Source: Streptomyces sp. MJM8645 (GTDB taxonomy: Bacteria > Actinomycetota > Actinomycetes > Streptomycetales > Streptomycetaceae). From it: a DNA stretch of 64,000 bases. Below are positions 1 to 64,000 of the stretch, one piece after another; the first letter of the stretch is position 1; every line of letters begins with the position of its first letter. The stretch spans positions 6,070,501-6,134,500 of the forward strand of contig NZ_LJJF01000001.1 of the NCBI RefSeq assembly GCF_001625365.1, given 5' to 3'. A model generated the notes under the pieces. It did no database searches and had not been told where the DNA came from. It worked only from the letters and a program-made list of their open reading frames with translations. The translations under genes were made by a program, and so were the position numbers.

Positions 1-808
1 AGCCGCCGCGGATCGCCGCGACCTGCACGGCCCGCCCGTAGACGTGTGCCAGCGGCAGGAACAGCAGGGTGGACGGCTGTCCGCCGCCGGTGTCGTGGAA
101 GGCCTCCCGCCAGCCGCCGAGCAGCGCGTCGGCCTCGGCGGCCAGGTTGGCGTGGGTGATCAGGCAGCCCTTGGGGCGGCCGGTGGTGCCCGAGGTGTAG
201 ACGACCGTGGCGACGTTCCCGGCCGTGACGCCGAGCCGCTGGCGGTGGACGAGCGAGTCGGGCACGTCGCGGCCGTCCTCGGTGATCGCGGCGACGCAGT
301 CGCGGTCCAGCTGCCAGATGCCGGTGAGGTCGGGCAGCGCGTCGCAGACCGCGCCGACCGTCATCGCGGCGTCCTCGTCCTCGACCAGGCAGGCCACCGC
401 CTGGGTCTCGGCGAGGATCCAGCGCACCTGCTCGGCCGCCGCCGTGGGGTAGACCGGGACGGTGATCGCGCCGATCGACCAGAGCGCGTAGTCGAACAGC
501 GTCCATTCGTAGCGGGTGCGGGACATCAGGGCGACCCGGTCGCCGTAGCGCACGCCCCGGGTGAGCAGGCCCTTGGCGAGGGCGAGCACCTCGTCGCGGA
601 ACTCCCGCGCGGTGACGCCCCGCCACTCGTCCCGGTGCCCGAACCGGTGCCCGTCCCGGTGCTCGGCGGGGTCGGCGGGGCCCGGCGGGCCGACGCGGCG
701 GGCCAGCTGCACCAGGTCCGGTGTGCGTTCGGCGGTGTCGTACAGCGAGTCGGCGAGTCCTCCGGTGGCCTCGGGCCCGGCCACGGCGGGGGTGGTGAAC
801 TCGCGCAC
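1..808 (-). CDS. AMP-binding long-chain acyl-CoA synthetase, N-terminal part
   Basis: This gene runs off the left edge of the window; only about the first 269 codons are present. The minus-strand reading frame begins MREFTTPAVAG (GTG start, read as Met) and contains a stretch typical of class I adenylate-forming enzymes: RVALMSRTRYEWTLFDYALW, then a segment TLLFLPLAHVYGRA near the edge. Members activate long-chain fatty acids to acyl-CoA through an acyl-adenylate. A purine-rich GGGGGGAA lies just before the GTG. The adenylate-binding signature and the C-terminal lid would be outside the window, so the substrate cannot be judged. An ATG two bases upstream is in another frame and does not give the conserved protein. 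It is divergent from the conservon. Confidence 0.9.
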   Translation of the reverse strand, partial: MREFTTPAVAGPEATGGLADSLYDTAERTPDLVQLARRVGPPGPADPAEHRDGHRFGHRDEWRGVTAREFRDEVLALAKGLLTRGVRYGDRVALMSRTRYEWTLFDYALWSIGAITVPVYPTAAAEQVRWILAETQAVACLVEDEDAAMTVGAVCDALPDLTGIWQLDRDCVAAITEDGRDVPDSLVHRQRLGVTAGNVATVVYTSGTTGRPKGCLITHANLAAEADALLGGWREAFHDTGGGQPSTLLFLPLAHVYGRAVQVAAIRGG

Positions 809-1361
809 ATTCCCCCCGTTGGCGTCTCGCGGCGGCACTGCCCGCGCCGGTGCCGGAACCGGTGTCGGCGCCGGAGGCCGTGGCGGCGGTGCCGGGCCGC
901 GCAGGTGGAGCGAAACTATCGGATCGGCCTGTCACTGCCCAGGGTTGTGACCGTGACGCGACGAGATCGGCACCGGTCCCTGCGGAAGGTGTCGCCGCCG
1001 AGGAGGAACCGCGTGCGTTCGGTGACCGGGCAAACCGGGCGGAGGTGGATGATCCGGACGCGAGCCCGCGGTGGCCGGGATTCGATCCTGACGTGTGCGG
1101 GGCAAGCCGGGGAAGTGGACTGGTACGACCCTCGAACGAGTGGTCAGGGCGTAGTAGGCTCTCGCAGACCTGCGACCGGGGGCCTCCCGGCCAGGCCCGA
1201 TCCGACGACGCACCATCCACGCCGACCAGCCCCGAAGCCGATTCCCGAAGCCCGCACCCGAACTCTTTCCGAAGCCCTTTCCCAAGCCTTTTCCGGCCGA
1301 GCCCCGCGGCTCCTCCGAACCGCTCCCCGTCCGCGCCTGGCACTTCCCGACCGAGGACTCC
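809..1361. other. Intergenic region between acyl-CoA synthetase and conservon
   Basis: About 550 bases between divergent genes, with no ORF I can support. It presumably holds both promoters, but I see no convincing -35/-10 pair. Bases about 1231-1296 carry four to five imperfect short direct repeats around CCGAAGCC, immediately upstream of the conservon start. Confidence 0.5.
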
Positions 1362-4199
1362 ATGCGTCTGCGCAGCAGCTCGATCCGCGCGAAGATCATC
1401 GCGCTGCTCCTGGTGCCCATCGTCGCACTCACCGCGCTGTGGGTGTACGCGACCTTCGCCACCACCGGAGACGTCTGGGGCCAGCTGGAGATCAGCCGTA
1501 CGTACAAGGAGTTCGGGACCCCGGTCGACCGGTACGCCGACGATCTGCAGAACGAGCGCCGCGCGGCCGTCCAGCGACTGGCCGTCCCGAACTCGCAGGT
1601 CGCCACGGACGCCTACGAACACGCCAAGGCCGCCACCGACCGCAGCCTCGACGTCCTGCGGCAGAAGAAGGACCACGCGGGCGGCAAGCTCTCCAGCTCC
1701 CAGCGCGGCCGCTTCCTGCAGATCATCGCCGCCGCCGACCAGATCGGACCGCTACGCGCGCAGGTCGGCCGCTCCGCGCTCAACTGGGAGTTCGCGCTGG
1801 GGCAGTACAGCGACCTGGTCAAGCCGGTGTTCGGCTTCCGGTCCGCCTACGTCGCCCGGCAGAGCGGCCAACTCCCGCGGCAGGGGACCATCCTGATCGA
1901 GCTGGTGCGCGCACGCGAGTACCTCGCGCAGGAGGACGCGGCGATGGAGGGCCTGCGCGGCGGCGCGGCCAAGCCCACCGCCGAGCAGTACCAGGTCGCC
2001 CTGGACGCCCTGCACAACCAGCAGGCCCTGTTCACCGTCTACATCGCCGAACTCGAACCCGCCGACCAGTCCGACTACATCGCCCTGCGCGGCGGCGAGG
2101 CCTGGGCCGCGCTGGCCCGCGCCGAAGCGGACTTCGTCGGCGCCGGCGGCCCCGAGCGGGTCGCCCAGGCGATCAACGGCGATTCCTGGCGGGAGACCGC
2201 CGACCGGGCGCTCGGCGACCTCACCTCGATCAACGCCCGGATCGCCAACGGGATCGGCGAGCGCGAACGGTCCGCCGCGATCGGGCTGCTCTGGCGCGGC
2301 GGCATCGCCGGTGCGATCGGTCTGGTCGCGGTCGTCCTGTCGGTGCTGATCTCCTTCCGGATCGGGCGCGGCCTCGCCCGCGAACTGATCGGACTGCGCA
2401 ACGCGGCCAACGAACTGGCCGGCGCCCGGCTGCCCTCCGTCATGCTGCGGCTGCGCCGCGGCGAGGCGGTGGACGTCGCGGCCGAGGCACCCGAACTGCG
2501 CTTCGGGGCGGCCGAGATAGGCCAGGTCGGCCAGGCCTTCAACGCCGTCCAGCGGGCCGCCGTCGAGGCCGCCGTCGAGCAGGCCGAACTGCGGCGCGGC
2601 GTCTCGGCGGTGTTCGTCAACCTGGCCCGGCGCAGCCAGGTGCTGCTGCACCGCCAGCTCACCCTGCTCGACACCATGGAGCGCCGCACCGAGAACCCGA
2701 CCGAGCTGGCCGACCTCTTCAAGGTCGACCACCTCACCACGCGCATGCGGCGGCACGCCGAGGGCCTGATCATCCTCGCCGGCGGCTCGCCCGGGCGCGC
2801 CTGGCGCAAGCCCGTCCGGATGGTGGACGTGGTCCGCGCGGCGGTCGGCGAGGTCGAGGACTACGCCCGGGTGATCGTCCGGCCGTTCCCCGGCACCGGC
2901 CTGCTCGGCAGCGCCGTCGCGGACGTCACCCACCTGATCGCCGAACTCGTCGAGAACGCCGCGGTGTTCTCCCCGCCGACCACCCAAGTCACCGTCCAGG
3001 GTGAGGTGGTGGCGCACGGATTCGCGCTGGAGATCGACGACCGCGGGCTCGGGCTGAGCGATCAACTCCTCGCCGAAACCAACGAACGCCTCGCTGTGGA
3101 GCAGGAGTTCGACCTCGCCGACACCGACCGGCTGGGCCTGTTCGTGGTCAGCCGGCTGGCCCGGCGGCACGGCATCCGGGTCCACCTGCGCCCGTCCCCG
3201 TACGGCGGGACGACGGCGGTCGTGCTGATCCCGCGCGAACTGCTCGCCGAGGCGCCGGACGGCCTGCCCGAACCGCCGCCCACCGGACAGCGCTCCGCCC
3301 CGGTCCGGCGTGGACAGCGCGACCTGGTCGCCGTGCCCGCGCTCGGTGGTGGCGGTGGTGGCGGCGGTACGGCGGAGGGCGCGGCTCGGGCCGCTGCCGG
3401 CTCTGCCGTCGGTGTCGGCGCCGGTGCCGGGTCTGTGGCCGGTTCCGTCGCGGGGGAGGACGAGCGGAACCGGGGCAGCGGCGGTCCCCGGCCGTCCACG
3501 CCCGAGCCGGCCCGGACACCGGGCGGGCTGCCGCGACGGGCCTCGCGGACCAAGGGCGGGCCGGTGCTGGTGCCCGCGCCGCCCAGGGACGCCGAGGACG
3601 GTGCGGGGACGGGGCGCCACCGTCGGGACGAGCCGACCACTGCCGCTCCCGTCGTCGACGGGCCCGCGGACCCGCCGTTGGTCGCAGGCCCGCGGACCGA
3701 GGGCGGGCTGCCCCGGCGGGTCCGGCAGGCGAACCTCGCGCCGCAGCTCAAGGAGCAGCTGAAGGAGCGCCTCCGGGAGCGGGCCGACCACGGGCCCGAG
3801 GACGAGGCCGCCCTCGCCGCCCGACGGACCCGGGAGGCCCAGGAGGCCGAGCGGGCGCGTGAGCGCTCGCCCGAGGAGGCGCGGGCCACCTTCGCCTCGT
3901 TCCAGCGCGGCTTCACCCGAGGGCGCGGCGCCGCCACGCCCAGGTCGGCCCCGGCGAGTGCCCGGCCCGCCGCCGTACCCGCCTGGCAGCCACCGGACCC
4001 CGCCCGGCGGGCGATCAGTCCGGCACCCGCCCCGGCGGCGCTGTCCGCGCCGCCGGACGGTGCCCGGGCACCGCTCGCCCGTCGGGTGCCGGCCGGCTCG
4101 CCCGTCCGACGGAACCCGGCAAACCCTGCACCATCGACAACACCCGTACCAACAGCACCACCTGCACCACCCGCTCCATCGGAAGGAACTGATTCATGA
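1362..4199 (+). CDS. cvnA: Conservon sensor histidine kinase-like protein CvnA
   Basis: First gene of a conservon, the actinomycete four-gene module that forms a membrane-associated signalling complex resembling a G-protein-coupled receptor system. The 945-residue product has a membrane segment at about residues 10-32, an extracytoplasmic region of the nitrate/sulfate-sensing (NIT) type, a second membrane helix at about 309-332 and a HATPase domain: N box LIAELVENAAVF near 524, G box DDRGLGL near 560, GLFVVSRLARRHG near 592. I see no classical H-box phosphoacceptor, as is usual for CvnA. The last ~290 residues are low-complexity and rich in Pro/Arg/Ala. Its stop codon overlaps the next start (ATGA), implying translational coupling. 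The gene symbol is generic; which numbered conservon this is cannot be told. Confidence 0.93.
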   Translation: MRLRSSSIRAKIIALLLVPIVALTALWVYATFATTGDVWGQLEISRTYKEFGTPVDRYADDLQNERRAAVQRLAVPNSQVATDAYEHAKAATDRSLDVLRQKKDHAGGKLSSSQRGRFLQIIAAADQIGPLRAQVGRSALNWEFALGQYSDLVKPVFGFRSAYVARQSGQLPRQGTILIELVRAREYLAQEDAAMEGLRGGAAKPTAEQYQVALDALHNQQALFTVYIAELEPADQSDYIALRGGEAWAALARAEADFVGAGGPERVAQAINGDSWRETADRALGDLTSINARIANGIGERERSAAIGLLWRGGIAGAIGLVAVVLSVLISFRIGRGLARELIGLRNAANELAGARLPSVMLRLRRGEAVDVAAEAPELRFGAAEIGQVGQAFNAVQRAAVEAAVEQAELRRGVSAVFVNLARRSQVLLHRQLTLLDTMERRTENPTELADLFKVDHLTTRMRRHAEGLIILAGGSPGRAWRKPVRMVDVVRAAVGEVEDYARVIVRPFPGTGLLGSAVADVTHLIAELVENAAVFSPPTTQVTVQGEVVAHGFALEIDDRGLGLSDQLLAETNERLAVEQEFDLADTDRLGLFVVSRLARRHGIRVHLRPSPYGGTTAVVLIPRELLAEAPDGLPEPPPTGQRSAPVRRGQRDLVAVPALGGGGGGGGTAEGAARAAAGSAVGVGAGAGSVAGSVAGEDERNRGSGGPRPSTPEPARTPGGLPRRASRTKGGPVLVPAPPRDAEDGAGTGRHRRDEPTTAAPVVDGPADPPLVAGPRTEGGLPRRVRQANLAPQLKEQLKERLRERADHGPEDEAALAARRTREAQEAERARERSPEEARATFASFQRGFTRGRGAATPRSAPASARPAAVPAWQPPDPARRAISPAPAPAALSAPPDGARAPLARRVPAGSPVRRNPANPAPSTTPVPTAPPAPPAPSEGTDS

Positions 4200-4615
4200 C
4201 CACTTCGACGCAGCCGTCCGGGGACCTCAACTGGCTCCTGGACGACCTGGTGGGGCGCGTCGCGGCCCTGCGGCACGCCGTGATCCTCTCCAGCGACGGC
4301 CTGGCCACCGGAGCCTCCCGCGACCTCGACCGCGAGGACGCCGAGCACCTGGCGGCCGTCGCGGCCGGATTCCACAGCCTGGCCAAGGGCGCCGGCGGGC
4401 ACTTCAAGGTCGGCGGAGTCCGCCAGACCATGGTGGAACTGGACGAGGCGTTCCTGTTCATCACGGCGGCCGGTGACGGCAGCTGCCTGGCCGTGCTGAG
4501 CGAGGCCGAGGCCGACATCGGCCAGATCGCCTACGAGATGGCGCTGCTGGTCAAGCGGGTCGGCGAGCACCTGGCCGCCGAGCCGCGCACCGAAGCCGCG
4601 CCGCCGGGGAGATGA
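4196..4615 (+). CDS. cvnB: Conservon roadblock/LC7 protein CvnB
   Basis: A 139-residue roadblock/LC7-domain protein. In the family, CvnB partners with the GTPase CvnD and with CvnA at the membrane. The sequence shows the usual start (LNWLLDDLVGRVAALRHAVILSSDGLATGASRDL) and the family's central segment GGHFKVGGVRQTMVELDEAFLFITAAGDGSCLAVL (given here only as landmarks at about residues 58-100). Length is normal for the family. A GGAAGGA ribosome-binding site lies inside the end of cvnA, and the gene overlaps both neighbours by four bases (ATGA), so the module is probably translated as a coupled unit. Confidence 0.95.
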   Translation: MTTSTQPSGDLNWLLDDLVGRVAALRHAVILSSDGLATGASRDLDREDAEHLAAVAAGFHSLAKGAGGHFKVGGVRQTMVELDEAFLFITAAGDGSCLAVLSEAEADIGQIAYEMALLVKRVGEHLAAEPRTEAAPPGR

Positions 4616-5145
4616 GCGGTCCGATGGCGGATCCGAAGGCTGAGGCGGCGGGGCCGCCCGAGTCGTCTGGCTCGGGCGGCTCGGACGTGTCGGCCGGGGC
4701 GGTGGTGGAGCGGGCGGGCCAGGACGGGGCCGAGTCCGACCTGCTCCACCCGCGTGCCCCTGCCGACGACCGCTGGTTCGACGACGAGGCCGGCCCGGTC
4801 GTGCGGCTCTACTCGATGACCCGCGGCCGCACCCGGCCGGTCGAGGACGGCCTGTTCGACCTGATTTCGCTGATCACCGCCGCCGAGCCCGGGCCGAACG
4901 CGGGGGCCGTGCCCGCGCACGTCCTCGACCCGGAGCACCAGACCCTCCTCGCCTGGTGCCGCCGCGAGCCGCTGTCCGTCGCCGAACTCGGCTCCTACAC
5001 CGACCTGCCGGTCAGCGTCGTCCGGGTGCTGCTCGGCGACCTCTACGACGCCGAGCTGATCAGCGTCACCCGACCCGTTCCGCTCGCCGAGCTGCCGGAC
5101 GAGCGCCTGCTGCGAGACGTGATCAATGGACTCCGTGCGCTCTGA
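4612..5145 (+). CDS. cvnC: Conservon DUF742 protein CvnC
   Basis: A 177-residue DUF742 protein, third member of the conservon. The N-terminal ~50 residues are Gly/Ser/Ala-rich and probably disordered. The conserved core begins near DRWFDDEAGPVVRLYSMTRGRT (about residues 45-66) and ends with a winged-helix-like segment: LLAWCRREPLSVAELGSYTDLPVSVVRVLLGDLYDAELI. The family is thought to contribute to assembly of the membrane complex; its biochemical role is not settled. It starts inside the end of cvnB (ATGA overlap), and its 3' end overlaps the cvnD start by 20 bases. Confidence 0.93.
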   Translation: MSGPMADPKAEAAGPPESSGSGGSDVSAGAVVERAGQDGAESDLLHPRAPADDRWFDDEAGPVVRLYSMTRGRTRPVEDGLFDLISLITAAEPGPNAGAVPAHVLDPEHQTLLAWCRREPLSVAELGSYTDLPVSVVRVLLGDLYDAELISVTRPVPLAELPDERLLRDVINGLRAL

Positions 5146-5824
5146 CCACGACGGCCGCGCCGCTGCCGGCGGCACCTCTGCCGGTAGTGCCCCTGGTGGC
5201 GGCACCCCCGGCGGCCACGGCTCCGGCGGTCGTGCCAACGACCCGCGCTGGCGCGGCGGCCCGGCCGTCGCGGTGAAGATCCTCGTCGCGGGCGGCTTCG
5301 GCGCGGGCAAGACCACGCTGGTCGGCTCGGTGAGCGAGATCCGGCCGCTGCGCACCGAGGAGGAGCTCAGCGAACTGGGCCGCCCGGTGGACGACACCTC
5401 GGGCGTGGAGGCGAAGCGCACCACCACCGTGGCGATGGACTTCGGCCGGATCGACCTGCGGCCCGGACTCGCGCTGTACCTGTTCGGCACGCCCGGGCAG
5501 GACCGGTTCTGGTTCGTCTGGGACGAGTTGGCCCGCGGCGCGCTCGGCGCACTGGTGCTCGCGGACACCCGGCGGCTGGCCGACTGCTTCCCGTCGGTCG
5601 ACTTCTTCGAGCAACGCGGCATCCCGTTCGTGGTCGCGGTGAACTGCTTCGACGGCACCGAGCGGTTCTCCCCGGACGAGGTCCGCGACGCGCTCGACCT
5701 CGACCCGGACATTCCCGTGCTGCTGTGTGACGCGCGCCTGCGGGAGGACGGGAAGGAACTCCTGGTCGCGCTCGTCGAGCACGCCGCCGCCCGTCGCCAC
5801 CGCGGCACCCCGGCCCGAATCTGA
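5126..5824 (+). CDS. cvnD: Conservon Ras-like GTPase CvnD
   Basis: A 232-residue GTP-binding protein completing the conservon. The nucleotide-binding signature is clear: P-loop GGFGAGKTT at about residue 55, a switch-II-like LFGTPGQDRFWF near 119, and VAVNCFDG near 172 in place of the classical NKxD box, as is usual for CvnD/MglA-type small GTPases. About 50 N-terminal residues are Gly/Ala-rich. The start at 5126 lies inside cvnC; a GTG a few codons in (5136) would be an alternative. The stop codon is followed by imperfect repeats that contain further TGA triplets. Confidence 0.95.
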   Translation: MDSVRSDHDGRAAAGGTSAGSAPGGGTPGGHGSGGRANDPRWRGGPAVAVKILVAGGFGAGKTTLVGSVSEIRPLRTEEELSELGRPVDDTSGVEAKRTTTVAMDFGRIDLRPGLALYLFGTPGQDRFWFVWDELARGALGALVLADTRRLADCFPSVDFFEQRGIPFVVAVNCFDGTERFSPDEVRDALDLDPDIPVLLCDARLREDGKELLVALVEHAAARRHRGTPARI

Positions 5825-5920
5825 CGCCGCCACACCCCGGGCCGGGCGCTGCCGTGGCCCGGTCTGACGACACCGCATCCGGGTCTGACGCCTCCGCGCC
5901 CCCGGTCTGACGCCGCCGCA
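5820..5920. repeat. Imperfect direct repeats seeded at the cvnD stop codon
   Basis: The end of cvnD (TCTGACGCCGCC) is followed by three more similar blocks, each starting with GGTCTGACG or GGGTCTGACG, with TGA triplets at 5822, 5863, 5884 and 5906. The blocks are imperfect (unit about 21-41 bp). They resemble the cleaner stop-codon duplications seen elsewhere in the window. Confidence 0.6.
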
Positions 5921-6166
5921 CCATCGGTCCGGCACTGCACCCGCACAGAGGCTTCACAGAGCCTCCGAGCCTCCCGACGTCTCATTCGGTTGTCCGCATC
6001 CCGGACGTTCGGTGTGCCGAAGGTTGCCTAGACCGGCCCGGCGTGGAAGGCTCTGGGCACGAAAGCCGCCCGGCCATGCCGTCGGGAGGGCCGGAAACGT
6101 TCCGTTCACGAAGGCGCGCATCGACGACGACGCGCCGTCGTACAGAGCAAGGGGGAGGGCAGCAGG
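5921..6166. other. Intergenic, probable promoter of the leader peptide at 6167
   Basis: No gene is supported here. The stretch CAAGGGGGAGGG just before 6167 is the ribosome-binding site of the leader ORF. The promoter itself could not be assigned with confidence. Confidence 0.4.
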
Positions 6167-6277
6167 ATGACCGTCGGCCAGCGACGCGCCACGACCGATC
6201 CCGCCCCCGTCACGCCGGTGCTCACCGTCCGTCGCTACATCGACCAGGCGCTGATCTGCAGCGCCTGTTGTCGGTGA
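6167..6277 (+). CDS. Cysteine-ending leader peptide (36 aa)
   Basis: A short ORF with an ATG and a strong GGGGGAGGG ribosome-binding site. It encodes 36 residues ending RRYIDQALICSACCR. Actinomycete leader peptides with an RR-x-(I/V)D motif and terminal cysteines sit upstream of sulfur-related operons, and polycysteine uORFs in mycobacteria act as cysteine-responsive attenuators. Two of the three Cys codons are TGT, the rarer codon in such GC-rich genomes, directly before CGG and the stop. The next ORF start is 155 nt downstream. Compare the leaders at 8686 and 15940. Function is inferred from architecture only. Confidence 0.7.
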   Translation: MTVGQRRATTDPAPVTPVLTVRRYIDQALICSACCR

Positions 6278-6432
6278 CCGGCCGGCCCCTTCCCGGTACG
6301 TCCCTGACGCTCCCGGCCCACCCGGCCGCCGTCTGACGCACCGCCAATCCCGTCGACCAGGCCGTAGCGGACCCGCCTCATCCGGCGTGCCCGCGACCGC
6401 CGATCCGGCCCCGCCTCGCGGAGAGACCACCA

Positions 6433-6672
6433 GTGAACATCGCCTGCACCAGCCCCGCCCCCGGCATCGCCGGCCGTCCCCGCTCGACCGGGGCGGCCTC
6501 CGCGATGTGCGTCGGTGGACCGGCCAGGCGGTGGAACGGGCGCGCGAACCGCGCCGGGGACAGCCACCAGGGTCGCCTCGACCTTGAGCCGTTCTGGCCG
6601 TCCCGGCAGCCGCACCTGTTCGATCAGACGTGTCCGGGCTCGCCCAGCGCGTCCCGGCCCTCCGCAGGCTGA
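6433..6672 (+). CDS. Hypothetical small protein downstream of a cysteine leader
   Basis: A 79-residue ORF starting GTG, with a GGAGAG ribosome-binding site ten bases upstream. I do not recognise the product (MNIACTSPAPGIAGRPRSTG...), which has no membrane segment or known motif. In its favour, the third codon positions are strongly G/C-biased in this frame, and its distance from the leader stop (155 nt) matches the 175-178 nt spacing at the other two leaders. Against it, the composition is Arg/Pro/Gly-rich like many spurious high-GC ORFs. It could also be a decayed gene. Confidence 0.35.
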   Translation: MNIACTSPAPGIAGRPRSTGAASAMCVGGPARRWNGRANRAGDSHQGRLDLEPFWPSRQPHLFDQTCPGSPSASRPSAG

Positions 6673-6754
6673 TTCCGGATCAGCCCGGCAGTACGCCCGG
6701 TCGACGCGCAGACGACTCCACCCCGTCCGTCACGCGCGAAATGAGCGGCACACC

Positions 6755-7576
6755 ATGTCTTCTTCATCCACGGCCACCCTGCCCCTGCCCTCCGCGACCC
6801 CGCATCTGCGCGCGGTCCGCTCCGTCCCGGGCGTCGCCCCGGCCGGCTCCGGCGTCTCCGGCGCGCCGGGCTCCTCCGCCTCCCCGCTCTCGCACGGCTC
6901 GCCGGCCGCCGAGCGATGGCCCGGGGGAGCGGTCCGGTCCTCTCACGCGATCCCGTCCCGTCCGGCGGGCGCGGGCGTCGTGCCCCAGCCGGGCGCGGTC
7001 CTCCCGGCCGCGCCGGCGGCCCTGCTCGCCGCGCTGCCCGAGGGGGCGACCGTCGTCGCCGCCCTGCCGCAGGGCGCGCTGCCACAGGGTCTGCTCGCCC
7101 AGTACGGCACGCAGTTCGGCGCCGGTACCGGGAACCCGATGGTCGGGTACCTGGTGCTCGTGCCGGCCGACAGCCCGGTGGCGGCGGTGCCCGCCGGCGC
7201 GCCCCTCGGCGGGCCCTCGGGTGTACAGCACGTCGGTGTGCACGTGAGTGTGCCCGCACAGGCCGGTGTTCGCCCGGTCCGACCGGCCGGGCGCGGCATC
7301 ACCGTCGACGCCGAGCGGCGCAACGCCTACGTCGACGGGCGGCTGCTCGACCTCACCTACCTGGAGTTCGAGCTGCTCGCCCACCTCACCGAGCACCCGC
7401 AGCGGGTGCACACCCGGGACCACCTGGTCTCGGCGGTCTGGGGTTACGGCCACGTCGGCGACGGCCGCACGGTCGACGTGCACGTCGCCCGGCTGCGCCG
7501 CAAGCTCGGACCGGGCTACCGCGACACGATCGTGACGGTCCGTCGGGTCGGCTACAAGTACACCCCGGCCAGCTGA
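6755..7576 (+). CDS. Winged-helix transcriptional regulator (OmpR-type DNA-binding domain, no receiver)
   Basis: A 273-residue protein whose last ~95 residues form an OmpR/PhoB-type winged helix: GRLLDLTYLEFELLAHL, then RDHLVSAVWGYGH, then the recognition helix and wing DGRTVDVHVARLRRKLG and VGYKYTPAS. The first ~175 residues are Ala/Pro/Ser-rich and show none of the receiver-domain landmarks (no phosphorylatable Asp block), so this is an atypical, receiver-less regulator. The ATG at 6755 is chosen because the frame upstream lacks family similarity; its ribosome-binding site is weak. Target genes are unknown. It lies downstream of the leader peptide at 6167. Confidence 0.85.
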   Translation: MSSSSTATLPLPSATPHLRAVRSVPGVAPAGSGVSGAPGSSASPLSHGSPAAERWPGGAVRSSHAIPSRPAGAGVVPQPGAVLPAAPAALLAALPEGATVVAALPQGALPQGLLAQYGTQFGAGTGNPMVGYLVLVPADSPVAAVPAGAPLGGPSGVQHVGVHVSVPAQAGVRPVRPAGRGITVDAERRNAYVDGRLLDLTYLEFELLAHLTEHPQRVHTRDHLVSAVWGYGHVGDGRTVDVHVARLRRKLGPGYRDTIVTVRRVGYKYTPAS

Positions 7577-7657
7577 TCGGCCACCGAACTTCCTGCCGCG
7601 GCTGGTTGCCCGTGCCATCGCGCAACGGGTGACCCGCTGCGGCATTGTGACGTGACG

Positions 7658-8440
7658 TCAGGCGCGCTGATCGGGCGGCAGCAACAGGACGGCGAGCGCG
7701 TCGGCGCAGGCGCGGGCGTGGCCCAGGAACCAGTCCAGGCGGTCGTCGGTCAGGTGCGCCGGGGTCGAGCGGACGGCCAGCGCGAACCGGGCCTGCCCGG
7801 TGCCGTCCAGGACGGGCACGGCCGCCGTCCGCACCCCGGCGGCCGACTCGCCGTCGTTGAGCGCGTACCCGGAGCTCCGGACCTTCGCCAACTCCTCGTC
7901 GAGCCGAGCCGGTTCGGTGATCGTCCGGTCGGTGAACGACGGCAGCGGGCCGAGTGCCGACACCGCCGGCTCCCCCGGGCGCGGCCAGGCCAGCAGTACC
8001 TTGCCGAGCGCCGTGGAGTGCAGCGGCCGGCGCAGCCCGAGGCCGGTGTCCGGGCGGACGGAGGCCCCCACCAGGATGACCGCGTGCGGACCGCTGCGGA
8101 TCGCGAGGTCCGCGGTCGCACCGGTGCGTCGGGACAGCCGGTCCAACTCGGGTGCGGCCAGGTGCAGTCCGCGCTGGTGGAAGGTGAGTTGGCCGAGTTC
8201 GGCGACCGCCGGGCCGAGCCGGTAGCGCGCGGTCTGCTCGTCCTGCTCCAGGAAGCCGGCGCTGACCAGCGTCCGGGCCAGCCGGTGCGCGGTGGAGACC
8301 GAGAGGTCCATCCGGCGGGCCAGGTCGGAGGCGCTCAGGTCGGGGCCGTTGTCGTGGAAGCAGTGCAGCAGCCCCAGCGCACGCTGGACGGCCTGCGCAC
8401 CGGCCGGCGGGCCCTGGACGGCGGTGGCGGCCTCGGCCAT
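7658..8440 (-). CDS. IclR-family transcriptional regulator of the organosulfur block
   Basis: A 260-residue IclR regulator. The N-terminal winged helix is visible (AVQRALGLLHCFHDNGPDLSASDLARRM and STAHRLARTLVSAGFLEQ), followed by the C-terminal effector domain with ADLAIRSGPHAVILVG and LHSTALGKVLLA. The family binds DNA as dimers or tetramers and responds to small organic ligands in the C-terminal domain. It is transcribed divergently from the cysteine leader and desulfinase/Ssu genes and is therefore the likely local regulator of sulfonate use; that is inference from position. The start at 8440 leaves a GAGG ribosome-binding site upstream. Confidence 0.92.
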   Translation of the reverse strand: MAEAATAVQGPPAGAQAVQRALGLLHCFHDNGPDLSASDLARRMDLSVSTAHRLARTLVSAGFLEQDEQTARYRLGPAVAELGQLTFHQRGLHLAAPELDRLSRRTGATADLAIRSGPHAVILVGASVRPDTGLGLRRPLHSTALGKVLLAWPRPGEPAVSALGPLPSFTDRTITEPARLDEELAKVRSSGYALNDGESAAGVRTAAVPVLDGTGQARFALAVRSTPAHLTDDRLDWFLGHARACADALAVLLLPPDQRA

Positions 8441-8685
8441 GGCACCTCGCGTTTCGGTTCGGGAATCCGGCTGGATCACCGGGAGGAGTCTCAGCGTAGG
8501 GCAGCGAGTGCTGCGGGATTGTGTCGACGACGTTGCAATGGAATGGCGTTGATGAACAAGTGATCCCACCATGTGGCAAAACCTTGCCTCCGGCTCGATC
8601 GTCATGGAACGCTCCTCACATCGTGCCGGACGCCCGCCGTCCGGCGCACCACCCGCAACCTCGACCCGCAGGAAGGAGCGACGCC
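8441..8685. promoter_or_regulatory. Divergent promoter region, IclR regulator / organosulfur operon
   Basis: A 245-base divergent intergenic region expected to hold both promoters and the IclR operator. It is locally AT-richer around 8520-8580. The GGAAGGAG at 8671-8678 is the ribosome-binding site of the leader at 8686. I could not pick a single convincing palindrome. Confidence 0.45.
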
Positions 8686-8730
8686 GTGACGATCCACCGG
8701 TTCCTCGCCTCCTGCGCGTGTTGTCGCTGA
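8686..8730 (+). CDS. Cysteine leader peptide (14 aa) of the organosulfur operon
   Basis: A 14-codon ORF encoding MTIHRFLASCACCR, GTG start, with a near-ideal GGAAGGAG ribosome-binding site seven bases upstream. It ends Cys-Ala-Cys-Cys-Arg-stop, with the Cys-Cys pair written TGT TGT. This is the hallmark of a cysteine-sensing attenuator: when charged Cys-tRNA is scarce, ribosomes would stall at the end of the leader and let transcription continue. The operon behind it is for organosulfur use, which fits well. Mechanism is inferred. Confidence 0.82.
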   Translation: MTIHRFLASCACCR

Positions 8731-8908
8731 CGCTCCCCTCGCGTCGCACCGTCCGGCGTTCCCCGCCTCGCGCGACCCACCGCCCCGCCCGACTCGCCAC
8801 CTCGTGCAACTCCCCGACGCCCCGGGCCCCGTGACCCGCGCGGCGTGCCCAGACCCGCAGCCTTCCGGCGCCCGCCGAACCCGCCCCCTCCGCAGAGGAC
8901 CACACCCC
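8731..8908 (+). promoter_or_regulatory. C-rich untranslated leader, candidate Rho-dependent attenuator
   Basis: The 178 nt between the leader stop and the desulfinase start are strikingly C-rich and G-poor (hand count about 99 C against 44 G), with no strong hairpin. Such C-over-G stretches are typical of Rho loading sites. Together with the cysteine leader just upstream this suggests attenuation by Rho, exposed or masked according to ribosome progress on the leader. This is inference; no experiment is implied. Confidence 0.45.
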
Positions 8909-9931
8909 GTGCCCAGCCCTTCCCCCAGTGCCCCCGACACCCTCTGGTTCACCCGCTGCCCGGTGCCCACCGCCACCGGGATCGCCGCCGACCAGGGGTG
9001 GCTCGCCCGCGAGTTCGCCGCCGACGGGATCGCCGTCCGCTCGCTCCAGGACGCCCCGCCGGAGGTGGCCGCCGACCACCACTACACCCACGCGCTCACC
9101 GGACTGTTCCGCGAGGGCGGCAACGTCCCGGCGCTGTGGGCCCGTTCGCGCGGCGAGCGGACCCGGCTGGTCGGCCTCACCTGGATCGAGGAGCGCCAGG
9201 TGGTCCTGGTCCGGGCCGGCAGCGGCGTCACCGGCCCCGGCGACCTGCGCGGGTTGCGGCTGGCGGTCCCACATCATGACATCGGCATCGACTTCTGGCG
9301 GGCGATGGCCCTGGCCGGCTTCCGCGGCGCCCTCGGCCTCGCCGGGCTCACGCTGGACGACGCCGAGCTGGTCGACGTCCCGGGCCTGCCCGGCGGCGGG
9401 CAGTGGGCCGGCGAGCTGGCCGCGCTGCGGGACGGTGTGGTGGACGCCGTGTACGTGAAGGGGGCGCTCGCCGTCGAGGCGGCCCGCCGGGTCGGGGCGG
9501 AGGTGGCCGTGGAGCTGGACGCGGCGCCGGACCGCCGGGCCCGGGTCAACAACGGGACGCCCCGGCCGGTCACCGTCCACCAGCAACTGCTGGACGAGCA
9601 GCCGGAGCTGGTCGCCCGCTTCCTCGCCGTTCTGCTGGAGGCCGCCGACTGGGCGGCCGAGCACCCGGCGGAGGTGGTGCGGATCCTGCGGGCCGAGACC
9701 GGTGCGGGCGCCGAGGGCGTGGCCGGGGCGTACGCACCGGGCAGCCACCGCACCCTGCACCTGGACCTCTCGGCGGAGCGCCTGGAGCTGCTGGCGCAGC
9801 AGGAACGTTTCCTCGGGGACCGGGGATTCCTCGCCTCCCCGGTCGACATCCCCGGCTGGGCCGACCCGGAACCCCTGCGCGCCGCCCACGAGCTGCTGCG
9901 CGAACGGCGCCGCGCCGCGGTGGGCGGCTGA
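8909..9931 (+). CDS. DszB-like sulfinate desulfinase / SsuA-like fold protein
   Basis: A 340-residue protein without signal peptide or lipobox. It resembles 2'-hydroxybiphenyl-2-sulfinate desulfinase DszB: TLWFTRCPVPTA places a Cys at residue 17 where DszB has catalytic Cys27 (SNCPVPNA), and HYTHALTGLFREGGNVPAL keeps the DszB spacing His(58)-x9-Arg(68) followed by xGGxxPxL, matching His60 and Arg70. The family hydrolyses a C-S bond of an aryl sulfinate to release sulfite. It shares its fold with periplasmic sulfonate-binding proteins, so automatic annotation would call it a transporter component, but lack of a signal peptide argues for a cytoplasmic enzyme. First structural gene after the cysteine leader. 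DszA and DszC homologues are absent nearby. Substrate unknown. Confidence 0.8.
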   Translation: MPSPSPSAPDTLWFTRCPVPTATGIAADQGWLAREFAADGIAVRSLQDAPPEVAADHHYTHALTGLFREGGNVPALWARSRGERTRLVGLTWIEERQVVLVRAGSGVTGPGDLRGLRLAVPHHDIGIDFWRAMALAGFRGALGLAGLTLDDAELVDVPGLPGGGQWAGELAALRDGVVDAVYVKGALAVEAARRVGAEVAVELDAAPDRRARVNNGTPRPVTVHQQLLDEQPELVARFLAVLLEAADWAAEHPAEVVRILRAETGAGAEGVAGAYAPGSHRTLHLDLSAERLELLAQQERFLGDRGFLASPVDIPGWADPEPLRAAHELLRERRRAAVGG

Positions 9932-9948
9932 GCGCCGCCCGGCCGCCG

Positions 9949-10030
9949 GCTGACAGATCACAACTAACAGATTTCAGCAGACAGATTTCAGATAACAGAT
10001 TTCGAAAGTTGTCACTTGTCAGCTGTCCTT
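9949..10030. repeat. Heptad repeat element R1, upstream of the lipoprotein gene
   Basis: An AT-rich block made of 7-bp units in register from 9954: CAGATCA, CAACTAA, CAGATTT, CAGCAGA, CAGATTT, CAGATAA, CAGATTT, then an opposite-sense tail (GTTGTCACTTGTCAGCTGTCC) that can pair imperfectly with the start (about 13 of 16 positions). It separates the desulfinase gene from the ssuA-like gene in the same direction. It belongs with the hairpins at 14726, 22991, 30717 and 47403. Confidence 0.8.
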
Positions 10031-10044
10031 CGTTTGGAGACCCC

Positions 10045-11073
10045 GTGAAGACCCCCCGCCTCGCCCTCGCCGCCACCGCGCTGCTCGCCTCCACCGCACT
10101 GGCCGCCTGCGGCTCGTCCGCCGACGGGGCCAAGGCCTCCGCCGACGGCGGGGCCGGCGGCAAGGCCGACGTGGTGCTCCGCCTGCCCGACCCCGGAAAC
10201 AACGGCTTCCTCGCCCGCGGCAAGAAGGACGGCTCGCTGGACAAGGCGCTGGCCGCCGTCCACGCCAAGGTCGCCTGGACCGGCAGCGCGGGCCCGTTCG
10301 CCCCGGCCGCGCAGGCCCTGTCCGCCGACCAACTGGACGTCGCCCTGGGCTCGATCACCTCGGCCGTCGCCGCGCTCGCCCAGAAGCCCGGCTTCAAGCT
10401 GTTCGCCCAGACCGCGCCCGACGGCGTCGGCGAAGGGATCCTGGTGAAGAACGACTCGCCCATCAAGTCCGTCCAGGACCTGGTCGGCCGCAAGGTCGCC
10501 GTCTCCCAGGGCGGCACCAGCGAGTACCTGCTGCTCAAGGCGCTGGAGAAGAACGGCGTCCCGGCCGACAAGGTCGAACGGGTCTACCTGCGCGCCGACC
10601 AGACGGCTGGCGTCTTCAACTCCGGCCAGGTGGACGCCTGGGCGACCTGGAACACCTTCTCCACGCCCACCATCGCCAACGCCGGGGCGCACTTCCTGGC
10701 CAACGGCAAGGAGGTCGGCTCCGACAACTATGCCGTCTGGGCCGTCCGCAACGGCTTCGCCGACAAGCACCCCGAGGTGGTCAAGGCCTTCTACACCTAC
10801 CTGCGCGAGAACGGCCTCAAGGAGAAGGCGGACCCGGCCGCCTACCTCAACGTCTTCACCGACTCCGGCCCGACCGCCGTCACCCCCGCCGAGAAGGACA
10901 TCGCGGTGAACGTCAGTGGGCAGGGCGCCGCCGCGGAGGCCATCTCCGACGCCGACACCGCCCGCTTCGGCACCGTCGCCCGGTTCTTCGCCGACCAGAA
11001 GGTCACCAAGCAACTCGTGGACGTCAAGCCGTACCTGATCGACATCAACAAGCTCGGGGACGGTGCCAAGTGA
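10045..11073 (+). CDS. ssuA: Sulfonate ABC transporter substrate-binding lipoprotein (SsuA-like)
   Basis: A 342-residue extracytoplasmic solute-binding lipoprotein. The N-terminus is a lipoprotein signal with lipobox LAAC (Cys22). The mature part matches SsuA/TauA-type binding proteins: DPGNNGFLARGKKDGSL, then ALSADQLDVALGSITSAVAAL, GRKVAVSQGGTSEYLLLKAL, and SGQVDAWATWNTFS. It should bind aliphatic or aryl sulfonates and deliver them to the permease. The GTG start at 10045 follows a TTTGGAGA ribosome-binding site. The stop overlaps the permease start (GTGA). Confidence 0.9.
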   Translation: MKTPRLALAATALLASTALAACGSSADGAKASADGGAGGKADVVLRLPDPGNNGFLARGKKDGSLDKALAAVHAKVAWTGSAGPFAPAAQALSADQLDVALGSITSAVAALAQKPGFKLFAQTAPDGVGEGILVKNDSPIKSVQDLVGRKVAVSQGGTSEYLLLKALEKNGVPADKVERVYLRADQTAGVFNSGQVDAWATWNTFSTPTIANAGAHFLANGKEVGSDNYAVWAVRNGFADKHPEVVKAFYTYLRENGLKEKADPAAYLNVFTDSGPTAVTPAEKDIAVNVSGQGAAAEAISDADTARFGTVARFFADQKVTKQLVDVKPYLIDINKLGDGAK

Positions 11074-11936
11074 CCACCGCCGCCCCCGAACGCACCACCG
11101 ACGAGACCCGTCTCGCCCTCGACGCCGGACTCGTCACCCCGCACACCAGGCGGCAGCGGCCCCGCCCGCGCGCCCTCGCCGTGATCCTGCGCACCCTGGG
11201 CCCGCTCGCCCTGCTCGGCGGCTGGGCGCTCGCCTCCGCCACCGGCGCCCTCACCCAGGACGTCCTCGCCTCACCCGCCCAGGTCGCCGAAGCCGTCGGC
11301 GAGTTGTGGGGCAACGGCCAGCTCACCGATGCCCTCGGGGTCTCCCTCACCCGGGCCGGCCTCGGCCTGCTCGTCGGCGCGACCACCGGTCTGGTGCTCG
11401 GCGTGGTCACCGGCTTCACCCGGCTCGGCGAGGAACTGCTCGACTCCGCGATCCAGGTGCTGCGCACCGTCCCGTTCCTGGCGCTGGTCCCGCTGTTCAT
11501 GGTGTGGTTCGGCATCACCGAGACCGCGAAGGTCGCCCTGATCGGCGTCGCCACCAGCTTCCCGATGTACGTGTCCGCCTCCGGCGGCGTCCGCAACACC
11601 GACCGCAAGCTGGTCGAGGCGATGCGCAGCTTCGGGCTCGGCCGCTGGGCCATCGTGCGCACCGTCGTCCTGCCGGGCGCGCTGCCCGCCCTGCTGTCCG
11701 GTCTGCGGCTGTCGATGACGCTCAGCGTGATCGCCCTGATCGCCGCCGAGGAGATCAACTCCACCGAGGGGATCGGGTACTTGATGGCCCAGGCCCAGAA
11801 CTACTCGCGCACCGACATCCTCGCCGTCTGCATCCTGATCTACGGGCTGCTCGGCCTCACCGCCGACGCGGTCGTCCGGGTCCTGGAACGCCTCCTGATG
11901 CCGTGGCGCCAGGCCGTCCAGGGAGCAGCCCGATGA
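11070..11936 (+). CDS. ssuC: Sulfonate ABC transporter permease (SsuC-like)
   Basis: A 288-residue inner-membrane permease of the SsuC/TauC/NrtB class, with a charged N-terminus, a first helix around LGPLALLGGWALASATG (about residues 43-60) and the typical cytoplasmic EAA loop VEAMRSFGLGRWAIVRTVVLPGALPAL (about 190-216), which contacts the ATPase. Followed by AEEINSTEGIGYLM, a stretch common to sulfonate/nitrate permeases. Start and stop overlap both neighbours by four bases, so ssuA-ssuC-ssuB are translationally coupled. Confidence 0.92.
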   Translation: MTTAAPERTTDETRLALDAGLVTPHTRRQRPRPRALAVILRTLGPLALLGGWALASATGALTQDVLASPAQVAEAVGELWGNGQLTDALGVSLTRAGLGLLVGATTGLVLGVVTGFTRLGEELLDSAIQVLRTVPFLALVPLFMVWFGITETAKVALIGVATSFPMYVSASGGVRNTDRKLVEAMRSFGLGRWAIVRTVVLPGALPALLSGLRLSMTLSVIALIAAEEINSTEGIGYLMAQAQNYSRTDILAVCILIYGLLGLTADAVVRVLERLLMPWRQAVQGAAR

Positions 11937-12682
11937 GCACCGCCACTTCCGCCACTTCCGTGCCTGCGACCGCCGTGCCTGCGACCGCCGCTCCGGCCGT
12001 CCATCTGCGGGGCCTGCGCCGGGTGTTCGGCACCCGGGCCGTCCTCGACGGTGTCGATCTCTCCATCGCCCGGGGCGAGTTCGTCGCCCTGCTGGGCGCC
12101 AGCGGCACCGGCAAGACCACCCTCCTGCGCATCCTCGGCGCGCTCGACCGGGCCGACGAGGGCGCCGTGCTCGTCCCGCCGGTGCGTACGGTGGTCTTCC
12201 AGGAGCCCCGACTCGTCCCGTCCAAGCGGGTGTTGGCCAACGTCACGGTCGGTCTGCCGCGCGGCGCCGCCACCAGGGAGACCGGACTCAAGGCGCTCGC
12301 CGAGGTCGGCCTGGACAAGCACGCCGACGCCTGGCCGGCCACCCTCTCGGGCGGCGAGGCGCAGCGCGTCGCTCTCGCCCGGGCCCTCGTCCGCGAACCC
12401 CAACTGCTGTTGCTCGACGAGCCGTTCGCCGCACTGGACGCGCTCACCCGACTGCGCATGCAGGACCTGGTCGGCGACCTCGTCCGCCGCCACCGCCCCG
12501 CCGTGCTGCTGGTCACCCACGACGTGGAGGAGGCCGTCCGGCTCGCCGACCGCGTCGCCGTCCTGCGTGACGGCCTGCTCGTCCGCGACGAACCGGTCGC
12601 CGTCGACCACCCCCGCGACCCCGCCGACCCGGCCTTCGCCGACCTGCGCCGCCGACTGCTGGCCGACCTCGGCGTCCACTGA
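11933..12682 (+). CDS. ssuB: Sulfonate ABC transporter ATP-binding protein (SsuB-like)
   Basis: A 249-residue ABC ATPase with Walker A LLGASGTGKTT (about residue 53), Q-loop VVFQEPRL, signature LSGGEAQRVALARAL (about 138), Walker B LLLLDEPFAALD (about 159) and the H-loop VTHDVEEA (about 195). It energises the SsuA-C import system. The first ~20 residues are an Ala/Thr/Ser/Pro low-complexity leader written in short DNA repeats (TGCCTGCGACCGCCG twice). ATGA overlap with ssuC. Confidence 0.95.
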   Translation: MSTATSATSVPATAVPATAAPAVHLRGLRRVFGTRAVLDGVDLSIARGEFVALLGASGTGKTTLLRILGALDRADEGAVLVPPVRTVVFQEPRLVPSKRVLANVTVGLPRGAATRETGLKALAEVGLDKHADAWPATLSGGEAQRVALARALVREPQLLLLDEPFAALDALTRLRMQDLVGDLVRRHRPAVLLVTHDVEEAVRLADRVAVLRDGLLVRDEPVAVDHPRDPADPAFADLRRRLLADLGVH

Positions 12683-12745
12683 CCCGTAAACGGCCCCACC
12701 GAACCGTCCTCAAGACCGCCCGCCCGCACCACCGGAGTTGAACAG

Positions 12746-13651
12746 ATGACCGTGACCCTCGGCGTCCACGCCAGCAACCCCTCGCTCTACTACCTCGCCC
12801 GACTGCCCTACCTGGACGAGGAACTGGCCCCGCTCGGCGAGACCGGCGCCTTCCACCACTACGCCGACGGCACCCGCACCGGTGCGCTGCTCGCCGACGG
12901 CACCATCGACTTCGGCGGGACGGGCTCGACCCCGCCGGTCACCGCCCAGGCGGCCGGCCATGACCTGGTGTACGCGGCGGTCTCCGCACCCCGGCCCGAC
13001 CACGGCGCCCTGCTGGTGCTGGACGGCGGCCCGGTCCAGGCGGTGGCGGACCTCAAGGGCGGCACCGTCGTGCTGGGCATCGGATCCTGGCAGACCCATC
13101 TGCTCGCCAAGGCCCTGCACGCGCAGGGGCTTTCGTACGCCGAGGACGTCACCCCGGTGCGCCCGGCGGCCGGCGAGGACCAGGCTCAGCGGCTGCGCGA
13201 CGGCGAGATCGCGGGGTGGATCGCCCAGGGCGCCGAACTGGCCGCCGCCCGCCGGAGCGGGGGCTTTCGGGAGCTGATCCGCACCGGCGACGTCATCACC
13301 GACCGCTCGGTGTTCTTCACCCGCCGGGACTTCGCGACCGAGCGCCCCGAGGTGGTCGCCGCGATCGCCGCCGCGCTGCGCCGGGCGGACGCCTGGGTGG
13401 CCGCCCACCCGGCCGAGGCGGCCGCGATCGCGGCGGAGCAGTTGGGCGGCTCGGCCGTCGACTGGCAGACGGCGCTGGCCGCACTGCCGTGGCAACTGGA
13501 GCCCGCCACCGCCGGGTTCATCGCCGAGCAGCAGGAGGCCGCGGACATCTTCCACGGGGTCGGGTTCATCGACCGGGCGCTGACCGTCGCCGACGCCCAT
13601 CTGCCCGCGCTGGAGGCCCCGGTGGCCGCCGCGCTCGCCAAGGCGGTCTGA
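12746..13651 (+). CDS. SsuA-like binding-protein fold, no signal peptide
   Basis: A 301-residue protein of the NMT1/SsuA solute-binding fold: VTLGVHASNPSLYYLARLPYLDEEL at the start, then LADGTIDFGGTGSTPPVTAQAAGHDLVYAA and LKGGTVVLGIGSWQTHLLAKAL. It has no signal peptide or lipobox, so it is either cytoplasmic or mis-started; the ATG has a GGAG ribosome-binding site and the conserved fold begins at residue 2, so the start looks right. It lacks the DszB-type Cys seen in the first gene of the block. Placed between the transporter ATPase and SsuD; perhaps a sulfonate-handling or sensing protein. Function not known. Confidence 0.8.
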   Translation: MTVTLGVHASNPSLYYLARLPYLDEELAPLGETGAFHHYADGTRTGALLADGTIDFGGTGSTPPVTAQAAGHDLVYAAVSAPRPDHGALLVLDGGPVQAVADLKGGTVVLGIGSWQTHLLAKALHAQGLSYAEDVTPVRPAAGEDQAQRLRDGEIAGWIAQGAELAAARRSGGFRELIRTGDVITDRSVFFTRRDFATERPEVVAAIAAALRRADAWVAAHPAEAAAIAAEQLGGSAVDWQTALAALPWQLEPATAGFIAEQQEAADIFHGVGFIDRALTVADAHLPALEAPVAAALAKAV

Positions 13652-13654
13652 ACC

Positions 13655-14728
13655 GTGGCCTCCGAAGTCCTCTGGTACATCATCCCGCGCGAGGGCCACT
13701 ACCCGTGGGAGCCGGCCGGCCGCCGCCCGGTGGATCTCCGCTACCTGCAGCAACTGGCGGGAAGCGTCGAGCGGTTGGGCTACACCGGCGCCCTGCTCGC
13801 GACCGACCTCTACGATGTGTGGACGCTCGGCAGTGCGCTCGCGGCCGCCACCACCCCGGCGTTCAAGCCGCTGCTGGCCGTCCACCCGGGGCTGGTCTCG
13901 CCCACCCTGCTGGCAAAGATGGCGCTCAGCTTCGACCGGATGCACGGCGGCCGACTGCGGTTCAACGTGGTCAACGGCTCGACCGCGCAACTGCGCGAGT
14001 ACGGACTGGACGTCGAGCACGACGACCGCTACCGGCTCAGCGCCGAGTACTGGTCGATCGTCAATCGCCTGACCGCCGGCGAAGTCTTCGACCACAAGGG
14101 CGAGTTCTACGAACTGAAGAACGCGGGCGCGAGCCTGCGGGAGCTGGCGCCGGTCCAGCCCGGTGGCATCCCGCTCTGGTTCGGCGGCAGTTCGGCGGCC
14201 GGCATCGAGATGGCGGCCGAGCACGTGGACGTCTACCTGACCTGGGGCGAGCCGCCGCACCTGCTCAAGGAGAAGCTGGACCTGGTCCGGGCGCGGGCCG
14301 CCGCCCACGGCCGGACCCTGCGGATCGGGCTGCGGCTGCACCTGATCGTCCGCGACACCGAGGACGAGGCCTGGGCGGCCGCCGACCGCCTGCTCGACGT
14401 CACCAGCGAGGCCACGTACGCCCGCCAACTGGGCGGCGCGAAGGGTGAGGACGGGGTCGGCTGGCAGCGGCAGTTCCGCCAGCACGGCGGCAAGGTGCCC
14501 GCGCGGGCCCGGGAGTTGGAGGCCTACCCGAACCTCTGGCCGGGAATGAGCCTGTTCCGCCCCGGCCCCGGTACGGCGGTGGTCGGCTCTACGGCCCAGG
14601 TGGTCGAGCGGTTGCAGGAGTTCGAGTCGCTGGGCGTCGACACCTTCATCCTCTCCGGTAACCCCCTGCTGGAGGAGGCCCACCGGGTTGCAGAAACGGT
14701 ACTGCCCGCCCTGGGCATCCGCCGCTGA
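13655..14728 (+). CDS. ssuD: FMNH2-dependent alkanesulfonate monooxygenase (SsuD family)
   Basis: A 357-residue bacterial-luciferase-like monooxygenase. It follows SsuD closely: EVLWYIIPREGHYPW near the start, RPVDLRYLQQLAGSVERLGYTGALL, RLRFNVVNGSTAQLREYGLDVEHDDRY, PLWFGGSSAAGIEMAAEHVDVYLTWGEPP, and IGLRLHLIVRDTEDEAW. The enzyme cleaves the C-S bond of sulfonates with FMNH2 and O2 to give an aldehyde and sulfite. A partner flavin reductase (SsuE) is not seen in the window. The GTG start follows the previous stop by three bases. The stop codon at 14726 is the first of a run of TGA/TAA triplets at 7-base intervals. Confidence 0.93.
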   Translation: MASEVLWYIIPREGHYPWEPAGRRPVDLRYLQQLAGSVERLGYTGALLATDLYDVWTLGSALAAATTPAFKPLLAVHPGLVSPTLLAKMALSFDRMHGGRLRFNVVNGSTAQLREYGLDVEHDDRYRLSAEYWSIVNRLTAGEVFDHKGEFYELKNAGASLRELAPVQPGGIPLWFGGSSAAGIEMAAEHVDVYLTWGEPPHLLKEKLDLVRARAAAHGRTLRIGLRLHLIVRDTEDEAWAAADRLLDVTSEATYARQLGGAKGEDGVGWQRQFRQHGGKVPARARELEAYPNLWPGMSLFRPGPGTAVVGSTAQVVERLQEFESLGVDTFILSGNPLLEEAHRVAETVLPALGIRR

Positions 14729-14808
14729 CGGCTGACGGCTGACGGCTGACGGCTGACAGGTGACAACTAACAGCTGACAGATGATGAAATCTGTCAGCTG
14801 TTAGTTGT
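14726..14808. repeat. Heptad hairpin R2 starting at the ssuD stop codon
   Basis: From the ssuD stop codon onward, TGA or TAA recurs exactly every 7 bases at 14726, 14733, 14740, 14747, 14754, 14761, 14768, 14775 and 14782, so all three frames are closed repeatedly. The last part forms a hairpin with perfect 20-bp arms (14763-14782 and 14789-14808) around a 6-base loop. It lies between the convergent ssuD and aldo/keto reductase genes and probably terminates both. Confidence 0.9.
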
Positions 14809-14840
14809 TCGCCTGTTCCGGCGGCAAGCCCCCTACCCGC

Positions 14841-15830
14841 TCAGAGGCTGAGTCGGTCGATCTCCGCGAGCTCCTCCGCGGTCAGCGGACCGCCCGCGAG
14901 CGCGTCGATGTTCTGGTCCAGCTGGGCGACGCTGCTCGCCCCGATGATCACCGAGACCACCCGCGGGTCCCGCAGGACCCAGCACAGCGCGAGCTGCGCC
15001 AGCGTCTGCCCGCGCCGCTCGGCGACCTTGTTGAGTGCCCGCAGCTGCTCCAGCTTCGGCCCGCTGAGCGCCTCCTCGGTCAGGAACCGCCCGACCGACA
15101 TCCGCGAACCGGCCGGCACCTCGCCCGACAGGTAGCGGTCCGTCAGCAGGCCCTGGGCGAGCGGCGAGTAGGCGATGAGGCTGGTCCGAGTCTCGCCCAC
15201 CGCGTCCAGCACGCCCTCCTCCACGTACCGGTTGAGGATCGAGTACGCCGACTGGTTCAGCAGCACCGGCGTGCCCAGCTCGCGCAGGATCGCCACCGCC
15301 TCCCGGTGCTGCTCCGCCGGGTAGTTGGAGATCGCCGCGTACAGCGCCTTGCCCGAGCGCACCGCGCTGTCCAGCGCGCCCATCGTTTCCTCGAGCGGGG
15401 TGTCCGGGTCGTAGCGGTGGGAGTAGAAGACGTCGACGTAGTCCAGCCCCATCCGGTCCAGCGACTGGTCCAGGCTGGCCAGCAGGTACTTGCGGCTGCC
15501 GCCGTTGCCGTACGGGCCCGGCCACATGTCCCAGCCGGCCTTGCTGGCGATGAACAGCTCATCGCGGTACGGGCGGAAGTCCTGGGCGAACAGGTAGCCG
15601 AAGTTGCGTTCGGCGCTGCCGTACGGCGGACCGTAGTTGTTCGCGAGGTCGAAGTGGGTGATCCCCCGGTCGAAGGCGCGGCGCAGCACCGCGCGCTGGA
15701 CCTCCAGCGGCTGGGCGTCACCGAAGTTGTGCCAGAGGCCGAGCGAGACGGCCGGCAGCTGAACGCCGCTGCGGCCGGCCTTGCGGTAGGTCATCGAGGC
15801 ATAGCGGTCATCCGCGGCGAGGTAGCTCAT
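14841..15830 (-). CDS. Aldo/keto reductase, YghZ-like (L-glyceraldehyde 3-phosphate reductase type)
   Basis: A 329-residue aldo/keto reductase. Landmarks: SLGLWHNFGD, the DLANNYGPPYGSAE segment with the catalytic Asp and Tyr, SKAGWDMWPGPYGNGGSRKYL with the catalytic Lys, and DYVDVFYSHRYDPDTPLEETM with the His. The last two are especially close to YghZ. Members reduce short aldehydes such as L-glyceraldehyde 3-phosphate or methylglyoxal with NADPH. Start placed at MSYLAADDRY (15830); an ATG three codons earlier (15839) is possible. Convergent with ssuD. A role in the sulfonate block, for example reducing the aldehyde product, is only a guess. Confidence 0.92.
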   Translation of the reverse strand: MSYLAADDRYASMTYRKAGRSGVQLPAVSLGLWHNFGDAQPLEVQRAVLRRAFDRGITHFDLANNYGPPYGSAERNFGYLFAQDFRPYRDELFIASKAGWDMWPGPYGNGGSRKYLLASLDQSLDRMGLDYVDVFYSHRYDPDTPLEETMGALDSAVRSGKALYAAISNYPAEQHREAVAILRELGTPVLLNQSAYSILNRYVEEGVLDAVGETRTSLIAYSPLAQGLLTDRYLSGEVPAGSRMSVGRFLTEEALSGPKLEQLRALNKVAERRGQTLAQLALCWVLRDPRVVSVIIGASSVAQLDQNIDALAGGPLTAEELAEIDRLSL

Positions 15831-15869
15831 GCCGGACATCTTGCCAGTCGTCGCGGGCGGATCAAGCCC

Positions 15870-15898
15870 TTGCCCCGTTTCTGACCGGTGCTTATGCT
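15870..15898 (+). promoter_or_regulatory. Probable vegetative promoter of the leader / LLM oxidoreductase unit
   Basis: TTGCCC (15870-15875), a 17-base spacer, then TATGCT (15893-15898). The expected transcription start is near 15905, about 35 bases before the ATG of the leader ORF at 15940. Confidence 0.55.
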
Positions 15899-15939
15899 CG
15901 CGGGGGATCGTACGCGTGCGAGGCGAAGGGGGAGTCGCG

Positions 15940-16089
15940 ATGACCGTCCAGGCTGTGGCCCCACCCGCGACCGCACCCGAGACCGCAACCGTGTTCGCGG
16001 CCACGACCACGGCCATGACCGCACCCGCGATCGCGACCGCGACCGCGGTGCCCCACTGTTGTCGTCGCCGCCGCTGCACCTCGCGCTGA
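15940..16089 (+). CDS. Cysteine-containing small ORF, candidate leader peptide (49 aa)
   Basis: A 49-codon ORF with an AAGGGGGAG ribosome-binding site, starting MTV as does the leader at 6167. The body is Ala/Thr low complexity encoded by GACCGC-like hexamer repeats, and the end reads PHCCRRRRCTSR-stop with the Cys-Cys-Arg again written TGT TGT CGT. The start of the downstream LLM oxidoreductase is 175 nt away, matching the 178 and 155 nt of the other two leaders, and the interval is C-rich. Cys codons are slightly further from the stop than in the other two. Confidence 0.55.
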   Translation: MTVQAVAPPATAPETATVFAATTTAMTAPAIATATAVPHCCRRRRCTSR

Positions 16090-16264
16090 CGCCGCCGCCC
16101 CAGAGCCGCTCCGCCGCGATCCCCTCCCGGTGCCGCCCGCGTGAGCGCAGCCCGTACCCGGGCGTTCCGCGCGGGCCGCCGCCGCCCCTCCTCGGCAGCC
16201 GCGCCCGCGCCTCGGGTCAGGGCGTCGCGCCGAGGCCCCATCGAGCGCCCCCAAGGAGACCGCC

Positions 16265-17284
16265 GTGCGGTTCACCGTCTCGTCCCTCGTCGCCAACGGA
16301 CCCGATCCCGTGACCGGCGTCCAGCGCACCCCGCAGGAGAAGCTGTGGAACGTCATCGACCAGGCGGTCGTGGCCGAGCAACTCGGTTACGACGGCTACG
16401 GCGTGGGGGAGCGGCACGGTGAACCGTTCCTCTCTCCGGCGCCGCCGGTGCTGCTCAGCGCGATAGCGGCCCGCACCTCCACCATCCGGCTGTTCACCAC
16501 GGTGACGGTGCTGAGCATCCTGGATCCGGTCCGGGTCGCCGAGGACTACGCCCTGCTCGACCAGCTCTCTGGAGGCAGGGTCGAGTTGATCATCGGCAAG
16601 GGCAACGACCCGCGGCACTTCGACCTGTTCGGCCTGCCCGAGGAGCGCCAGTGGGACGCGCTCGCCGAGAACTACGGCCTGTTGCGCCGACTCTGGCGTG
16701 AGGAGAGGGTGACCTGGGAGGGCTCGACCCGCCCGCCGCTCAAGGACGCGGCCGTGTCGCCGCGCCCGTTGCAGGACCCGATCCCGGTGTGGCACGGCAG
16801 CGCGACCAGCACCCAGTCCACCGACCTGGCCGCCCGCTACGGTGACCCGCTCTTCTCCGCCAACTCCTTCCACCCGCTGGCCAAGTACCGCTCCCTGGTG
16901 GAGCACTACCGCGAGCGCTGGGCGCACTACGGGCGCGATCCGAGGGAGGCCAGGGTCGGTGCGAGCTTCGGCGGGCTGTACGTCGACAAGCGCTCGCAGG
17001 ACGCGGTCGAGGGCTTCCGTCCGTACTGGGACGCGATGTTCAGTTCGGCGGCCGGCCGGCACAACAAGTCGCCGTTCACCTCGTTGGAGGACGCGTTGGA
17101 ACACGGTTCGGCCCTGGTCGGAAGCCCGCAGCAGGTGATCGAGAAGATCCACCGCTATCACGAGGCCTTCGGCAACGAGGTGGTCGGGATCGGAGTCGAC
17201 GCCCTGACGGAAGGGGCGCAGCGGGAGCAGTTGGAGCTGTTCGCGGCCGAGGTCGCCCCGGTGGTCAGGCGCGAGCTTCCGTGA
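16265..17284 (+). CDS. LLM-class flavin-dependent oxidoreductase
   Basis: A 339-residue luciferase-like monooxygenase/oxidoreductase. Landmarks: VVAEQLGYDGYGVGERH, AARTSTIRLFTTVTVLSILDPVRVAEDYALLDQLSGGRVELIIGKGNDPRHF, and late VGSPQQVIEKIHRYHEAFG. These enzymes use FMNH2 or F420. The GTG start follows AAGGAGA. Given the cysteine-type leader upstream and the nearby Ssu genes, an organosulfur substrate is plausible but not shown. It appears monocistronic. Confidence 0.92.
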   Translation: MRFTVSSLVANGPDPVTGVQRTPQEKLWNVIDQAVVAEQLGYDGYGVGERHGEPFLSPAPPVLLSAIAARTSTIRLFTTVTVLSILDPVRVAEDYALLDQLSGGRVELIIGKGNDPRHFDLFGLPEERQWDALAENYGLLRRLWREERVTWEGSTRPPLKDAAVSPRPLQDPIPVWHGSATSTQSTDLAARYGDPLFSANSFHPLAKYRSLVEHYRERWAHYGRDPREARVGASFGGLYVDKRSQDAVEGFRPYWDAMFSSAAGRHNKSPFTSLEDALEHGSALVGSPQQVIEKIHRYHEAFGNEVVGIGVDALTEGAQREQLELFAAEVAPVVRRELP

Positions 17285-17493
17285 GCGCCTGCCAGACGTG
17301 ACGCGCGCCACCGGCCGCGGTGGAGTGCCGCCGGTCGGGGCGGGGGAGACGAGCGGGCGAGGGGCCGTGGCCGCCGGGGGGCGGCGCACGGCCCTCAGCC
17401 GTCCCCGGCGCGAACTCGTCCGCCCGCCTCGTCCCCGGCGCGAACCCGTCGGCCCGCCCCGCGTCCGCGTCGAGGTGGGAAATTCCTGGCCTT
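17285..17493. other. Intergenic region upstream of the TetR gene
   Basis: No gene is supported. Bases about 17400-17460 hold two near-identical copies of a block beginning GTCCCCGGCGCGAAC, separated by roughly 30 bases. Confidence 0.4.
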
Positions 17494-17515
17494 CTGTACC
17501 TACTGGTATGTACAG
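17494..17515. promoter_or_regulatory. Inverted-repeat operator overlapping the TetR gene promoter
   Basis: Perfect 6-bp arms CTGTAC (17494-17499) and GTACAG (17510-17515) flank a 10-base core that is itself partly symmetric (TAC/GTA). It covers the probable -10 TATGTA (17507-17512), which sits 18 bases after TTCCTG (17483-17488). This is what an autoregulated TetR promoter looks like. Confidence 0.65.
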
Positions 17516-17523
17516 TGATTCAC

Positions 17524-18090
17524 ATGACCACCCAGGACCGCCTCATCGAGAGCACCCAGGAACTCCTCTGGGAGCGCGGCTATGTCGGCACCAGCCCCAA
17601 GGCCATCCAGCAGCACGCCGGTGTCGGCCAGGGCAGCATGTACCACCACTTCGCCGGCAAGCCCGACCTCGCCGCAGCCGCCCTGCGCCGCAGCGCCGAG
17701 CAACTGCGGGGAGTCGCCGCCGCCGACCTGTCCGCCCCCGGCAGCGCGTACGACCGCATCGCCGCCTACCTGCACCGCGACCGTGACGTGCTGCGCGGCT
17801 GCCGGATCGGCCGGATGGCCCAGGACCCGGACGTCATCGCCGACCCCGAACTGCGCGCCCCCGTCGAGGAGACCTTCGACTGGCTGCGCGCCCGGATCGC
17901 CGAGTTGGTGGCCGAGGGCCAGGCCGCGGGCGAGCTCGTCCCCGGTGTCGACCCGGCCGACACCGCCGCCGCCGTGGTCGCCGTCGTCCAGGGCGGCTAC
18001 GTCCTGGCCCGCGCGGCCGGCCGGGCCGAGCCCTTCGATCAGGCCGTACGCGGCGCCCTCGGCCTGCTCGCCGCCCAGCGCACCGCCTGA
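17524..18090 (+). CDS. TetR-family regulator
   Basis: A 188-residue TetR regulator. The DNA-binding domain is clear: RLIESTQELLWERGYVGTSPKAIQQHAGVGQGSMYHHFAGKPDLAAAAL. The ligand domain includes DRDVLRGCRIGRMAQDPDV, as in the YfiR/LmrA-like group of small TetR proteins. The ATG at 17524 has no clear ribosome-binding site and lies only about 12 bases after the -10, so the transcript may be leaderless or nearly so. It heads a co-directional run (DUF4865, CMD-like, PTE-like) that it probably controls. Confidence 0.92.
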   Translation: MTTQDRLIESTQELLWERGYVGTSPKAIQQHAGVGQGSMYHHFAGKPDLAAAALRRSAEQLRGVAAADLSAPGSAYDRIAAYLHRDRDVLRGCRIGRMAQDPDVIADPELRAPVEETFDWLRARIAELVAEGQAAGELVPGVDPADTAAAVVAVVQGGYVLARAAGRAEPFDQAVRGALGLLAAQRTA

Positions 18091-18185
18091 CCCGCGCCGC
18101 GCACGGCTGAGCGGCCGCGCGACCGACTGACCGCGCGACCGACTGGCCGCGTGACCGCGTGACCACGCGCGTGACCGACTGGCCG
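18091..18185. repeat. Short direct repeats after the TetR stop codon
   Basis: Following the TetR stop, the blocks GCGCGACCGACTGACC and GCGCGACCGACTGGCC, then GCGTGACC units and another GTGACCGACTGGCC, run up to about 18185. Several contain in-register TGA triplets. No ORF is supported. Confidence 0.6.
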
Positions 18186-18224
18186 AGCGATCCCCGCTCG
18201 ACGATCCGACCGAGGAGACCCGCC

Positions 18225-18917
18225 GTGCACGCCATGCAGTACGAGATCACCCTCCCCGCCGACTACGACCTGGGGATCATCCGCAAACGCGTCGCCGACA
18301 AGGGCCATCTGCTCGATGCGCACCCGGGCCTCGGGCTCAAGGCGTACCTGGTCCGCGAGCGGGGCCGCGACGGGTCGCCCGTCAACCAGTACGCGCCGTT
18401 CTACCTCTGGCGCACCGCCGAGGGCATGAACAGCTTCCTCTGGGGACCGGGCTTTCGCGGCCTGAGCGCCGACTTCGGCCGCCCGGCCGTCCGTCACTGG
18501 CTCGGCGCCGGTCTGGCCCACGGCGCCGTGCCGGACGCTCCGGCGACCTCGACCTCGACCTCGACCTCGACCTCGACTGCGACCACAACCGCGACCGCGA
18601 CCGCGACCACAACCACAACCGCGACCGCGACCGCGACCACAACCGCGACCGCGACCGCGACCACGGCTACCCGGCACATCGTCAGGCTCCCCGAGTCCGA
18701 CGATCCCGCCGAGGCGGTCGAGCGGGCCCTCGCCGAGTCCCCCGCGTACCCCGCTCTGCACACCGCCGCCGTCGCGGTGGATCCGAGCCGCTGGGAGCTG
18801 GTCCGCTTCGCCCTCTGGTACGGCCCGGCCCCGGACGACGTACCGGGCATCCGCTACCAGGTGCTGCACCTGTCCCGTCCCGAACTCAACCGGCTGCCCG
18901 GCGGCCGACACTGGTGA
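18225..18917 (+). CDS. DUF4865 family protein with an expanded low-complexity insert
   Basis: A 230-residue DUF4865 protein. Both conserved blocks are present: YEITLPADYDLGIIRKRVADKGHLLDAHPGLGLKAYLVRERG...NQYAPFYLWR at the start and LPESDDPAEAVERALAE...WELVRFALWYG at the end. Between them, residues about 107-146 are only Thr, Ala and Ser, encoded by hexanucleotide repeats; the family normally has a short loop there, so this looks like a repeat expansion. The GTG at 18225 has a GAGGAG seven bases upstream; ATG 18234 is an alternative. DUF4865 genes are commonly paired with TetR genes. Function unknown. Confidence 0.88.
   Translation: MHAMQYEITLPADYDLGIIRKRVADKGHLLDAHPGLGLKAYLVRERGRDGSPVNQYAPFYLWRTAEGMNSFLWGPGFRGLSADFGRPAVRHWLGAGLAHGAVPDAPATSTSTSTSTSTATTTATATATTTTTATATATTTATATATTATRHIVRLPESDDPAEAVERALAESPAYPALHTAAVAVDPSRWELVRFALWYGPAPDDVPGIRYQVLHLSRPELNRLPGGRHW
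18544..18663. repeat. In-frame hexanucleotide microsatellite
   Basis: 120 bases of tandem hexamers inside the DUF4865 gene: about six GACCTC units, then alternating GACCGC and GACCACAAC-type units. The length is a multiple of three, so the reading frame survives. Similar GACCGC-type tracts occur in the 5' end of the next gene (about 18948-19020) and in the small ORF at 15940. Confidence 0.9.
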
Positions 18918-18934
18918 AAGGTTTCGCCACTTCC

Positions 18935-19513
18935 ATGACCAGCCCCGCGACCGCGACCGTCGCCCCCGCGACCGCCCCCGTCACCCCCGCGACCGCGACC
19001 GCCGTCCCGGCCCCCGCCCCGATGACACCGGCCGACCTGACCCCCGCGCCGCTCGACCGCGAAGCCGGCTACGCCCTGCTCGCAGACCTCGCCGGCCCGG
19101 TCGCCGCCGCGACCCTCGGCGGCCTGGACGGTCTCGCGCCCGGCTTCCCCGACTGGATCGTCACCAGTCTCTTCGGCGGCACCTACCAGCGCCCCGGCCT
19201 CGCCCTGCGCGACCGGCAGGTGGCCAACCTGGCCGCGCTCACCGCCCTCGGCGGCGTGGAGCCGCAGCTCGCCGACCACGTCCGCAACAGTCTGCGGATC
19301 GGCCTGACCAGGGAGGAGATCACCGAGGTCATCGTCCACCTCGCCCCCTACGTCGGCGTCCCCAAGGCCCTGGCCGGCCTGCGCGTCGCCACCGCCACCT
19401 TCGCCGAGGCGCCCCCGACCGAGGCGTCCCCGACTGCCGCAGACCCGACCCCGGCATTCCCGACTCCAGCAGACCCGACCCCGGCATCCCCGACCGAGGA
19501 GGACCGGGCATGA
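18935..19513 (+). CDS. Carboxymuconolactone decarboxylase-like protein
   Basis: A 192-residue protein with a carboxymuconolactone decarboxylase/AhpD-type core: FPDWIVTSLFGGTYQRPGLALRDRQVANLAALTALGGVEPQLADHVRNSLRIGLTREEITEVIVHLAPYVGVPKAL (landmarks, about residues 70-150). The CxxC of AhpD is absent, which favours the decarboxylase/unknown branch. The ends are low complexity: an Ala/Thr/Pro N-terminus and a C-terminal tail in repeated DPTPA..PTPA units. Start at ATG 18935 preferred for its AAAGG site; GTG 18914, overlapping the previous stop, is possible. ATGA overlap with the next gene. Confidence 0.87.
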   Translation: MTSPATATVAPATAPVTPATATAVPAPAPMTPADLTPAPLDREAGYALLADLAGPVAAATLGGLDGLAPGFPDWIVTSLFGGTYQRPGLALRDRQVANLAALTALGGVEPQLADHVRNSLRIGLTREEITEVIVHLAPYVGVPKALAGLRVATATFAEAPPTEASPTAADPTPAFPTPADPTPASPTEEDRA

Positions 19514-20493
19514 CCCCCACGATCCGTACCGTCCTCGGCGACCTCGACCCCGCGGAACTCGGTGCCACCGACTCCCACGACCACCTCTTCATCCGCAGCC
19601 CCCTGCTCCCCGGCGAGGAACTGGACGACCCGGCCGCCGCCGAGGGCGTCCTGCGCGCCTTCGCGGCGGCCGGCGGACGGTCGTTCGTCCAGTGGACCCC
19701 GTATGGTATGGGCCGCGGAGCGGACTCCCTCGCGAGGCTCTCCCGCGTGACCGGAGTCCACGTCGTCGCCGCCACCGGCCTGCACCAGGCGGCCCACTAC
19801 GACCCGGACACCCTCCCCGCCCTGTACGACGGGCTGTCCGAACGCTTCATCGCCGAACTCACCACCGGGCTGACGGCCGAACCGGCCACCGAACCGCCTG
19901 GACCGCCTGGACCGCCCGCAGCCCCCGAGGCCCCCGAAGCACCCGCATCGCCCGAGGCCGTCCGGGCGGGCCTGATCAAGGTCGCCTGCGACCCCGGGAC
20001 CACCACGGCGCACACCCGCCAGGTGATGGCCGCGGCCGCCTCCGCGCACCACGCCACCGGTGCCCCGATCGCCGTTCACCTCGAACCCCGAGCCCACCCG
20101 CACCTCGTACTGAACCGGCTGCACGTTCGACACGGCGTCCCGCCCCACCGGATCATCCTCGGCCACCTCACCCGGCTGCCGGATGTGCGGGTGCACCGCG
20201 AACTCGCGGCGGAAGGCGTCTACTTCGCGCTGGACAGCCCCTCCCGGGCCGGCCACCCGGCCGACCACCAGGCCTTCGACGTCATCGCCGACCTCGTCGA
20301 GGCCGGCCACGCCTCCCGACTCCTCCTCGGCGCCGACACCACCACCCGCACCGCCCGTCGGGCCGACGGCCCGACCGAACTGCTCAACGACCTCGTCCCA
20401 CGGCTCGCCCGCACCTTCGGCCCCGAACTGCCCGGCCTCCTCCTCACCGCCAACCCGGCCGCCGCCTTCGCCACCGACTGGCGCACGCCCTGA
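19510..20493 (+). CDS. Phosphotriesterase-like amidohydrolase (putative lactonase)
   Basis: A 327-residue member of the PTE/lactonase family of binuclear metallohydrolases. The metal ligands can be followed: HxH in TDSHDHLF (His23, His25), the bridging Lys in AGLIKVACDPG, His in IAVHLEP, His in IILGHLTRL and Asp in LLLGADTT. Most members hydrolyse lactones or esters rather than organophosphates. An Ala/Pro/Glu insert separates the first and second halves. It overlaps the CMD-like gene (ATGA), so DUF4865, CMD-like and PTE-like proteins are probably made together and may act on one cyclic or lactone-type substrate; that is inference. Confidence 0.88.
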   Translation: MTPTIRTVLGDLDPAELGATDSHDHLFIRSPLLPGEELDDPAAAEGVLRAFAAAGGRSFVQWTPYGMGRGADSLARLSRVTGVHVVAATGLHQAAHYDPDTLPALYDGLSERFIAELTTGLTAEPATEPPGPPGPPAAPEAPEAPASPEAVRAGLIKVACDPGTTTAHTRQVMAAAASAHHATGAPIAVHLEPRAHPHLVLNRLHVRHGVPPHRIILGHLTRLPDVRVHRELAAEGVYFALDSPSRAGHPADHQAFDVIADLVEAGHASRLLLGADTTTRTARRADGPTELLNDLVPRLARTFGPELPGLLLTANPAAAFATDWRTP

Positions 20494-20590
20494 ACCGTCC
20501 CTGCTCGGCCCGCCCCGGTCTCGATCCCGGCCGCAGGCCGACCCCGGGCCTTCGGCGAAGGCCCGCCGCCCACGCCCTACCGTGACGGCC

Positions 20591-21091
20591 ATGGTGACCC
20601 TGCGCATCCTCACGACCGACGACTGGCCGCTCTGGCGCGACCTACGCCTCGCCGCCCTGTCCGACGCGCCGCACGCCTTCAAGGCCCGCCTGGCGGACTG
20701 GCACCAGGGCGGCGAGGAACGGTGGCGCACCCGGTTGCACCTTCCGGGCGCCCACCACGTCGCGGCGCTGCTGGACGGTCCGGCCGGTCCGGACGCCACT
20801 CCCGTCGGCCTGGCGGACGGCCTCCCCGGAGCCGACGGCGTACGGGAGTTGCGCTCGGTGTGGGTCGGACCGATGGCGCGAGGCAGGGGCGTCGCCGACC
20901 GCCTGCTGGAGGAGGTCGAGCGCTGGGCCCGCGCATCCGGTGGCAGCACGCTGCGCCTCGCGGTGCTCCCCGGCAACGAACCGGCGATCACGCTCTACCG
21001 CCGGCACGGCTTCACCGTGCTCGCCGAGCCCGGCGGGCCGCTCGCCGACAGGGTCGCCCGGGAGCTCGTGATGGCGAAGCCGCTGCGCTGA
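20591..21091 (+). CDS. GNAT-family N-acetyltransferase
   Basis: A 166-residue acetyltransferase with the acetyl-CoA loop VWVGPMARGRGVADRLLEEVERWAR (about residues 95-119) and the following helix NEPAITLYRRHGF. The start LRILTTDDWPLWRDLRLAAL is typical of small-molecule or protein GNAT enzymes. The acceptor substrate is unknown. GTG 20582 is an alternative start. No clear ribosome-binding site. Confidence 0.88.
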   Translation: MVTLRILTTDDWPLWRDLRLAALSDAPHAFKARLADWHQGGEERWRTRLHLPGAHHVAALLDGPAGPDATPVGLADGLPGADGVRELRSVWVGPMARGRGVADRLLEEVERWARASGGSTLRLAVLPGNEPAITLYRRHGFTVLAEPGGPLADRVARELVMAKPLR

Positions 21092-21298
21092 CGGTTGCAG
21101 CTGACGGCCGGGCGGGCCGGACGGGCCGGTCACCCGCCGATCCACCCCGCCACCCGCTCGACGGCCGCGAAAGCACCGAAAGCGAGCAGCCGCGTCAGCT
21201 CCCCGTCGCCGGCCGCGGGCCGAACGGCGCGCCAGGCGGCCACGTCGGCCTCCGTGAGCCGGTACTCGCGAGGACGGCGGCCTCGGCTGACCCGAGCG

Positions 21299-21345
21299 GC
21301 CTTCACGAGCCAGCGGCCTTCACGAGTCAGCGGCCGTCACGAGCC
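21299..21345. repeat. Three tandem ~18-bp units
   Basis: GCGGCCTTCACGAGCC, GCGGCCTTCACGAGTC and GCGGCCGTCACGAGCC lie in tandem at about 18-base spacing in the 359-base gap between the convergent GNAT and SDR genes. The rest of the gap (21092-21298) holds nothing I can support. Confidence 0.7.
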
Positions 21346-21364
21346 CGGCGCTCGTCATGAGCCC

Positions 21365-21396
21365 GGCCCCGCCGTCCGCGACGTGACGGCGGGGCC
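21365..21396. terminator. Bidirectional hairpin between convergent GNAT and SDR genes
   Basis: Perfect 12-bp arms GGCCCCGCCGTC (21365-21376) and GACGGCGGGGCC (21385-21396) around an 8-base loop. There is no U-tract, as is common in GC-rich actinomycetes. Confidence 0.7.
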
Positions 21397-21450
21397 CGTG
21401 TCACCGGGGGGAGTGGCTGGGGCCCCACCGTCGTGCTGCCGTCCGGCGGC

Positions 21451-22215
21451 TCACATGTGGGTGCCGCCGTCGATGCGCAGCTCGGTGCCGGTGACGAACG
21501 CGCCGTCGTCGGAGGCCAGCATCGCGATCACCCCGGCCACCGTCTCCGGACCCGCGAAGCCCTGGCCGAGGGCCGGGGCGAGCTTGGCGAGCAGGCTGAA
21601 GTCGGCGTCGGCGGGCAGCCCCGGGTTGTGGGTCATGCCGCTGTCGATGCTGCCCGGCGCGACGCAGACCGCACGCAGGCCCTGCTTCGCGTACTCGGAG
21701 GCGATGGCGTGGGTGAAGGACTGGATGCCGCCCTTGGTCGCGGCGTACGCGGCCATGTAGGGGTGGGCGAAGCTCGCCGAGGTGGAGCTGAAGTTGACCA
21801 CCACGCCCCTGCCGCCCGCGAGCAGCGCGGGGAGCGCCTCGCGGGTCATCAGGAAGGTGCCGGTCAGGTTGACCGCGAGGAGCTTGTTCCAGAACTCCAG
21901 GCTGGTCTCGTGGGTGTGCGAGGAGCGGAGGATGCCGGCCGCGTTGACCAGGGCGTCCAGCCCGCCGAGGTCCGTGATCGCCGCCGCGACGCCGGTGACG
22001 ACGGCCGCCTCGTCCGAGATGTCCAGGACCTGGATGGCCAGGCGGTCTGCGGTGCCGTCGACGGTCGCGCGGTCCAGGGTCGTCTTCAGGCCGTCCTCGT
22101 CGACGTCGACGGCGACGACCTTCCCTCCCTCGGCGAGGATCCGGTGCACGGTCGCCTGGCCGATGCCAGAGCCGCCGCCGGTGATCAGGACGTTCCGTCC
22201 GCTGAAGCGCTCCAT
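21451..22215 (-). CDS. Short-chain dehydrogenase/reductase
   Basis: A 254-residue classical SDR. The Rossmann motif ITGGGSGIGQA (about residues 11-21), DVDE acidic residue after strand 2, NAAGI (about 90), catalytic Ser in VNFSSTSAS, YxxxK in YAATKGG and the late PGSIDSGM are all present. It is an NAD(P)-dependent alcohol dehydrogenase or ketoreductase with unknown substrate; the acid at the end of strand 2 favours NAD. Divergent from a TetR gene, with shared operator sequences between them. Confidence 0.93.
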   Translation of the reverse strand: MERFSGRNVLITGGGSGIGQATVHRILAEGGKVVAVDVDEDGLKTTLDRATVDGTADRLAIQVLDISDEAAVVTGVAAAITDLGGLDALVNAAGILRSSHTHETSLEFWNKLLAVNLTGTFLMTREALPALLAGGRGVVVNFSSTSASFAHPYMAAYAATKGGIQSFTHAIASEYAKQGLRAVCVAPGSIDSGMTHNPGLPADADFSLLAKLAPALGQGFAGPETVAGVIAMLASDDGAFVTGTELRIDGGTHM

Positions 22216-22271
22216 GGTGGTACTCCGTTCGTTCGTGGCCTCTCGACCTCAAGAGGCACGGTACGCCTTCC

Positions 22272-22332
22272 TGGCATAACGTGCCAATAAGTCTTCTGAG
22301 TGCCACTTCGGCGCACCACGCCACAGTGGCAC
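22272..22332. promoter_or_regulatory. Operator pair between SDR and TetR genes
   Basis: A perfect palindrome TGGCA-TAACG-TGCCA (22272-22286) and a second inverted pair GTGCCAC (22300-22306) / GTGGCAC (22326-22332) occupy the divergent promoter. All share the half-site GTGCCA/TGGCAC. They are the likely binding sites of the adjacent TetR regulator. Confidence 0.65.
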
Positions 22333-22353
22333 CGGCCCGCGTACGCTGACCCT

Positions 22354-22974
22354 GTGACCGGACGCCCCACCCTGAACCAGCGCCGCCGCGACGCCACCCG
22401 GCTGGACATCGCCCGCACCGCCGCCGCGCTCTTCGCCGAGCGCGGGGTCGAGGCGACCACTGCGGAGGAGATCGCCCTCGCGGCGGGCATCTCGCTGCGC
22501 ACCTTCTACCGGTACTTCTCCGTCAAGGAGGACGCCGTCGCGCCACTGCTGGCGGCCGGCGGGCGCCGCTGGGTCGACCAGCTCGCCGAGGCCCCGGCCG
22601 ATCTGCCGCTGCGCGAGGCGTTGGAGCGCTCGGCGGTCGCCTCGCTGACCCCGCCCGACGGCGAGGCGGTCGAGGCGATGGAGTGGACTCGAAGCCTGCT
22701 GCGCGACCCGCGCCTCGACGGCACGTGGCAGCGCGTCCACGCCGACTCCGAGGAGCGGCTGCGGACGGTCCTCGCGGCCCGCTGTCCGGGTGGCGCCGAC
22801 CCGCTGGAGATCCGACTGGCCGCCGCTGCGGCGACGGCCGCGATCCGGGTCGCGCTGGAGGAATGGGCCGCCTCGGACGCGCCCACGGTCGGCCCGGGCT
22901 CCCCGCGGGAGCTCGGCGCGCGCTGCATGCGTGAACTCACGGCGGGGCTGCGGCTCTACGGGCGGGAGGGCTGA
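22354..22974 (+). CDS. TetR-family regulator, divergent from SDR
   Basis: A 206-residue TetR protein. The HTH is clear: RLDIARTAAALFAERGVEATTAEEIALAAGISLRTFYRYFSVKEDAVAPLL. The rest matches the actinobacterial MftR-like or AcrR-like group with no obvious ligand clue. It probably represses itself and the SDR gene through the GTGCCA sites. GTG start. Confidence 0.93.
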   Translation: MTGRPTLNQRRRDATRLDIARTAAALFAERGVEATTAEEIALAAGISLRTFYRYFSVKEDAVAPLLAAGGRRWVDQLAEAPADLPLREALERSAVASLTPPDGEAVEAMEWTRSLLRDPRLDGTWQRVHADSEERLRTVLAARCPGGADPLEIRLAAAAATAAIRVALEEWAASDAPTVGPGSPRELGARCMRELTAGLRLYGREG

Positions 22975-22990
22975 GCCCGTCAGGCCGCGA

Positions 22991-23069
22991 ACAGATAACA
23001 GATAACAGCTGACAGATTTCGTTATCTGTTATCTGTTATCTGTTATCTGTCGGCTGTCATCTGTCACCC
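22991..23069. repeat. Heptad hairpin R3
   Basis: Left arm ACAGATAACAGATAAC (22991-23006) pairs perfectly with GTTATCTGTTATCTGT (23021-23036), 14-base loop. The right side continues with further copies to 23069. Read on the minus strand, the right side has TGA or TAA at exact 7-base steps with one interruption. It lies between co-directional TetR and esterase genes. Confidence 0.9.
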
Positions 23070-23192
23070 GTTCCTCCTCCCAGGCCCCGTTAGGGTGGGT
23101 GATCGCGCGCCCCGGCGGGGGAACCGGGGTGACCGCCTTGGATGTCCTGGACGGAGGGGGCGGGGAGTTCGAGGCGTGGGAGCAAGTAGGAC

Positions 23193-24335
23193 ATGGGTCT
23201 GACGAGCCACAAGGTGTTGGCGCTGGCCGTATTGATCGCCGTCGTGATGACGGCAGGCACGGTCTGGCTGTGGCCAAGACTCGCCAAGCAGACCTGGCAG
23301 GCGGTGCTCGGCCGGATCGGCGCACTGCTCGCCACCCAGCTCGCGGTGCTGGCCGCGCTCGGCCTGGTGGCGAACAACTACTTCGCCTTCTACAGCAGTT
23401 GGGGCGACCTGCTGGGCACCGGTGACACCGGCCCGGTGGTGATCCACAACAAGGCGGACGCGTCCGGCCGGCTGCTCGTGGAGACGATCGGCCACGCCTC
23501 CGTCAAGGGCGGCGGCGCGATGGGTCGCGAGCCCAGCCAGTCCGGCGAGATCCGCAAGGTGCGGATCGACGGCGCGGCCAGCCGGCTGTCCACCGAGGGG
23601 TACGTCTTCCTGCCGCCGCAGTACTTCCAACCGGAGTACGCACAGCGGCAGTTCCCGGCGGTGATCGTCAGCACCGGCTTCCCCGGGATCGCCGAGAACC
23701 TGATCACCCGGTTCAACTACCCGGGTGCAGCACTCAAGTTGCTCCAGGACGGCAAGATGCAGCCGACCGTCATGGTGCTGATGCGCCCCTCGCCGGCCCT
23801 GCCGCAGGACACCGAGTGCGAGGACATCCCGGGCGGCGCGCAGTCCGACACGTACTTCACCAAGGACGTCCCCTCAGCGATCCAGGCGAGCTTCCGGGTC
23901 TCCTCCGACCCGCAGGCCTGGGCCTTCATGGGCAACTCGACCGGCGGCTACTGCGCCCTCAAGCTGGCCATGCGCCACCCGGACGTCTTTCCGACCGCCG
24001 TCGCGCTCTCCGCCTACTACGACGCCGCCGACGACCCGACCACGGGCGACCTGTTCGGCGGCAGCAAGCAGCGTCGTGACGAGGCCAACCTGATGTGGCG
24101 GTTGAAGAACCTGCCGCAGCCCAAGGTGTCCGTGCTGCTGGCCGGCACCAAGAAGGGCGACGGCGACTACCGGCACGACACCGAGGCCTTCGTCGATGCC
24201 GCGCAGTCCCCGATGAAGGTCTCCTACAGCATGCTGGAGAACGGCGGCCACAACTTCGAGACCTGGAGCGCGCTGCTGCCGTCCTCGCTGGAGTGGCTGT
24301 CCCAGCACCTCAAGGTCCCGAACCAGACCGCCTGA
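23193..24335 (+). CDS. Membrane-anchored alpha/beta-hydrolase (esterase D / mycolyltransferase-like)
   Basis: A 380-residue protein with an N-terminal membrane segment (VLALAVLIAVVMTAGTVWLW) and a second one (GALLATQLAVLAALGLVANNYFAFY), then the family marker LLGTGD and an esterase D-type hydrolase domain outside the membrane. The nucleophile motif is GNSTGGYCALKLAMRHP, with a late ENGGHNFETW as the His region. Related actinomycete proteins resemble the mycolyltransferase/antigen 85 fold but their substrates are mostly unknown. A paralogue lies at 61171. TAGGA ribosome-binding site. Its stop codon is repeated in a 13-bp array. Confidence 0.88.
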   Translation: MGLTSHKVLALAVLIAVVMTAGTVWLWPRLAKQTWQAVLGRIGALLATQLAVLAALGLVANNYFAFYSSWGDLLGTGDTGPVVIHNKADASGRLLVETIGHASVKGGGAMGREPSQSGEIRKVRIDGAASRLSTEGYVFLPPQYFQPEYAQRQFPAVIVSTGFPGIAENLITRFNYPGAALKLLQDGKMQPTVMVLMRPSPALPQDTECEDIPGGAQSDTYFTKDVPSAIQASFRVSSDPQAWAFMGNSTGGYCALKLAMRHPDVFPTAVALSAYYDAADDPTTGDLFGGSKQRRDEANLMWRLKNLPQPKVSVLLAGTKKGDGDYRHDTEAFVDAAQSPMKVSYSMLENGGHNFETWSALLPSSLEWLSQHLKVPNQTA

Positions 24336-24391
24336 GCAGACCGCCTGAGCAGACCGTCTGAGCGGACCGTCTGAGCAGGCCGTCTGCTCAG
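24324..24391. repeat. 13-bp stop-codon array and terminator hairpin
   Basis: Four tandem 13-bp units beginning CAGACCGCCTGAG (24324, 24337, 24350; last copy at 24363 starts CGG) start within the end of the esterase gene and repeat its TGA in successive frames. The array ends in a hairpin CTGAGCAG (24371-24378) / CTGCTCAG (24384-24391), 5-base loop, between convergent genes. Confidence 0.85.
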
Positions 24392-24440
24392 GCGGCTTGA
24401 GCGAGCCGACGGACAGCGAGGGGCGCGGGAGCGGCGAGGC

Positions 24441-24770
24441 TCAGGCCACCCGCTCCAGCGTCCCGGTGTGCAGCTCGCCGACGCGGCCGCCCTCGCCCTC
24501 GTACGTCCAGAAGGCGCGCACCGTCAGCCGGCCGAGGTCCATCACGTGGCTGACGGTGATCCCGCTCTCCTCGGTCCAGCTGATGAAGTAGATCTCCGGC
24601 GCCACCTCGGCGACGTGCAGCCGCACGTCCTCCCACTGGCCCGCCGACTCGCCGAGGCCCTCCCAGCGCAGCCGCCTGCCGTCGGCCGAGTAGGTGTTGC
24701 GGAAGGCCGCTCCGTTGTCGGCCCGGAAGAGGTAGGTGCGGCCGGCGAAGGCGGGCAGGGGCGCGGTCAT
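24441..24770 (-). CDS. MoaF-like small calycin-fold protein
   Basis: A 109-residue protein with the MoaF-type pattern: PAFAGRTYLFRADNGAAFRNTYSADGRRLRWEGL, then VAPEIYFISWTEESGITVSHVMDLGRLTVRAFWTY. The fold is lipocalin-like and binds small molecules; no enzymatic role is established for this group. Start at 24770 has a GAGG site upstream; an in-frame ATG at 24821 would add 17 residues. Convergent with the esterase gene and divergent from the secreted hydrolase. Confidence 0.8.
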   Translation of the reverse strand: MTAPLPAFAGRTYLFRADNGAAFRNTYSADGRRLRWEGLGESAGQWEDVRLHVAEVAPEIYFISWTEESGITVSHVMDLGRLTVRAFWTYEGEGGRVGELHTGTLERVA

Positions 24771-24979
24771 GGTGGGGCGGTACCTCGTTCCTGTGAGGCC
24801 GTGCACGGCGGTCTTGTGCACTGCGGAAGATGTCGGAGCTCCAATTTATCCGACCCGGTGAGCCGGGTGGGCGCACCCGTGGGCGGTGCGCCACGGCACC
24901 GGCCGCCACCGCGCAGGCCTGCGGGGTGTGCGACCGGCACCTGGGCGCCCGCCGACGGCCGGTCCTACCGTCCACCCCT

Positions 24980-26332
24980 ATGAGACGCACCCCCACTCCC
25001 GTGCGGCACATTCCCACCGCCATCAGACGCACCCCTGCCGGGCTGTCCGCCCTCCTGCTCACCCTCGCCGCGCTGCTCCTCGGCACCCCCACCCCCGCCG
25101 AGGCCGACGCCGCCCAGGCCGCCCCCGCCCGGACCGCCAGTGCCCAGACCGCCGCCCAGGCGGTCACCGCCCCGCTCACCCTCGAAGCCGCCTTCCCCGC
25201 CACCGGCAACGGCTGGGCCAAGGTCGAGCGCTACCTCGACACCACCCCCGGCTTCCGCGCCGAGCAGTACCCGGCCGATGGCCGTGGCGACCAGGACGGC
25301 GCCCGCCGGACGTACTTCGGCGGCACCGGCCAGCCCTCCTCCAGCCGCTTCCTGCTGTACTCGGCGACGGGCTGGGACACCGGTAGCCGCCCGACTCCCG
25401 TGCTGCTGGTCCACGGCGCCAACGACAACGCCGACCGCGCCTGGGCGAACCCGGGGGAGAGCGGCACCTGCGGTGCCTCCGCCTGCCCGTCCACCGGCCT
25501 CGCCCAGTACCTCGCCGGCACCGGCCACCGGGTGTTCGCCATCGGCTTCGCCCACAAGCAGGGCGACAACCTGCTCCAGGCGCAGGCCGTCGGCGACGCC
25601 GTCGCGCTGATCCGGGCCCGCCTCGGCGTCCCCCAGGTGGACGTGGTGGCGTGGAGCAAGGGCGAGGTCGCCGCCCGGGCGTACGTGTCCTCGGTGCGCC
25701 CGTCCTGGGGGCGGGCCTATGCGGGCGACGTGCGCCGCCTGATCACCCTCGGCGGCCCGAACGGCGGGCTCGACTACGTGTACGCGCACGGCTGGTCGTT
25801 CGACCTCGCGAGCTGGCCGGCCTGCGGCGGCACCGCCAATGCGCCGTCCCCGCACCTGTACATGACCTGCTACGGCACGTACACCGCGCAGCCCTGCCTC
25901 GGCGTGCTGCCCACCGGCGGCTACGACTGCTACCCGGGCCAGCGCCAGCTGCTCGCCCGCTGGGACGGCCGGTACGGGGTGGACGGCACCGCCCAGGACT
26001 GGTGGACCACCTACTACGGCGGCCAGGGCTTCTACACCTCCGGCCAGGGCATCCAGGCGGCGATCGATGCCGGTTCGCTGATCGCGCCGCTGCAACAGGC
26101 GGGCGTCCCGGCGTCGGTGCGCACCTACCTGCTCGCGGGCGGGTCCGCCGACATCCCGGGCGTGCTCAACGAGAACCGGGGGCCCAGCGACGGCATCGTG
26201 TTCACCGCGAGCGCGCTGGACACCACCGGCATCGCGACGATCGGCGGCACCCGGCTGCTCACCGGCCTCAACCACCTGGAACTCGCCTGGGCACCGGAGG
26301 CCGAGAGCCAGGTCGACAACTGGCTCGCCTGA
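24980..26332 (+). CDS. Secreted alpha/beta-hydrolase (lipase-like)
   Basis: A 450-residue protein with a long twin-Arg-poor but basic N-terminus, a hydrophobic core LSALLLTLAALLLG and an Ala-rich cleavage region, so secretion is likely. The hydrolase part shows the oxyanion-strand motif PVLLVHGANDNADRAW and a nucleophile segment DVVAWSKGEVAARAY, where AWSKG replaces the usual GxSxG (first Gly is Ala), as in some class 2 lipase-like proteins. Late SDGIVFTASAL and GLNHLELAW supply probable Asp and His. Four Cys in CGASACPS and CYGTY...CLGVL...CYPG suggest disulfides. Substrate unknown. Confidence 0.87.
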   Translation: MRRTPTPVRHIPTAIRRTPAGLSALLLTLAALLLGTPTPAEADAAQAAPARTASAQTAAQAVTAPLTLEAAFPATGNGWAKVERYLDTTPGFRAEQYPADGRGDQDGARRTYFGGTGQPSSSRFLLYSATGWDTGSRPTPVLLVHGANDNADRAWANPGESGTCGASACPSTGLAQYLAGTGHRVFAIGFAHKQGDNLLQAQAVGDAVALIRARLGVPQVDVVAWSKGEVAARAYVSSVRPSWGRAYAGDVRRLITLGGPNGGLDYVYAHGWSFDLASWPACGGTANAPSPHLYMTCYGTYTAQPCLGVLPTGGYDCYPGQRQLLARWDGRYGVDGTAQDWWTTYYGGQGFYTSGQGIQAAIDAGSLIAPLQQAGVPASVRTYLLAGGSADIPGVLNENRGPSDGIVFTASALDTTGIATIGGTRLLTGLNHLELAWAPEAESQVDNWLA

Positions 26333-26381
26333 TCCGTGGGCCCGTGGACCCGTGGACCCGTGGACCCGTGGACCCGTGGAC
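26333..26381. repeat. 8-bp tandem repeat CCCGTGGA
   Basis: Five perfect copies of CCCGTGGA (26341-26380) preceded by a diverged copy, starting directly after the stop codon of the secreted hydrolase. It joins that gene to the remnant at 26391. Confidence 0.9.
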
Positions 26382-26390
26382 AATGGGGAG

Positions 26391-26640
26391 GTCGACTCCT
26401 TCGAGTACCACCCCGACAACCCGAACCTGCTGGAGCCGACCAACCACGTCAGCCCCGGCAACCCCAGGTACTACACCGACGCGAGCGCCAAGGTGTTCTC
26501 GGACGGCAAGGGCATCGGCGCCAACTGGTCGGCGTACCTGATCCGCAACCTGTCGGTCGGTGGGGGGGAAGCACCACCCGGCGCCGCAGGGCACCGCCCC
26601 GATCACCTTCGCCGCCGACTACGTCCGCGTGTACCGGTAA
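26391..26640 (+). pseudogene. C-terminal remnant of a secreted hydrolase, frameshifted
   Basis: About 83 codons of protein-like sequence without a proper start. One frame reads VDSFEYHPDNPNLLEPTN, then SPGNPRYYTDASAKVF and GIGANWSAYLIRNLSVGG. At a run of seven G (about 26562-26568) the sense moves to another frame, which reads KHHPAPQGTAPITFAADYVRVYR-stop. The DYVRVYR ending is typical of concanavalin-like glycoside hydrolases (such as GH16) and related secreted enzymes, though the exact family is uncertain. The 5' part is missing; the 8-bp repeat stands in its place. A sequencing error in the G run would fix the shift but not the missing front. Confidence 0.6.
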
Positions 26641-26659
26641 GGCCTTCGGGTCTTTCGGG

Positions 26660-27280
26660 TCAGGAACCGGGAGCCGTCTCGACCACCGTGATGTCGAACG
26701 GCTGCCGGTTGTTCCCCTCGTCCGGGTCGTCCACGTCGCGCACCGCGACCGAGCCGCCGGTGAGCCTGCCGATCGGCAGGTCAGGGGACAACCTCACCGG
26801 CACCAGCGCGGTCGCGCTGCGCAGTGGGGGCAGTCCGGCTGGGAAGACACAGCGCACCTGTCGGCCGTTGAGCCGCACCTCGCAGTCCTCCGGGTAGTAC
26901 GGGCCCTCGGGGGTGACCCCGGGTGGCAGCGTCACCAGCACGGTGAACGGTGCGGCGGTGGTGTCCGGGCCGCGGTTGGCGATGAAGGCGTGGATGGTGG
27001 TGGTGCCGCCGGGCGGGGCGGCGTCCGGGTCGAGCCGGACCACCTCCAGATCGGAGCGGGACGCTGCGGGGGCTGCCGTATCCACCGCCGGCCGGGGCTC
27101 GGGCCGCCGCAGCGCCCAGGACGGGCCGGCGGCCAGCGTCGCCACCGAACAGCCGGCCGCCACGGCCGCGACCAGCGAGGCCGCGCGGAATCCGCAGAGC
27201 CTGCCGCCCTGCCCGGACCCGCCCTGCCCGCGCCCGCCCTGGTTGGACCCGCCCCGCGCTGCCGAACGCCTGTACGTCAT
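26660..27280 (-). CDS. Secreted protein with DUF11/CARDB-like domain
   Basis: A 206-residue protein with a basic, Gly-rich N-terminus, a hydrophobic signal/anchor helix (AASLVAAVAAGCSVATLAAGPSWAL) and a single beta-sandwich domain of the DUF11/CARDB type: VVRLDPDAAPPGGTTTIHAFIANRGPDTTAAPFTVLVTLPPGVTPEG. Such domains mediate surface adhesion or cohesion; no enzyme is implied. Two Cys (EDCEVRLNGRQVRCVFP) may form a disulfide. Start at 27280. Function unknown. Confidence 0.8.
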   Translation of the reverse strand: MTYRRSAARGGSNQGGRGQGGSGQGGRLCGFRAASLVAAVAAGCSVATLAAGPSWALRRPEPRPAVDTAAPAASRSDLEVVRLDPDAAPPGGTTTIHAFIANRGPDTTAAPFTVLVTLPPGVTPEGPYYPEDCEVRLNGRQVRCVFPAGLPPLRSATALVPVRLSPDLPIGRLTGGSVAVRDVDDPDEGNNRQPFDITVVETAPGS

Positions 27281-27464
27281 CGTCGTCCACCCTGCCCCTG
27301 TGCTCCGGCCGCCCGCGCCGTTGCGGGCCGCGTCCGCACCAGGGTGGCGGAGCCTGCGTCGGGGCCCGGTGCAACCCGCTCGGCGTCCGCTCGAACGGGG
27401 GAACGCGCGCACGGGAAGTCGGCGTGACCGACTTCCCGTGCGTGAAACGGGTGCTGACGACAGG

Positions 27465-28262
27465 TCAGGGGGCGAGGACCTGCCCCAGCCGGGTCGCGAT
27501 GTGGTGCATCACCGGCACCAGCGAGGACGCGCCGGTCTGCTCCTCCAGGGCCCGGATGCGGGCCTCCGGGCCGGACACCGACAGGGCGGTGGGCGTCGGT
27601 GCGCCCGGTACGGCGAGCGCGATGCAGCGGACGCCGATCTCCTGCTCCTGGTCGTCGACCACGTAGCCGCGCTCGCGCGCCTCGGCGAGCTGGTGCAGCA
27701 GTTCCTGCGGATCGGTGACGGTGTACTCGGTGTGTGCGGGCAGCGGGTTGGGGCCCAGGATGGCGCGCGCCTCGTCCTCGGGGAGCTGGGCGAGCAGCGC
27801 TTTGCCGACGCCCGTGCAGTGCGGCTGCACCCGTCGGCCGACCTCGGTGAACATCCGCATCGAGCGCCGCGACTGCACCTGCCCGACGTACACCACCTCG
27901 CCGCCCTCCAGCACCGCCAGGTTGGCGGTCTCGCCGGTGGCCTCCATGAGTTCGGCCAAGTAGGGGCGGGCCCAGCTGCCGAGCAGCCGGCCGGCCGTCT
28001 CGCCGAGGCGGATCAGCCGCGGGCCGAGGGTGTAGCGACGCGCGGTGTCCTGGCGTACATAGCCCTGCTGGACGAGGGTACGAACCAGGCGGTGGATGGT
28101 CGGCATCGGCAGGCCGGAGCTGGCGGAGAGCTCGCTGAGGGTGGCCACGCCGCCGGAGTCGGCCAGCGCCTCCAGGAGTTGGAAGGCGCGCTCGACGGAC
28201 TGCACACCGCCGGTCGCGCGGTCCGTGCTGGTCGTCGGTGCTGTGTCGGGGGTCGAAACCAC
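27465..28262 (-). CDS. allR: IclR-family regulator of allantoin/glyoxylate genes (AllR-like)
   Basis: A 265-residue IclR protein: HTH in SVERAFQLLEALADSGGVATLSELSASSGLPMPTIHRLVRTLVQQGYVRQ, effector domain with LMEATGETANLAVLEGGEVVYVGQVQS and VQPHCTGVGKALLAQLPEDEA. In streptomycetes AllR represses allantoin and glyoxylate genes including malate synthase, and the order allR-aceB divergent fits that case. The symbol rests on this context and family, not on measured binding. It is the best candidate to bind the palindromes at 28310, 36133, 37082 and 40762. GTG start. Confidence 0.85.
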   Translation of the reverse strand: MVSTPDTAPTTSTDRATGGVQSVERAFQLLEALADSGGVATLSELSASSGLPMPTIHRLVRTLVQQGYVRQDTARRYTLGPRLIRLGETAGRLLGSWARPYLAELMEATGETANLAVLEGGEVVYVGQVQSRRSMRMFTEVGRRVQPHCTGVGKALLAQLPEDEARAILGPNPLPAHTEYTVTDPQELLHQLAEARERGYVVDDQEQEIGVRCIALAVPGAPTPTALSVSGPEARIRALEEQTGASSLVPVMHHIATRLGQVLAP

Positions 28263-28309
28263 CGGCGTTCCCTTCGCTGTCGGGGAGGAGTAGAGTCCCG
28301 GCGATCACA

Positions 28310-28349
28310 TCAACAAACCGTTGAAATTCTGTATCGCGGAAACTAGTCT
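28310..28349 (+). promoter_or_regulatory. aceB promoter with two palindromic operators
   Basis: Probable promoter TTGAAA (28321-28326), 17 bases, TAGTCT (28344-28349). The palindrome TCAACAAACCGTTGA (28310-28324) covers the -35, and a second dyad TTCTGTATCGCGGAA (28327-28341) fills the spacer. A related copy of the first is seen in three other promoter regions of the island, and of the second upstream of the hydroxypyruvate isomerase gene. Strong candidates for AllR binding. Confidence 0.7.
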
Positions 28350-28450
28350 CCACCTTACAGAATCGAACTCGCCGACAGGCAGGTTCCGATCAAGGAAGTT
28401 CCCACCGGAGCTCCCTCCGTCAGGCTCAACCGCTTAGGAGTGTCCTGCCC

Positions 28451-30103
<1,653 letters not shown>

Positions 30104-30172
30104 GCCCCAATCTATCCGCCGGCGCCGCCGCTGCCGCCTGCCAGGCTGTAGCAGTCCCGTCGGCCCATTGCT

Positions 30173-30224
30173 CCGTTCCGTACGGCGACGATTCCACCTG
30201 TCCTCTCGTCGCCGTGCGGAACGG
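30173..30224 (+). terminator. Long hairpin after aceB
   Basis: Arms CCGTTCCGTACGGCGACGA (30173-30191) and TCGTCGCCGTGCGGAACGG (30206-30224), 19 bp with one mismatch, 14-base loop, followed by CCTTTT. It resembles an intrinsic terminator but lies only 33 bases before the next start, so it could also set the level of that gene. Confidence 0.7.
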
Positions 30225-30256
30225 CCTTTTCCCGGTACCCGGTAAGGAGTTCAACC

Positions 30257-30643
30257 GTGCCCCGCATCTTCTTCAACGGCCAGGCCATGGTCGGCGGACC
30301 GTTTCACGCCAAGGTCGCCGACTCGCTGATCGGCCCGGCCCGGACGGCCCCCGGCTACCGCTTCTTCTCGATCGACGACGTCTGCCCGGGCCTGCTCGCC
30401 GATCCGGCGGTCGACACGGCCATCGAGGGCGAGCTCTACGAGATCACCCTGGAGCACCTGCGTGACGTCATCCTCCCCGGCGAGCCGCGGGAGTTGGAGC
30501 TCGGCGTCATCGAGCTCGACGACGGCTCCGCCTGCCTGTCGATGCTGCTCGCCCGGGGTGAGGTGGAGCGGGGGGTGCACCGCGAGATCACCCACCACGG
30601 CGGCTGGCGCGCCTACCTCGGCTCGCTCGGGCGCACCGCCTGA
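30257..30643 (+). CDS. Gamma-glutamylcyclotransferase-fold protein (allophanate hydrolase-related)
   Basis: A 128-residue protein resembling the C-terminal domain of allophanate hydrolase (AtzF), which has a gamma-glutamylcyclotransferase-like fold: IFFNGQAMVGGPFHAKVADSLIGPARTAPGYRFFSIDDVCPGL, GELYEITLEHLRDVILPGEPRELELGVIELDDGSACLSMLL. The amidase part is not present. GTG start with TAAGGAG. It follows malate synthase within the ureide island, where a ureidoglycolate-cleaving enzyme is otherwise missing. A role on a ureido or allophanate compound is possible but unproven. Confidence 0.78.
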   Translation: MPRIFFNGQAMVGGPFHAKVADSLIGPARTAPGYRFFSIDDVCPGLLADPAVDTAIEGELYEITLEHLRDVILPGEPRELELGVIELDDGSACLSMLLARGEVERGVHREITHHGGWRAYLGSLGRTA

Positions 30644-30716
30644 GACCGGGCGCGTAGCAGCGGACGCACCACAGCGGACGCATCACGGCGAACGGATCAC
30701 GGCGAACGAATCACGA
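30644..30716. repeat. Short degenerate repeats before heptad hairpin R4
   Basis: Units of about 15-17 bases around AGCGGACGCACCAC and GGCGAACGGATCACG recur four to five times between the 30257 gene and the hairpin at 30717. Confidence 0.6.
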
Positions 30717-30783
30717 CGAACAGATAACAGATGACAACTTTCGTCATCTGTTATCTGTTCGCTGTTATCCGTCACTCGTCACC
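30717..30783. repeat. Heptad hairpin R4
   Basis: Perfect 19-bp arms CGAACAGATAACAGATGAC (30717-30735) and GTCATCTGTTATCTGTTCG (30743-30761) around a 7-base loop, followed by further heptads to 30783. Minus-strand TGA/TAA triplets keep a 7-base step with one gap. It lies between convergent genes, downstream of the 30257 gene and the 8-oxoguanine deaminase. The remaining ~150 bases before 30934 include a hairpin-prone GC-rich stretch but no gene. Confidence 0.9.
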
Positions 30784-30933
30784 CACCCCCGGGCACGCCG
30801 CAGCCCCGGACCCTCGCCGTGGGTCCGGGGCTGCGGTCCGCGCGCCGGTCGGGAAGGCCGGGTTGCGGAGTCCGGGTCACGCACCGTCCCTGGGCGGCCC
30901 GGAGTTCAGGGGTGGAGGAGCAGCGGCGGGGCG

Positions 30934-32319
30934 TCAGAGCGGCCGGGCGGCGAGCTCCTTGGCGGCGCGGGCGCAGGCGCGGGCGATCCGGTCCTCGTTG
31001 ACGGTGGTCAGCTGGCCCTTCTCGACGACGGCGTTGCCGTTGACGAACAGCACGGCCAGCGGCGGCAGGGCGCCGAAGGTGAGGGCGGCGACCGGGTCGG
31101 CGATGGAGGAGTGCAGGACGCCGTCGATCTTCCACAGCGCCAGGTCGGCGAGCTTGCCGACCTCGATCGAGCCGATCTCGTCCTGGCGGCCGAGCACCCG
31201 GGCGCCGCCCATGGTGCCCAGCCGCAGCGCCTGGCGGCCGGTGAGGGCGGCCGGGGAGCCGTGCAGACGGTTGATCAGCAGGGCGTTGCGCAGCTCGGTG
31301 CCGAGTTCGCCGGACTCGTTGGAGGCGGTGCCGTCGACACCGAGGCCGACCGGGACGCCGGCCCTGAGCATGTCGGGGACGCGGGCGATCCCGGCGGCCA
31401 GCCGGGCGTTGGAGGAGGGGCAGTGGGCCACGCCGGTGCCGGTCTCGGCGAACTTGGCGATGTCGGAGTCGTTCATGTGGACGCAGTGCGCCATCCAGAC
31501 GTCCTCGCCGAGCCAGCCGACGGACTCGAAGTAGTCGGTCGGGCCCATGCCGAACAGTTCCTTGCAGAACTGCTCCTCCTCGGCGGTCTCCGAGCCGTGG
31601 GTGTGCAGCCGGACGCCCTTGCGGCGGGCGAGTTCGGCGGACTGGCGGAGCAGGTCGGTGGAGACCGAGAACGGCGAGCAGGGCGCGATGGCGATGTGCA
31701 GCATCGAGCCGAAGGAGGAGTCGTGGTAGGTGTCCACGGCGGCCTCGGAGGCGGTGAGGATGTCGTCGAGCTCCTCGACCGCGTGGTCCGGCGGGAGGCC
31801 GCCGTCCTTCTTGCTGCGGTCCATGGAGCCGCGCAGCGCGGTGAACCGCAGGCCGAGCTCCTGGACGGCCTCGATGGAGGCGCCGAGGACGTCGCCGCCG
31901 TCCTTGGGGAAGACGTAGTGGTGGTCGGAGGCGGTGGTGCAGCCGGACTTGAGGAGGGCGGCGGCGGAGCCCTGGCTGGCGGCGTGGACGAGTTTCTCGT
32001 CGATCCGGGCCCAGGTCGGGTAGAGGGCGACGAGCCAGTCGAAGAGGATGTCGTCCTGGGCGAGGCCGCGGGTGATCCACTGGTAGAAGTGGTGGTGGGT
32101 GTTGACCAGGCCGGGGGTGATCAGGTGGCCCTCGCCGTTGATCCGGCGCACCACGTTGTCCAGCCACTGTGGGGCGGGTCCGTCGCCGACCGACTCGATC
32201 GTGTTGCCGAGGATGACCACGTGGCCGCGGGCGTACTCGGTGTCGTCGGCGTCGACGGTGGCGATCGCGACGTTCTCGATGACGATCCGCTGGTCGGCGG
32301 GTGGGGGCTGGACTGCCAT
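30934..32319 (-). CDS. 8-oxoguanine deaminase (amidohydrolase)
   Basis: A 461-residue amidohydrolase of the ATZ/TRZ type, best matching 8-oxoguanine deaminase, which turns 8-oxoguanine into urate. Metal and catalytic residues are visible: VNTHHHFYQW (HxH), VRLHTHGSETAEE (His, Glu), AHCVHMNDSD (His) and GLGVDGTASNESG (Asp). A product of uric acid would feed straight into the uricase encoded in the same operon, which supports the call; guanine or isoxanthopterin deaminase are alternatives. Last gene of the minus-strand run that starts at 36073. Confidence 0.85.
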   Translation of the reverse strand: MAVQPPPADQRIVIENVAIATVDADDTEYARGHVVILGNTIESVGDGPAPQWLDNVVRRINGEGHLITPGLVNTHHHFYQWITRGLAQDDILFDWLVALYPTWARIDEKLVHAASQGSAAALLKSGCTTASDHHYVFPKDGGDVLGASIEAVQELGLRFTALRGSMDRSKKDGGLPPDHAVEELDDILTASEAAVDTYHDSSFGSMLHIAIAPCSPFSVSTDLLRQSAELARRKGVRLHTHGSETAEEEQFCKELFGMGPTDYFESVGWLGEDVWMAHCVHMNDSDIAKFAETGTGVAHCPSSNARLAAGIARVPDMLRAGVPVGLGVDGTASNESGELGTELRNALLINRLHGSPAALTGRQALRLGTMGGARVLGRQDEIGSIEVGKLADLALWKIDGVLHSSIADPVAALTFGALPPLAVLFVNGNAVVEKGQLTTVNEDRIARACARAAKELAARPL

Positions 32320-32387
32320 GGTGTCACTCCTATGGGGGAGGGCCGGGAGGGGCGTGCGCCGCGCGGCGTGCACCCCTCCCGGGTCGG

Positions 32388-33866
32388 TCAGGACGGTGTC
32401 GCCGTCGGCACCGTCGCGCCGGAGGCCTGGCCGGTTCTGGTCCGGCGGGCGGCTCCGACGTGGTGGAAGAGCAGGTTGAGCAGGACGGCCATCACGCAGC
32501 CGGCCGAGATCCCGGAGTGCATCAGGGTCCGGACGGCCTCCGGGAAGGAGTCGTAGAAGGTCGGCACCGCGATGGGGATGATGCCGACGCCGAGTGACAC
32601 GGACACCAGGATGGTGTTCGAGCTGGATTCCATCCCAGCCTCCGCGAGGGTGCGGATGCCACTCGCCGCGACGGTGCCGAAGAGCACGATCCCGGCGCCG
32701 CCCAGGACGGGCTGCGGTACCAGGGAGACGAGCGATCCGAGCACGGGGAAGAGCCCGAGCAGGATCAGGATGCCGCCGCCGGCCGCGACCACGAAGCGGC
32801 TGCGGATCTTGGTCAGCGCCACCAGCCCGATGTTCTGGGCGAAGGCACTGGCGGCGAAGCCGTTGAAGACGGGGCTGAGCGCGGTGGCCAGTCCGTCGGC
32901 CCGCAGGCCGGCGGCGAGCGTGGGTTCGTCGGCCTCGCGCTCGACGATCTTGCCCAGGGCGAGCATGTCGGCGGTGGACTCGGTCATGGCGACCACCATG
33001 ACGATGCACATCGAGACGATCGCGGCGGCGTCGAAGACGGGCGCGCCGAAGTGGAACGGGGAGGGGAGCGCGAAGACCTTCGCGTCCTTGACCGCGCCGA
33101 AGTCGGCCAGGCCCAGCGGGAAGGCGATCAGGGTGCCGAGCGCCAGGCCGATGAGCAACGAGAGCTGCTGCCAGAAGCCGCGCAGCAGCCGGTTGCAGAG
33201 CACCACCGCGACGAGGGTGATCGCGGCGAGCCCGACGGCCCGCATGGAGCCGTATCCGGGGGCGCCCGGCGAGCCGCCGCGCGCCCAGTTGACCGCCACC
33301 GGAAGCAGGGACACCCCGATGAGGGTGATCACGGTGCCCTGGACGACCGGGGGGAAGAACCGGATGAGCTTGCAGAAGTACGGTGCCGCGAGGAAGCACA
33401 GGATCCCCGCGACGATCACCGCTCCGAAGATCACCGGGAGGGCGTCCTTCGGGCCCCCCGTTCTTTCGATGGAGCCCTTGGCTATGGCGATCATGGGCGC
33501 GACTCCCGCGAAGGAGACGCCGTTGACGAACGGCAGCCGCGCGCCGATCTTCCAGATGCCGAGGGTCTGGAGCAGGGTGGCCAGTCCGGCGGTGAACAGG
33601 CTGGCCGATATGAGCAGGGCGAGTTCGGCGGGGGAGAGCCCGACGCCGGCGCCGACGATGAGCGGGGGTGCGACGACTCCCGCGTACATCGCGGCGACGT
33701 GCTGGAGTCCGGTGGAGAAGAGCTTCACCGGGGGCAGCAACTCGTCCACGGGGTGGGTTCCGGGCCCGGACGGCTCACCGGGGAGGTGTGCCGACGTGCC
33801 GTCCGGGCCAGGGGTTCTTTCCGGGGTGGAACCGCCGTCTTTACTGCTGGTGTCGCTGGGTGCCAT
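32388..33866 (-). CDS. NCS2-family xanthine/urate permease
   Basis: A 492-residue nucleobase:cation symporter-2 protein with about 12-14 membrane helices. The conserved NCS2 block NGFAASAFAQNIGLVALTKIRSR is present, as is LQHVAAMYAGVVAPPLIVGAG at the start and MTESTADMLALG in the middle, which with the operon context favours xanthine or urate over uracil. Ser/Pro/Gly-rich N-tail of about 40 residues. GAGGGG ribosome-binding site before ATG 33866. It would import the substrate for the uricase pathway. Confidence 0.92.
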   Translation of the reverse strand: MAPSDTSSKDGGSTPERTPGPDGTSAHLPGEPSGPGTHPVDELLPPVKLFSTGLQHVAAMYAGVVAPPLIVGAGVGLSPAELALLISASLFTAGLATLLQTLGIWKIGARLPFVNGVSFAGVAPMIAIAKGSIERTGGPKDALPVIFGAVIVAGILCFLAAPYFCKLIRFFPPVVQGTVITLIGVSLLPVAVNWARGGSPGAPGYGSMRAVGLAAITLVAVVLCNRLLRGFWQQLSLLIGLALGTLIAFPLGLADFGAVKDAKVFALPSPFHFGAPVFDAAAIVSMCIVMVVAMTESTADMLALGKIVEREADEPTLAAGLRADGLATALSPVFNGFAASAFAQNIGLVALTKIRSRFVVAAGGGILILLGLFPVLGSLVSLVPQPVLGGAGIVLFGTVAASGIRTLAEAGMESSSNTILVSVSLGVGIIPIAVPTFYDSFPEAVRTLMHSGISAGCVMAVLLNLLFHHVGAARRTRTGQASGATVPTATPS

Positions 33867-34190
33867 GTCGAGCCCCTCTTGTGCCCGTGACTCCCGGCGC
33901 GCCCGCGGCGCTGGAGCTGCCCCGAGGGCGGGACGGCGGTGCAGGAGTCCCTCGGGGCGCTTCTCCAGTGCCCCGGGCCGGCCGCCGCGAGGCAGACACG
34001 AACTCCGGTGGGTGGGGGTGGAGAAACTGGTGGAACGGGTGGCGCTGGTGGGGCAGATCGTGCTGGTGGGGCTGGTGGGGCTGGTGGGGCTGGTGGTGCG
34101 GGTACTGCGGCCCGCCCGGACGCGGCCGGCGTTCGGGGGCCGGCGGGTGCGGCGATTCCGGGCGGTGTCCATGGGGGTGGGGTGGGGCGG
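33867..34190. other. Intergenic, contains a CTGGTGGGG simple repeat
   Basis: 324 bases between uricase and the permease. Bases about 34052-34103 are a 9-bp tandem repeat CTGGTGGGG. A plus-strand ORF across it would encode a small hydrophobic peptide, but it has no family similarity and overlaps the uricase end, so I leave it out. No terminator recognised; the permease may be transcribed with uricase. Confidence 0.6.
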
Positions 34191-35111
34191 TCAGGCGACG
34201 GGGATGACCGGGACGACGCCCTCGCGGTGCACGGTGCCCTCGATGAGGCCGTACATCCGGTCGGCGGCGTAGTAGACCTCGTTGTCGTTCTTGAGGCCGA
34301 AGGGCTCCAGGTCGACGAGGAAGTGGTGCTTGTTGGGCAGCTCCAGGCGGACTTCGTCGACCTCGGCGCGGTTGTTGAGGACCCGGGTGCCCATCGAGTG
34401 CAGGGTCTGCTGCAGCGAGTAGGAGTAGGTCTCGGCGAAGGCCTCCAGCAGGTGCCGCCGCACGTGGGTGTAGGAGCGGTTCCAGTTGGGCTGGGCCTGG
34501 TCGTCCCGGCCGTCGTAGCCGTACTTCCAGCGAGCAGTGACCTGGGTGGCGAGGATGCGGTCGTACGCCTCTTGCAGGGTGGTGTACTTGTCCTTGATGT
34601 AGCCCCAGAACTCCGAGTTGGTGGAGTTCATGACGATGAGGTCCTTGAGGCCGGAGACGACCTGGACGGTCTCGCCGTCGTAGACGATCTCGGTGGTGCG
34701 GGTCTCCTGGCCGTTGCGGACGAAGGAGTGGCCGACCTCCTCCGAGCCGATGAAGCGGGCCGAGTTGTCCGGCGTCTTGATCCGGTCCCAGGCGTACTCC
34801 TCGATCCGGATCCGGGCGCTGTGCACGACGCCGCGCTCGGTGTCGTCGACGAAGTGGCGGGCCAGGATGATGCCGAAGGCCTCGGCCGACTCGATCCCGT
34901 GCTCCTTGGCGAAGGCGTACACGGTGTTCTTGGTGGTGTCGGTGGGGAGGCAGTTGGCGTTCGACCCGGTGAGGTGGACGTCCTCGAACTCGCCCCGGAG
35001 GGAGACCGAGACGTTCAGGTCCTTGATCTCGTGCCGGGTGGAGTCGCGGTAGACCCGCACGATGCGGTTCTCCGCCTTGCCGTACTGGTTCTGACCGAGC
35101 ACGTGGGCCAT
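34191..35111 (-). CDS. Urate oxidase (uricase)
   Basis: A 306-residue cofactor-free uricase. It oxidises urate with O2 to 5-hydroxyisourate and releases H2O2. Signature parts: GQNQYGKAENRIVRVYRD near the start, LPTDTTKNTVYAFAKEH with the catalytic Thr/Lys region, NSTNSEFWGYIKDKYTTL, and NKHHFLVDLEPFGLKNDNEVYYAADRMYG at the end. Length is normal. TAGGAG ribosome-binding site. Part of the uraD-uraH-uricase run on the minus strand. The catalase at 43649 can remove its peroxide. Confidence 0.97.
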   Translation of the reverse strand: MAHVLGQNQYGKAENRIVRVYRDSTRHEIKDLNVSVSLRGEFEDVHLTGSNANCLPTDTTKNTVYAFAKEHGIESAEAFGIILARHFVDDTERGVVHSARIRIEEYAWDRIKTPDNSARFIGSEEVGHSFVRNGQETRTTEIVYDGETVQVVSGLKDLIVMNSTNSEFWGYIKDKYTTLQEAYDRILATQVTARWKYGYDGRDDQAQPNWNRSYTHVRRHLLEAFAETYSYSLQQTLHSMGTRVLNNRAEVDEVRLELPNKHHFLVDLEPFGLKNDNEVYYAADRMYGLIEGTVHREGVVPVIPVA

Positions 35112-35143
35112 GACGTGGCTCCTAGGGCTTCCAGGTCGGTCTA

Positions 35144-35479
35144 CTAGCTTCCGCGGTAGACCGAGTATCCGAACGGGTTGAGCAGCAGCGGCACGTGGTA
35201 GTGGTGCTGCGCGGGCGCGACCGTGAAGACGATCGAGACCTCGGGGAAGAACGGCGGCTCCGCGGACTTGAGCGCGTGGTAGGCGCGGGTGTCGAAGAGC
35301 AGCCGGACGACCGAGCCCGCCTCCACGGCCGGCAGGTCCTTGGCCCGGCCGTCGGAGTCCGTGGCGGAGGTGCCGAGCACCTGCCAGCCACCCTCGGTGT
35401 GCAGTGCGAGCTCGACCGGGACGCCCTCGGCCGGGCGGCCGAGGCTGGTGTCGAGCACGTGGGTGGAGATGCCAGTCAT
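35144..35479 (-). CDS. 5-hydroxyisourate hydrolase (transthyretin-like)
   Basis: A 111-residue HIU hydrolase, second step of urate breakdown, giving OHCU. It has the family N-terminal signature STHVLDTSLGRPAEGVPV with the catalytic His, the middle FFPEVSIVFTV and AQHHYHVPLLLNPFGYSVYRGS with the C-terminal YRGS that defines the family against transthyretin. ATG 35479 is preferred; an in-frame ATG at 35515 would add twelve residues not typical of the family. 32 bases upstream of uricase. Confidence 0.96.
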   Translation of the reverse strand: MTGISTHVLDTSLGRPAEGVPVELALHTEGGWQVLGTSATDSDGRAKDLPAVEAGSVVRLLFDTRAYHALKSAEPPFFPEVSIVFTVAPAQHHYHVPLLLNPFGYSVYRGS

Positions 35480-35569
35480 GGGTGAAGTGACCTTACTGAT
35501 GGCAGAGGTGATCATTCGTCAGCAGATTCTAACGATCCGTCAGGATCTGTCAGGGTTTGCCAGGGCCCG

Positions 35570-36073
35570 TCAGGATGCGTCGAGCAGGCGATTGAGCCGA
35601 ATGTCGTTGATCTTGCGCAGTTCGCCCCGGACGATCTCCGCCTCGGTGGCGGCGTCGTTGGGGTGGCGCTCGCGCAGGGCGGCGAGCATGGTGGCCGCGG
35701 TGCGGCCGGTCGCGCAGATCAGGAACACGTGGCCGAACTTGGCCTCGTAGGCGGCGTTGGCCTCGTGCAGTTCGTCGAGGAGGGCTCGGTCCGCGCCCTG
35801 GATGCCGGCCTGCTCCCGCTGCGAGCTGGCGTCGCCGGTCTTGGGCTTGCCGATCCGGGCGTGGCCGGCCATCGCGTCGTGCAGGTCGGCGACCGTCAGC
35901 CCGGCCATGGCCGCCGCGTTGGCGGTGAGCAGGGACTCCCGGTCGGGCCAGGGCCTGGCCCGTGCGACGGCGGCGGCCCAGTGGGGGCTGGGGCAGACCT
36001 CCAGCAGAACGGCTTCCAGGTCCGCGGCGTCGGCCGCGGCCAGGGCGTCAAGGGTGTGGGGGTGGTTGGTCAC
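35570..36073 (-). CDS. OHCU decarboxylase
   Basis: A 167-residue 2-oxo-4-hydroxy-4-carboxy-5-ureidoimidazoline decarboxylase, which makes S-allantoin in the third step after uricase. Landmarks: HTLDALAAADAADLEAVLLEVCPSPHWAAAVARARPW, GHARIGKPKT, SSQREQAGIQGAD and FGHVFLICATGRTAATMLAALRERHPN. GTG start with a textbook AGGAGGT site. Downstream of its stop, the sequence ATCCTGACGG recurs three times in about 45 bases, another stop-codon-associated repeat. First gene of the urate operon behind the palindrome-bearing promoter at 36108-36147. Confidence 0.95.
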   Translation of the reverse strand: MTNHPHTLDALAAADAADLEAVLLEVCPSPHWAAAVARARPWPDRESLLTANAAAMAGLTVADLHDAMAGHARIGKPKTGDASSQREQAGIQGADRALLDELHEANAAYEAKFGHVFLICATGRTAATMLAALRERHPNDAATEAEIVRGELRKINDIRLNRLLDAS

Positions 36074-36107
36074 GGGTGGACCTCCTGAAGAGTGGTGCCA
36101 CCCGCAC

Positions 36108-36147
36108 AAGCTAGATCCACCCCACCCGGCCGTCAACACTTTGTTGA
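36108..36147 (-). promoter_or_regulatory. Promoter and operator of the urate degradation operon
   Basis: On the minus strand: TTGACG (36136-36131), 17 bases, TAGCTT (36113-36108). The palindrome TCAACACTTTGTTGA (36133-36147) overlaps the -35. Reading its other strand gives TCAACAAAGTGTTGA, close to the sites at 28310, 37082 and 40762. Probable AllR operator. Between 36148 and 36347 I see no gene. Confidence 0.7.
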
Positions 36148-36347
36148 ACGGTTGGTGGTTACGTTTTGAACCGGCCGCCGTTGCCGGCGCGATTCGTGTG
36201 CGATTCGCCAAGTGCGCCCCGCCGGGGGCTGGTTCGGGCTGGCTGCGCCGGCGGGGTCCGTCCGTTCGGAAGGTTTCCGTCAGGAGGAAGTCCTGGCGGA
36301 AGTCCTGGCGGAAGTGCTGGAGGAATCGACCGGGGGATCGACCGGGG

Positions 36348-36728
36348 TCAGGAGGGCTTCGAGCCGTCCTGGCGGTTGAGGTAGTTGTACACCGTGAACC
36401 GGCTGACGCCGAGTGCTGAGGCGACCGTCTCGACCCCGTGGCGGACGGTGAAGGCGCCGCGCTCCTCCAGGAGGGCGACGACCCGCTGCTTCTCCCCGCG
36501 ATCCAGCTCGGCCAGTGGGCGGCCGTCGAACTGGCGGGCCATCTCGGCCAGCAGCCGGTCCAGGGCACTGCTCAGGTGCGGCAGCCGGACGGCGAGCGCC
36601 GGGGCGCCCTCCCACTCCAGGACGACGTCCTCGGACTTCGCCTCGTCCAGTCGGACGGGCGTCGCGCCGACGGCGTCCAGCAGCGGCTTGATCGCCAGGG
36701 CGAGCGGGTGTTCCACGTGCTCGGTCAC
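36348..36728 (-). CDS. Helix-turn-helix regulator next to urate genes
   Basis: A 126-residue protein: a ~75-residue N-terminal domain (LALAIKPLLDAVGATPVRLDEAKSEDVVLEWEGAPALAVRLPHLSSALDRLL) and a C-terminal helix-turn-helix LDRGEKQRVVALLEERGAFTVRHGVETVASALGVSRFTVYNYLNR. The HTH resembles the DNA-binding part of YheO/Fis-like proteins. Proteins of this kind occur beside urate genes in streptomycetes; what it binds is unknown. Start overlaps the stop of the upstream gene (4 bp), so the two are made together. Confidence 0.82.
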   Translation of the reverse strand: MTEHVEHPLALAIKPLLDAVGATPVRLDEAKSEDVVLEWEGAPALAVRLPHLSSALDRLLAEMARQFDGRPLAELDRGEKQRVVALLEERGAFTVRHGVETVASALGVSRFTVYNYLNRQDGSKPS

Positions 36729-36979
36729 GGCGTACCGCCCTCCTCGCCGAGCACGCTGACCTGGACCGAGATCCGGGTCGCGCCCGCGGTCAGGGTTTCC
36801 CGGAGCAGCTTGGTCACCGCGGCGAGCACCTGGTCGGCCTCGCCCTCGGCGCCGGTCCCGAAGGGGCCGACCGAGACGGCCAGGCCGGCCTCGTCGACGA
36901 CCTGGCGGGCCGCCGCGGCGTGCTCGGGGAACGTGTCCAGTTCGAACGGTTCTGTCGTGAACTCCACCATCAATCGCAC
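36725..36979 (-). CDS. Thiamine-binding-like (MTH1187/YkoF-type) small protein
   Basis: An 84-residue protein of the DUF77/thiamine-BP type: LMVEFTTEPFELDTFPEHAAAARQVVDEAGLAVSVGPFGTGAEGEADQVLAAVTKLLRETLTAGATRISVQVSVLGE, a ferredoxin-like alpha-beta sandwich by pattern. Some members bind thiamine or pyrimidine-like ligands. It heads a two-gene unit with the HTH regulator, so it might present a ligand to it; that is speculation. Divergent from hydroxypyruvate isomerase. Confidence 0.75.
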   Translation of the reverse strand: MRLMVEFTTEPFELDTFPEHAAAARQVVDEAGLAVSVGPFGTGAEGEADQVLAAVTKLLRETLTAGATRISVQVSVLGEEGGTP

Positions 36980-37081
36980 GTGCTCACTGTAGCGAGCGCC
37001 GGTGCGGGCGGGCGGGGGCCGGTCGATCCGACGGCCGCGGTGCCGGCGGGAGGGGGTTTCCGGGTTCGCGTCCGGGCTTCT

Positions 37082-37168
37082 TCAACAAAATGTTGCGACG
37101 GTCTTGACACCTGCTCGCCGAGCCGGAGATGCTTCCACCAAGCAGAATCCCTCTTCCGGATCGTGGAA
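37082..37168. promoter_or_regulatory. Regulatory region of the glyoxylate branch (hyi)
   Basis: Holds TCAACAAAATGTTGC (37082-37096), one base off a perfect TCAAC-N5-GTTGA site, then TTGACA (37104-37109) as possible -35, and TTCCGGATCGTGGAA (37154-37168), which matches the spacer dyad of the aceB promoter at 12 of 15 positions. A longer dyad CTCTTCCG / CGGAAGAG (37151-37158 / 37181-37188 approx.) also encloses it. The -10 is not clear. Confidence 0.6.
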
Positions 37169-37204
37169 GTTGCGGATCTCGGAAGAGAGTGAGAGGTGAG
37201 TGAC

Positions 37205-38041
37205 GTGACGGCCGCTTCCCGGCACAGCTTCACGGTCAACCTGTCGATCCTGTTCGGCGAACTGCCGCTGCTGGAGCGTCCCGCCGCGGCCGCCGCCGCC
37301 GGTTTCACCGCCGCCGAGCTGTGGTGGCCCTTCGGCGCCGAGCCCACCCCGTCCGAAGCCGAGCTGGACACCCTCCGCAAGGCCTTCGGCGACGCGGGCG
37401 TGCGGCTCACCGGCCTCAACTTCCTGGACGACCTCACCCTCGGGGCCCGCGGCACCGTCTCGGTGCCCTCCGAGAGGGACCGCTTCCGGGCCAACGTCCC
37501 GGTCGCCGCGGGGCTCGCCGCCTCGCTCGGCGCCAAGGCGCTCAACGCGCTGTACGGCAACCGGATCGAAGGCGTCGAGGCCGCCGAGCAGGACGCCCTC
37601 GCGCTGGAGAACCTGGTGCTCGCCGCCGGGGCCGCGCACGAGATCGGTGCGATCCTGCTGATCGAGGCCCTCAACACGGCGGAGTCCCCGGACTACCCGC
37701 TGGTCTCCGCGGCCGCCGCGGTCGAGGTGGTCGACAAGGTCAACGCCGCCACCGGCCTGGGCAACGCGAAGTTCCTCTGCGACCTGTACCACCTGGCCAG
37801 GAACGGCGAGGACCTGCCGGCCGTCATCGACGCCTACGCCGACCGGTTCGGCCACGTGCAGATCGCCGACAACCCGGGCCGCAACGAGCCCGGCACCGGC
37901 GGGCTGGACTTCGAGGACCTCTTCGCCCGGCTCACCGCCGCCGGCTACACCGGCCCGATCGGCCTGGAGTACCGGCCCTCCACCGGCGTCAGCGCCGACA
38001 GCTTCGGGTGGCTGCCGCGCGAGCACCGCGCCGCCGAGTAG
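37205..38041 (+). CDS. hyi: Hydroxypyruvate isomerase (TIM-barrel)
   Basis: A 278-residue AP-endonuclease-2-like TIM barrel best matching hydroxypyruvate isomerase, which interconverts tartronate semialdehyde and hydroxypyruvate. Landmarks: FTVNLSILFGELPLLERPAAAAAAGFTAAELWWPF, LGAKALNALYGNR, ILLIEALN, AKFLCDLYHLARNGEDL, FGHVQIADNPGRNEPGTGGLDF and GPIGLEYRPS. GTG 37205 is preferred because GAGAGG lies eight bases upstream; GTG 37196 is in frame. It is followed by the tartronate semialdehyde reductase and glycerate kinase. Glyoxylate carboligase, the usual neighbour, is not here. The stop codon is repeated four times in an 11-bp array. Confidence 0.9.
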   Translation: MTAASRHSFTVNLSILFGELPLLERPAAAAAAGFTAAELWWPFGAEPTPSEAELDTLRKAFGDAGVRLTGLNFLDDLTLGARGTVSVPSERDRFRANVPVAAGLAASLGAKALNALYGNRIEGVEAAEQDALALENLVLAAGAAHEIGAILLIEALNTAESPDYPLVSAAAAVEVVDKVNAATGLGNAKFLCDLYHLARNGEDLPAVIDAYADRFGHVQIADNPGRNEPGTGGLDFEDLFARLTAAGYTGPIGLEYRPSTGVSADSFGWLPREHRAAE

Positions 38042-38074
38042 CCGCCGAGTAGCCGCCGAGTAGGCGCCGAGTAG
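38030..38074. repeat. 11-bp stop-codon array after hyi
   Basis: Four tandem 11-bp units GCCGCCGAGTA (the last starts GGC) beginning inside the hyi gene. TAG triplets fall at 38039, 38050, 38061 and 38072, so all three frames are stopped. Confidence 0.9.
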
Positions 38075-38191
38075 GCGGGCACCGCCGCCGCGTGAGCGGG
38101 CACGGCACCGCTGCTTAGGCGGGCCGCACGCCGCCGAGCAAGCCCGGCCCACCACCCTCCCCACCCCACGAACGACGTAAGGAACGACGCG

Positions 38192-39079
38192 ATGAGCCGC
38201 AAGATCGCCTTCATCGGCCTCGGCATCATGGGCAGCCCGATGGCCGCCAACCTGGTCAAGGCCGGCCACCACGTCACCGGCTACAACCTCACCCAGCCGC
38301 AGATCGACGCCCTGGTCGCGGCCGGCGGCCACGGCGCCACCAGCATCGCGGACGCGGTGAAGGACGCCGAGGTCGTCATCACCATGGTTCCGGCGGACCC
38401 GCACGTCGAGCAGGCCGTCCTGGGAGAGGGCGGCGTGCTGGAGAACGTCAGGCCCGGCACCCTCGTGATCGACATGTCCTCGATCACCCCGCAGACCTCC
38501 CAGAAGGTCGAGGCGGCCGCCAAGGAGAAGGGCGTGCGCACCCTGGACGCCCCGGTCTCCGGTGGCGAGGCCGGTGCCGTCGAGGCGGTGCTGTCGATCA
38601 TGGTCGGCGGTGCCGCCGAGGACTTCGCCGAGGCCAAGCCGCTGTTCGACGTCCTGGGCACCACGGTCATCCACGTCGGCCCGTCCGGCGCCGGCCAGAC
38701 CGTCAAGGCCGCCAACCAGCTGATCGTCGCCGTCAACATCCAGGTGCTCGCCGAGGCCGTGGTGTTCCTGGAGAACGCCGGCGTCGACCTGCCCGCCGCG
38801 CTGGACGTGCTCGGCGGCGGCCTGGCCGGTTCGACCGTGCTGAACCGCAAGAAGGCGAACATGGTCGGCCGCGAGTTCGCCCCCGGCTTCCGGATCGACC
38901 TGCACCACAAGGACATGGGCATCGTCACCGACGCCGCCCGCGCCGTGGGCGCCGCGCTGCCGGTCGGCGCCGTGGTGGCCCAGTTGGTCGCCTCCGCCCG
39001 CGCCAACGGCGACGGCTCGCTCGACCACTCGGCGCTGCTGCGCGGCGTCGAGCGCCTCTCGGGCCGCGAGGTCAAGTAG
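38192..39079 (+). CDS. 2-hydroxy-3-oxopropionate (tartronate semialdehyde) reductase
   Basis: A 295-residue beta-hydroxyacid dehydrogenase that reduces tartronate semialdehyde to D-glycerate. Landmarks: nucleotide-binding IAFIGLGIMGSPMAANLVKAGH, substrate-binding DAPVSGGEAGA, catalytic Lys in GPSGAGQTVKAANQLIV, and late FRIDLHHKDMGIVTDAARAVGA. Taking over from glyoxylate carboligase, it leads to glycerate for the kinase at 39533. TAAGGAACG ribosome-binding site. Confidence 0.95.
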   Translation: MSRKIAFIGLGIMGSPMAANLVKAGHHVTGYNLTQPQIDALVAAGGHGATSIADAVKDAEVVITMVPADPHVEQAVLGEGGVLENVRPGTLVIDMSSITPQTSQKVEAAAKEKGVRTLDAPVSGGEAGAVEAVLSIMVGGAAEDFAEAKPLFDVLGTTVIHVGPSGAGQTVKAANQLIVAVNIQVLAEAVVFLENAGVDLPAALDVLGGGLAGSTVLNRKKANMVGREFAPGFRIDLHHKDMGIVTDAARAVGAALPVGAVVAQLVASARANGDGSLDHSALLRGVERLSGREVK

Positions 39080-39532
39080 GCCCCGGGGCTCCTCGGGCCT
39101 TCGTGAACTCCTCCTGGTGGCGTGTACCTCATCCGGTCGTGCCCGCGCCACCAGGAGGCCAGACCCGACCGGCGGGCGGGCCGGGGCTCATCCGCCCGCC
39201 CGCCGGTCGATCCAGCCGGTGATGCGTACCTCCCCTGTCGGGGGCACTTCGGTCGTGCCGGTACGCCTCGCCTGGCCCCCTCCCCGCCGAGGGGAGCCTC
39301 TCGTACGTCGGAAGCGGGACGAGGGGAACGGCGGGGAGGGGGTCGCACCTCCCGACGGGAGTCGCACCCTCCCGGCGGGAGGCGCATCTCCTGACCGGGG
39401 GCGTATCTCCCGAGTCTCCCGAGCGGGGACGTTTCCCCTGACGGGGGGTCGCACCCCAGGTGCACCCGGGCCCATGCTTGGCACAGGCTGTCGAAACATC
39501 GCCAGACCCCGTACGGAAGTGAGGACCGCACC
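39080..39532. other. Intergenic region with an imperfect 19-20-bp repeat array
   Basis: 453 bases without a supported gene. From about 39337 to 39457 six imperfect units of 18-20 bp follow one another, each with a G-run, a CGYA/CGTT core and a C-run (for example GGGAGTCGCACCCTCCCGGC). Each unit is itself a weak dyad. The array sits just upstream of the glycerate kinase promoter and may be regulatory. Confidence 0.65.
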
Positions 39533-40675
39533 ATGCCCGTCACCCCCCACCAGGGCCATGTGGTCGTAGCTCCCGACAAGTTCAAGGGCACCCTGGAGGG
39601 CGCCGAGGTCGCCGCCCGGATCGCCGCCGGCGTCCGGCGCGCCGCGCCCGGTGTCGAGGTGCGCGAACTGCCCGTCGCCGACGGCGGCGAGGGCACCCTG
39701 GCCGCCGCGCTCGCGGCCGGCTTCACCCGCGTCCCGGCCAAGGTGGCCGGCCCGACCGGCCTGCCGGTGGACGCCGCGCTGGCCGTGCGGGAGGACACCG
39801 CCGTGGTCGAGCTGGCGCAGTCCTCCGGTCTCGCCCGGCTCCCCGGCGGCCGCACCGCCCCGCTCGCGGCCGGTTCCTACGGTGTCGGCCAGCTGATCGG
39901 CCGGGCCGTGGCGCTCGGCGCCAAACGGATCGTGCTCGGCCTCGGCGGCAGCGCCTGCACCGACGGCGGCGCGGGCATGGTCCAGGCCCTCGGGGCCCGC
40001 CTGTACGACGCCGAGGGCGCCGAACTGCCCCCCGGCGGAGCCGCGTTGCGCAGGCTCGACCGGATCGAGCCCGGCCCGCTGGCCGACGTGCTGGCCGGCG
40101 TCGAGGTCGTCGTGGCCTGCGACGTGGACAACCCGCTGCTCGGCCCGCGCGGCGCCACCGCCGTCTACGGCCCGCAGAAGGGCGCCGACGGCGACGACCT
40201 GGTGATCCTGGAGGAGGGCCTGACCCGCTTCGCCGACCAGGTCGCCCTGGCCACCGGACGGGACGTGCGCGACGCCCCCGGCGCCGGGGCCGCCGGCGGG
40301 GTGGGCTTCGCCGCCCTCGCGCTGCTCGGCGCCACCATGCGACCCGGTATCGAGCTGCTGCTCGAACTGCTGGGTTTCGACGAGGCCGTGCGTGGGGCAC
40401 GCCTCGTCGTGACCGGCGAGGGCTGTCTGGACGCGCAGACGCTCCACGGCAAGGCCCCCGCCGGCGTTGCCGCGGCGGCCGCCCGGGCGGGGGTTCGGGT
40501 AGCTGCCGTGGCGGGGCGGCTGGAGCTGTCCGAGCCCGAGTGGCGGGCGGCCGGGTTCACCGCCGCGATCGCCCTCACCGACCTCGCCGAGCGGCCGGGG
40601 GACAGCATGACCAAGGCCGGCGAGCTGGCCGAGGTCGCGGGGGAGCGGCTGGCGGGCGAGCTGTTGTCCGGCTGA
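39533..40675 (+). CDS. Glycerate kinase
   Basis: A 380-residue glycerate kinase of the GlxK/GarK family, phosphorylating D-glycerate (usually at C2). Landmarks: VVVAPDKFKGTLEGAEVAARI, PVADGGEGTLAAAL, LGLGGSACTDGGAGMVQALGA, VACDVDNPLLGPRGATAVYGPQKGA and VVTGEGCLDAQTLHGKAPAGVA. It completes the glyoxylate-to-glycolysis branch of the island. AGTGAGGA ribosome-binding site. Confidence 0.96.
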   Translation: MPVTPHQGHVVVAPDKFKGTLEGAEVAARIAAGVRRAAPGVEVRELPVADGGEGTLAAALAAGFTRVPAKVAGPTGLPVDAALAVREDTAVVELAQSSGLARLPGGRTAPLAAGSYGVGQLIGRAVALGAKRIVLGLGGSACTDGGAGMVQALGARLYDAEGAELPPGGAALRRLDRIEPGPLADVLAGVEVVVACDVDNPLLGPRGATAVYGPQKGADGDDLVILEEGLTRFADQVALATGRDVRDAPGAGAAGGVGFAALALLGATMRPGIELLLELLGFDEAVRGARLVVTGEGCLDAQTLHGKAPAGVAAAAARAGVRVAAVAGRLELSEPEWRAAGFTAAIALTDLAERPGDSMTKAGELAEVAGERLAGELLSG

Positions 40676-40761
40676 TCCCTCGGGCCGATCCGCCGTACCC
40701 GGTCCCGCATGCCGATCGGTCGGGCGGGTCCCCCGTGCGTTTCCCTCGCACGTTCCTCCAT

Positions 40762-40791
40762 TGACGTTTTGTTGAAGGCGGGCCTAGGCTC
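40762..40791 (+). promoter_or_regulatory. Allantoinase promoter and operator
   Basis: TTGACG (40762-40767), 18 bases, TAGGCT (40786-40791). The -35 is part of the dyad TTGACGTTTTGTTGA (40762-40776), whose complement TCAACAAAACGTCAA matches the sites at 28310, 36133 and 37082 in its left half. Probable AllR-repressed promoter of allB-alc. Confidence 0.65.
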
Positions 40792-40877
40792 CCGGCAATC
40801 CTTCGCTTCCCCTCCCGCTTCCCCTCCCGGTTCCTGCCCGGCGCCCACCCCCAACTTCCAGGTTTCGGAGGTCTCCC

Positions 40878-42281
40878 ATGCCTTTCAGCCAGCCAGCGGT
40901 GATCCGCTCCCGACGGGTGGTCCTGCCCGACGGTGAGCGCCCCGCCGACGTGCTGATCCGGGACGGGAAGATCGAGCAGGTCGCCGCGTACGGCTCGCTC
41001 CTCGCGGGCGACCGACCCGACGGCGACGGCGGCCTCGCCGACCTCGGCGACACCGCCCTGCTGCCCGGCCTGGTCGACACCCACGTGCACGTCAACGAGC
41101 CCGGCCGCACCGAGTGGGAGGGCTTCGCCACCGCAACCCGGGCCGCCGCGGCCGGCGGCGTCACCACGATCATCGACATGCCGCTCAACTCCGTCCCGCC
41201 CACCACCACGCTGGACGGCCTGGCCGCCAAGCGGAAGGCCGCGGACGGCCAGGCCTGGGTCGACCTCGGTTTCTGGGGCGGCGCCGTCCCCGGCAACGTC
41301 CCGGACCTCGCACCGCTGCACGAGGCCGGCGTGTTCGGCTTCAAGAGCTTCCTCGCCCCCTCCGGCGTCGACGAGTTCCCGCACGTCGAGGCCGCGGACC
41401 TGGAGGCCGCGCTGGCCGAGCAGGCCCGGCTCGGGGCGCTGGCGATCATCCACGCCGAGGACCCGGCCGTGCTGGCCGCCGCCCCGCAGCAACCCGGCGT
41501 CCACTACCGCGACTTCCTCGCCTCCCGCCCCGCCGACGCGGAGACCGCCGCCGTCGCCGTCCTGCTCGACACCGCCCGGCGCACCGGCGCCCGCGTCCAC
41601 ATCCTGCACGTCTCCTCCGCCGCCGTGCTGCCGCTGCTGCGCCAGGCCCGCGAGGACGGCGTCCAGGTCACCGCCGAGACCTGCCCGCACTACCTGACCC
41701 TGGCGGCCGAGCAGGTGCCGGACGGCGACACCGCCTTCAAGTGCTGCCCGCCGATCCGCGACGAGACCAACCGCGACCTGCTCTGGCAGGCCCTGGCGGA
41801 CGGCGAGTTCATCGCCGTCGTCTCCGACCACTCGCCCTCCACCCCCGACCTCAAGCTGCTGCCCGAGTACGGCGGCAGCGGTGACTTCGCGGCCGCCTGG
41901 GGCGGCATCGCCTCCCTGCAACTGGGCCTGCCGGCGATCTGGACCGAGGCCCGCCGCCGCGGCCACGGCCTCGCCGACGTGGTCCGCTGGATGTCCGCCG
42001 GACCGGCCGAACTCGCCGGCCTCACCGGGGTCAAGGGCGCCATCGCGGCGGGCTGCGACGCCGACCTGGTCGCCTTCGACCCCGACGGCGAATTCGCCGT
42101 CCACCCCCGCGAGTTGCACCACCGCAACCCCGTGACCCCGTACGCGGGCCGGACGCTGACCGGCGCGGTCCGCACCACCTGGCTGCGCGGCCGCGCGGTG
42201 GACGTCTCGGCCGAGCCCTTCGGCCGCCCGCTCACCCGGCCCGCCGCCGCCCCCACCACCCCGTCCGATCGCCCGTCCTGA
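40878..42281 (+). CDS. allB: Allantoinase
   Basis: A 467-residue cyclic amidohydrolase that opens allantoin to allantoate. The binuclear metal site can be followed: [18 protein letters not shown] (HxH), [15 protein letters not shown] (carboxylated Lys), IIHAEDP (His), HILHVSS (His) and [11 protein letters not shown] (Asp). CGGAGGTC ribosome-binding site. Followed after nine bases by allantoicase, so the two form an operon. Confidence 0.97.
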
Positions 42282-42290
42282 GGAGACTTC

Positions 42291-43550
42291 GTGACCACTG
42301 CCGACACCCCGAGCGCTCCCTTCACCGAGCTGGTCAACCTGGCCTCGCGGCTGCTCGGCGCGGGCGTCGTCGCCACCAACGAGGACACCTTCGCCGACGC
42401 CGAGAACCTCCTGGTCGCCAAGCCCGCCGAGTTCCGCCCGCACACCTTCGGCCACAAGGGCCAGATCATGGACGGCTGGGAGTCCAAGCGCCGCCGCGGC
42501 GTCTCCGCCGACCAGCCCCACCCCACCGACCAGGACCACGACTGGGCGATCGTCCGGCTCGGCGCCGGCGGTGTGGTCCGCGGCCTGGTCGTGGACACCG
42601 CCCACTTCACCGGCAACTACCCGGAGAGCGCCTCCGTCGAGGCCGCCTCCGTGCCCGGCCACCCCTCGCCCGAGGAAGTCGCGGACGCCGAGTGGACCAC
42701 GCTGGTGCCGCGCACCCCGCTCCAGGGCGACACCGCCCACGAGTTCGCCGTCGAGGACGCCAACCGCTACACCCACATCCGCCTCAACATCTTCCCGGAC
42801 GGCGGCGTCGCCCGGCTGCGCGTCCACGGCGAGGTGCTGCCCGACCCGCGCGAACTGGACGGCCTCACCTTCGACCTGGCCGCCCAGGAGTACGGCGGCG
42901 TGGCCGAGGCGGCGTCCGACCGCTACTTCTCCTCCCCGCACAACCTGAACGCTCCCGGCCGCGCCTCCGTCATGGGCGAGGGCTGGGAGACCCGGCGTCG
43001 GCGCGACAAGGCCAACGACTGGGTGCAGATCGCCCTGGCCGGGGGCGGTGAGGCCCTGGCCGCCGAGGTGGACACCACCCACTTCGTCGCCAATGCCCCC
43101 GGCTGGGCCGACCTCGTCGGCTTCGACGCCTCGACCGGGGCGGACCCGGCCGACGGCGAATGGTTCGAGATCCTGCCCCGCACCCGCCTGCAGCCCGACA
43201 CCCGGCACCGCTTCCGGCTCGACGCCGGCCGCCCGGTGACCCACGTGCGCATCAACGTCCACCCGGACGGCGGCCTCGCCCGCCTCCGGCTCACCGGCCG
43301 CCTCACCGAGGCCGGCCGTGCGGCCCTCGCACTGCGCTGGTTCAACGCCGTCCCGGCCGCCGAGGCCGCCGCGGCCCTCACCGAGGCCGGCCTGACCGCC
43401 GACGAGGCCGCCGCGCTGACCGCCGCCCGCCCGCTGGCGGACCAGGCCGCGGCCGCCGGCGCCGTCGCCGCGCTCCGGCCCGCCGACGGACCCGACGGCG
43501 AGCACTCCTCCCGCCGCCGCTCGGCGGTGTGGCGCCTGCTGGCCGCCTGA
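42291..43550 (+). CDS. alc: Allantoicase with a C-terminal extension
   Basis: A 419-residue allantoicase, cleaving allantoate to urea and ureidoglycolate. The family's two repeated beta-jelly-roll modules are seen: GKGxxMDGWESKRRR (GHKGQIMDGWESKRRR), VVDTAHFTGNYPESASVEA, THIRLNIFPDGGVARLR in the first, and GEGWETRRRRDKANDW, VDTTHFVANAPGWADL, THVRINVHPDGGLARLR in the second. The usual protein ends near residue 345. Here ~70 further residues begin RWFNAVPAAEAAAALTEAG...AARPLADQA, which faintly resemble the N-terminus of OHCU decarboxylase. GAGGAGA ribosome-binding site. Confidence 0.95.
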   Translation: MTTADTPSAPFTELVNLASRLLGAGVVATNEDTFADAENLLVAKPAEFRPHTFGHKGQIMDGWESKRRRGVSADQPHPTDQDHDWAIVRLGAGGVVRGLVVDTAHFTGNYPESASVEAASVPGHPSPEEVADAEWTTLVPRTPLQGDTAHEFAVEDANRYTHIRLNIFPDGGVARLRVHGEVLPDPRELDGLTFDLAAQEYGGVAEAASDRYFSSPHNLNAPGRASVMGEGWETRRRRDKANDWVQIALAGGGEALAAEVDTTHFVANAPGWADLVGFDASTGADPADGEWFEILPRTRLQPDTRHRFRLDAGRPVTHVRINVHPDGGLARLRLTGRLTEAGRAALALRWFNAVPAAEAAAALTEAGLTADEAAALTAARPLADQAAAAGAVAALRPADGPDGEHSSRRRSAVWRLLAA

Positions 43551-43589
43551 CGCCCGTTCGGCGATCCGGCGGAGCCCTGTGCCGCAACC

Positions 43590-43602
43590 TGACGCTACGT
43601 CA
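43590..43602. promoter_or_regulatory. Palindrome upstream of the catalase gene
   Basis: TGACG-CTA-CGTCA (43590-43602), perfect 5-bp arms, 47 bases before the catalase ATG. Possible operator or core of the promoter region. Confidence 0.4.
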
Positions 43603-43648
43603 TTTCACTCTCCACGCACTGCTTTTATCGACACCTGAAGGACCCTCC

Positions 43649-45109
43649 ATGTCCAAGATCCTGACCACGGAGTCCGGCGCCCCGGTCGCCGACAACCAGA
43701 ACTCGGCCTCGGCCGGCGAGTACGGCCCGCTGCTGATCCAGGACCAGCAGCTGCTGGAGAAGCTGGCCCGCTTCAACCGCGAGCGCATCCCGGAGCGCGT
43801 CGTGCACGCCCGCGGCTCCGGCGCGTACGGCTACTTCGAGGTCACCGACGAGGTGTCGCAGTACACCCGCGCGGACTTCCTCGCCGAGGTCGGCAAGCGC
43901 ACCGAGGTCTTCCTGCGGTTCTCCACCGTGGCCGGCAACCTGGGCTCCAGCGACGCGGTGCGCGACCCGCGCGGCTTCGCGCTGAAGTTCTACACCGCGC
44001 AGGGCAATTACGACCTGGTCGGCAACAACACCCCGGTGTTCTTCATCAAGGACCCGCTCAAGTTCCCCGACTTCATCCACTCGCAGAAGCGCGACCCGTA
44101 CACCGGCGTGCAGGAGGCGGACAACGTCTGGGACTTCTGGGCCCACTCGCCCGCCTCGACCCACCAGATCACCTGGCTGTTCGGCGACCGCGGCATCCCG
44201 GCCTCCTACCGCCACATGAACGGCTACGGCTCGCACACCTACCAGTGGGTCAGCGCCGAGGGCGACGCCTACTGGGTCAAGTACCACTTCAAGACCAACC
44301 AGGGCATCCGCTCGCTGGACGGCGACCAGTCCGCCGAGGTGCTCGGTGCCGACGCCGACTCGCACCAGCGCGACCTGCACCAGGCCATCGAGCGCGGCGT
44401 GTTCCCGTCCTGGACCCTCTACGTCCAGCTGATGCCGGTGGCCGAGGCCGCGGACTACCGCTTCAACCCGTTCGACCTCACCAAGGTGTGGCCGCACGCC
44501 GACTACCCGCTGGTCAAGGTCGGCCGCCTGGTGCTCAACAGGAACCCGGAGAACGTCTTCGCCGACGTCGAGCAGTCCGCGTTCTCGCCGAACAACTTCG
44601 TGCCCGGCATCGGCCCCTCCCCGGACAAGATGCTCCAGGGCCGCCTGTTCGCCTACGCCGACGCCCAGCGCTACCGCCTCGGCGTCAACCACACCCAGCT
44701 GCCGGTGAACGCCCCGCGCGCCACCGAGGCGGACAACTACGGCCGCGACGGCCTCCACGCCGTCAACAAGTCCGGCCGCGGCAAGAACTACGAGCCCAAC
44801 TCGTACGACGGCCCCGCCCAGACCGACACCGCGCTCGCCGCGCCGGTCCGGCTGGACGGCTACACGGGCACCTACACCACGCCGGCCCACACCAAGGACG
44901 ACGACTTCTTCCAGGCCGGCGAACTGTACCGGCTGATGTCCGCGGGCGAGAGGACCCGGCTGATCGACAACATCGCGGGCTTCCTCGCCCAGGTGAGCCG
45001 CGACGACGTGGTCGAGAAGAACCTCGCCCACTTCCATGCCGCGGACGAGGAGTACGGCGCCCGCCTGGAGGCGGCCGTCGCCAAGCTGCGGGCGGGCGAC
45101 GAGGGCTGA
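43649..45109 (+). CDS. katA: Monofunctional heme catalase
   Basis: A 486-residue small-subunit heme catalase. Active-site parts: RIPERVVHARGSGAYGYFEV with the distal His, FLRFSTVAGNLGSSDAVRDPRGFALKFYT, NNTPVFFIKDPLKFPDFIHSQKR with the Asn, and GRLFAYADAQRYRLG with the proximal heme-ligand Tyr. It sits 98 bases after allantoicase in the same direction, and it would remove the H2O2 made by uricase and xanthine oxidation; that link is inferred from position. The symbol is by family only. Confidence 0.97.
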   Translation: MSKILTTESGAPVADNQNSASAGEYGPLLIQDQQLLEKLARFNRERIPERVVHARGSGAYGYFEVTDEVSQYTRADFLAEVGKRTEVFLRFSTVAGNLGSSDAVRDPRGFALKFYTAQGNYDLVGNNTPVFFIKDPLKFPDFIHSQKRDPYTGVQEADNVWDFWAHSPASTHQITWLFGDRGIPASYRHMNGYGSHTYQWVSAEGDAYWVKYHFKTNQGIRSLDGDQSAEVLGADADSHQRDLHQAIERGVFPSWTLYVQLMPVAEAADYRFNPFDLTKVWPHADYPLVKVGRLVLNRNPENVFADVEQSAFSPNNFVPGIGPSPDKMLQGRLFAYADAQRYRLGVNHTQLPVNAPRATEADNYGRDGLHAVNKSGRGKNYEPNSYDGPAQTDTALAAPVRLDGYTGTYTTPAHTKDDDFFQAGELYRLMSAGERTRLIDNIAGFLAQVSRDDVVEKNLAHFHAADEEYGARLEAAVAKLRAGDEG

Positions 45110-45172
45110 GCCGCCCCGCTATGGCGCGCCTCGTGCAACGAGGGCTGGGCCACCCTGCCGTGGCGCGCCTCG
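45099..45172. repeat. Duplicated 3' end of the catalase gene
   Basis: Bases 45099-45133, which include the last codons and stop of the catalase gene, are repeated at 45138-45172 with 30 of 35 positions identical (period 39). In the second copy the stop TGA has become TGG. Confidence 0.8.
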
Positions 45173-45241
45173 CGTGACGCCCCGCTGACCGACTGACCCG
45201 CCCCCACCGGCCGCCGGGGCCCCGCAACCCGGCGGCCGCGG

Positions 45242-45282
45242 GACGGGCTCCTCCCCCCGGGGCAGTGGGGGAGGGGTCCGTC
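45242..45282 (+). terminator. Probable terminator of the catalase transcript
   Basis: An imperfect G/C-rich hairpin, GACGGGCTCCTCCCCC opposite GGGGGAGGGGTCCGTC, loop around CGGGGCAGT. The rest of 45173-45435 holds no gene. Confidence 0.55.
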
Positions 45283-45435
45283 GTGCTGTCCTCCACTACC
45301 GTTCCTCCAGGCGATCGGTGGGTGCTCCACGGAATGTTCACGGATATTCACGGACGGCAGTCGCCGGGCCCGCCGGGTCGATAGGCTGGAGGGCGCCCGC
45401 GGTCGCTCCGTGGGGGGACATCGGAAGGGGACGAC

Positions 45436-46215
45436 ATGTCGACACCAGCCCCGGGTCGCCACGCCGCGCTGGACCAGGGCCTCGCCGGCCCGTTCACCTC
45501 CCTGCAGCACGCCCTCAGACTGCTGGAGGCCGTCGACCGGCACCCTGACGGTGCCACCCTGGTCGCCCTCGCGCGGGAGACCTCGCTCGGCCTGCCGACC
45601 GTCCGGCAGCTCGCGGAGATCCTGGAGATCGAGGGCTACCTCCAGTGTCAGGACGGCGGTTGGGTGCTCGGCGGTACCTTCGCCCTGCTCGGCCAGCACA
45701 ACCGGGAGCAGCTGGTGAAGGCCCGGCTGAACCGCAAACTCGCCGAGCTGCGGGACGAGTTGGGCGCGGCCGTGTACTTCACCCGCTACCACGACGGCGA
45801 GTTGTCGGTGGAGGCGGTGTCCGCGGCCGAGTACGCTCCGGCCGTGCAGGAGTGGGTGGACTTCCGGGCCACCGCGCACGCCAGCGCGATCGGCAAGTGC
45901 CTGCTCGGCCAGCTCGACGCGGACGCCCGCTGGGACCACCTCTCCCGCCACCCGGTGGCCCGGCTCACCTCCCGGACCGTCACCGACGCCGACCAGCTGA
46001 TGCACCGGCTGGAGCGGCAGCCGGCCACCGTGCCGGTGCTGGACATCCAGGAGTACGCGCTCGGCACGGTGTGCGCGGCCGTCCCGATCACGGCGGGCAG
46101 CACGGTCGGCTGCCTGGCCACGTCGATGCCGGTGGACAACGTGCACAAGCTGAAGGCCGCCGCCGAACTGCTGGCGGCCAGGGCGGCACCGCTGATGCTG
46201 GCGATGGCGGTCTGA
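45436..46215 (+). CDS. IclR-family regulator
   Basis: A 259-residue IclR-like protein: HTH SLQHALRLLEAVDRHPDGATLVALARETSLGLPTVRQLAEILEIEGYLQC, effector domain with LRDELGAAVYFTRYHDGELSVEAVS and FRATAHASAIGKCLLGQLDADARW. The N-terminal ~20 residues are poorly conserved. GGAAGGGG ribosome-binding site. It is the third IclR protein in the window. It could control katA or the 46488 unit; the sequence does not decide. Confidence 0.9.
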   Translation: MSTPAPGRHAALDQGLAGPFTSLQHALRLLEAVDRHPDGATLVALARETSLGLPTVRQLAEILEIEGYLQCQDGGWVLGGTFALLGQHNREQLVKARLNRKLAELRDELGAAVYFTRYHDGELSVEAVSAAEYAPAVQEWVDFRATAHASAIGKCLLGQLDADARWDHLSRHPVARLTSRTVTDADQLMHRLERQPATVPVLDIQEYALGTVCAAVPITAGSTVGCLATSMPVDNVHKLKAAAELLAARAAPLMLAMAV

Positions 46216-46234
46216 CGGCCGGTCGCTCCCGTGG

Positions 46235-46265
46235 GCCCCGCCGGATCCGAGTGATCCGGCGGGGC
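46235..46265. terminator. Hairpin terminator of the IclR gene
   Basis: Perfect 13-bp arms GCCCCGCCGGATC (46235-46247) and GATCCGGCGGGGC (46253-46265), 5-base loop. Confidence 0.8.
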
Positions 46266-46266
46266 T

Positions 46267-46346
46267 CGCGTGTTTGTCCGCGGGCGTGTTGGTTCACAGG
46301 CGCGCTGGTTCGCAGGCGTGTTCGTTCACGGGCGCGTCCGTTCGCA
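46267..46346. repeat. 16-bp tandem repeat, five units
   Basis: Five 16-bp units in tandem with consensus GGCGYGTTSGTTCRCA, for example GGCGTGTTGGTTCACA (46283), GGCGCGCTGGTTCGCA (46299), GGCGTGTTCGTTCACG (46315) and GGCGCGTCCGTTCGCA (46331); the first unit (46267) is diverged. It lies between the terminator at 46235 and the promoter at 46384 and may bind a regulator cooperatively. Confidence 0.85.
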
Positions 46347-46383
46347 AGCGTTTCCGGTGACGGCCCCGGAGTGCGTCACTTAT

Positions 46384-46406
46384 TAGACTCGATGTCGATA
46401 AGAGTC
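46384..46406 (+). promoter_or_regulatory. Promoter -10 and overlapping operator
   Basis: TAGACT (46384-46389) fits a Streptomyces -10 box. The dyad GACTC (46386-46390) / GAGTC (46402-46406), with inner TCGATGTCGA symmetry, overlaps it. A regulator bound here would block the promoter of the 46488 gene. No good -35 was found. Confidence 0.5.
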
Positions 46407-46487
46407 GCCGAACCCCTTGTCCCGGCCGCTACCCGCGAGTACGTTTCCCTGAGTCGAGCCGCCGCCCCGAGGTCAGGAGGGCCTGCC

Positions 46488-47405
46488 GTGCCCCGCTCAA
46501 CCCCCGTACCCGCCCTTGCCGTCCCCGCCGCGCGCGTCCACGACAGCCTCGTCCTCGAACCCCGGGACGTCCGCTTCGACTGGGACCGGCTGCCGCTGCA
46601 CTGGATTCCTGACGAGCCGATGGCCACCCACGTCATCAACGTGCTGCACCTGCTGCTGCCCGAGGGCGAGCGCTGGTTCGTCAAGGTCTTCAAGGAGGCG
46701 CTGCCGCTCATCCGCGACGAGCAACTGCGCGAGGAGGTCCTCGGGTTCATCGGCCAGGAGGCCATCCACGCCGAGGCGCACCAGGAGGTCCTCGACCACC
46801 TGCTCGGCCAGGGGCTCGACCCGCGTCCGTACGTCCGGCAGATCGCCTGGCTGTTCCAGCGCGTCCTCGGTGACAAGCCCGGGCTCAGCCCCGCGCGGCG
46901 ACGCGAGAACCTCATCGAGCGGGTCGCCTTCGTGGCGGCGATCGAGCACTTCACCGCCTTCCTCGGCAACTGGGCGCTCAACTCCCCTGGCCTGGACCGC
47001 GCCAAGGCCGACCCGACGATGCTCGACCTGCTGCGCTGGCACGGCGCCGAGGAGGTCGAACACCGCAGTGTCGCCTTCGACCTGATGGTCCACCTCGACC
47101 CCGGCTACCTGCGCCGGGTCCGCGGCATGGCGGTCTCCGGGCCGCTGCTCGTCCACCTCTGGGTGCGCGGCGCCCGCTTCCTGCTCGCCGCCGACCCCAC
47201 CCTCGGCGGACGGCTCAAGCCCACCTGGCGCGAGGCCGGCAAGATCGCCAAGCGCGGCCTGCTGCCCGATCCGCTCCGGTCGATCCGCTCCGGCCTGCGC
47301 TACCTGCGGCCCGGCTACCACCCCACCCAGGAGGGCTCCTCCAGCCAGGCCCTCGGCTACCTCGCCGCCTCCCCGGCCGCCCGCGCGGCGGCAGGGGGCC
47401 ACTGA
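46488..47405 (+). CDS. PF10118-type metal-dependent hydrolase (di-iron family)
   Basis: A 305-residue protein of the predicted metal-dependent hydrolase family PF10118. Ferritin-like metal ligands are visible: EEVLGFIGQEAIHAEAHQEVLDHL (ExxH, about residues 78-102), AAIEHFTAFLGNWAL and LRWHGAEEVEHRSVAFD (EExxH). Members are thought to be di-iron enzymes, and a reductase encoded next to it (47529) fits an electron-dependent oxygenase. GTG 46488 is chosen because AGGAGG lies nine bases upstream; an in-frame ATG at 46392 overlaps the promoter. The reaction is unknown. Confidence 0.87.
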   Translation: MPRSTPVPALAVPAARVHDSLVLEPRDVRFDWDRLPLHWIPDEPMATHVINVLHLLLPEGERWFVKVFKEALPLIRDEQLREEVLGFIGQEAIHAEAHQEVLDHLLGQGLDPRPYVRQIAWLFQRVLGDKPGLSPARRRENLIERVAFVAAIEHFTAFLGNWALNSPGLDRAKADPTMLDLLRWHGAEEVEHRSVAFDLMVHLDPGYLRRVRGMAVSGPLLVHLWVRGARFLLAADPTLGGRLKPTWREAGKIAKRGLLPDPLRSIRSGLRYLRPGYHPTQEGSSSQALGYLAASPAARAAAGGH

Positions 47406-47490
47406 CAGAGTTCAGGCGACAGATTTCAGATAACAGATAACAGAAAACGTTATCTGTTATCTGAAATCTGAACTCTGAAACCTGTCACCC
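47403..47490. repeat. Heptad hairpin R5
   Basis: Perfect 22-bp arms (47421-47442 and 47450-47471) around a 7-base loop, made of CAGATTT and CAGATAA units; flanks to 47404 and 47490 pair further but imperfectly. It starts at the stop codon of the PF10118 gene and lies between two co-directional genes, so it may reduce read-through into the reductase. Confidence 0.92.
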
Positions 47491-47528
47491 GTCGCCCGCG
47501 CCCCCTCCCAGACGCCAAGGACCGCCGG

Positions 47529-48614
47529 ATGGACCTGCTCAACCCGCCCCCCGACCTCTACGGCCGCCCCCGCGCCGACGCGTTCATGCGCCGGCTCACC
47601 GCCTTCGGCGACCGCTACACCCCGGCCCTCGGCAGCCCCCTGCTGCGCCGCAACCCCCGCCGCCCGCTCAGCCGCCCCACCCCGCCGCTCCAGCTGGTCG
47701 TCGCCGCCCGCCGCCAACTCGCCTCCGACGTCGTCGAATTGCGACTCGCCGACCCCTCCGGCGGACCGCTCCCCGACTGGCAGCCCGGCGCCCACCTGCG
47801 CCTCGCCCTGCCCTCCGGCCGCGAACGCCACTACTCGCTCTGCGGCGACCCCGCCGACCGCGCCGCCTACCGGATCGCCATACGGCGACTGCCCGAGGGC
47901 GGCGGCGGCTCCGTCGAGATCCACGACACCCTGCACTCCGGTAGCCGCCTCACCGCCCGCCGCCCGCGCAACGGCTTCGCCTTCTGCGCCGAGCCCGCCG
48001 TCCTGCTGCTCGCCGGCGGCATCGGCATCACCCCGCTGCTCCCGATGGCCCGCGAGGCGCAGCGGCACGGCCTGGACTGGCGCCTGGTGCACGTCGGCCG
48101 CAGCGCCGACACCCTCCCGTACGCGGACGAGCTGCGCGCCCTCGACCCGTGCCGGGTGGTGCTGCGCACCGACGACGAGCACGGCGTGCCGACCGGCGCC
48201 GACCTGCTCGCCCACGCCCCGCACGGCGCCGCCGTCTACTGCTGCGGCCCGGCCCCGATGCTCACCGCCGTGCAGCGCGCCCTGGACGAATCCCCGTCCA
48301 CCGCCCTGCACTTCGAGCGCTTCGGTGCCGCCCCGGTCGTCGGCGGCGAGCCCTTCGCCCTGCGCCTGGGCGTCGACGGCCCGGCGCTGGACGTCCCCGC
48401 CGACCGCTCTGCCCTGGACGTGCTGCGCGAAGCCCGCCCCGACCTCCCGTACTCCTGTCACCAGGGCTTCTGCGGCACCTGCGAGGTCCGCCTGCTGGCC
48501 GGTACGCCCGAGCACCGGGACCGCCGGCTCACCCCCGAGCAGCGTGCCGCCGGCGCCGTGCTGCCCTGCGTCTCCCGGGCCGCCGAGGGCGAGACCCTGG
48601 TGCTCGACCTGTAG
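47529..48614 (+). CDS. Ferredoxin-type oxidoreductase (FMN/FAD, NAD, plant-type 2Fe-2S)
   Basis: A 361-residue reductase of the phthalate dioxygenase reductase/VanB type. Order: a ~55-residue N-tail, a flavin-binding barrel (WQPGAHLRLALPSGRERHYSLCGDP), the NAD domain (LLLAGGIGITPLLPMAREAQ and YCCGPAPMLTAVQRAL), and a C-terminal plant-type ferredoxin domain with SCHQGFCGTCEVRLL and a later CVS as cluster ligands. It passes electrons from NADH to an oxygenase, most likely the di-iron-like protein encoded upstream. Its stop is duplicated 16 bases on. Confidence 0.94.
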   Translation: MDLLNPPPDLYGRPRADAFMRRLTAFGDRYTPALGSPLLRRNPRRPLSRPTPPLQLVVAARRQLASDVVELRLADPSGGPLPDWQPGAHLRLALPSGRERHYSLCGDPADRAAYRIAIRRLPEGGGGSVEIHDTLHSGSRLTARRPRNGFAFCAEPAVLLLAGGIGITPLLPMAREAQRHGLDWRLVHVGRSADTLPYADELRALDPCRVVLRTDDEHGVPTGADLLAHAPHGAAVYCCGPAPMLTAVQRALDESPSTALHFERFGAAPVVGGEPFALRLGVDGPALDVPADRSALDVLREARPDLPYSCHQGFCGTCEVRLLAGTPEHRDRRLTPEQRAAGAVLPCVSRAAEGETLVLDL

Positions 48615-48630
48615 CGTGCTCGACCTGTAG
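48600..48630. repeat. 16-bp duplication of the reductase stop codon
   Basis: GTGCTCGACCTGTAGC (48600-48615) is repeated as GTGCTCGACCTGTAG (48616-48630), giving TAG at 48612 and 48628 in two frames, just before the AAGGAG site of the next gene. Confidence 0.9.
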
Positions 48631-48641
48631 AAGGAGCCCCG

Positions 48642-49505
48642 ATGGCGAACCCCCCGACCTTCCCCTACGACGAGCGCGACCTCGCCCGCTTCCGCGAGAC
48701 CCAGCAACTCGCCTACGACTGCGCCGAACAGGTCGCCGCCTGGATCGAACCGGGCGTCACCGAGCGCCAGGCCACCGCCGAACTGCGCCGCCGCCTGGTC
48801 GCCGCCGGGGTGCAGGACTTCTTCCACGTCCCGTTCGCCTGGTTCGGCGACCGCACGGCCTTCCGGCACTTCCACACCCCGCTCCAGTTCTTCGCCGGCA
48901 ACCGCCGCCTGGAGGAGGGCATGCCGTACGTCCTGGACTGCGCGCCCATCGTCGACGGCTACACCGCCGACATCGGCTACGGCGGCAAGGTCGGTGAGAA
49001 CCGGGTCTGGGACCGCCTGGCCGCCGACCTCCAGGTGTACCGCGAGCTGATCCTCGCCGAGGTGCGCGCCCGCCGTCCGCTCGACGAGGTGTACGCGGCC
49101 GTGGACGCGCAGATCGTCGCGCACGGCTACGACAACCGCCACCAGGTCTACCCGGGCCGGGTGATCGGCCATCAGGTCACCCGCACCACCGTGCGCGGCC
49201 CGGCCGGGGTCAACGTCCTCGGCTTCGGCGTGCGCACCCTGCAGACCCTCGGGCGCGAGCTGATCTCCGAGCGCCTGCAAGGCCGTTCACCGCTCTGGGC
49301 GGACGGCCGGTCGTCCCGGCACGCGCCCACCCCGGGCCTGTGGGCGGTCGAGCCGCACATCGGCTTCCGCGGCGTGGGCATCAAGTTCGAGGAACTGCTG
49401 GTGGTCACCGAGGACGACGCCCACTGGCTCGACGACGACCTGCCGCACGTCCGCCGCTGGACGGCGGGCGCCGCCCACGACGTTGCCCTGGAGGCCGCCC
49501 GATGA
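48642..49505 (+). CDS. M24-family metallopeptidase-fold protein
   Basis: A 287-residue pita-bread-fold (M24) protein: FRETQQLAYDCAEQVAAWIEPGVTERQATAELRRRL, metal ligands around VLDCAPIVDGYTADIGYGG (Asp, Asp), GHQVTRTTVRG (His), and two Glu in LWAVEPHIGFRGVGIKFEELLVVTEDD. Members cleave X-Pro or N-terminal Met bonds, or act on non-peptide substrates such as creatine. The operon with a reductase and EphD-like protein suggests a non-peptide role. ATGA overlap with the next gene. Confidence 0.9.
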   Translation: MANPPTFPYDERDLARFRETQQLAYDCAEQVAAWIEPGVTERQATAELRRRLVAAGVQDFFHVPFAWFGDRTAFRHFHTPLQFFAGNRRLEEGMPYVLDCAPIVDGYTADIGYGGKVGENRVWDRLAADLQVYRELILAEVRARRPLDEVYAAVDAQIVAHGYDNRHQVYPGRVIGHQVTRTTVRGPAGVNVLGFGVRTLQTLGRELISERLQGRSPLWADGRSSRHAPTPGLWAVEPHIGFRGVGIKFEELLVVTEDDAHWLDDDLPHVRRWTAGAAHDVALEAAR

Positions 49506-51286
49506 CCACCCCCGCCGCAGACGCCCCGAAGGCCGCAGCTGCCCCGAAGGCGCCGGCCGCCCCGCCCGTGCGCCGCCGCACCGTGCACTCCGACGGCCTC
49601 CCGCTCGCCGTCTTCGAACAGGGCGACCCGGCCGCCCCCACCGTCCTCCTGGTGCACGGCTACCCGGACACCCACGCGGTCTGGGACGACGTCGCCGCCG
49701 ACCTCGCCCGCGACCACCACGTGGTCCGCTACGACGTGCGCGGCGCCGGCGAGTCCGGAGTACCCGCCACCCGGGACGGCTACCGGCTGGAGCACCTGGC
49801 CGCCGACCTGTTCGCGGTCGCCGACGCCGTCAGCCCCGACCGCCCGGTGCACGTGGTCGCCCACGACTGGGGCTCGCTGCAGTCCTGGGAGGCCGTCACC
49901 GAGCCCGGCTCCGAGCGGCGGATCGCCTCGTACACCACCATGTCCGGCCCCTGCCTGGACCACATGGGGTACTGGCTGCGCCACCGGATGCGCCGGCCCA
50001 CCCCGCGCCACCTGCGCCAACTCCTCCACCAGGGCCTGCACTCCTGGTACATCACGGCCTTCCACCTGCCCTTCCTCGCCCCCGGCGTGTGGCGCCTGGG
50101 CCTGGCCCGGGCCTGGCCGCGGGTGCTGCGCGACCTGGAGCAGGTCACCCCGCGGCCCGACCACCCGCAGCCCGGCCTGCGCCGCGACGCCGTCCGCGGC
50201 ATCGAGCTGTACCGGGCCAACTTCCGCCCCACGCTGCGCAGTCCGCGCGAGCGGCCGACGCAGGTGCCGGTCCAGCTGATCACCCTCACCCGGGACCGCT
50301 ACGTCGCCCCGTTCCTCTCCGAGGGGCTGGAGCGCTGGGTGCCCGAGCTGACCCGACGGACGCTGCACGCCGGCCACTGGTCGGCGCTGCTGGAGAAGGG
50401 AGCCACCGTGGCCGAGATGGTCCGCGAGTTCACCACCCGCATCGAGACCGGGGCCGCCGAGCCGGCCCGGGAGCAGGGCGACGGCCGGCTGGTCGTCGTC
50501 ACCGGCGGCGGCAGCGGCATCGGCCGGGCCACCGCGCTCGCCTTCGCCGAGGACGGCGCCCGCGTCGTGGTCTGCGACCTCGACCTCGCCGCCGCCGAGC
50601 GCACCGCCGAACTCGCCTCGCTGCTCGGCCCGCAGGCACACGCCTACCGGGTGGACGTCGCCGACGGCGCGGCGGTGGACGCCTTCGCCCAGACGGTCGC
50701 GGAGGAGCACGGGGTGCCCGACGTGGTGGTCAACAACGCCGGCATCGGCCACTCCGGGACGTTCCTGCAGACCACCGAGAAGGAGTGGCAGCGCGTCCTG
50801 GACGTCAACCTCTGGGGCGTCATCCACGGCTGCCGCGCCTTCGGCACGCTGATGGCCGACCGCGGCCAAGGCGGTCACCTGGTCAACGTCTCCTCGGCCG
50901 CGGCCTACCTGCCGTCCAAGGCGCTCACCGCGTACGCGACCAGCAAGGCCGCGGTGTTCATGCTCTCGGACTGCCTGCGCGCCGAACTCGCCGGGCACGG
51001 CATCGGCGTCTCCACCATCTGCCCGGGCATCGTCAACACCAACATCACCCGCACCTCCACCTTCTCCGCGACCACCGCCGACCAGCAGGCCGCCAAGCAG
51101 GCCCGCGCCGCCAGGCTCTACGCCCGCCGCGGCTTCCCCCCGGAGAAGGTCGCCACCGCCATCCTCACCGCCGTCCGCACCGGCAAGCCGGTCGTCCCCG
51201 TCACCCCCGAGGCCAAGGCCGCCCGCTTCCTCTCCCGCCTCAGCCCCGGCCTCCTGCGCCTGGCAGCCCGCCTCAACGTCACCTGA
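49502..51286 (+). CDS. EphD-like fusion: alpha/beta-hydrolase plus short-chain dehydrogenase
   Basis: A 594-residue two-domain protein. Residues about 30-310 are an epoxide-hydrolase-type alpha/beta fold: LLVHGYPDTHAVWDD (HGxP), VVAHDWGSLQSWEAV with the nucleophile Asp in HDWG, and HAGHWSALLEKG with the His. Residues about 325-594 are a classical SDR: VVVTGGGSGIGRATALAF, NNAGIGHSG, VNVSSAAAY, YATSKAAV and PGIVNTNITRT. The same fusion and length occur in mycobacterial EphD, linked to mycolic-acid metabolism, but streptomycetes lack mycolates, so the substrate must differ. Start overlaps the M24 gene (ATGA). Confidence 0.93.
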   Translation: MTTPAADAPKAAAAPKAPAAPPVRRRTVHSDGLPLAVFEQGDPAAPTVLLVHGYPDTHAVWDDVAADLARDHHVVRYDVRGAGESGVPATRDGYRLEHLAADLFAVADAVSPDRPVHVVAHDWGSLQSWEAVTEPGSERRIASYTTMSGPCLDHMGYWLRHRMRRPTPRHLRQLLHQGLHSWYITAFHLPFLAPGVWRLGLARAWPRVLRDLEQVTPRPDHPQPGLRRDAVRGIELYRANFRPTLRSPRERPTQVPVQLITLTRDRYVAPFLSEGLERWVPELTRRTLHAGHWSALLEKGATVAEMVREFTTRIETGAAEPAREQGDGRLVVVTGGGSGIGRATALAFAEDGARVVVCDLDLAAAERTAELASLLGPQAHAYRVDVADGAAVDAFAQTVAEEHGVPDVVVNNAGIGHSGTFLQTTEKEWQRVLDVNLWGVIHGCRAFGTLMADRGQGGHLVNVSSAAAYLPSKALTAYATSKAAVFMLSDCLRAELAGHGIGVSTICPGIVNTNITRTSTFSATTADQQAAKQARAARLYARRGFPPEKVATAILTAVRTGKPVVPVTPEAKAARFLSRLSPGLLRLAARLNVT

Positions 51287-51401
51287 GCGGCCCCTGCGGG
51301 CCTGCGGTATCGGCAACACTTGCTCCCGTATATCGCAGGCCCGCTTCGCTCCGGGAGGTTGACCCGAGGGCCCCGTCGGGCCTGTGAGAGCATCGAGGCC
51401 C

Positions 51402-52022
51402 ATGGAGATGACAACGGCTCTGTGGTCCTTCGCCCTCGTCGTGGGGCTGCTCACGCTCACACCCGGGCTCGATACCGCGCTGGTGCTGCGCACGTCCGCG
51501 CTCGGGCGGCGGCGTCAGGCGTGGGGGGTGGTGCTGGGGATCCAGACCGGGACGCTGGTCTGGGGGACGCTGACCTCTGCCGGGGTGACGGCGCTGCTGA
51601 CCGCCTCGCAGGTGGCGTACGAGGTGCTGCGCTGGGGCGGGGCCGCGTACCTGGTGTGGATGGGCGTCGGCATGCTGCGCAGCCGGGGCGGGGAGGCGGC
51701 GGCCGAGGAGGAGCCGGCCGAGGGCGGCTTCGGGTACGGCTGGCGGCGCGGCACGCTGACCAATCTGCTGAACCCCAAGGTCGGGGTGTTCTACGTGGCC
51801 GTGCTGCCGCAGTTCATCCCCGCTGGGGCCCCGCACTTCGCCGCCGGGGTGGCGCTCACCTGCGTCCACGTGGTGGAGGGCGTGCTGTGGTCGGCGGTCC
51901 TGGTCGGTTTCGCCCAGGCGCTGCGCGGCTGGTTGCGCCGCCCGGCTGCCCGGAGGCTGATGGACCGGGTGACCGGCGCGGTGGTGGTGGGCTTCGGCGT
52001 GAAGCTGGCGCTGAGCGACTGA
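51402..52022 (+). CDS. LysE-family exporter
   Basis: A 206-residue LysE/RhtB-type amino-acid exporter with about six membrane helices. Landmarks: ALVVGLLTLTPGLDTALVLRTSALG (the PGxD motif in helix 1), LRWGGAAYLVWMGVGMLRS, and RRGTLTNLLNPKVGVFYVAVLPQFIP. It exports basic or neutral amino acids or related compounds. GAGG site before ATG 51402. Convergent with the XdhC-type gene nine bases away, so transcripts would run into each other unless stopped early. Confidence 0.93.
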   Translation: MEMTTALWSFALVVGLLTLTPGLDTALVLRTSALGRRRQAWGVVLGIQTGTLVWGTLTSAGVTALLTASQVAYEVLRWGGAAYLVWMGVGMLRSRGGEAAAEEEPAEGGFGYGWRRGTLTNLLNPKVGVFYVAVLPQFIPAGAPHFAAGVALTCVHVVEGVLWSAVLVGFAQALRGWLRRPAARRLMDRVTGAVVVGFGVKLALSD

Positions 52023-52031
52023 CCGCCGGCC

Positions 52032-53300
52032 TCAGGCGGCGTGCGTCCGTCGCGTGCGTCGTGCCTGTCGCGCCGCCCGGGGCTCCTCGGGGGTGGCCGG
52101 TGCCTCGTGGTGGATCGGGCCGTCCCCGGCGTTGAGCGGCAGGCAGCTGCCGCCGCGCCGGTGGGCGATGATCTCGGCGGCGACGGACACGGCCGTCTCC
52201 TCGGGGGTGCGGGCGCCGAGGTCGAGGCCGATGGGGGAGCGCAGCCGGCCGATCTCGGCCTCGGTGAGCCCGACCTCGCGCAGCCGCGCCTCGCGGTCGC
52301 GGTGGGTGCGGCGCGAGCCCATCGCGCCGACGTAGCCGACCGGCAGCCGCAGGGCGCGTTCCAGCAGCGGGATGTCGAACTTGGCGTCATGGGTGAGCAC
52401 GCAGAGCACGGTGCGCCCGTCGATCCGGTCGAGCTGGGAGTCGAGGTAGCGGTGCGGCCAGTCGACGACGACCTCGTCGGCCTCGGGGAAGCGCTGCTTC
52501 GTGGCGAAGACGGGCCGGGCGTCGCAGACGGTGACGCGGTAGCCGAGGAAGCGGCCGATCCGGACGACGGCGGCGGCGAAGTCGATGGCGCCGAAGACGA
52601 GCATCCGCGGTGCGGGCACGTAGGACTCGACGAAGCAGGTGACGGTGCCCTGGTCGCGGTCGTCGCAGGGGCGTCCGTCGAGGCCGAGCACGATCCGGCC
52701 GGTGCGTCCGGCGTCGAGCATGGCCCGGGCCTCGGTGACGATCGCCTGTTCCAGCGCGGTCAGGAGGTGTCGCGCGGGGCGCGTCGCCGCAGGGGCGGCG
52801 GCGGGCGACGGCTGGGCCGTCGAGGAGGTGGGGGGGAAGGCGGGGGAGAGGGCGCCGTGGTGGGTGTCGGCGGTGACGGCGACGGTGGCGCCGACGAGTC
52901 CGTCGGGCCCGGCGATCACCCGGGCGAGCGCGACCGGGGTGCCGGAGGCGATGTAGGCGATGCCGGCGTCGAGTCCGTCGTCGGCCCCGGGCCGGATCGG
53001 CTGGACGAACACGTCGAGGACGCCGCCGCAGGTCAGGCCGACGGCGAAGGCGTCCTCGTCGCTGTAGCCGAACCGCTCCAGCACGGGTTCGCCGGACTCG
53101 ATGGCGGCCTGGCACAGCTCGTAGACGGCGCCCTCGACGCAGCCCCCGGAGACGCTGCCGATCGCCTCGCCGGCCGCGTCGACGGCCAGGGCCGCCCCTG
53201 GGTCGCGGGGCGCGCTGCCGGAGACGCCGACGACGGTGGCCACGGCGAAGGAGCGCCCGGCCGCGTGCCAGGCCTGCAACTGCTCGGCGATGTCCTGCAT
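52032..53300 (-). CDS. XdhC/CoxI-family molybdenum-cofactor maturation factor
   Basis: A 422-residue XdhC-family protein that helps insert sulfurated molybdopterin into xanthine dehydrogenase. N-terminal domain: ATVVGVSGSAPRDPGAALAVDAAGEAIGSVSGGCVEGAVYEL; Rossmann domain: MLVFGAIDFAAAVVRIGRFLGYRVTVCDARPVFATKQRFPEAD, CVLTHDAKFDIPLLERALRLPVGYVGAMGSRRTHRDR. An Ala/Pro/Ser-rich linker separates them. Start at 53300 has an AGGAG site. Two genes downstream of the dehydrogenase. The C-tail is Arg-rich. Confidence 0.93.
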   Translation of the reverse strand: MQDIAEQLQAWHAAGRSFAVATVVGVSGSAPRDPGAALAVDAAGEAIGSVSGGCVEGAVYELCQAAIESGEPVLERFGYSDEDAFAVGLTCGGVLDVFVQPIRPGADDGLDAGIAYIASGTPVALARVIAGPDGLVGATVAVTADTHHGALSPAFPPTSSTAQPSPAAAPAATRPARHLLTALEQAIVTEARAMLDAGRTGRIVLGLDGRPCDDRDQGTVTCFVESYVPAPRMLVFGAIDFAAAVVRIGRFLGYRVTVCDARPVFATKQRFPEADEVVVDWPHRYLDSQLDRIDGRTVLCVLTHDAKFDIPLLERALRLPVGYVGAMGSRRTHRDREARLREVGLTEAEIGRLRSPIGLDLGARTPEETAVSVAAEIIAHRRGGSCLPLNAGDGPIHHEAPATPEEPRAARQARRTRRTHAA

Positions 53301-53406
53301 GTCGGGGAGCTCCTTACACAAGCGAGGGTAGACGGGAGGTGCCGCCGTACGGGAAACGATTCCCGCACGGCGGCGGTGCGGCCAGGCCCTGTCCGGCCGA
53401 GAAGGC

Positions 53407-54912
53407 CTAGTGCACGCCCAGCCAGGACTTGATCGGGGTGAGCGCGAAGTAGACCACGAAGACCCCGGTGAGGATCCACATCAGTGGGCCGGGCTCGCGC
53501 CACTTGCCGGTGCCCGCCTTGATGACCGTGTACGAGATGACGCCCGCGGCGACACCGGCGGTGATGCTGTAGGTGAACGGCATCAGGGTGCAGGTGAGGA
53601 AGGCCGGGATGGCGACCTCGCGGTCGGACCAGTCGATGTGCCGGGCCTGGCTCATCATCATCGAGCCGATCACGACGAGGGCGGCGGAGGCCACCTCGGT
53701 CGGGACGATCGCGGCGAGCGGCGAGAAGAACAGCATCAGCGCGAACACGCCGCCGGTGACGGTCGAGGCGAGGCCGGTGCGGGCGCCGTCGCCGACACCG
53801 GTGGCGGACTCGACGAACACGGTCTGGCCGGAGGCGCCGGACAGGCCGCCGATGGCGCCGCCGGCCCCGTCGATGAACAGGGCCTTGGAGAGGCCGGGCA
53901 TCCGGCCCTGCTTGTCGGCCAGTCCGGCCTCGGTGCCGACGCCGATGATGGTGGCCATCGCGTCGAAGAAGCCGGCCAGCACCAGGGTGAAGACGGCGAC
54001 CGAGGCGCTGATGGCGCCCAGGCCGTGGCTGCCGAAGGCACCGAAGAGGTCGACGTGGCCGAAGAGGCCGAAGTCGGGCGCGGAGACCGGACTGCCCGGC
54101 CACACCGGGGCGGAGCTGACCCAGGTCTTCGCGGGGAGGTCGGCGACCGCGTTGATGACGAAGGCCGCCACGGTGCCGCCGGCGATGCCGATCAGGATCG
54201 CGCCGCGGACGTTGCGGGCCAGCAGGACGAAGATCGTCAGCACGGTGAGGCAGAAGACCAGGACGGGCCAGCCGGCCAGCTCGCCGAAGGGGCCGAGCGC
54301 GAGCGGCGTGGGGCCGCCGGTGTGCACGAAGCCGGCCTTGACCAGGCCGATCAGCGAGACGAAGAGGCCGATGCCGATGGTGATGGCGTGCTTGAGCGGC
54401 AGCGGGATGCCGTTCATGATCTTCTCGCGGAGCCCGGACACGACCAGCAGGACGATCAGCAGGCCGTAGATCACGCACAGGCCCATGGCCTGGGGCCAGG
54501 TGGTGTGCGGCACCACCAGCGCGGATATCACGCCGGAGACCGAGAGCCCGGCGGCGACCGCCAGGGGGACGTTGCCGACCACGCCCATCAGGATCGTGGT
54601 GACGGCGGCGGCGAGCGCGGTCGCGGTGGTGAGCTGCGCGTGGTCCAGCTTGAGGCCGTTGACGTCGGCGCCGCTCAGGATGATCGGGTTGAGCAGCACG
54701 ATGTAGGCCATCGCCATGAAGGTGGTGAGGCCGCCGCGGATCTCGTTGCCGAAGGTCGATCCCCGGGCCGTGATCTTGAAGTACGCGTCCAGTGCGTTCT
54801 TCGGCGCGGGCACGGGCGCGGGGGCGGGCGCGGGGGCCGGGGCCGGTGTGGCGGTGTCGTCCTCGGTGGGTCTTTCTTCCGTGGGGCTGTGTTCCGTGGG
54901 GATCTGGGTCAT
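53407..54912 (-). CDS. AzgA-type purine permease
   Basis: A 501-residue NCS2/AzgA hypoxanthine-adenine-guanine permease with about 12-14 helices. Landmarks: RGSTFGNEIRGGLTTFMAMAYIVLLNPIIL, AAGLSVSGVISALVV, FFDAMATIIGVGTEAGL, SGQTVFVESATGVGDGARTGLASTVTGG and FTYSITAGVAAGVISY. A repetitive Ala-Pro N-tail (APAPAPAPAP) precedes it. It would supply purines to the xanthine dehydrogenase. GGGAG site before ATG 54912. Confidence 0.95.
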   Translation of the reverse strand: MTQIPTEHSPTEERPTEDDTATPAPAPAPAPAPVPAPKNALDAYFKITARGSTFGNEIRGGLTTFMAMAYIVLLNPIILSGADVNGLKLDHAQLTTATALAAAVTTILMGVVGNVPLAVAAGLSVSGVISALVVPHTTWPQAMGLCVIYGLLIVLLVVSGLREKIMNGIPLPLKHAITIGIGLFVSLIGLVKAGFVHTGGPTPLALGPFGELAGWPVLVFCLTVLTIFVLLARNVRGAILIGIAGGTVAAFVINAVADLPAKTWVSSAPVWPGSPVSAPDFGLFGHVDLFGAFGSHGLGAISASVAVFTLVLAGFFDAMATIIGVGTEAGLADKQGRMPGLSKALFIDGAGGAIGGLSGASGQTVFVESATGVGDGARTGLASTVTGGVFALMLFFSPLAAIVPTEVASAALVVIGSMMMSQARHIDWSDREVAIPAFLTCTLMPFTYSITAGVAAGVISYTVIKAGTGKWREPGPLMWILTGVFVVYFALTPIKSWLGVH

Positions 54913-54957
54913 GTCCACTCCCAAGTGTCAAAGGGGGTTGGGGTGGGCGAGCCGACC

Positions 54958-54970
54958 TGACTGCCAGTCA
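54958..54970. promoter_or_regulatory. Palindrome upstream of the purine permease gene
   Basis: TGACTG-C-CAGTCA (54958-54970), perfect 6-bp arms, 45 bases before the permease start. On the minus strand it contains a TTGACT that could be a -35. Candidate operator. Confidence 0.45.
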
Positions 54971-55140
54971 ACGAGGTTGGCGCAGGGGGACTGCTCGACT
55001 CGCTGGGCGCACTGTGGCGGTGCCTGCGGTGCGTGGGTGGTGCGCACCGCTGCAGAACCCCGGCGTGGGAGGGGCAGCGGGATGGTGCGGTCGCGTGCCG
55101 GTGGGTGGTGCACGCGAGTGGGGGTGGCGCGGTGGAGCGG

Positions 55141-55177
55141 CCCCGGGGCGGCGGGGAAGACGGTCGCCGCCCCGGGG
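55141..55177. terminator. Hairpin between xanthine dehydrogenase and permease genes
   Basis: Perfect 13-bp arms CCCCGGGGCGGCG (55141-55153) and CGCCGCCCCGGGG (55165-55177), 11-base loop, about 70 bases past the end of the dehydrogenase operon. More G/C dyads lie at 55200-55240. The remaining part of the 335-base gap (54971-55140) has no gene. Confidence 0.7.
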
Positions 55178-55247
55178 AGGTTCTCCTGCATCCCGGCCGT
55201 GCTCCCCGGGGCCCGGAGCCCGGGGGAGCTTGCGGGCTCCGGGGGCG

Positions 55248-57617
55248 TCAGGCCCCGGGGGCCTCCGTGGTCAGGTGCTCGGGCCGGACCGGGATCCGGT
55301 TGAGGGCCAGGCCGGTGGCGTTGCGGATGGCTGCCACGATCGACGGCGTCGCCGACACGGTCGGGGCCTCGCCGACGCCGCGCAGCCCGTACGGGGCGTG
55401 CGGGTCGGGCAGTTCGAGGATCTCCACCGGGATCGGCGGGGTGTCGAGGATGGTGGGGATCAGGTAGTCGGTGAAGGAGGCGTTGCGCACCTTCCCGTCC
55501 CGCACGATGATCTCCTCCATCACGGCGAGGCCGAGCGCCTGGGTGCAGCCGCCCTGGATCTGGCCGACGACGGAGAGCGGGTTGAGCGCCTTGCCGACGT
55601 CCTGGACGGCGGTGAGCTCGACGACCTTGACCAGGCCCAGTTCGACGTCCACGTCGACCACCGCGCGGTTGGCGCAGAAGGTGTACTGGACGTGGCCGAA
55701 GCCCTGCCCGGTCTCCTTGTCGAAGGGGACGGTCGGGCGGTGGTGGTGTTCGCGGGTGAGGTCGATGGCCTCCTCGCCGAGCAGGTCGACCATGGGGACC
55801 AGCACGCCGGCGCTCTCCGAGACGACCTTCCCGGCGATCAGCGTGATGTCGCCGTGGGTCCAGCCGTAGCGGCGGCGGCCCTTCTCGATCAGTGCCCGCC
55901 TGACCGCCTCGGCGGCGAGCTTCACGGCGCCGCCGGTCATGTACGTCTGGCGCGAGGCGGAGGTCGATCCGGCCGATCCGACCTCGGTGTTGGCCGGGTG
56001 GATGGTGACCAGTTCGACGCCCAGTTCGGTGCGGGCGATCTGGGCGTGCACGGTGACGCCGCCCTGGCCGACCTCCGCCATCGCGGTGTGCACCATGGCG
56101 ACGGGCTCGCCGCCGATCACCTCCAGGCGCACCCGGGCGGTGGAGTAGTCGTCGAAGCCTTCGGAGAAGCCGACGTTCTTGATGCCGACCGAGTAGCCGA
56201 CGCCGCGCACGATGCCCTCGCCGTGCGAGGTGTTGGACAGCGCCCCGGGGAGCTGGCGCACGTCCGGGTGCTCGGTGTCCAGTGGCGGCGGCAGCGGCAT
56301 CTCCTTGGCGCGCCGCAGCAGTTCGGCGACCGGGGCGGGCGAGTCGATCTGCTGGCCGGTGGGCATGCGGTCGCCCTCCGACATGGCGTTGAGCTGCCTC
56401 AACTCGACCGGGTCCATGCCGAGTTCGGCGGCCAGCTTGTCCATCTGCGACTCGTAGCCGAACGCGGCCTGGACGGCGCCGAAGCCGCGCATGGCGCCGC
56501 AGGACGGGTTGTTGCTGTAGAGCGCGATGGCGTGCATCCGCACGTTCGGGATCACGTACGGGCCGTGCCCGAGCGAGGCCGCGTTGCCGACCACGGCGGG
56601 CGAGGCGGAGGCGTACGCGCCGCCGTCCAGCACGATCCGGCAGTCGGCGAAGACCAGCTTGCCGTCGCGGGTGGCGCCGTGCTCGTAGTGCATCCTGGCG
56701 GGGTGGCGGTGCACGTGGCCGAAGAAGGACTCGTCGCGGGCGTAGACGATCTTGACGGGCTTGCCGGTGTGCTGGGCCAGTAGGCAGGCGTGGATCTGCA
56801 TCGACAGGTCCTCGCGGCCGCCGAAGGCGCCGCCGACGCCGGCCAGGGTGAGCCGGACCTTCTCCTCGGGCAGGTCGAGCACCGGGGCCATCTGCTGGCG
56901 GTCGACGTGCAGCCACTGGGTGGCGATGTAGAGGTCGATGCCGCCGTCCTCAGCGGGCACCGCGAGGCCGGACTCGGGGCCGAGGAAGGCCTGGTCCTGC
57001 ATGCCGACCTCGTAGTCGCCGCTGACGACGACGTCCGCGAGCGCGCGGACCTCGTCGGTGACGCCGAGGCCGGAGACCAGCCGCTGCTCGTGGCAGATGT
57101 TGCCGTACCCGTGCGACTTGTACTCGTGCGGCTCGTGCACGTAGCCGTGGGTGGCGGGGTCGAGGCACTGCTCCTCGGTGACGATCGGGGTGAGCACCTC
57201 GTACTCGACCTTGATCTTCTTCACCGCGCGGCGGGCGGTCTCCGGGTGGTCGGCCGCGACCAGGGCGATCGCCTCGCCGTGGTAGCGGACCTTGTCGATG
57301 GCCAGGGCCGGCTGGTCCTGGATCTCCAGCCCGTAGTACTTCGCGCCGGGGATGTCCTGGTGGGTGAGGACGGCGTAGACGCCGGGCACCTTGAGCGCCT
57401 CGGAGATGTCCACCGACAGGATGGTGGCGCGCGGGTGCGGCGAGCGCAGCGCCGTGCCCCAGAGCATGTCCTCGTGCCACATGTCGGAGGAGTACGCGAA
57501 CTCGCCCTTGACCTTGAGGTGGCCGTCCGGGCGCAGCGGCGAGCCGCCGATGCCGTCCTTGCTGGCCTGCCGGATGTCCTGGAGGTTCTTCTGCCCCTGG
57601 ATGGTGCGGGTGGTCAT
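55248..57617 (-). CDS. Xanthine dehydrogenase, molybdopterin-binding subunit
   Basis: A 789-residue large subunit of a three-part xanthine dehydrogenase, which oxidises hypoxanthine and xanthine to urate. Landmarks: GSPLRPDGHLKVKGEFAYSSDM, VGGAFGGREDLSMQIHACLLA, CGAMRGFGAVQAAFGYESQMDKLA, EVGQGGVTVHAQIA and the catalytic-Glu segment YGLRGVGEAPTVSATPSIVAA near the end. Overlaps the iron-sulfur subunit start by four bases. Function is assigned from domain match plus the purine context; other members act on aldehydes. Confidence 0.94.
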   Translation of the reverse strand: MTTRTIQGQKNLQDIRQASKDGIGGSPLRPDGHLKVKGEFAYSSDMWHEDMLWGTALRSPHPRATILSVDISEALKVPGVYAVLTHQDIPGAKYYGLEIQDQPALAIDKVRYHGEAIALVAADHPETARRAVKKIKVEYEVLTPIVTEEQCLDPATHGYVHEPHEYKSHGYGNICHEQRLVSGLGVTDEVRALADVVVSGDYEVGMQDQAFLGPESGLAVPAEDGGIDLYIATQWLHVDRQQMAPVLDLPEEKVRLTLAGVGGAFGGREDLSMQIHACLLAQHTGKPVKIVYARDESFFGHVHRHPARMHYEHGATRDGKLVFADCRIVLDGGAYASASPAVVGNAASLGHGPYVIPNVRMHAIALYSNNPSCGAMRGFGAVQAAFGYESQMDKLAAELGMDPVELRQLNAMSEGDRMPTGQQIDSPAPVAELLRRAKEMPLPPPLDTEHPDVRQLPGALSNTSHGEGIVRGVGYSVGIKNVGFSEGFDDYSTARVRLEVIGGEPVAMVHTAMAEVGQGGVTVHAQIARTELGVELVTIHPANTEVGSAGSTSASRQTYMTGGAVKLAAEAVRRALIEKGRRRYGWTHGDITLIAGKVVSESAGVLVPMVDLLGEEAIDLTREHHHRPTVPFDKETGQGFGHVQYTFCANRAVVDVDVELGLVKVVELTAVQDVGKALNPLSVVGQIQGGCTQALGLAVMEEIIVRDGKVRNASFTDYLIPTILDTPPIPVEILELPDPHAPYGLRGVGEAPTVSATPSIVAAIRNATGLALNRIPVRPEHLTTEAPGA

Positions 57618-58102
57618 TGCGACACGGCCTTTCCGGCGCACGTGCGGGCGGACGCCAGCCGCACCGCGTCCATGATCTTCTCGTAGCCGGTGCAGCGGCA
57701 GAGGTTGCCCGACAGCGCCTCGCGGATGTCGTTGTCGCTCGGCTGGGCGTCCCGCTCCAGCAGCGCGTCGGTCTGCACCAGCAGGCCGGGGGTGCAGAAG
57801 CCGCACTGGACGGCGCCGGCATCGATGAACGCCTGCTGGACGAGGCCGAGTTCGCCGTTCTCGTCGGTCAGGCCCTCGACCGTGCGCACCTCGCGGTCCT
57901 GCACCTGGCCGGCCGCGACCAGGCAGCTGCAGACCGGCACGCCGTCCAGGTAGACCGTGCAGGAGCCGCACTCGCCCTGCTCGCAGGCGTTCTTGGAGCC
58001 CGGCAGGCCGACCCGCTCGCGCAGCACGTACAGGAGGCTCTCGCCCTCCCAGACGTCGTCCGCCTCGACCGGCTTGCCGTTGGCGGTGAAAGTCACCCTC
58101 AT
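57614..58102 (-). CDS. Xanthine dehydrogenase, 2Fe-2S subunit
   Basis: A 162-residue iron-sulfur subunit with both clusters' ligands: plant-type NACEQGECGSCTVYLDGVPVCSCL and the second set QCGFCTPG and NLCRCTGYEKI. It carries electrons from the molybdenum centre to the FAD subunit. Overlaps both neighbours by four bases, so all three subunits are translationally coupled. Confidence 0.97.
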   Translation of the reverse strand: MRVTFTANGKPVEADDVWEGESLLYVLRERVGLPGSKNACEQGECGSCTVYLDGVPVCSCLVAAGQVQDREVRTVEGLTDENGELGLVQQAFIDAGAVQCGFCTPGLLVQTDALLERDAQPSDNDIREALSGNLCRCTGYEKIMDAVRLASARTCAGKAVSQ

Positions 58103-58986
58103 GCCGCGCTCCTGATCTGCTTGCTGTAGTCGTTCCAGGTCCAGGTGAGGGTGCGGCGGGCCATCACGGCCAGTGCGTGCCGGCGGTAGTCGGCGGTGCC
58201 CCGGACGTCGTCGATCGGCGAGGCGGCCGCCTTGACCAGCTCGCCGAAGCGCTGGACCACCTCGGCGCCCAGCAGGTCGCCGGACTCCCAGAGGCCGCGC
58301 TCGGCGAGCACGCCCCCCAGGTACTCCTCGGCCTCGACGGCGCGGCGCGGCGTGGGGGCGGCCGAGCCGATGCCGGTGCCGACGGTGCCGTTCTTCGGGT
58401 GGAGGGCGAAACCGAAGGCGCAGACCGCGATCACCATGGCGTTGCGGGTGCCGATCTTCGAGAACTGCTGCGGGCCGTCCGCCACCGGGATGCGCACGGC
58501 CCGGATCAGCTCGTCGGCCTCCAGGCTGTTGCGCTTCACGCCGACGTAGAAGTCGTCGATCGGGATCAGCCGGGTGCCGCGCACGGAGGCGGCCTCGACC
58601 AGGACGTCCCGGCCGGCCGCCAGCAGCGCCGGGTGGGAGTCGCCAGCCGGGGAGGCTGCGCCGAGGTTGCCGCCGACGCCGCCGCGGTTGCGGATCTGCG
58701 GCGAGCCGACGGTGTGGGCCGCCAGCGCAAGCCCGGGCAGCGGCCCGGACAGCTCGTCGATGATCCGGGAGTAGGGGACGGAGGCGCCGAGCCGGACGAC
58801 GCCGCCGTCGTTCGACCACTGGGTGAGCTCGGTGATGCGGTTCAGATCGAGAATCGCGGATGGCCGGTGCACGTCGAAGTTCAGCTCGACCATGACGTCC
58901 GTACCGCCCGCGATGGGCAGTGCGGTCGGGTACTCGGCCTTCGCCGCGAGTGCCTCGTCCCAGGTAGCGGGCCGAAGGAACTCCAT
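58099..58986 (-). CDS. Xanthine dehydrogenase, FAD-binding subunit
   Basis: A 295-residue FAD subunit: LPIAGGTDVMVELNFD and NRGGVGGNLGAASPAGDSHPALLA bind FAD, and the C-terminal domain follows (GIGSAAPTPRRAVEAEEYL). First gene of the dehydrogenase operon, transcribed away from pucR. Confidence 0.96.
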   Translation of the reverse strand: MEFLRPATWDEALAAKAEYPTALPIAGGTDVMVELNFDVHRPSAILDLNRITELTQWSNDGGVVRLGASVPYSRIIDELSGPLPGLALAAHTVGSPQIRNRGGVGGNLGAASPAGDSHPALLAAGRDVLVEAASVRGTRLIPIDDFYVGVKRNSLEADELIRAVRIPVADGPQQFSKIGTRNAMVIAVCAFGFALHPKNGTVGTGIGSAAPTPRRAVEAEEYLGGVLAERGLWESGDLLGAEVVQRFGELVKAAASPIDDVRGTADYRRHALAVMARRTLTWTWNDYSKQIRSAA

Positions 58987-59437
58987 GCGGGTGTCTCCTC
59001 AAGTCGTCGCCTGCCGGACGGGTGGGCACAGTGCCCGGAACTCGGTGTTCGGACCTCTCAACCAACCGCTTCGTCGCCTCCGCGTCGGGCCCCGGTCACC
59101 GGGCTGCGTCCGGCGGCGTGTCGCCCAGTGAACCGCCGCGACGGGGCCCACAGGCAGTCACCGATGGCATGAAGCCCCGGCTGTGCTCCCGCCCGGCATC
59201 CTGTACGTTCCTCTAAGGAGAGGAATGCGCAGCCCAGGTGTTCACCAGGTGCTACCTACGACCGTAATCCGGCCGTGATTCGCAAGCGACGGGCCCGTGA
59301 TCCGGTCGCCCGCCCGGACGTGACGACAAGTACGGATGTTCGGGCACACTGTGACCCCCGACCGAACGCTCGGGCCTCCCCCGTTCGGCCCACCCCCTCA
59401 GCCCCATCCCACCCTCAGCCCCGTTAGGAGTCCGCGG
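58987..59437. promoter_or_regulatory. Divergent regulatory region, xanthine dehydrogenase / pucR
   Basis: 450 bases that should hold promoters for both. A perfect dyad TTCCTCT-AAGG-AGAGGAA lies at 59208-59225. It also creates a strong AAGGAGAGGA site just before a 17-codon ORF (59225-59278, MRSPGVHQVLPTTVIRP). Whether that peptide is made is unknown. PucR binding sites are expected here. Confidence 0.5.
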
Positions 59438-61030
59438 ATGCGTGTCCGTGACCTGCTCGCCCCCGGCGCCCCGCGACTGCGCCTGCTCGCGGCCGAGGAC
59501 GAGCTGGACCGGCAGGTCAGCGGCGTCATGACCACGGACCTGCACGACCCCGGCCGCTACCTGCACGGCGGCGAGCTGGTGCTCACCGGCATGCTGTGGC
59601 GCACCGCCCCGGCCGACTCCGAGCGGTTCGTGCGGACCATCGTGGCCGGCGGCGCGGTCGCCCTGGCGGCCGGCGAGGCCGAGGTCGGCCCGGTGCCCGA
59701 GGACCTGGTGGAGGCCTGCCAGCGGCACCGGATGCCGCTGCTGGCCGTCCCCGACGACATCGCCTTCGGCACCGTCACCGAGTTCATCGGCCGCCAGGTC
59801 TCCGCCGACCGCGCCGCCGACCTCGCCGCCCTCGTCGACCGGCACCGCCTGCTGGTCTCGGCGGCCGGCGGCGGCGGGCTGGACGCGGTGCTGGACCTGC
59901 TCGGCGGCGACCTCGACCTCGACTGCTGGGTGCTCACCCCCACCGGCGCGGTGATCGCCGGCCCCGCCGACCGCCTCCCGGCCGAGGACCGCGACCAGCT
60001 GGTCCGCGCCCACCTCGGCGCCCAGCGCCAGCGCCGCCGCCCCCCGCACCGGGCCCGCCTGGCCGGCGGCTCCTACTCGCTGCTGCCCGCCCCGGCCTCG
60101 GCCGACCACCAGGCGCCGCTGGCCGACTGGGTGCTCGCGGTGGCCGGCGATGTCACCGAGTGGACCGCCAAGCGCCAGCAGCTCGCCGAGAACCTGGCCC
60201 GGCTGGTCGCCGCCGAGCGCCACCGCCGCGACGAGGGCCGCCGGCTGCGCCGCCGCCTCGCCGACGAGGTGCTGGCCCTGCTCCAGCGCGACGCCGACCC
60301 GGCCGAGATCAGCCGCACCCTGTACGCCTCCACGGCGATGGCCGCCCGCTACGAGAGCGTCGAGCCCAAACCCCAGGCCCAGGACGGGTCCTGGCTGGTG
60401 CTCAGCGCCGAGGGCACCGGCCTGCCCGAGGGCGTGGTGCGTGCCGTCCTGGAGGAGGCGCTGGGCGGCACCACCGACCGCGCGCTGGTCGCCGGGGCCG
60501 GCTCCGGTGCCGTCGTGGTGCTGCCCGTCCTGGACGGCCCGGTGCCCGCCGAGACCCTGCGTGACCTGCTCGCCCCGCTGGAGGCGGGCCTCGGCTCGGA
60601 GGGCCGGATCACCCTCGGCGTCTCCGCCCCCGCCTCCGAGGCCGGCGGCCTGCGCGGCGCCCTGGAGGAGGCCCGGCACGCCCGCCGGATCGCCGCCGCC
60701 CGGGTCGGCCGGGTCTGCGTGGCGGGCCCCGAGGAGCTGGCCTCGCACGTGCTGCTGCTGGCGGCCGTCCCGGACGAGGTCCGCCGCGCCTTCCGCAGCC
60801 GGCTGCTGGACAAGGTGATCGCGTACGACATCGAGCACCAGGCGGACCTGGTCCGCACCCTGGAGGCGTTCCTGCGCTCGGACGGCTCCTGGACGCGCTG
60901 CGCCGCGCAGCTGCACGTCCACGTCAACACCCTGCGCTACCGGATCGGCCGGATCGAGGAGCTGACCGGCCGTGACCTCTCCCGGCTGGAGGACCGGGTG
61001 GACTTCTACCTGGCGCTCGAACTGGCCTGA
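59438..61030 (+). CDS. pucR: PucR-family transcriptional regulator of purine catabolism
   Basis: A 530-residue PucR-type regulator. N-terminal PucR ligand domain: VRDLLAPGAPRLRLLAAEDELDRQVSGVMTTDLHDPGRYLHGGELVLTGMLW. C-terminal helix-turn-helix: LVRTLEAFLRSDGSWTRCAAQLHVHVNTLRYRIGRIEELTGRDLSRLEDRVDFYLALEL. A GGDEF-like central domain lies between. Family members activate or repress purine genes in response to pathway intermediates. Divergent from the dehydrogenase operon. ATG 59438 has TAGGAG upstream. Confidence 0.93.
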   Translation: MRVRDLLAPGAPRLRLLAAEDELDRQVSGVMTTDLHDPGRYLHGGELVLTGMLWRTAPADSERFVRTIVAGGAVALAAGEAEVGPVPEDLVEACQRHRMPLLAVPDDIAFGTVTEFIGRQVSADRAADLAALVDRHRLLVSAAGGGGLDAVLDLLGGDLDLDCWVLTPTGAVIAGPADRLPAEDRDQLVRAHLGAQRQRRRPPHRARLAGGSYSLLPAPASADHQAPLADWVLAVAGDVTEWTAKRQQLAENLARLVAAERHRRDEGRRLRRRLADEVLALLQRDADPAEISRTLYASTAMAARYESVEPKPQAQDGSWLVLSAEGTGLPEGVVRAVLEEALGGTTDRALVAGAGSGAVVVLPVLDGPVPAETLRDLLAPLEAGLGSEGRITLGVSAPASEAGGLRGALEEARHARRIAAARVGRVCVAGPEELASHVLLLAAVPDEVRRAFRSRLLDKVIAYDIEHQADLVRTLEAFLRSDGSWTRCAAQLHVHVNTLRYRIGRIEELTGRDLSRLEDRVDFYLALELA

Positions 61031-61090
61031 CGGGTCGGGACGGCCGGGTCCGAGGGCTGGGCCTGACGGCCGGGCCTGAGAGCCGTGCCG

Positions 61091-61140
61091 CATGCAGGAG
61101 GGGCCCGCCGCGAGTGCTTGCGGCGGGCCCCTCCTGCATG
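61091..61140. terminator. Strong bidirectional terminator
   Basis: Perfect 21-bp arms (61091-61111, CATGCAGGAGGGGCCCGCCG..., and 61120-61140) with an 8-base loop, between the convergent pucR and esterase genes. Confidence 0.9.
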
Positions 61141-61144
61141 ATCG

Positions 61145-61173
61145 TTACTGCGTGGGACTACTGCGTGGGACTA
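61145..61173. repeat. 13-bp stop-codon array of the second esterase
   Basis: On the minus strand the esterase stop TAG (61173-61171) is followed by copies of TCCCACGCAGTAG, giving TAG at 61160-61158 and TAA at 61147-61145. The 13-base step puts one stop in each frame, as in its paralogue's array at 24324. Confidence 0.85.
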
Positions 61174-62319
61174 CTGCGGCGGGATGACCGAGGTCATCCA
61201 CTCGAAGATGCTCGGCACCATGGTCTTCCACAGCTCGGTGGTGTGCGGGCCGTTGCTCTCCTGGACCTGCACCTTGGTCGGCTCCTTGGCCGCCGCCGCG
61301 ATCGCCTGGCCGTCCTCCAGGCCGTCGCCCTTCTTGCCGCTGATGTAGAGGCTGACCTTCGGCGGCTGCTGGGCGCTCTTGAGGATGTTGACCGGGTTGT
61401 TGGCCTCGCGCAGCTTCGGGTCCTTGCCGACCAGGGAGTCGTTCTCGGACGCCGGGTCGTTGTAGCCGGACATCGAGATCGCGGCCCGGTACCGGTTGGG
61501 GTGCGCCAGGGACAGCTTGGCCGCGCAGTGGGCGCCGGCCGAGTAGCCGGCGATGCCCCAGCGGTCCGGGGACGGGTCGGCGCGGAAGTTGTCCATGATC
61601 ATCTGCGGGACGTCCCGGGTGAGCCAGGCGTCGGCGTTGATCTTGCCGGGGATGTCGGTGCAGCCGGCGTCCTGGTGGTTGCCGAGGAGCAGGGTGCGCG
61701 GCGAGACCAGGATGAATGGGGAGACCTTGCCCTGCTGCATCAGCGGCTTGAGCTGCTCGGAGACCTTGAGGGTGCCGTACCAGGTGGAGGAGGAGCCCGG
61801 GTAGCCCGGGATCAGCTCGACCACCGGGAACTTCTTGTCCTTGAACGCCGGGTCGTTGTACTGCGGCGGCAGCCAGACCAGGACCTCGCCGTCGACCCCG
61901 GACACCTGGCCCTTGAGCTCGGTCTTCTGGACGTCGCCGGGCACCGCCGGGTCGCCCACGCCGGCGAACTTCTGGAGCGCCTTCGGCGGCTGCTTGGCCG
62001 CGTCGCCAGTGCCCTGGCCGGCGCCGTCCTTGCCCGCGGCGCCGCCCTGGTCGGCCGGCGCCACCTGCGGCACGGCCCGGACGTGGTCGCCGGTGCCGAG
62101 CAGGTCGTCCCAGTTGCCGTAGATCAGGTTGGCGTTGTTGACCATCACGAAGACCATCAGCACGGCCGTGATCTGGCAGAACATGATCATGACGAGCCTG
62201 GACAGGATCCGCACCGGGTTCGGCCCGCGGACCTTGCCCCAGTACAGGAGCGCCACCGCGATGGACACCGGCACCAGGATGACGGTGAGGATGAAGAATG
62301 GCGTACCTGTCAGTTGCAT
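61171..62319 (-). CDS. Membrane-anchored alpha/beta-hydrolase (paralogue of the 23193 gene)
   Basis: A 382-residue protein with two N-terminal membrane helices (PFFILTVILVPVSIAVALLYW and VMIMFCQITAVLMVFVMV), then NANLIYGNWDDLLGTGD, the same marker as in the 23193 protein. The hydrolase domain has WGIAGYSAGAHCAAKLSLAHPNRY with the nucleophile Ser and late ESNGPHTTELWKTM. A Gly/Ala/Gln linker lies between. Esterase D-like; substrate unknown. ATG 62319 is preferred over 62373. Confidence 0.9.
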   Translation of the reverse strand: MQLTGTPFFILTVILVPVSIAVALLYWGKVRGPNPVRILSRLVMIMFCQITAVLMVFVMVNNANLIYGNWDDLLGTGDHVRAVPQVAPADQGGAAGKDGAGQGTGDAAKQPPKALQKFAGVGDPAVPGDVQKTELKGQVSGVDGEVLVWLPPQYNDPAFKDKKFPVVELIPGYPGSSSTWYGTLKVSEQLKPLMQQGKVSPFILVSPRTLLLGNHQDAGCTDIPGKINADAWLTRDVPQMIMDNFRADPSPDRWGIAGYSAGAHCAAKLSLAHPNRYRAAISMSGYNDPASENDSLVGKDPKLREANNPVNILKSAQQPPKVSLYISGKKGDGLEDGQAIAAAAKEPTKVQVQESNGPHTTELWKTMVPSIFEWMTSVIPPQ

Positions 62320-62438
62320 CAAGTTCTCGTATCCGGGTTGCTGGCCGCCCGAGCCCCACTCGCCCGAACGCACTCCAATGGCATTGGACGGCGCTGAACC
62401 GATGATCGGTTGCCATCCGAATCTGTGCGGAACCTGAG

Positions 62439-62467
62439 AGGAACATCACGTTTCCTGTGATGTTCCT
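62439..62467. promoter_or_regulatory. Perfect inverted repeat in a divergent promoter
   Basis: AGGAACATCAC (62439-62449) and GTGATGTTCCT (62457-62467), perfect 11-bp arms with a 7-base spacer, between the divergent esterase and sugar-binding protein genes. The AT-rich dyad looks more like an operator than a terminator. Confidence 0.6.
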
Positions 62468-62631
62468 GTTTCGGGTCGGCGCTAAGTCTGCCACCCGGAC
62501 GGCCGTCGTCCGGACGAGATGTCCAGCGAACTTCCAGGAAGGTCCCCCGGGGCACCTTACCTCCCGCGTCGCGGGCGCCGCCGGGCGAGGCGGTGTCATC
62601 CACGTGCCGCCCGGCCAGAGAGACTAGGGGG

Positions 62632-63651
62632 ATGAGCACAACCCGCTTTCGCCCGTCCCGCCGCTTCTGGCCCGTCTGCGCCCTCCTGGCACTCGCGGTC
62701 ACAGCGGCCGGTTGCAGCAGTACCGGAGGCCGCCGTGCCGAGGAGGCCCGCGCCAAGGCGTCGGCCGCCGGCGGCAGCGCCGTCACCACCCCGCGCTGGA
62801 AGGTCGCCATGGTGACCCACGCCGGGGCCGGCGACGCCTTCTGGGACAGCGTGCGCAAGGGTGCCGAGCAGGCCGCCGCCAAGGACAACATCACCTTCCT
62901 GTACTCCAACGACGCGCAGACCCAGAACCAGGTCCAGCTCGTCCAGGCCGCCATCGACCAGAAGGTCGACGGCCTGCTGGTCACCCTCGCCAAGGGCGAC
63001 GCCATGGCCGACGTCCTCGGCAAGGCCAAGGCCGCCGGCATCCCCGTGATCACCGTCAACTCCGGCCAGGAGTACTCCGCCAAGTTCGGCGCGCTCACCC
63101 ACATCGGCCAGGACGAGTCCACCGCCGGCCAGGCGGCCGGCACCGAGCTGGCCGGCCGCGGCCGCAAGAACGTGCTCTGCGTCATCCACGAGCAGGGCAA
63201 CATCGGCCAGGAGCAGCGCTGCTCCGGCGCCCAGTCCAAGGCCGGCGGCGCCTTCCAGGTGCTGTACGTGGACGGCGTCAACATGCCCGACGCCCGCGCC
63301 GCGATCTCCGCCAAGCTCCAGGCCGACCCGGCCATCGACACCGTGCTCACCCTCTCCGGCCCGATGGCCGCCACCGGCCTCCAGGCCGTCCAGGACGTCC
63401 ACCGCGCCGTCGAGCTCGACACCTTCGACCTGGGACCGCAGGTGGTGGCCGGCCTCAAGTCCGGCTCCGTCGGCTTCGCCGTCGACCAGCAGCCCTACCT
63501 CCAGGGCTACGAGGGCGTCGACCTGCTCTGGCTGTACAAGTCCAACCTGGACATGCTCGGCGGCGGCAAGCCCGTCGCGACCGGCCCGCAGATCCTGACC
63601 AAGGACGACGCCGACGCGCTCGCCGAGTACGTCGCGAGGGGGACCAGGTGA
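62632..63651 (+). CDS. Sugar ABC transporter substrate-binding lipoprotein
   Basis: A 339-residue periplasmic-binding-protein-like lipoprotein. Signal with lipobox TAAGC (Cys about 28), then the RbsB-type type I fold: WKVAMVTHAGAGDAFWDSVRKGAEQAA, IDQKVDGLLVTLAKGDAMADVL, GIPVITVNSG and QQPYLQGYEGVDLLWLYK. Likely binds a simple sugar or polyol. AGGGGG ribosome-binding site. GTGA overlap with the permease. Confidence 0.93.
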   Translation: MSTTRFRPSRRFWPVCALLALAVTAAGCSSTGGRRAEEARAKASAAGGSAVTTPRWKVAMVTHAGAGDAFWDSVRKGAEQAAAKDNITFLYSNDAQTQNQVQLVQAAIDQKVDGLLVTLAKGDAMADVLGKAKAAGIPVITVNSGQEYSAKFGALTHIGQDESTAGQAAGTELAGRGRKNVLCVIHEQGNIGQEQRCSGAQSKAGGAFQVLYVDGVNMPDARAAISAKLQADPAIDTVLTLSGPMAATGLQAVQDVHRAVELDTFDLGPQVVAGLKSGSVGFAVDQQPYLQGYEGVDLLWLYKSNLDMLGGGKPVATGPQILTKDDADALAEYVARGTR

Positions 63652-64000
63652 GCACCACCGACGTCCTCGCCCAGGACCGCCCGGCCGCGCTGCGCCGCCT
63701 CCTCGCCCGCCCCGAGCTCGGCTCGCTGATCGCCGCCGTCGCGGTGTTCACCGTCTTCGCGGTGGCCGCCGAACCCTTCCTGCGGGTCTCCTCGCTGGGC
63801 ACCGTGCTCTACGCGGCGTCCACCATCGGGATCATGGCCGTCCCGGTCTCGCTGCTGATGATCGGCGGCGAGTTCGATCTGTCGGCGGGCGTGCTGGTCA
63901 CCACCGCCGCGCTGACCTCCTCGATGGTCTCCTACCAGTTCACCGCGGTGACCTGGGTCGGCGTGCTGGTCTCGCTCGCCGTCACGCTGGCCGTCGGCGC
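63648..64000 (+). CDS. Sugar ABC transporter permease, N-terminal part
   Basis: The first ~117 codons of an RbsC-type inner-membrane permease, cut by the right edge. Helices begin at LGSLIAAVAVFTVFAVAAEPFL, followed by the family segment TIGIMAVPVSLLMIGGEFDLSAGVLV. Starts inside the end of the binding-protein gene (GTGA). The ATPase would be further on. Confidence 0.92.
   Translation, partial: MSTTDVLAQDRPAALRRLLARPELGSLIAAVAVFTVFAVAAEPFLRVSSLGTVLYAASTIGIMAVPVSLLMIGGEFDLSAGVLVTTAALTSSMVSYQFTAVTWVGVLVSLAVTLAVG

Follow-up and report, generated by a model that had tools for sequence, protein, structure and literature searches.

DszB has been known chiefly through the dsz operons used in fuel desulfurization, and the E. 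coli ssu operon has the gene order ssuEADCB. A related desulfinase cluster is the bds operon of Gordonia terrae C-6, which comprises a desulfinase, two flavin monooxygenases and an Ssu-type transporter (PMC3868597). In that report, E. coli extracts with bdsABC convert benzothiophene to o-hydroxystyrene, the eight genes GTC6_01585-01620 are up-regulated 29- to 54-fold on benzothiophene as measured by RT-qPCR, and an 'alkanesulfonate monooxygenase' is said to carry out the DszA step (PMC3868597). The genes listed as up-regulated in dibenzothiophene cultures of Rhodococcus IGTS8 include peg4799, 4801, 4802 ('SsuA/DszB'), 4804 and 4806 (PMC8557817). Two other reports mention a Gordonia strain that uses dibenzothiophene without a DszB analogue (PMC11852219) and an ssu operon that ends in a dszA homologue, with dszB absent (PMC6395730).

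We analysed a stretch of 64,000 nt, here called the window, of Streptomyces sp. MJM8645 (NZ_LJJF01000001.1, positions 6,070,501-6,134,500 of the forward strand). A preliminary description of this DNA had reported a DszB-like desulfinase among SsuA/C/B/D neighbours without DszA or DszC. This gene content was borne out, but the view that the combination is anomalous was not: related desulfinase clusters of the same design are already known from Gordonia terrae (bdsABC, PMC3868597) and Rhodococcus IGTS8 (PMC8557817). What is new in the window is that the operon has one monooxygenase, that a cytosolic SsuA-like protein is conserved alongside the desulfinase, and that a short leader ORF rich in Cys precedes the genes.

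Operon layout and comparison with known systems

The features of the operon region are given in Table 1.

Table 1. Features of the operon region, with their positions in the window.
Feature	Position	Strand	Remarks
Divergent IclR-family regulator	7658..8440	-	start ATG at about 8440; Pfam IclR_C 5e-31, HTH_IclR 8e-16
Shine-Dalgarno-like GGAAGGAG of leader ORF	8671..8678	+	
Cys-rich leader peptide ORF	8686..8730	+	GTG start; MTIHRFLASCACCR, then stop
Predicted DszB-type sulfinate desulfinase	8909..9931	+	340 aa; GTG start; no signal peptide
SsuA-type substrate-binding lipoprotein	10045..11073	+	LAAC lipobox, hydrophobic N-terminus
SsuC-type permease	11070..11936	+	NCBIfam SsuC model 1.5e-63, below the model's cut-off
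SsuB-type ATPase	11933..12682	+	NCBIfam aliphatic sulfonate ATPase model 4.5e-64, below cut-off
SBP2, second SsuA-fold protein	12746..13651	+	no signal peptide or lipobox
SsuD-like FMNH2-dependent monooxygenase (LLM class)	13655..14728	+	
Perfect 20-base inverted repeat	14763..14808		after the operon, between convergent genes

The SsuC gene overlaps both of its neighbours, the SsuA and SsuB genes, by 4 bases, and the SsuD-like gene starts 3 bases past the SBP2 gene. The inverted repeat is a possible bidirectional terminator; the terminator scan did not list it, and the promoter and terminator scan returned nothing useful. Pfam and NCBIfam profiles detected no DszA- or DszC-type gene among the operon genes, and the window operon thus differs from a 4S (dsz) operon, in which dszA and dszC lie beside dszB. 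The genome encodes elsewhere a member of the NtaA/DszA family with 39% identity to a DszA, the nearest DszA-like match found being 1.2 Mb from the operon, and a DszC query matched 14 places in the genome at 25-28% identity (best E 2.6e-12).

Judged by its published gene list, the bds operon resembles that of the window in that desulfinase, 'alkanesulfonate' monooxygenase and Ssu-type transporter genes have neighbouring locus numbers; the window operon likewise combines a desulfinase of this type, an SsuD-like monooxygenase and an Ssu-type transporter. The bds genes (GTC6_01585-01620) are listed with a binding-protein gene at both ends and as induced with benzothiophene as the sulfur source, and they include a second flavin monooxygenase (bdsB) and a 'hypothetical' gene between bdsC and the last binding protein, whereas the window operon has neither (PMC3868597). 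The aldolase and second monooxygenase of the bds-ordered loci in our set are also both absent from the window operon. Pieces of the published primers for the bds sequence (KC831580) matched none of loci L091-L168, the best having 5 mismatches (forward) and 4 (reverse). By the gene numbers of IGTS8, a DszB-like protein belongs there, too, to an Ssu-type set, between SsuB and SsuD and with SsuA at both ends, but its gene comes after SsuB, whereas that in the window comes first (PMC8557817). The window operon resembles E. coli ssuEADCB in having SsuA, SsuC, SsuB and SsuD homologues in a single operon, and differs in the extra desulfinase and cytosolic SsuA-like protein, the lack of SsuE, and an SsuD-like enzyme without Cys54 and Tyr331.

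The DszB-type protein and its conserved partners

A phmmer search of PDB sequences at E<=0.001 with the DszB-type protein yielded two distinct matches, both of them DszB (2de2, 8.9e-16; 2de3/2de4, 2.6e-14), and no match to an SsuA. The preliminary description had proposed a structure prediction and an overlay on DszB. The predicted structure, computed from an alignment of 26 stretches from 25 of 50 loci and the window, had a pLDDT of 90.4 and a pTM of 0.90; with this fold, Foldseek placed DszB at ranks 1-3 (4e-21 to 2e-20) and SsuA next (1e-15). DszB was also the best match in the structural overlay (VIA), with Z 31.1 and an rmsd of 2.8 A over 302 residues, compared to Z 26.0 for the best SsuA.

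Cys17, His58, Arg68 and Gly71 align with Cys27, His60, Arg70 and Gly73, which have been named as the active-site residues of DszB (PMC12168087). The spacing of DszB, which the preliminary description had ascribed to the first three of these residues, was found exactly between His58 and Arg68 (10, as for His60-Arg70) and also between Arg68 and Gly71 (3, as for Arg70-Gly73), but not between Cys and His (41 in the DszB-type protein versus 33 in DszB). In a 67-row alignment of relatives, two rows of which are fragments and two duplicates of other rows, the Cys17 column contained 64 C, 1 S and 2 gaps, the His58 column 64 H, 1 D, 1 I and 1 gap, the Arg68 column 66 R and 1 gap, and the Gly71 column 65 G and 2 gaps. 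This conservation, the phmmer match and the structural overlay rule out a chance match of the Cys, His and Arg residues.

The maximal 15-residue hydropathy was 0.69 for the DszB-type protein and 0.53 for SBP2, compared to 1.96 for the SsuA lipoprotein and 1.38 for a DszB, and neither the DszB-type protein nor SBP2 has the signal peptide or lipobox of an SsuA binding protein. A mis-started secreted binding protein was considered and rejected, as the longest ORF (from 8804) does not have a hydrophobic N-terminus. On the basis of its predicted fold, putative catalytic residues and lack of a signal peptide, we interpret the DszB-type protein as a cytosolic DszB-family sulfinate desulfinase, in agreement with the preliminary description, which had set this against a secreted binding protein. 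It shares with DszB the fold, the Cys/His/Arg/Gly active site and the character of an SsuA-fold hydrolase without a signal peptide, and differs in being about 30% identical and in not lying beside DszA and DszC. Because Lys184, Arg219 and an NNGTPRP segment are near-invariant in the subfamily and absent from DszB, its substrate probably differs from that of DszB; the VKG and RxNNGTPRPxTV motifs of the subfamily also have no counterpart in DszB. Lys184 and Arg219 in particular would argue against a hydrophobic, DszB-like substrate. The aryl sulfinate put forward in the preliminary description is one candidate substrate.

The five partners of the DszB-type gene (SsuA, SsuC, SsuB, SBP2 and SsuD-like) were all present in 54 of 62 related loci (L002-L051, L058 and L091-L101), where a partner was counted only if it shared the strand, lay no more than 8.5 kb away and exceeded a minimum identity, set gene by gene at 30-55%. 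The 62 leave out L001, L052 and L077-L090 (repeats or short stretches), L053-L057 (proteobacterial plasmid records), L059 (the DszB yardstick), L060-L076 (stretches of the window's own genome), L102 (no DszB-like hit) and L103 onward, which include 60 short stretches and L163-L168. The full set was not found in L040, L043, L044, L051, L097, L098, L099 and L101; flanks are short in L040, L043, L044, L097 and L098, and the Ssu-type genes of L044 are on the opposite strand. A second, shorter LLM gene occurs in, for example, L020, L030, L094, L100 and L163-L168 (Pfam Bac_luciferase for L094 and L163), and an IclR homologue is encoded upstream on the minus strand in all but four (L036, L044, L046 and L050) of 52 listed loci, or 48 in total.

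The best PDB sequence match of SBP2 was SsuA 2x26, and its model (pLDDT 95) gave SsuA as the top Foldseek match, with DszB at rank 28. These matches, and the absence of a Cys at the N-terminal position, led us to reject SBP2 as a second DszB. A missed signal peptide was also rejected, because 12746 is the first start past a stop and the N-termini are alike, both in those 22 of 26 aligned sequences that extend to the start and in L015 and L019. The SBP2 gene, pointed out in the preliminary description as unusual for lacking the Cys and signal peptide, is a real and conserved oddity, and SBP2 is retained in unsignalled form in several actinobacterial lineages.

The Cys-rich leader ORF

The window and the 14 loci with at least 81% identity in the desulfinase, referred to as Kitasatospora-type, all have a leader ORF with a GTG start and a Cys-rich end (15 of 15), varying in length by whole codons; the Shine-Dalgarno-like sequence is GGAAGGAG in 13 of the 15 and GGAGGGAG in L013 and L014. 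An RRHIDLxRV-type leader is present upstream in 18 other loci, for a total of 33 of 65 loci, and no leader ORF of either type was accepted in the remaining 32. A looser Cys pattern also matched L021, L025, L091, L096, L100 and L163-L166, which were discounted as unlike the leaders. All three Streptomyces RRHIDL-type leaders that were tested scored 31.7-35.2 bits relative to the cut-off of 27 for NCBIfam NF042934, whereas the two Kitasatospora-type leaders tested, those of the window and L006, matched no NCBIfam model, including NF042934. The Cys-leader pattern had 10 matches in the window's own genome versus 4 for the reversed control. RNA folding of the leader region was no more stable than that of shuffles (z 1.13) and so gave no support for an attenuator hairpin; this and the 32 loci without an accepted leader count against the explanation proposed below.

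The window leader resembles the Cys-rich actinobacterial leaders NF042934, Ms4527A and Ms5788A in that it is short, ends in Cys and precedes a sulfur operon, and mycobacterial cysteine-rich regulatory sORFs are mentioned in PMC9094748 (citing Canestrari 2020). The presence of the leader in all 15 Kitasatospora-type loci points to cysteine-controlled sulfur scavenging.

Proposed pathway and alternative explanations

We consider it probable that the operon is of the bds type and serves to scavenge sulfur, in that an organosulfur anion is imported, oxidized to a sulfinate by the SsuD-like enzyme and desulfinated to sulfite, under the control of the cysteine leader. When cysteine is short, ribosomes would stall in the Cys-rich leader and expression of the operon would follow, with the divergent IclR protein as a putative second control. 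SsuA, SsuC and SsuB, going by their families, would bring in the organosulfur anion, and the flavin monooxygenase would oxidize it and leave a sulfinate, as DszA or BdsC does on a sulfone. His58, Arg68 and Gly71 would hold the sulfinate while Cys17 cleaves the C-S bond, to give a desulfinated product and sulfite that would feed cysteine synthesis. SBP2, with its SsuA-type fold, probably binds a sulfonate or sulfinate intracellularly as a carrier or accessory protein, although this role is speculative. Uptake by SsuABC, with the SsuD-like enzyme as the source of the sulfinate, had been suggested in the preliminary description and is still the best reading. Two points speak against it. SsuD acting on a true sulfonate itself gives sulfite, and so a sulfonate substrate would require no desulfinase. 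The SsuD-like enzyme of the window is also closer to E. coli SsuD (45% identity) than to its counterpart in the bds-ordered locus L163 (39%), and the reaction of the bds enzyme can therefore not be assumed for it as it stands.

A less likely arrangement, to which we give a minor share, is one of parallel branches, with the desulfinase acting on imported or by-product sulfinates and the SsuD-like enzyme desulfonating sulfonates taken up by the same transporter. The SsuD-like enzyme matches E. coli SsuD at 45% identity (E 1e-87 to 1e-93), although its NCBIfam scores fall below the cut-offs, and the residues corresponding to Arg226, His228 and Arg297 are conserved in it; the partner monooxygenase changes between lineages while the DszB-type protein remains. 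These features would fit such branches. However, the enzyme has Leu and Asn in place of SsuD Cys54 and Tyr331, which we take to be important positions (a search of the open-licence literature found no paper on them), and another SsuD elsewhere in the genome is closer to that of E. coli (52.5%) and has a Cys at the Cys54 position, so that a second plain SsuD would be unneeded; this other SsuD also lacks Tyr331, having Met there.

Returning to the desulfinase itself, the possibility that the DszB-type protein is a non-enzymatic cytosolic sensor or carrier that binds sulfonates and has merely retained the Cys-His-Arg pocket appears improbable. It has an SsuA fold and matches Pfam NMT1 and, below the cut-off, NCBIfam SsuA_fam, and SBP2 illustrates that unsignalled SsuA-fold proteins exist. 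Against this, the Cys, His and Arg are conserved in almost every aligned sequence, over a range that extends from actinobacteria to rhizobia, and the protein groups with DszB and not SsuA: the tree separates the DszB-like rows and DszB (a single row) from SsuA and SBP2 with support of 100/99. It is more improbable still that the protein is a hydrolase of another substrate class (for example, of C-C or C-N bonds) with the same pocket. Thi5, MqnD and 4,5-dihydroxyphthalate decarboxylase have the DszB/SsuA fold and other chemistry; they appear in the structure list, and the subfamily has conserved motifs of its own, but they score Z 15-18 compared to 31 for DszB, and the sulfonate-type transporter, SsuD-like partner and Cys leader indicate sulfur.

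The operon has three SsuA-fold proteins, which may have met three fates. One would be the importing lipoprotein, another the cytosolic desulfinase, and SBP2 either an undescribed second enzyme or a cytosolic substrate-handover protein that serves DszB-type desulfinases only, within a cysteine-controlled pathway stripping sulfur from a natural class of sulfinates or sulfones that is not yet known; we offer this tentatively and think it doubtful as a whole. A leader-controlled operon offers a way to trace its natural substrate, and some of the DszB-type relatives may be faster desulfinases.

The occurrence of DszB relatives in actinobacterial genomes, and the annotation of relatives as binding proteins, suggest that soil bacteria desulfinate sulfinates as a matter of course when scavenging sulfur, a role that annotation has hidden, and that a pool of such enzymes was the source of DszB. 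Genomes with relatives numbered 60 of 297 in the window's own family, and 81 of 341 and 54 of 401 in two further actinobacterial families. Forty plasmid rows were listed, 13 of them with an annotated feature, and 12 of these 13 were labelled as ABC transporter substrate-binding protein.

DszB-type protein of the operon

The preliminary description had claimed a DszB-like protein with its Cys, His and Arg retained in an Ssu-type operon, and this observation proved right and robust. In a phmmer search of PDB sequences, DszB was the only match of the DszB-type protein (P0007), and BLAST against a plasmid-borne mycobacterial DszB gave 30% identity over 365 columns (E 1.6e-26). The AlphaFold model of P0007 was good (pLDDT 90.4, pTM 0.90); Foldseek ranked DszB first (4.4e-21) and SsuA next (9.5e-16), and the overlay on DszB that had been proposed as a check was the best obtained, with a VIA-align Z of 31.1 compared to 26.0 for the best SsuA. 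In the tree, where the tool flagged long branches and most strongly SsuA of locus L044, the 24 DszB-like rows formed one group (support 100/100), and these rows together with the single DszB row were split from SsuA and the second SsuA-fold protein, SBP2 (100/99). The Pfam assignment of P0007 is NMT1, and that of NCBIfam is SsuA_fam, far below cut-off; this accounts for the annotation of relatives as binding proteins of ABC transporters, seen in 12 of the 13 rows that carry an annotation, out of 40 listed from 86 plasmid records.

The DszB residues that PMC12168087 names include Cys27, His60, Arg70 and Gly73, for which the P0007 counterparts are Cys17, His58, Arg68 and Gly71. Over 67 aligned rows of relatives, including two fragments and two repeats, it was found that the Cys17 column held C in 64 rows (S in 1, gap in 2), His58 H in 64 (D, I and gap in 1 each), Arg68 R in 66 (gap in 1) and Gly71 G in 65 (gap in 2). 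The active-site exceptions were two paralogues, one of Burkholderia (L057 6275-7300, minus strand), with Ser for Cys and Ile for His, and one of Sphingobium (L053 6516-7496), with Asp for His; both records also contain other DszB-like copies with the full residue set. Lys184 and Arg219, kept in 65/67 subfamily rows, and an NNGTPRP segment present in most of them are absent from DszB. Judged from sequence, the P0007 pocket would be more basic and more polar than that of DszB.

Gene arrangement and cysteine leader

The operon is compact, with 4-base overlaps between SsuA and SsuC and between SsuC and SsuB, and a gap of three bases between SBP2 and the SsuD-like gene; a divergent IclR-family gene lies upstream. 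A search of the same genome with the DszB-type protein found one place at E<=0.01.

Features of the operon and its surroundings (window coordinates)
Feature	Position	Strand	Remark
Leader ORF MTIHRFLASCACCR	8686-8730	+	14 codons, Cys-rich; after a strong Shine-Dalgarno sequence
Operon	8909-14728	+	six genes
DszB-type protein (P0007)	8909-9931	+	first gene of the operon
SsuA lipoprotein	10045-11073	+	
SsuC	11070-11936	+	
SsuB	11933-12682	+	
SBP2 (P0001)	12746-13651	+	SsuA-like
SsuD-like monooxygenase (P0003)	13655-14728	+	
Inverted repeat	14763-14808		perfect, 20 bases; flanked by the SsuD-like gene and a convergent ORF resembling an aldo/keto reductase
Luciferase-like monooxygenase (P0005)	16265-17284		second of its kind, CE1758-like; 1.5 kb downstream of the operon

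Short repeats related to the inverted repeat, AACTAACAG and ACAGATTTCAG, occur in the interval from the desulfinase gene to the SsuA gene. A P0005-type monooxygenase stays close to the operon in several Kitasatospora-type loci, a group made up of the window and 14 loci whose desulfinase is at least 81% identical.

A GTG-start leader ORF of the kind in the window was found in 15 of the 15 Kitasatospora-type loci, with length changes in frame, and an RRHIDLxRV-type leader in 18 further loci. Three of three RRHIDLxRV-type leaders tested scored above the cut-off of NCBIfam NF042934, and two Kitasatospora-type leaders tested against NCBIfam models had no match; the Kitasatospora-type leader is possibly an undescribed type of Cys leader. 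The other 32 of the 65 loci had no accepted leader; a loose Cys pattern hit nine of them. A Cys criterion selected 16 of 67 upstream regions, compared to 5.8% of first-order random sequences, and folding of the leader region showed nothing unusual. Cys-rich short ORFs in mycobacteria are described as regulating genes by cysteine (PMC9094748, citing Canestrari 2020). The Cys leader independently supports a role of the operon in sulfur supply.

Conserved partners, apparent modules and spread

The related-locus search yielded 50 loci, 49 actinobacterial by title and one from Sphingomonas, and with further ones from a Streptomyces plasmid and other genomes 62 loci were counted, a partner being scored if encoded within 8.5 kb in the same orientation. 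SsuA, SsuC, SsuB, SBP2 and the SsuD-like protein were all present in 54/62 loci, and the SsuD-like partner in 56/62; among the eight loci without all five, five have short flanks. DszC-like matches (E<1e-10) lay within 8.5 kb in 4/62 loci: those of L030, L032 and L042 were on the opposite strand at 30-33% identity, and L101 carried a DszA-like gene as well as two DszC-like matches, at 39% and 33%.

That the second SsuA-fold gene lacks a signal peptide was borne out: the N terminus of SBP2 (model pLDDT 95) is not hydrophobic, and its best match in PDB sequences and in the structure search was SsuA. Its relatives have the same start in the 22 of 26 aligned rows that reach it, and likewise in further loci; the tree unites them in a single group (99/96), and they are as frequent as the transporter (54/62 loci).

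In Nonomuraea/Actinomadura loci, the upstream half (DszB-type, SsuA, SsuC and SsuB) is nearer to that of the window, and the downstream half (short LLM, SsuD-like and SBP2) is of another type. In the tree, SBP2 of L020 groups with SBP2 of genome G712 and family f3 (99/97), and the DszB-like protein of L020 with that of the window (93/89). The two operon halves seem to have been exchanged as modules.

DszB-type matches were found in 2/396 phylum-wide genomes, the window's own included (query P0007, E<=1e-10), and in 14/394 class-wide genomes (profile A3, E<=1e-15). The weakest class-wide match, G735 (1.2e-17), is probably not of the DszB-type family, and a search of its region found no DszB-like match. 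At E<=1e-40, matches were found in 60/297 genomes of the window's own family, 81/341 of family f89 and 54/401 of f3, the latter two appearing Streptosporangiaceae-like and Mycobacteriaceae-like, respectively. A Streptomyces diastatochromogenes copy (L048 8001-8950) is broken into two matches, perhaps by a frameshift or assembly error.

Probable relation to bds and the preceding step

In Gordonia terrae C-6, genes 01585-01620 are listed as binding protein, hypothetical, bdsC (alkanesulfonate monooxygenase), bdsB (FMNH2-dependent monooxygenase), bdsA (desulfinase), ATPase, permease and binding protein; benzothiophene raises all eight 29- to 54-fold by RT-qPCR, and E. coli extracts with bdsABC, supplied with DszD, NADH and FMN, convert benzothiophene to o-hydroxystyrene (PMC3868597). 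Genes reported as up in dibenzothiophene culture of Rhodococcus IGTS8 include peg4799 (SsuA), 4801 (SsuB), 4802 ('SsuA/DszB'), 4804 (SsuD) and 4806 (SsuA) (PMC8557817). Family f3 loci L100 and L163-L168 have the order SsuA, SsuC, SsuB, DszB-type, short LLM, SsuD-like and SBP2, which, compared by order and annotation, is that of the Gordonia list, and we therefore take the window operon to be a relative of bds. Primer pieces from PMC3868597 had no match in any of L091-L168. The preliminary interpretation was right in outline, but the combination that it read as unusual, without DszA or DszC, is of a known type. The desulfinase, SsuD-like monooxygenase and Ssu-type transporter combination is already known; the variant with a single monooxygenase, the conserved SsuA-like partner in the cytosol, the leader peptide and the wide occurrence of the family are new.

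P0003 shares 45% identity with E. coli SsuD and 39% with its SsuD-like counterpart in L163; a closer SsuD elsewhere in the genome (52.5% to E. coli SsuD) has Cys at position 54. Among Cys54, Arg226, His228, Arg297 and Tyr331, which we take to be the numbering of important SsuD residues, P0003 retains those aligned to Arg226, His228 and Arg297 and has Leu in place of Cys54 and Asn in place of Tyr331. Because SsuD acting on a sulfonate already frees sulfite by itself, a dedicated desulfinase is most sensible if the preceding step gives a sulfinate, in the way that DszA and BdsC are held to act on sulfones.

A class II aldolase-like ORF, which may handle the carbon product, precedes SBP2 in L100, L163, L164, L167 and L168, the five of these f3 loci read for it. 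Such a gene also lies in or beside the operons of L044 and L053; Pfam Aldolase_II was confirmed for L163 and L044, and the L053 gene is annotated as an epimerase.

Of the plasmid records listed as having a DszB-like match, the majority are rhizobial; Sinorhizobium meliloti pSymA (L056 9001-12312) has a DszB-like gene and a nearby second match in two pieces. DszB-like genes adjoin NtaA/DszA-type monooxygenases on Sphingobium (L053) and Sinorhizobium (L055) plasmids, the latter also with DszC-like genes beside the DszB-like gene, and these sets are candidates for unstudied Dsz-like pathways. The window's own genome has two adjoining NtaA/DszA-type matches far from the operon (L076, G000:C1:4852500-4867500), one of them 39% identical to a DszA.
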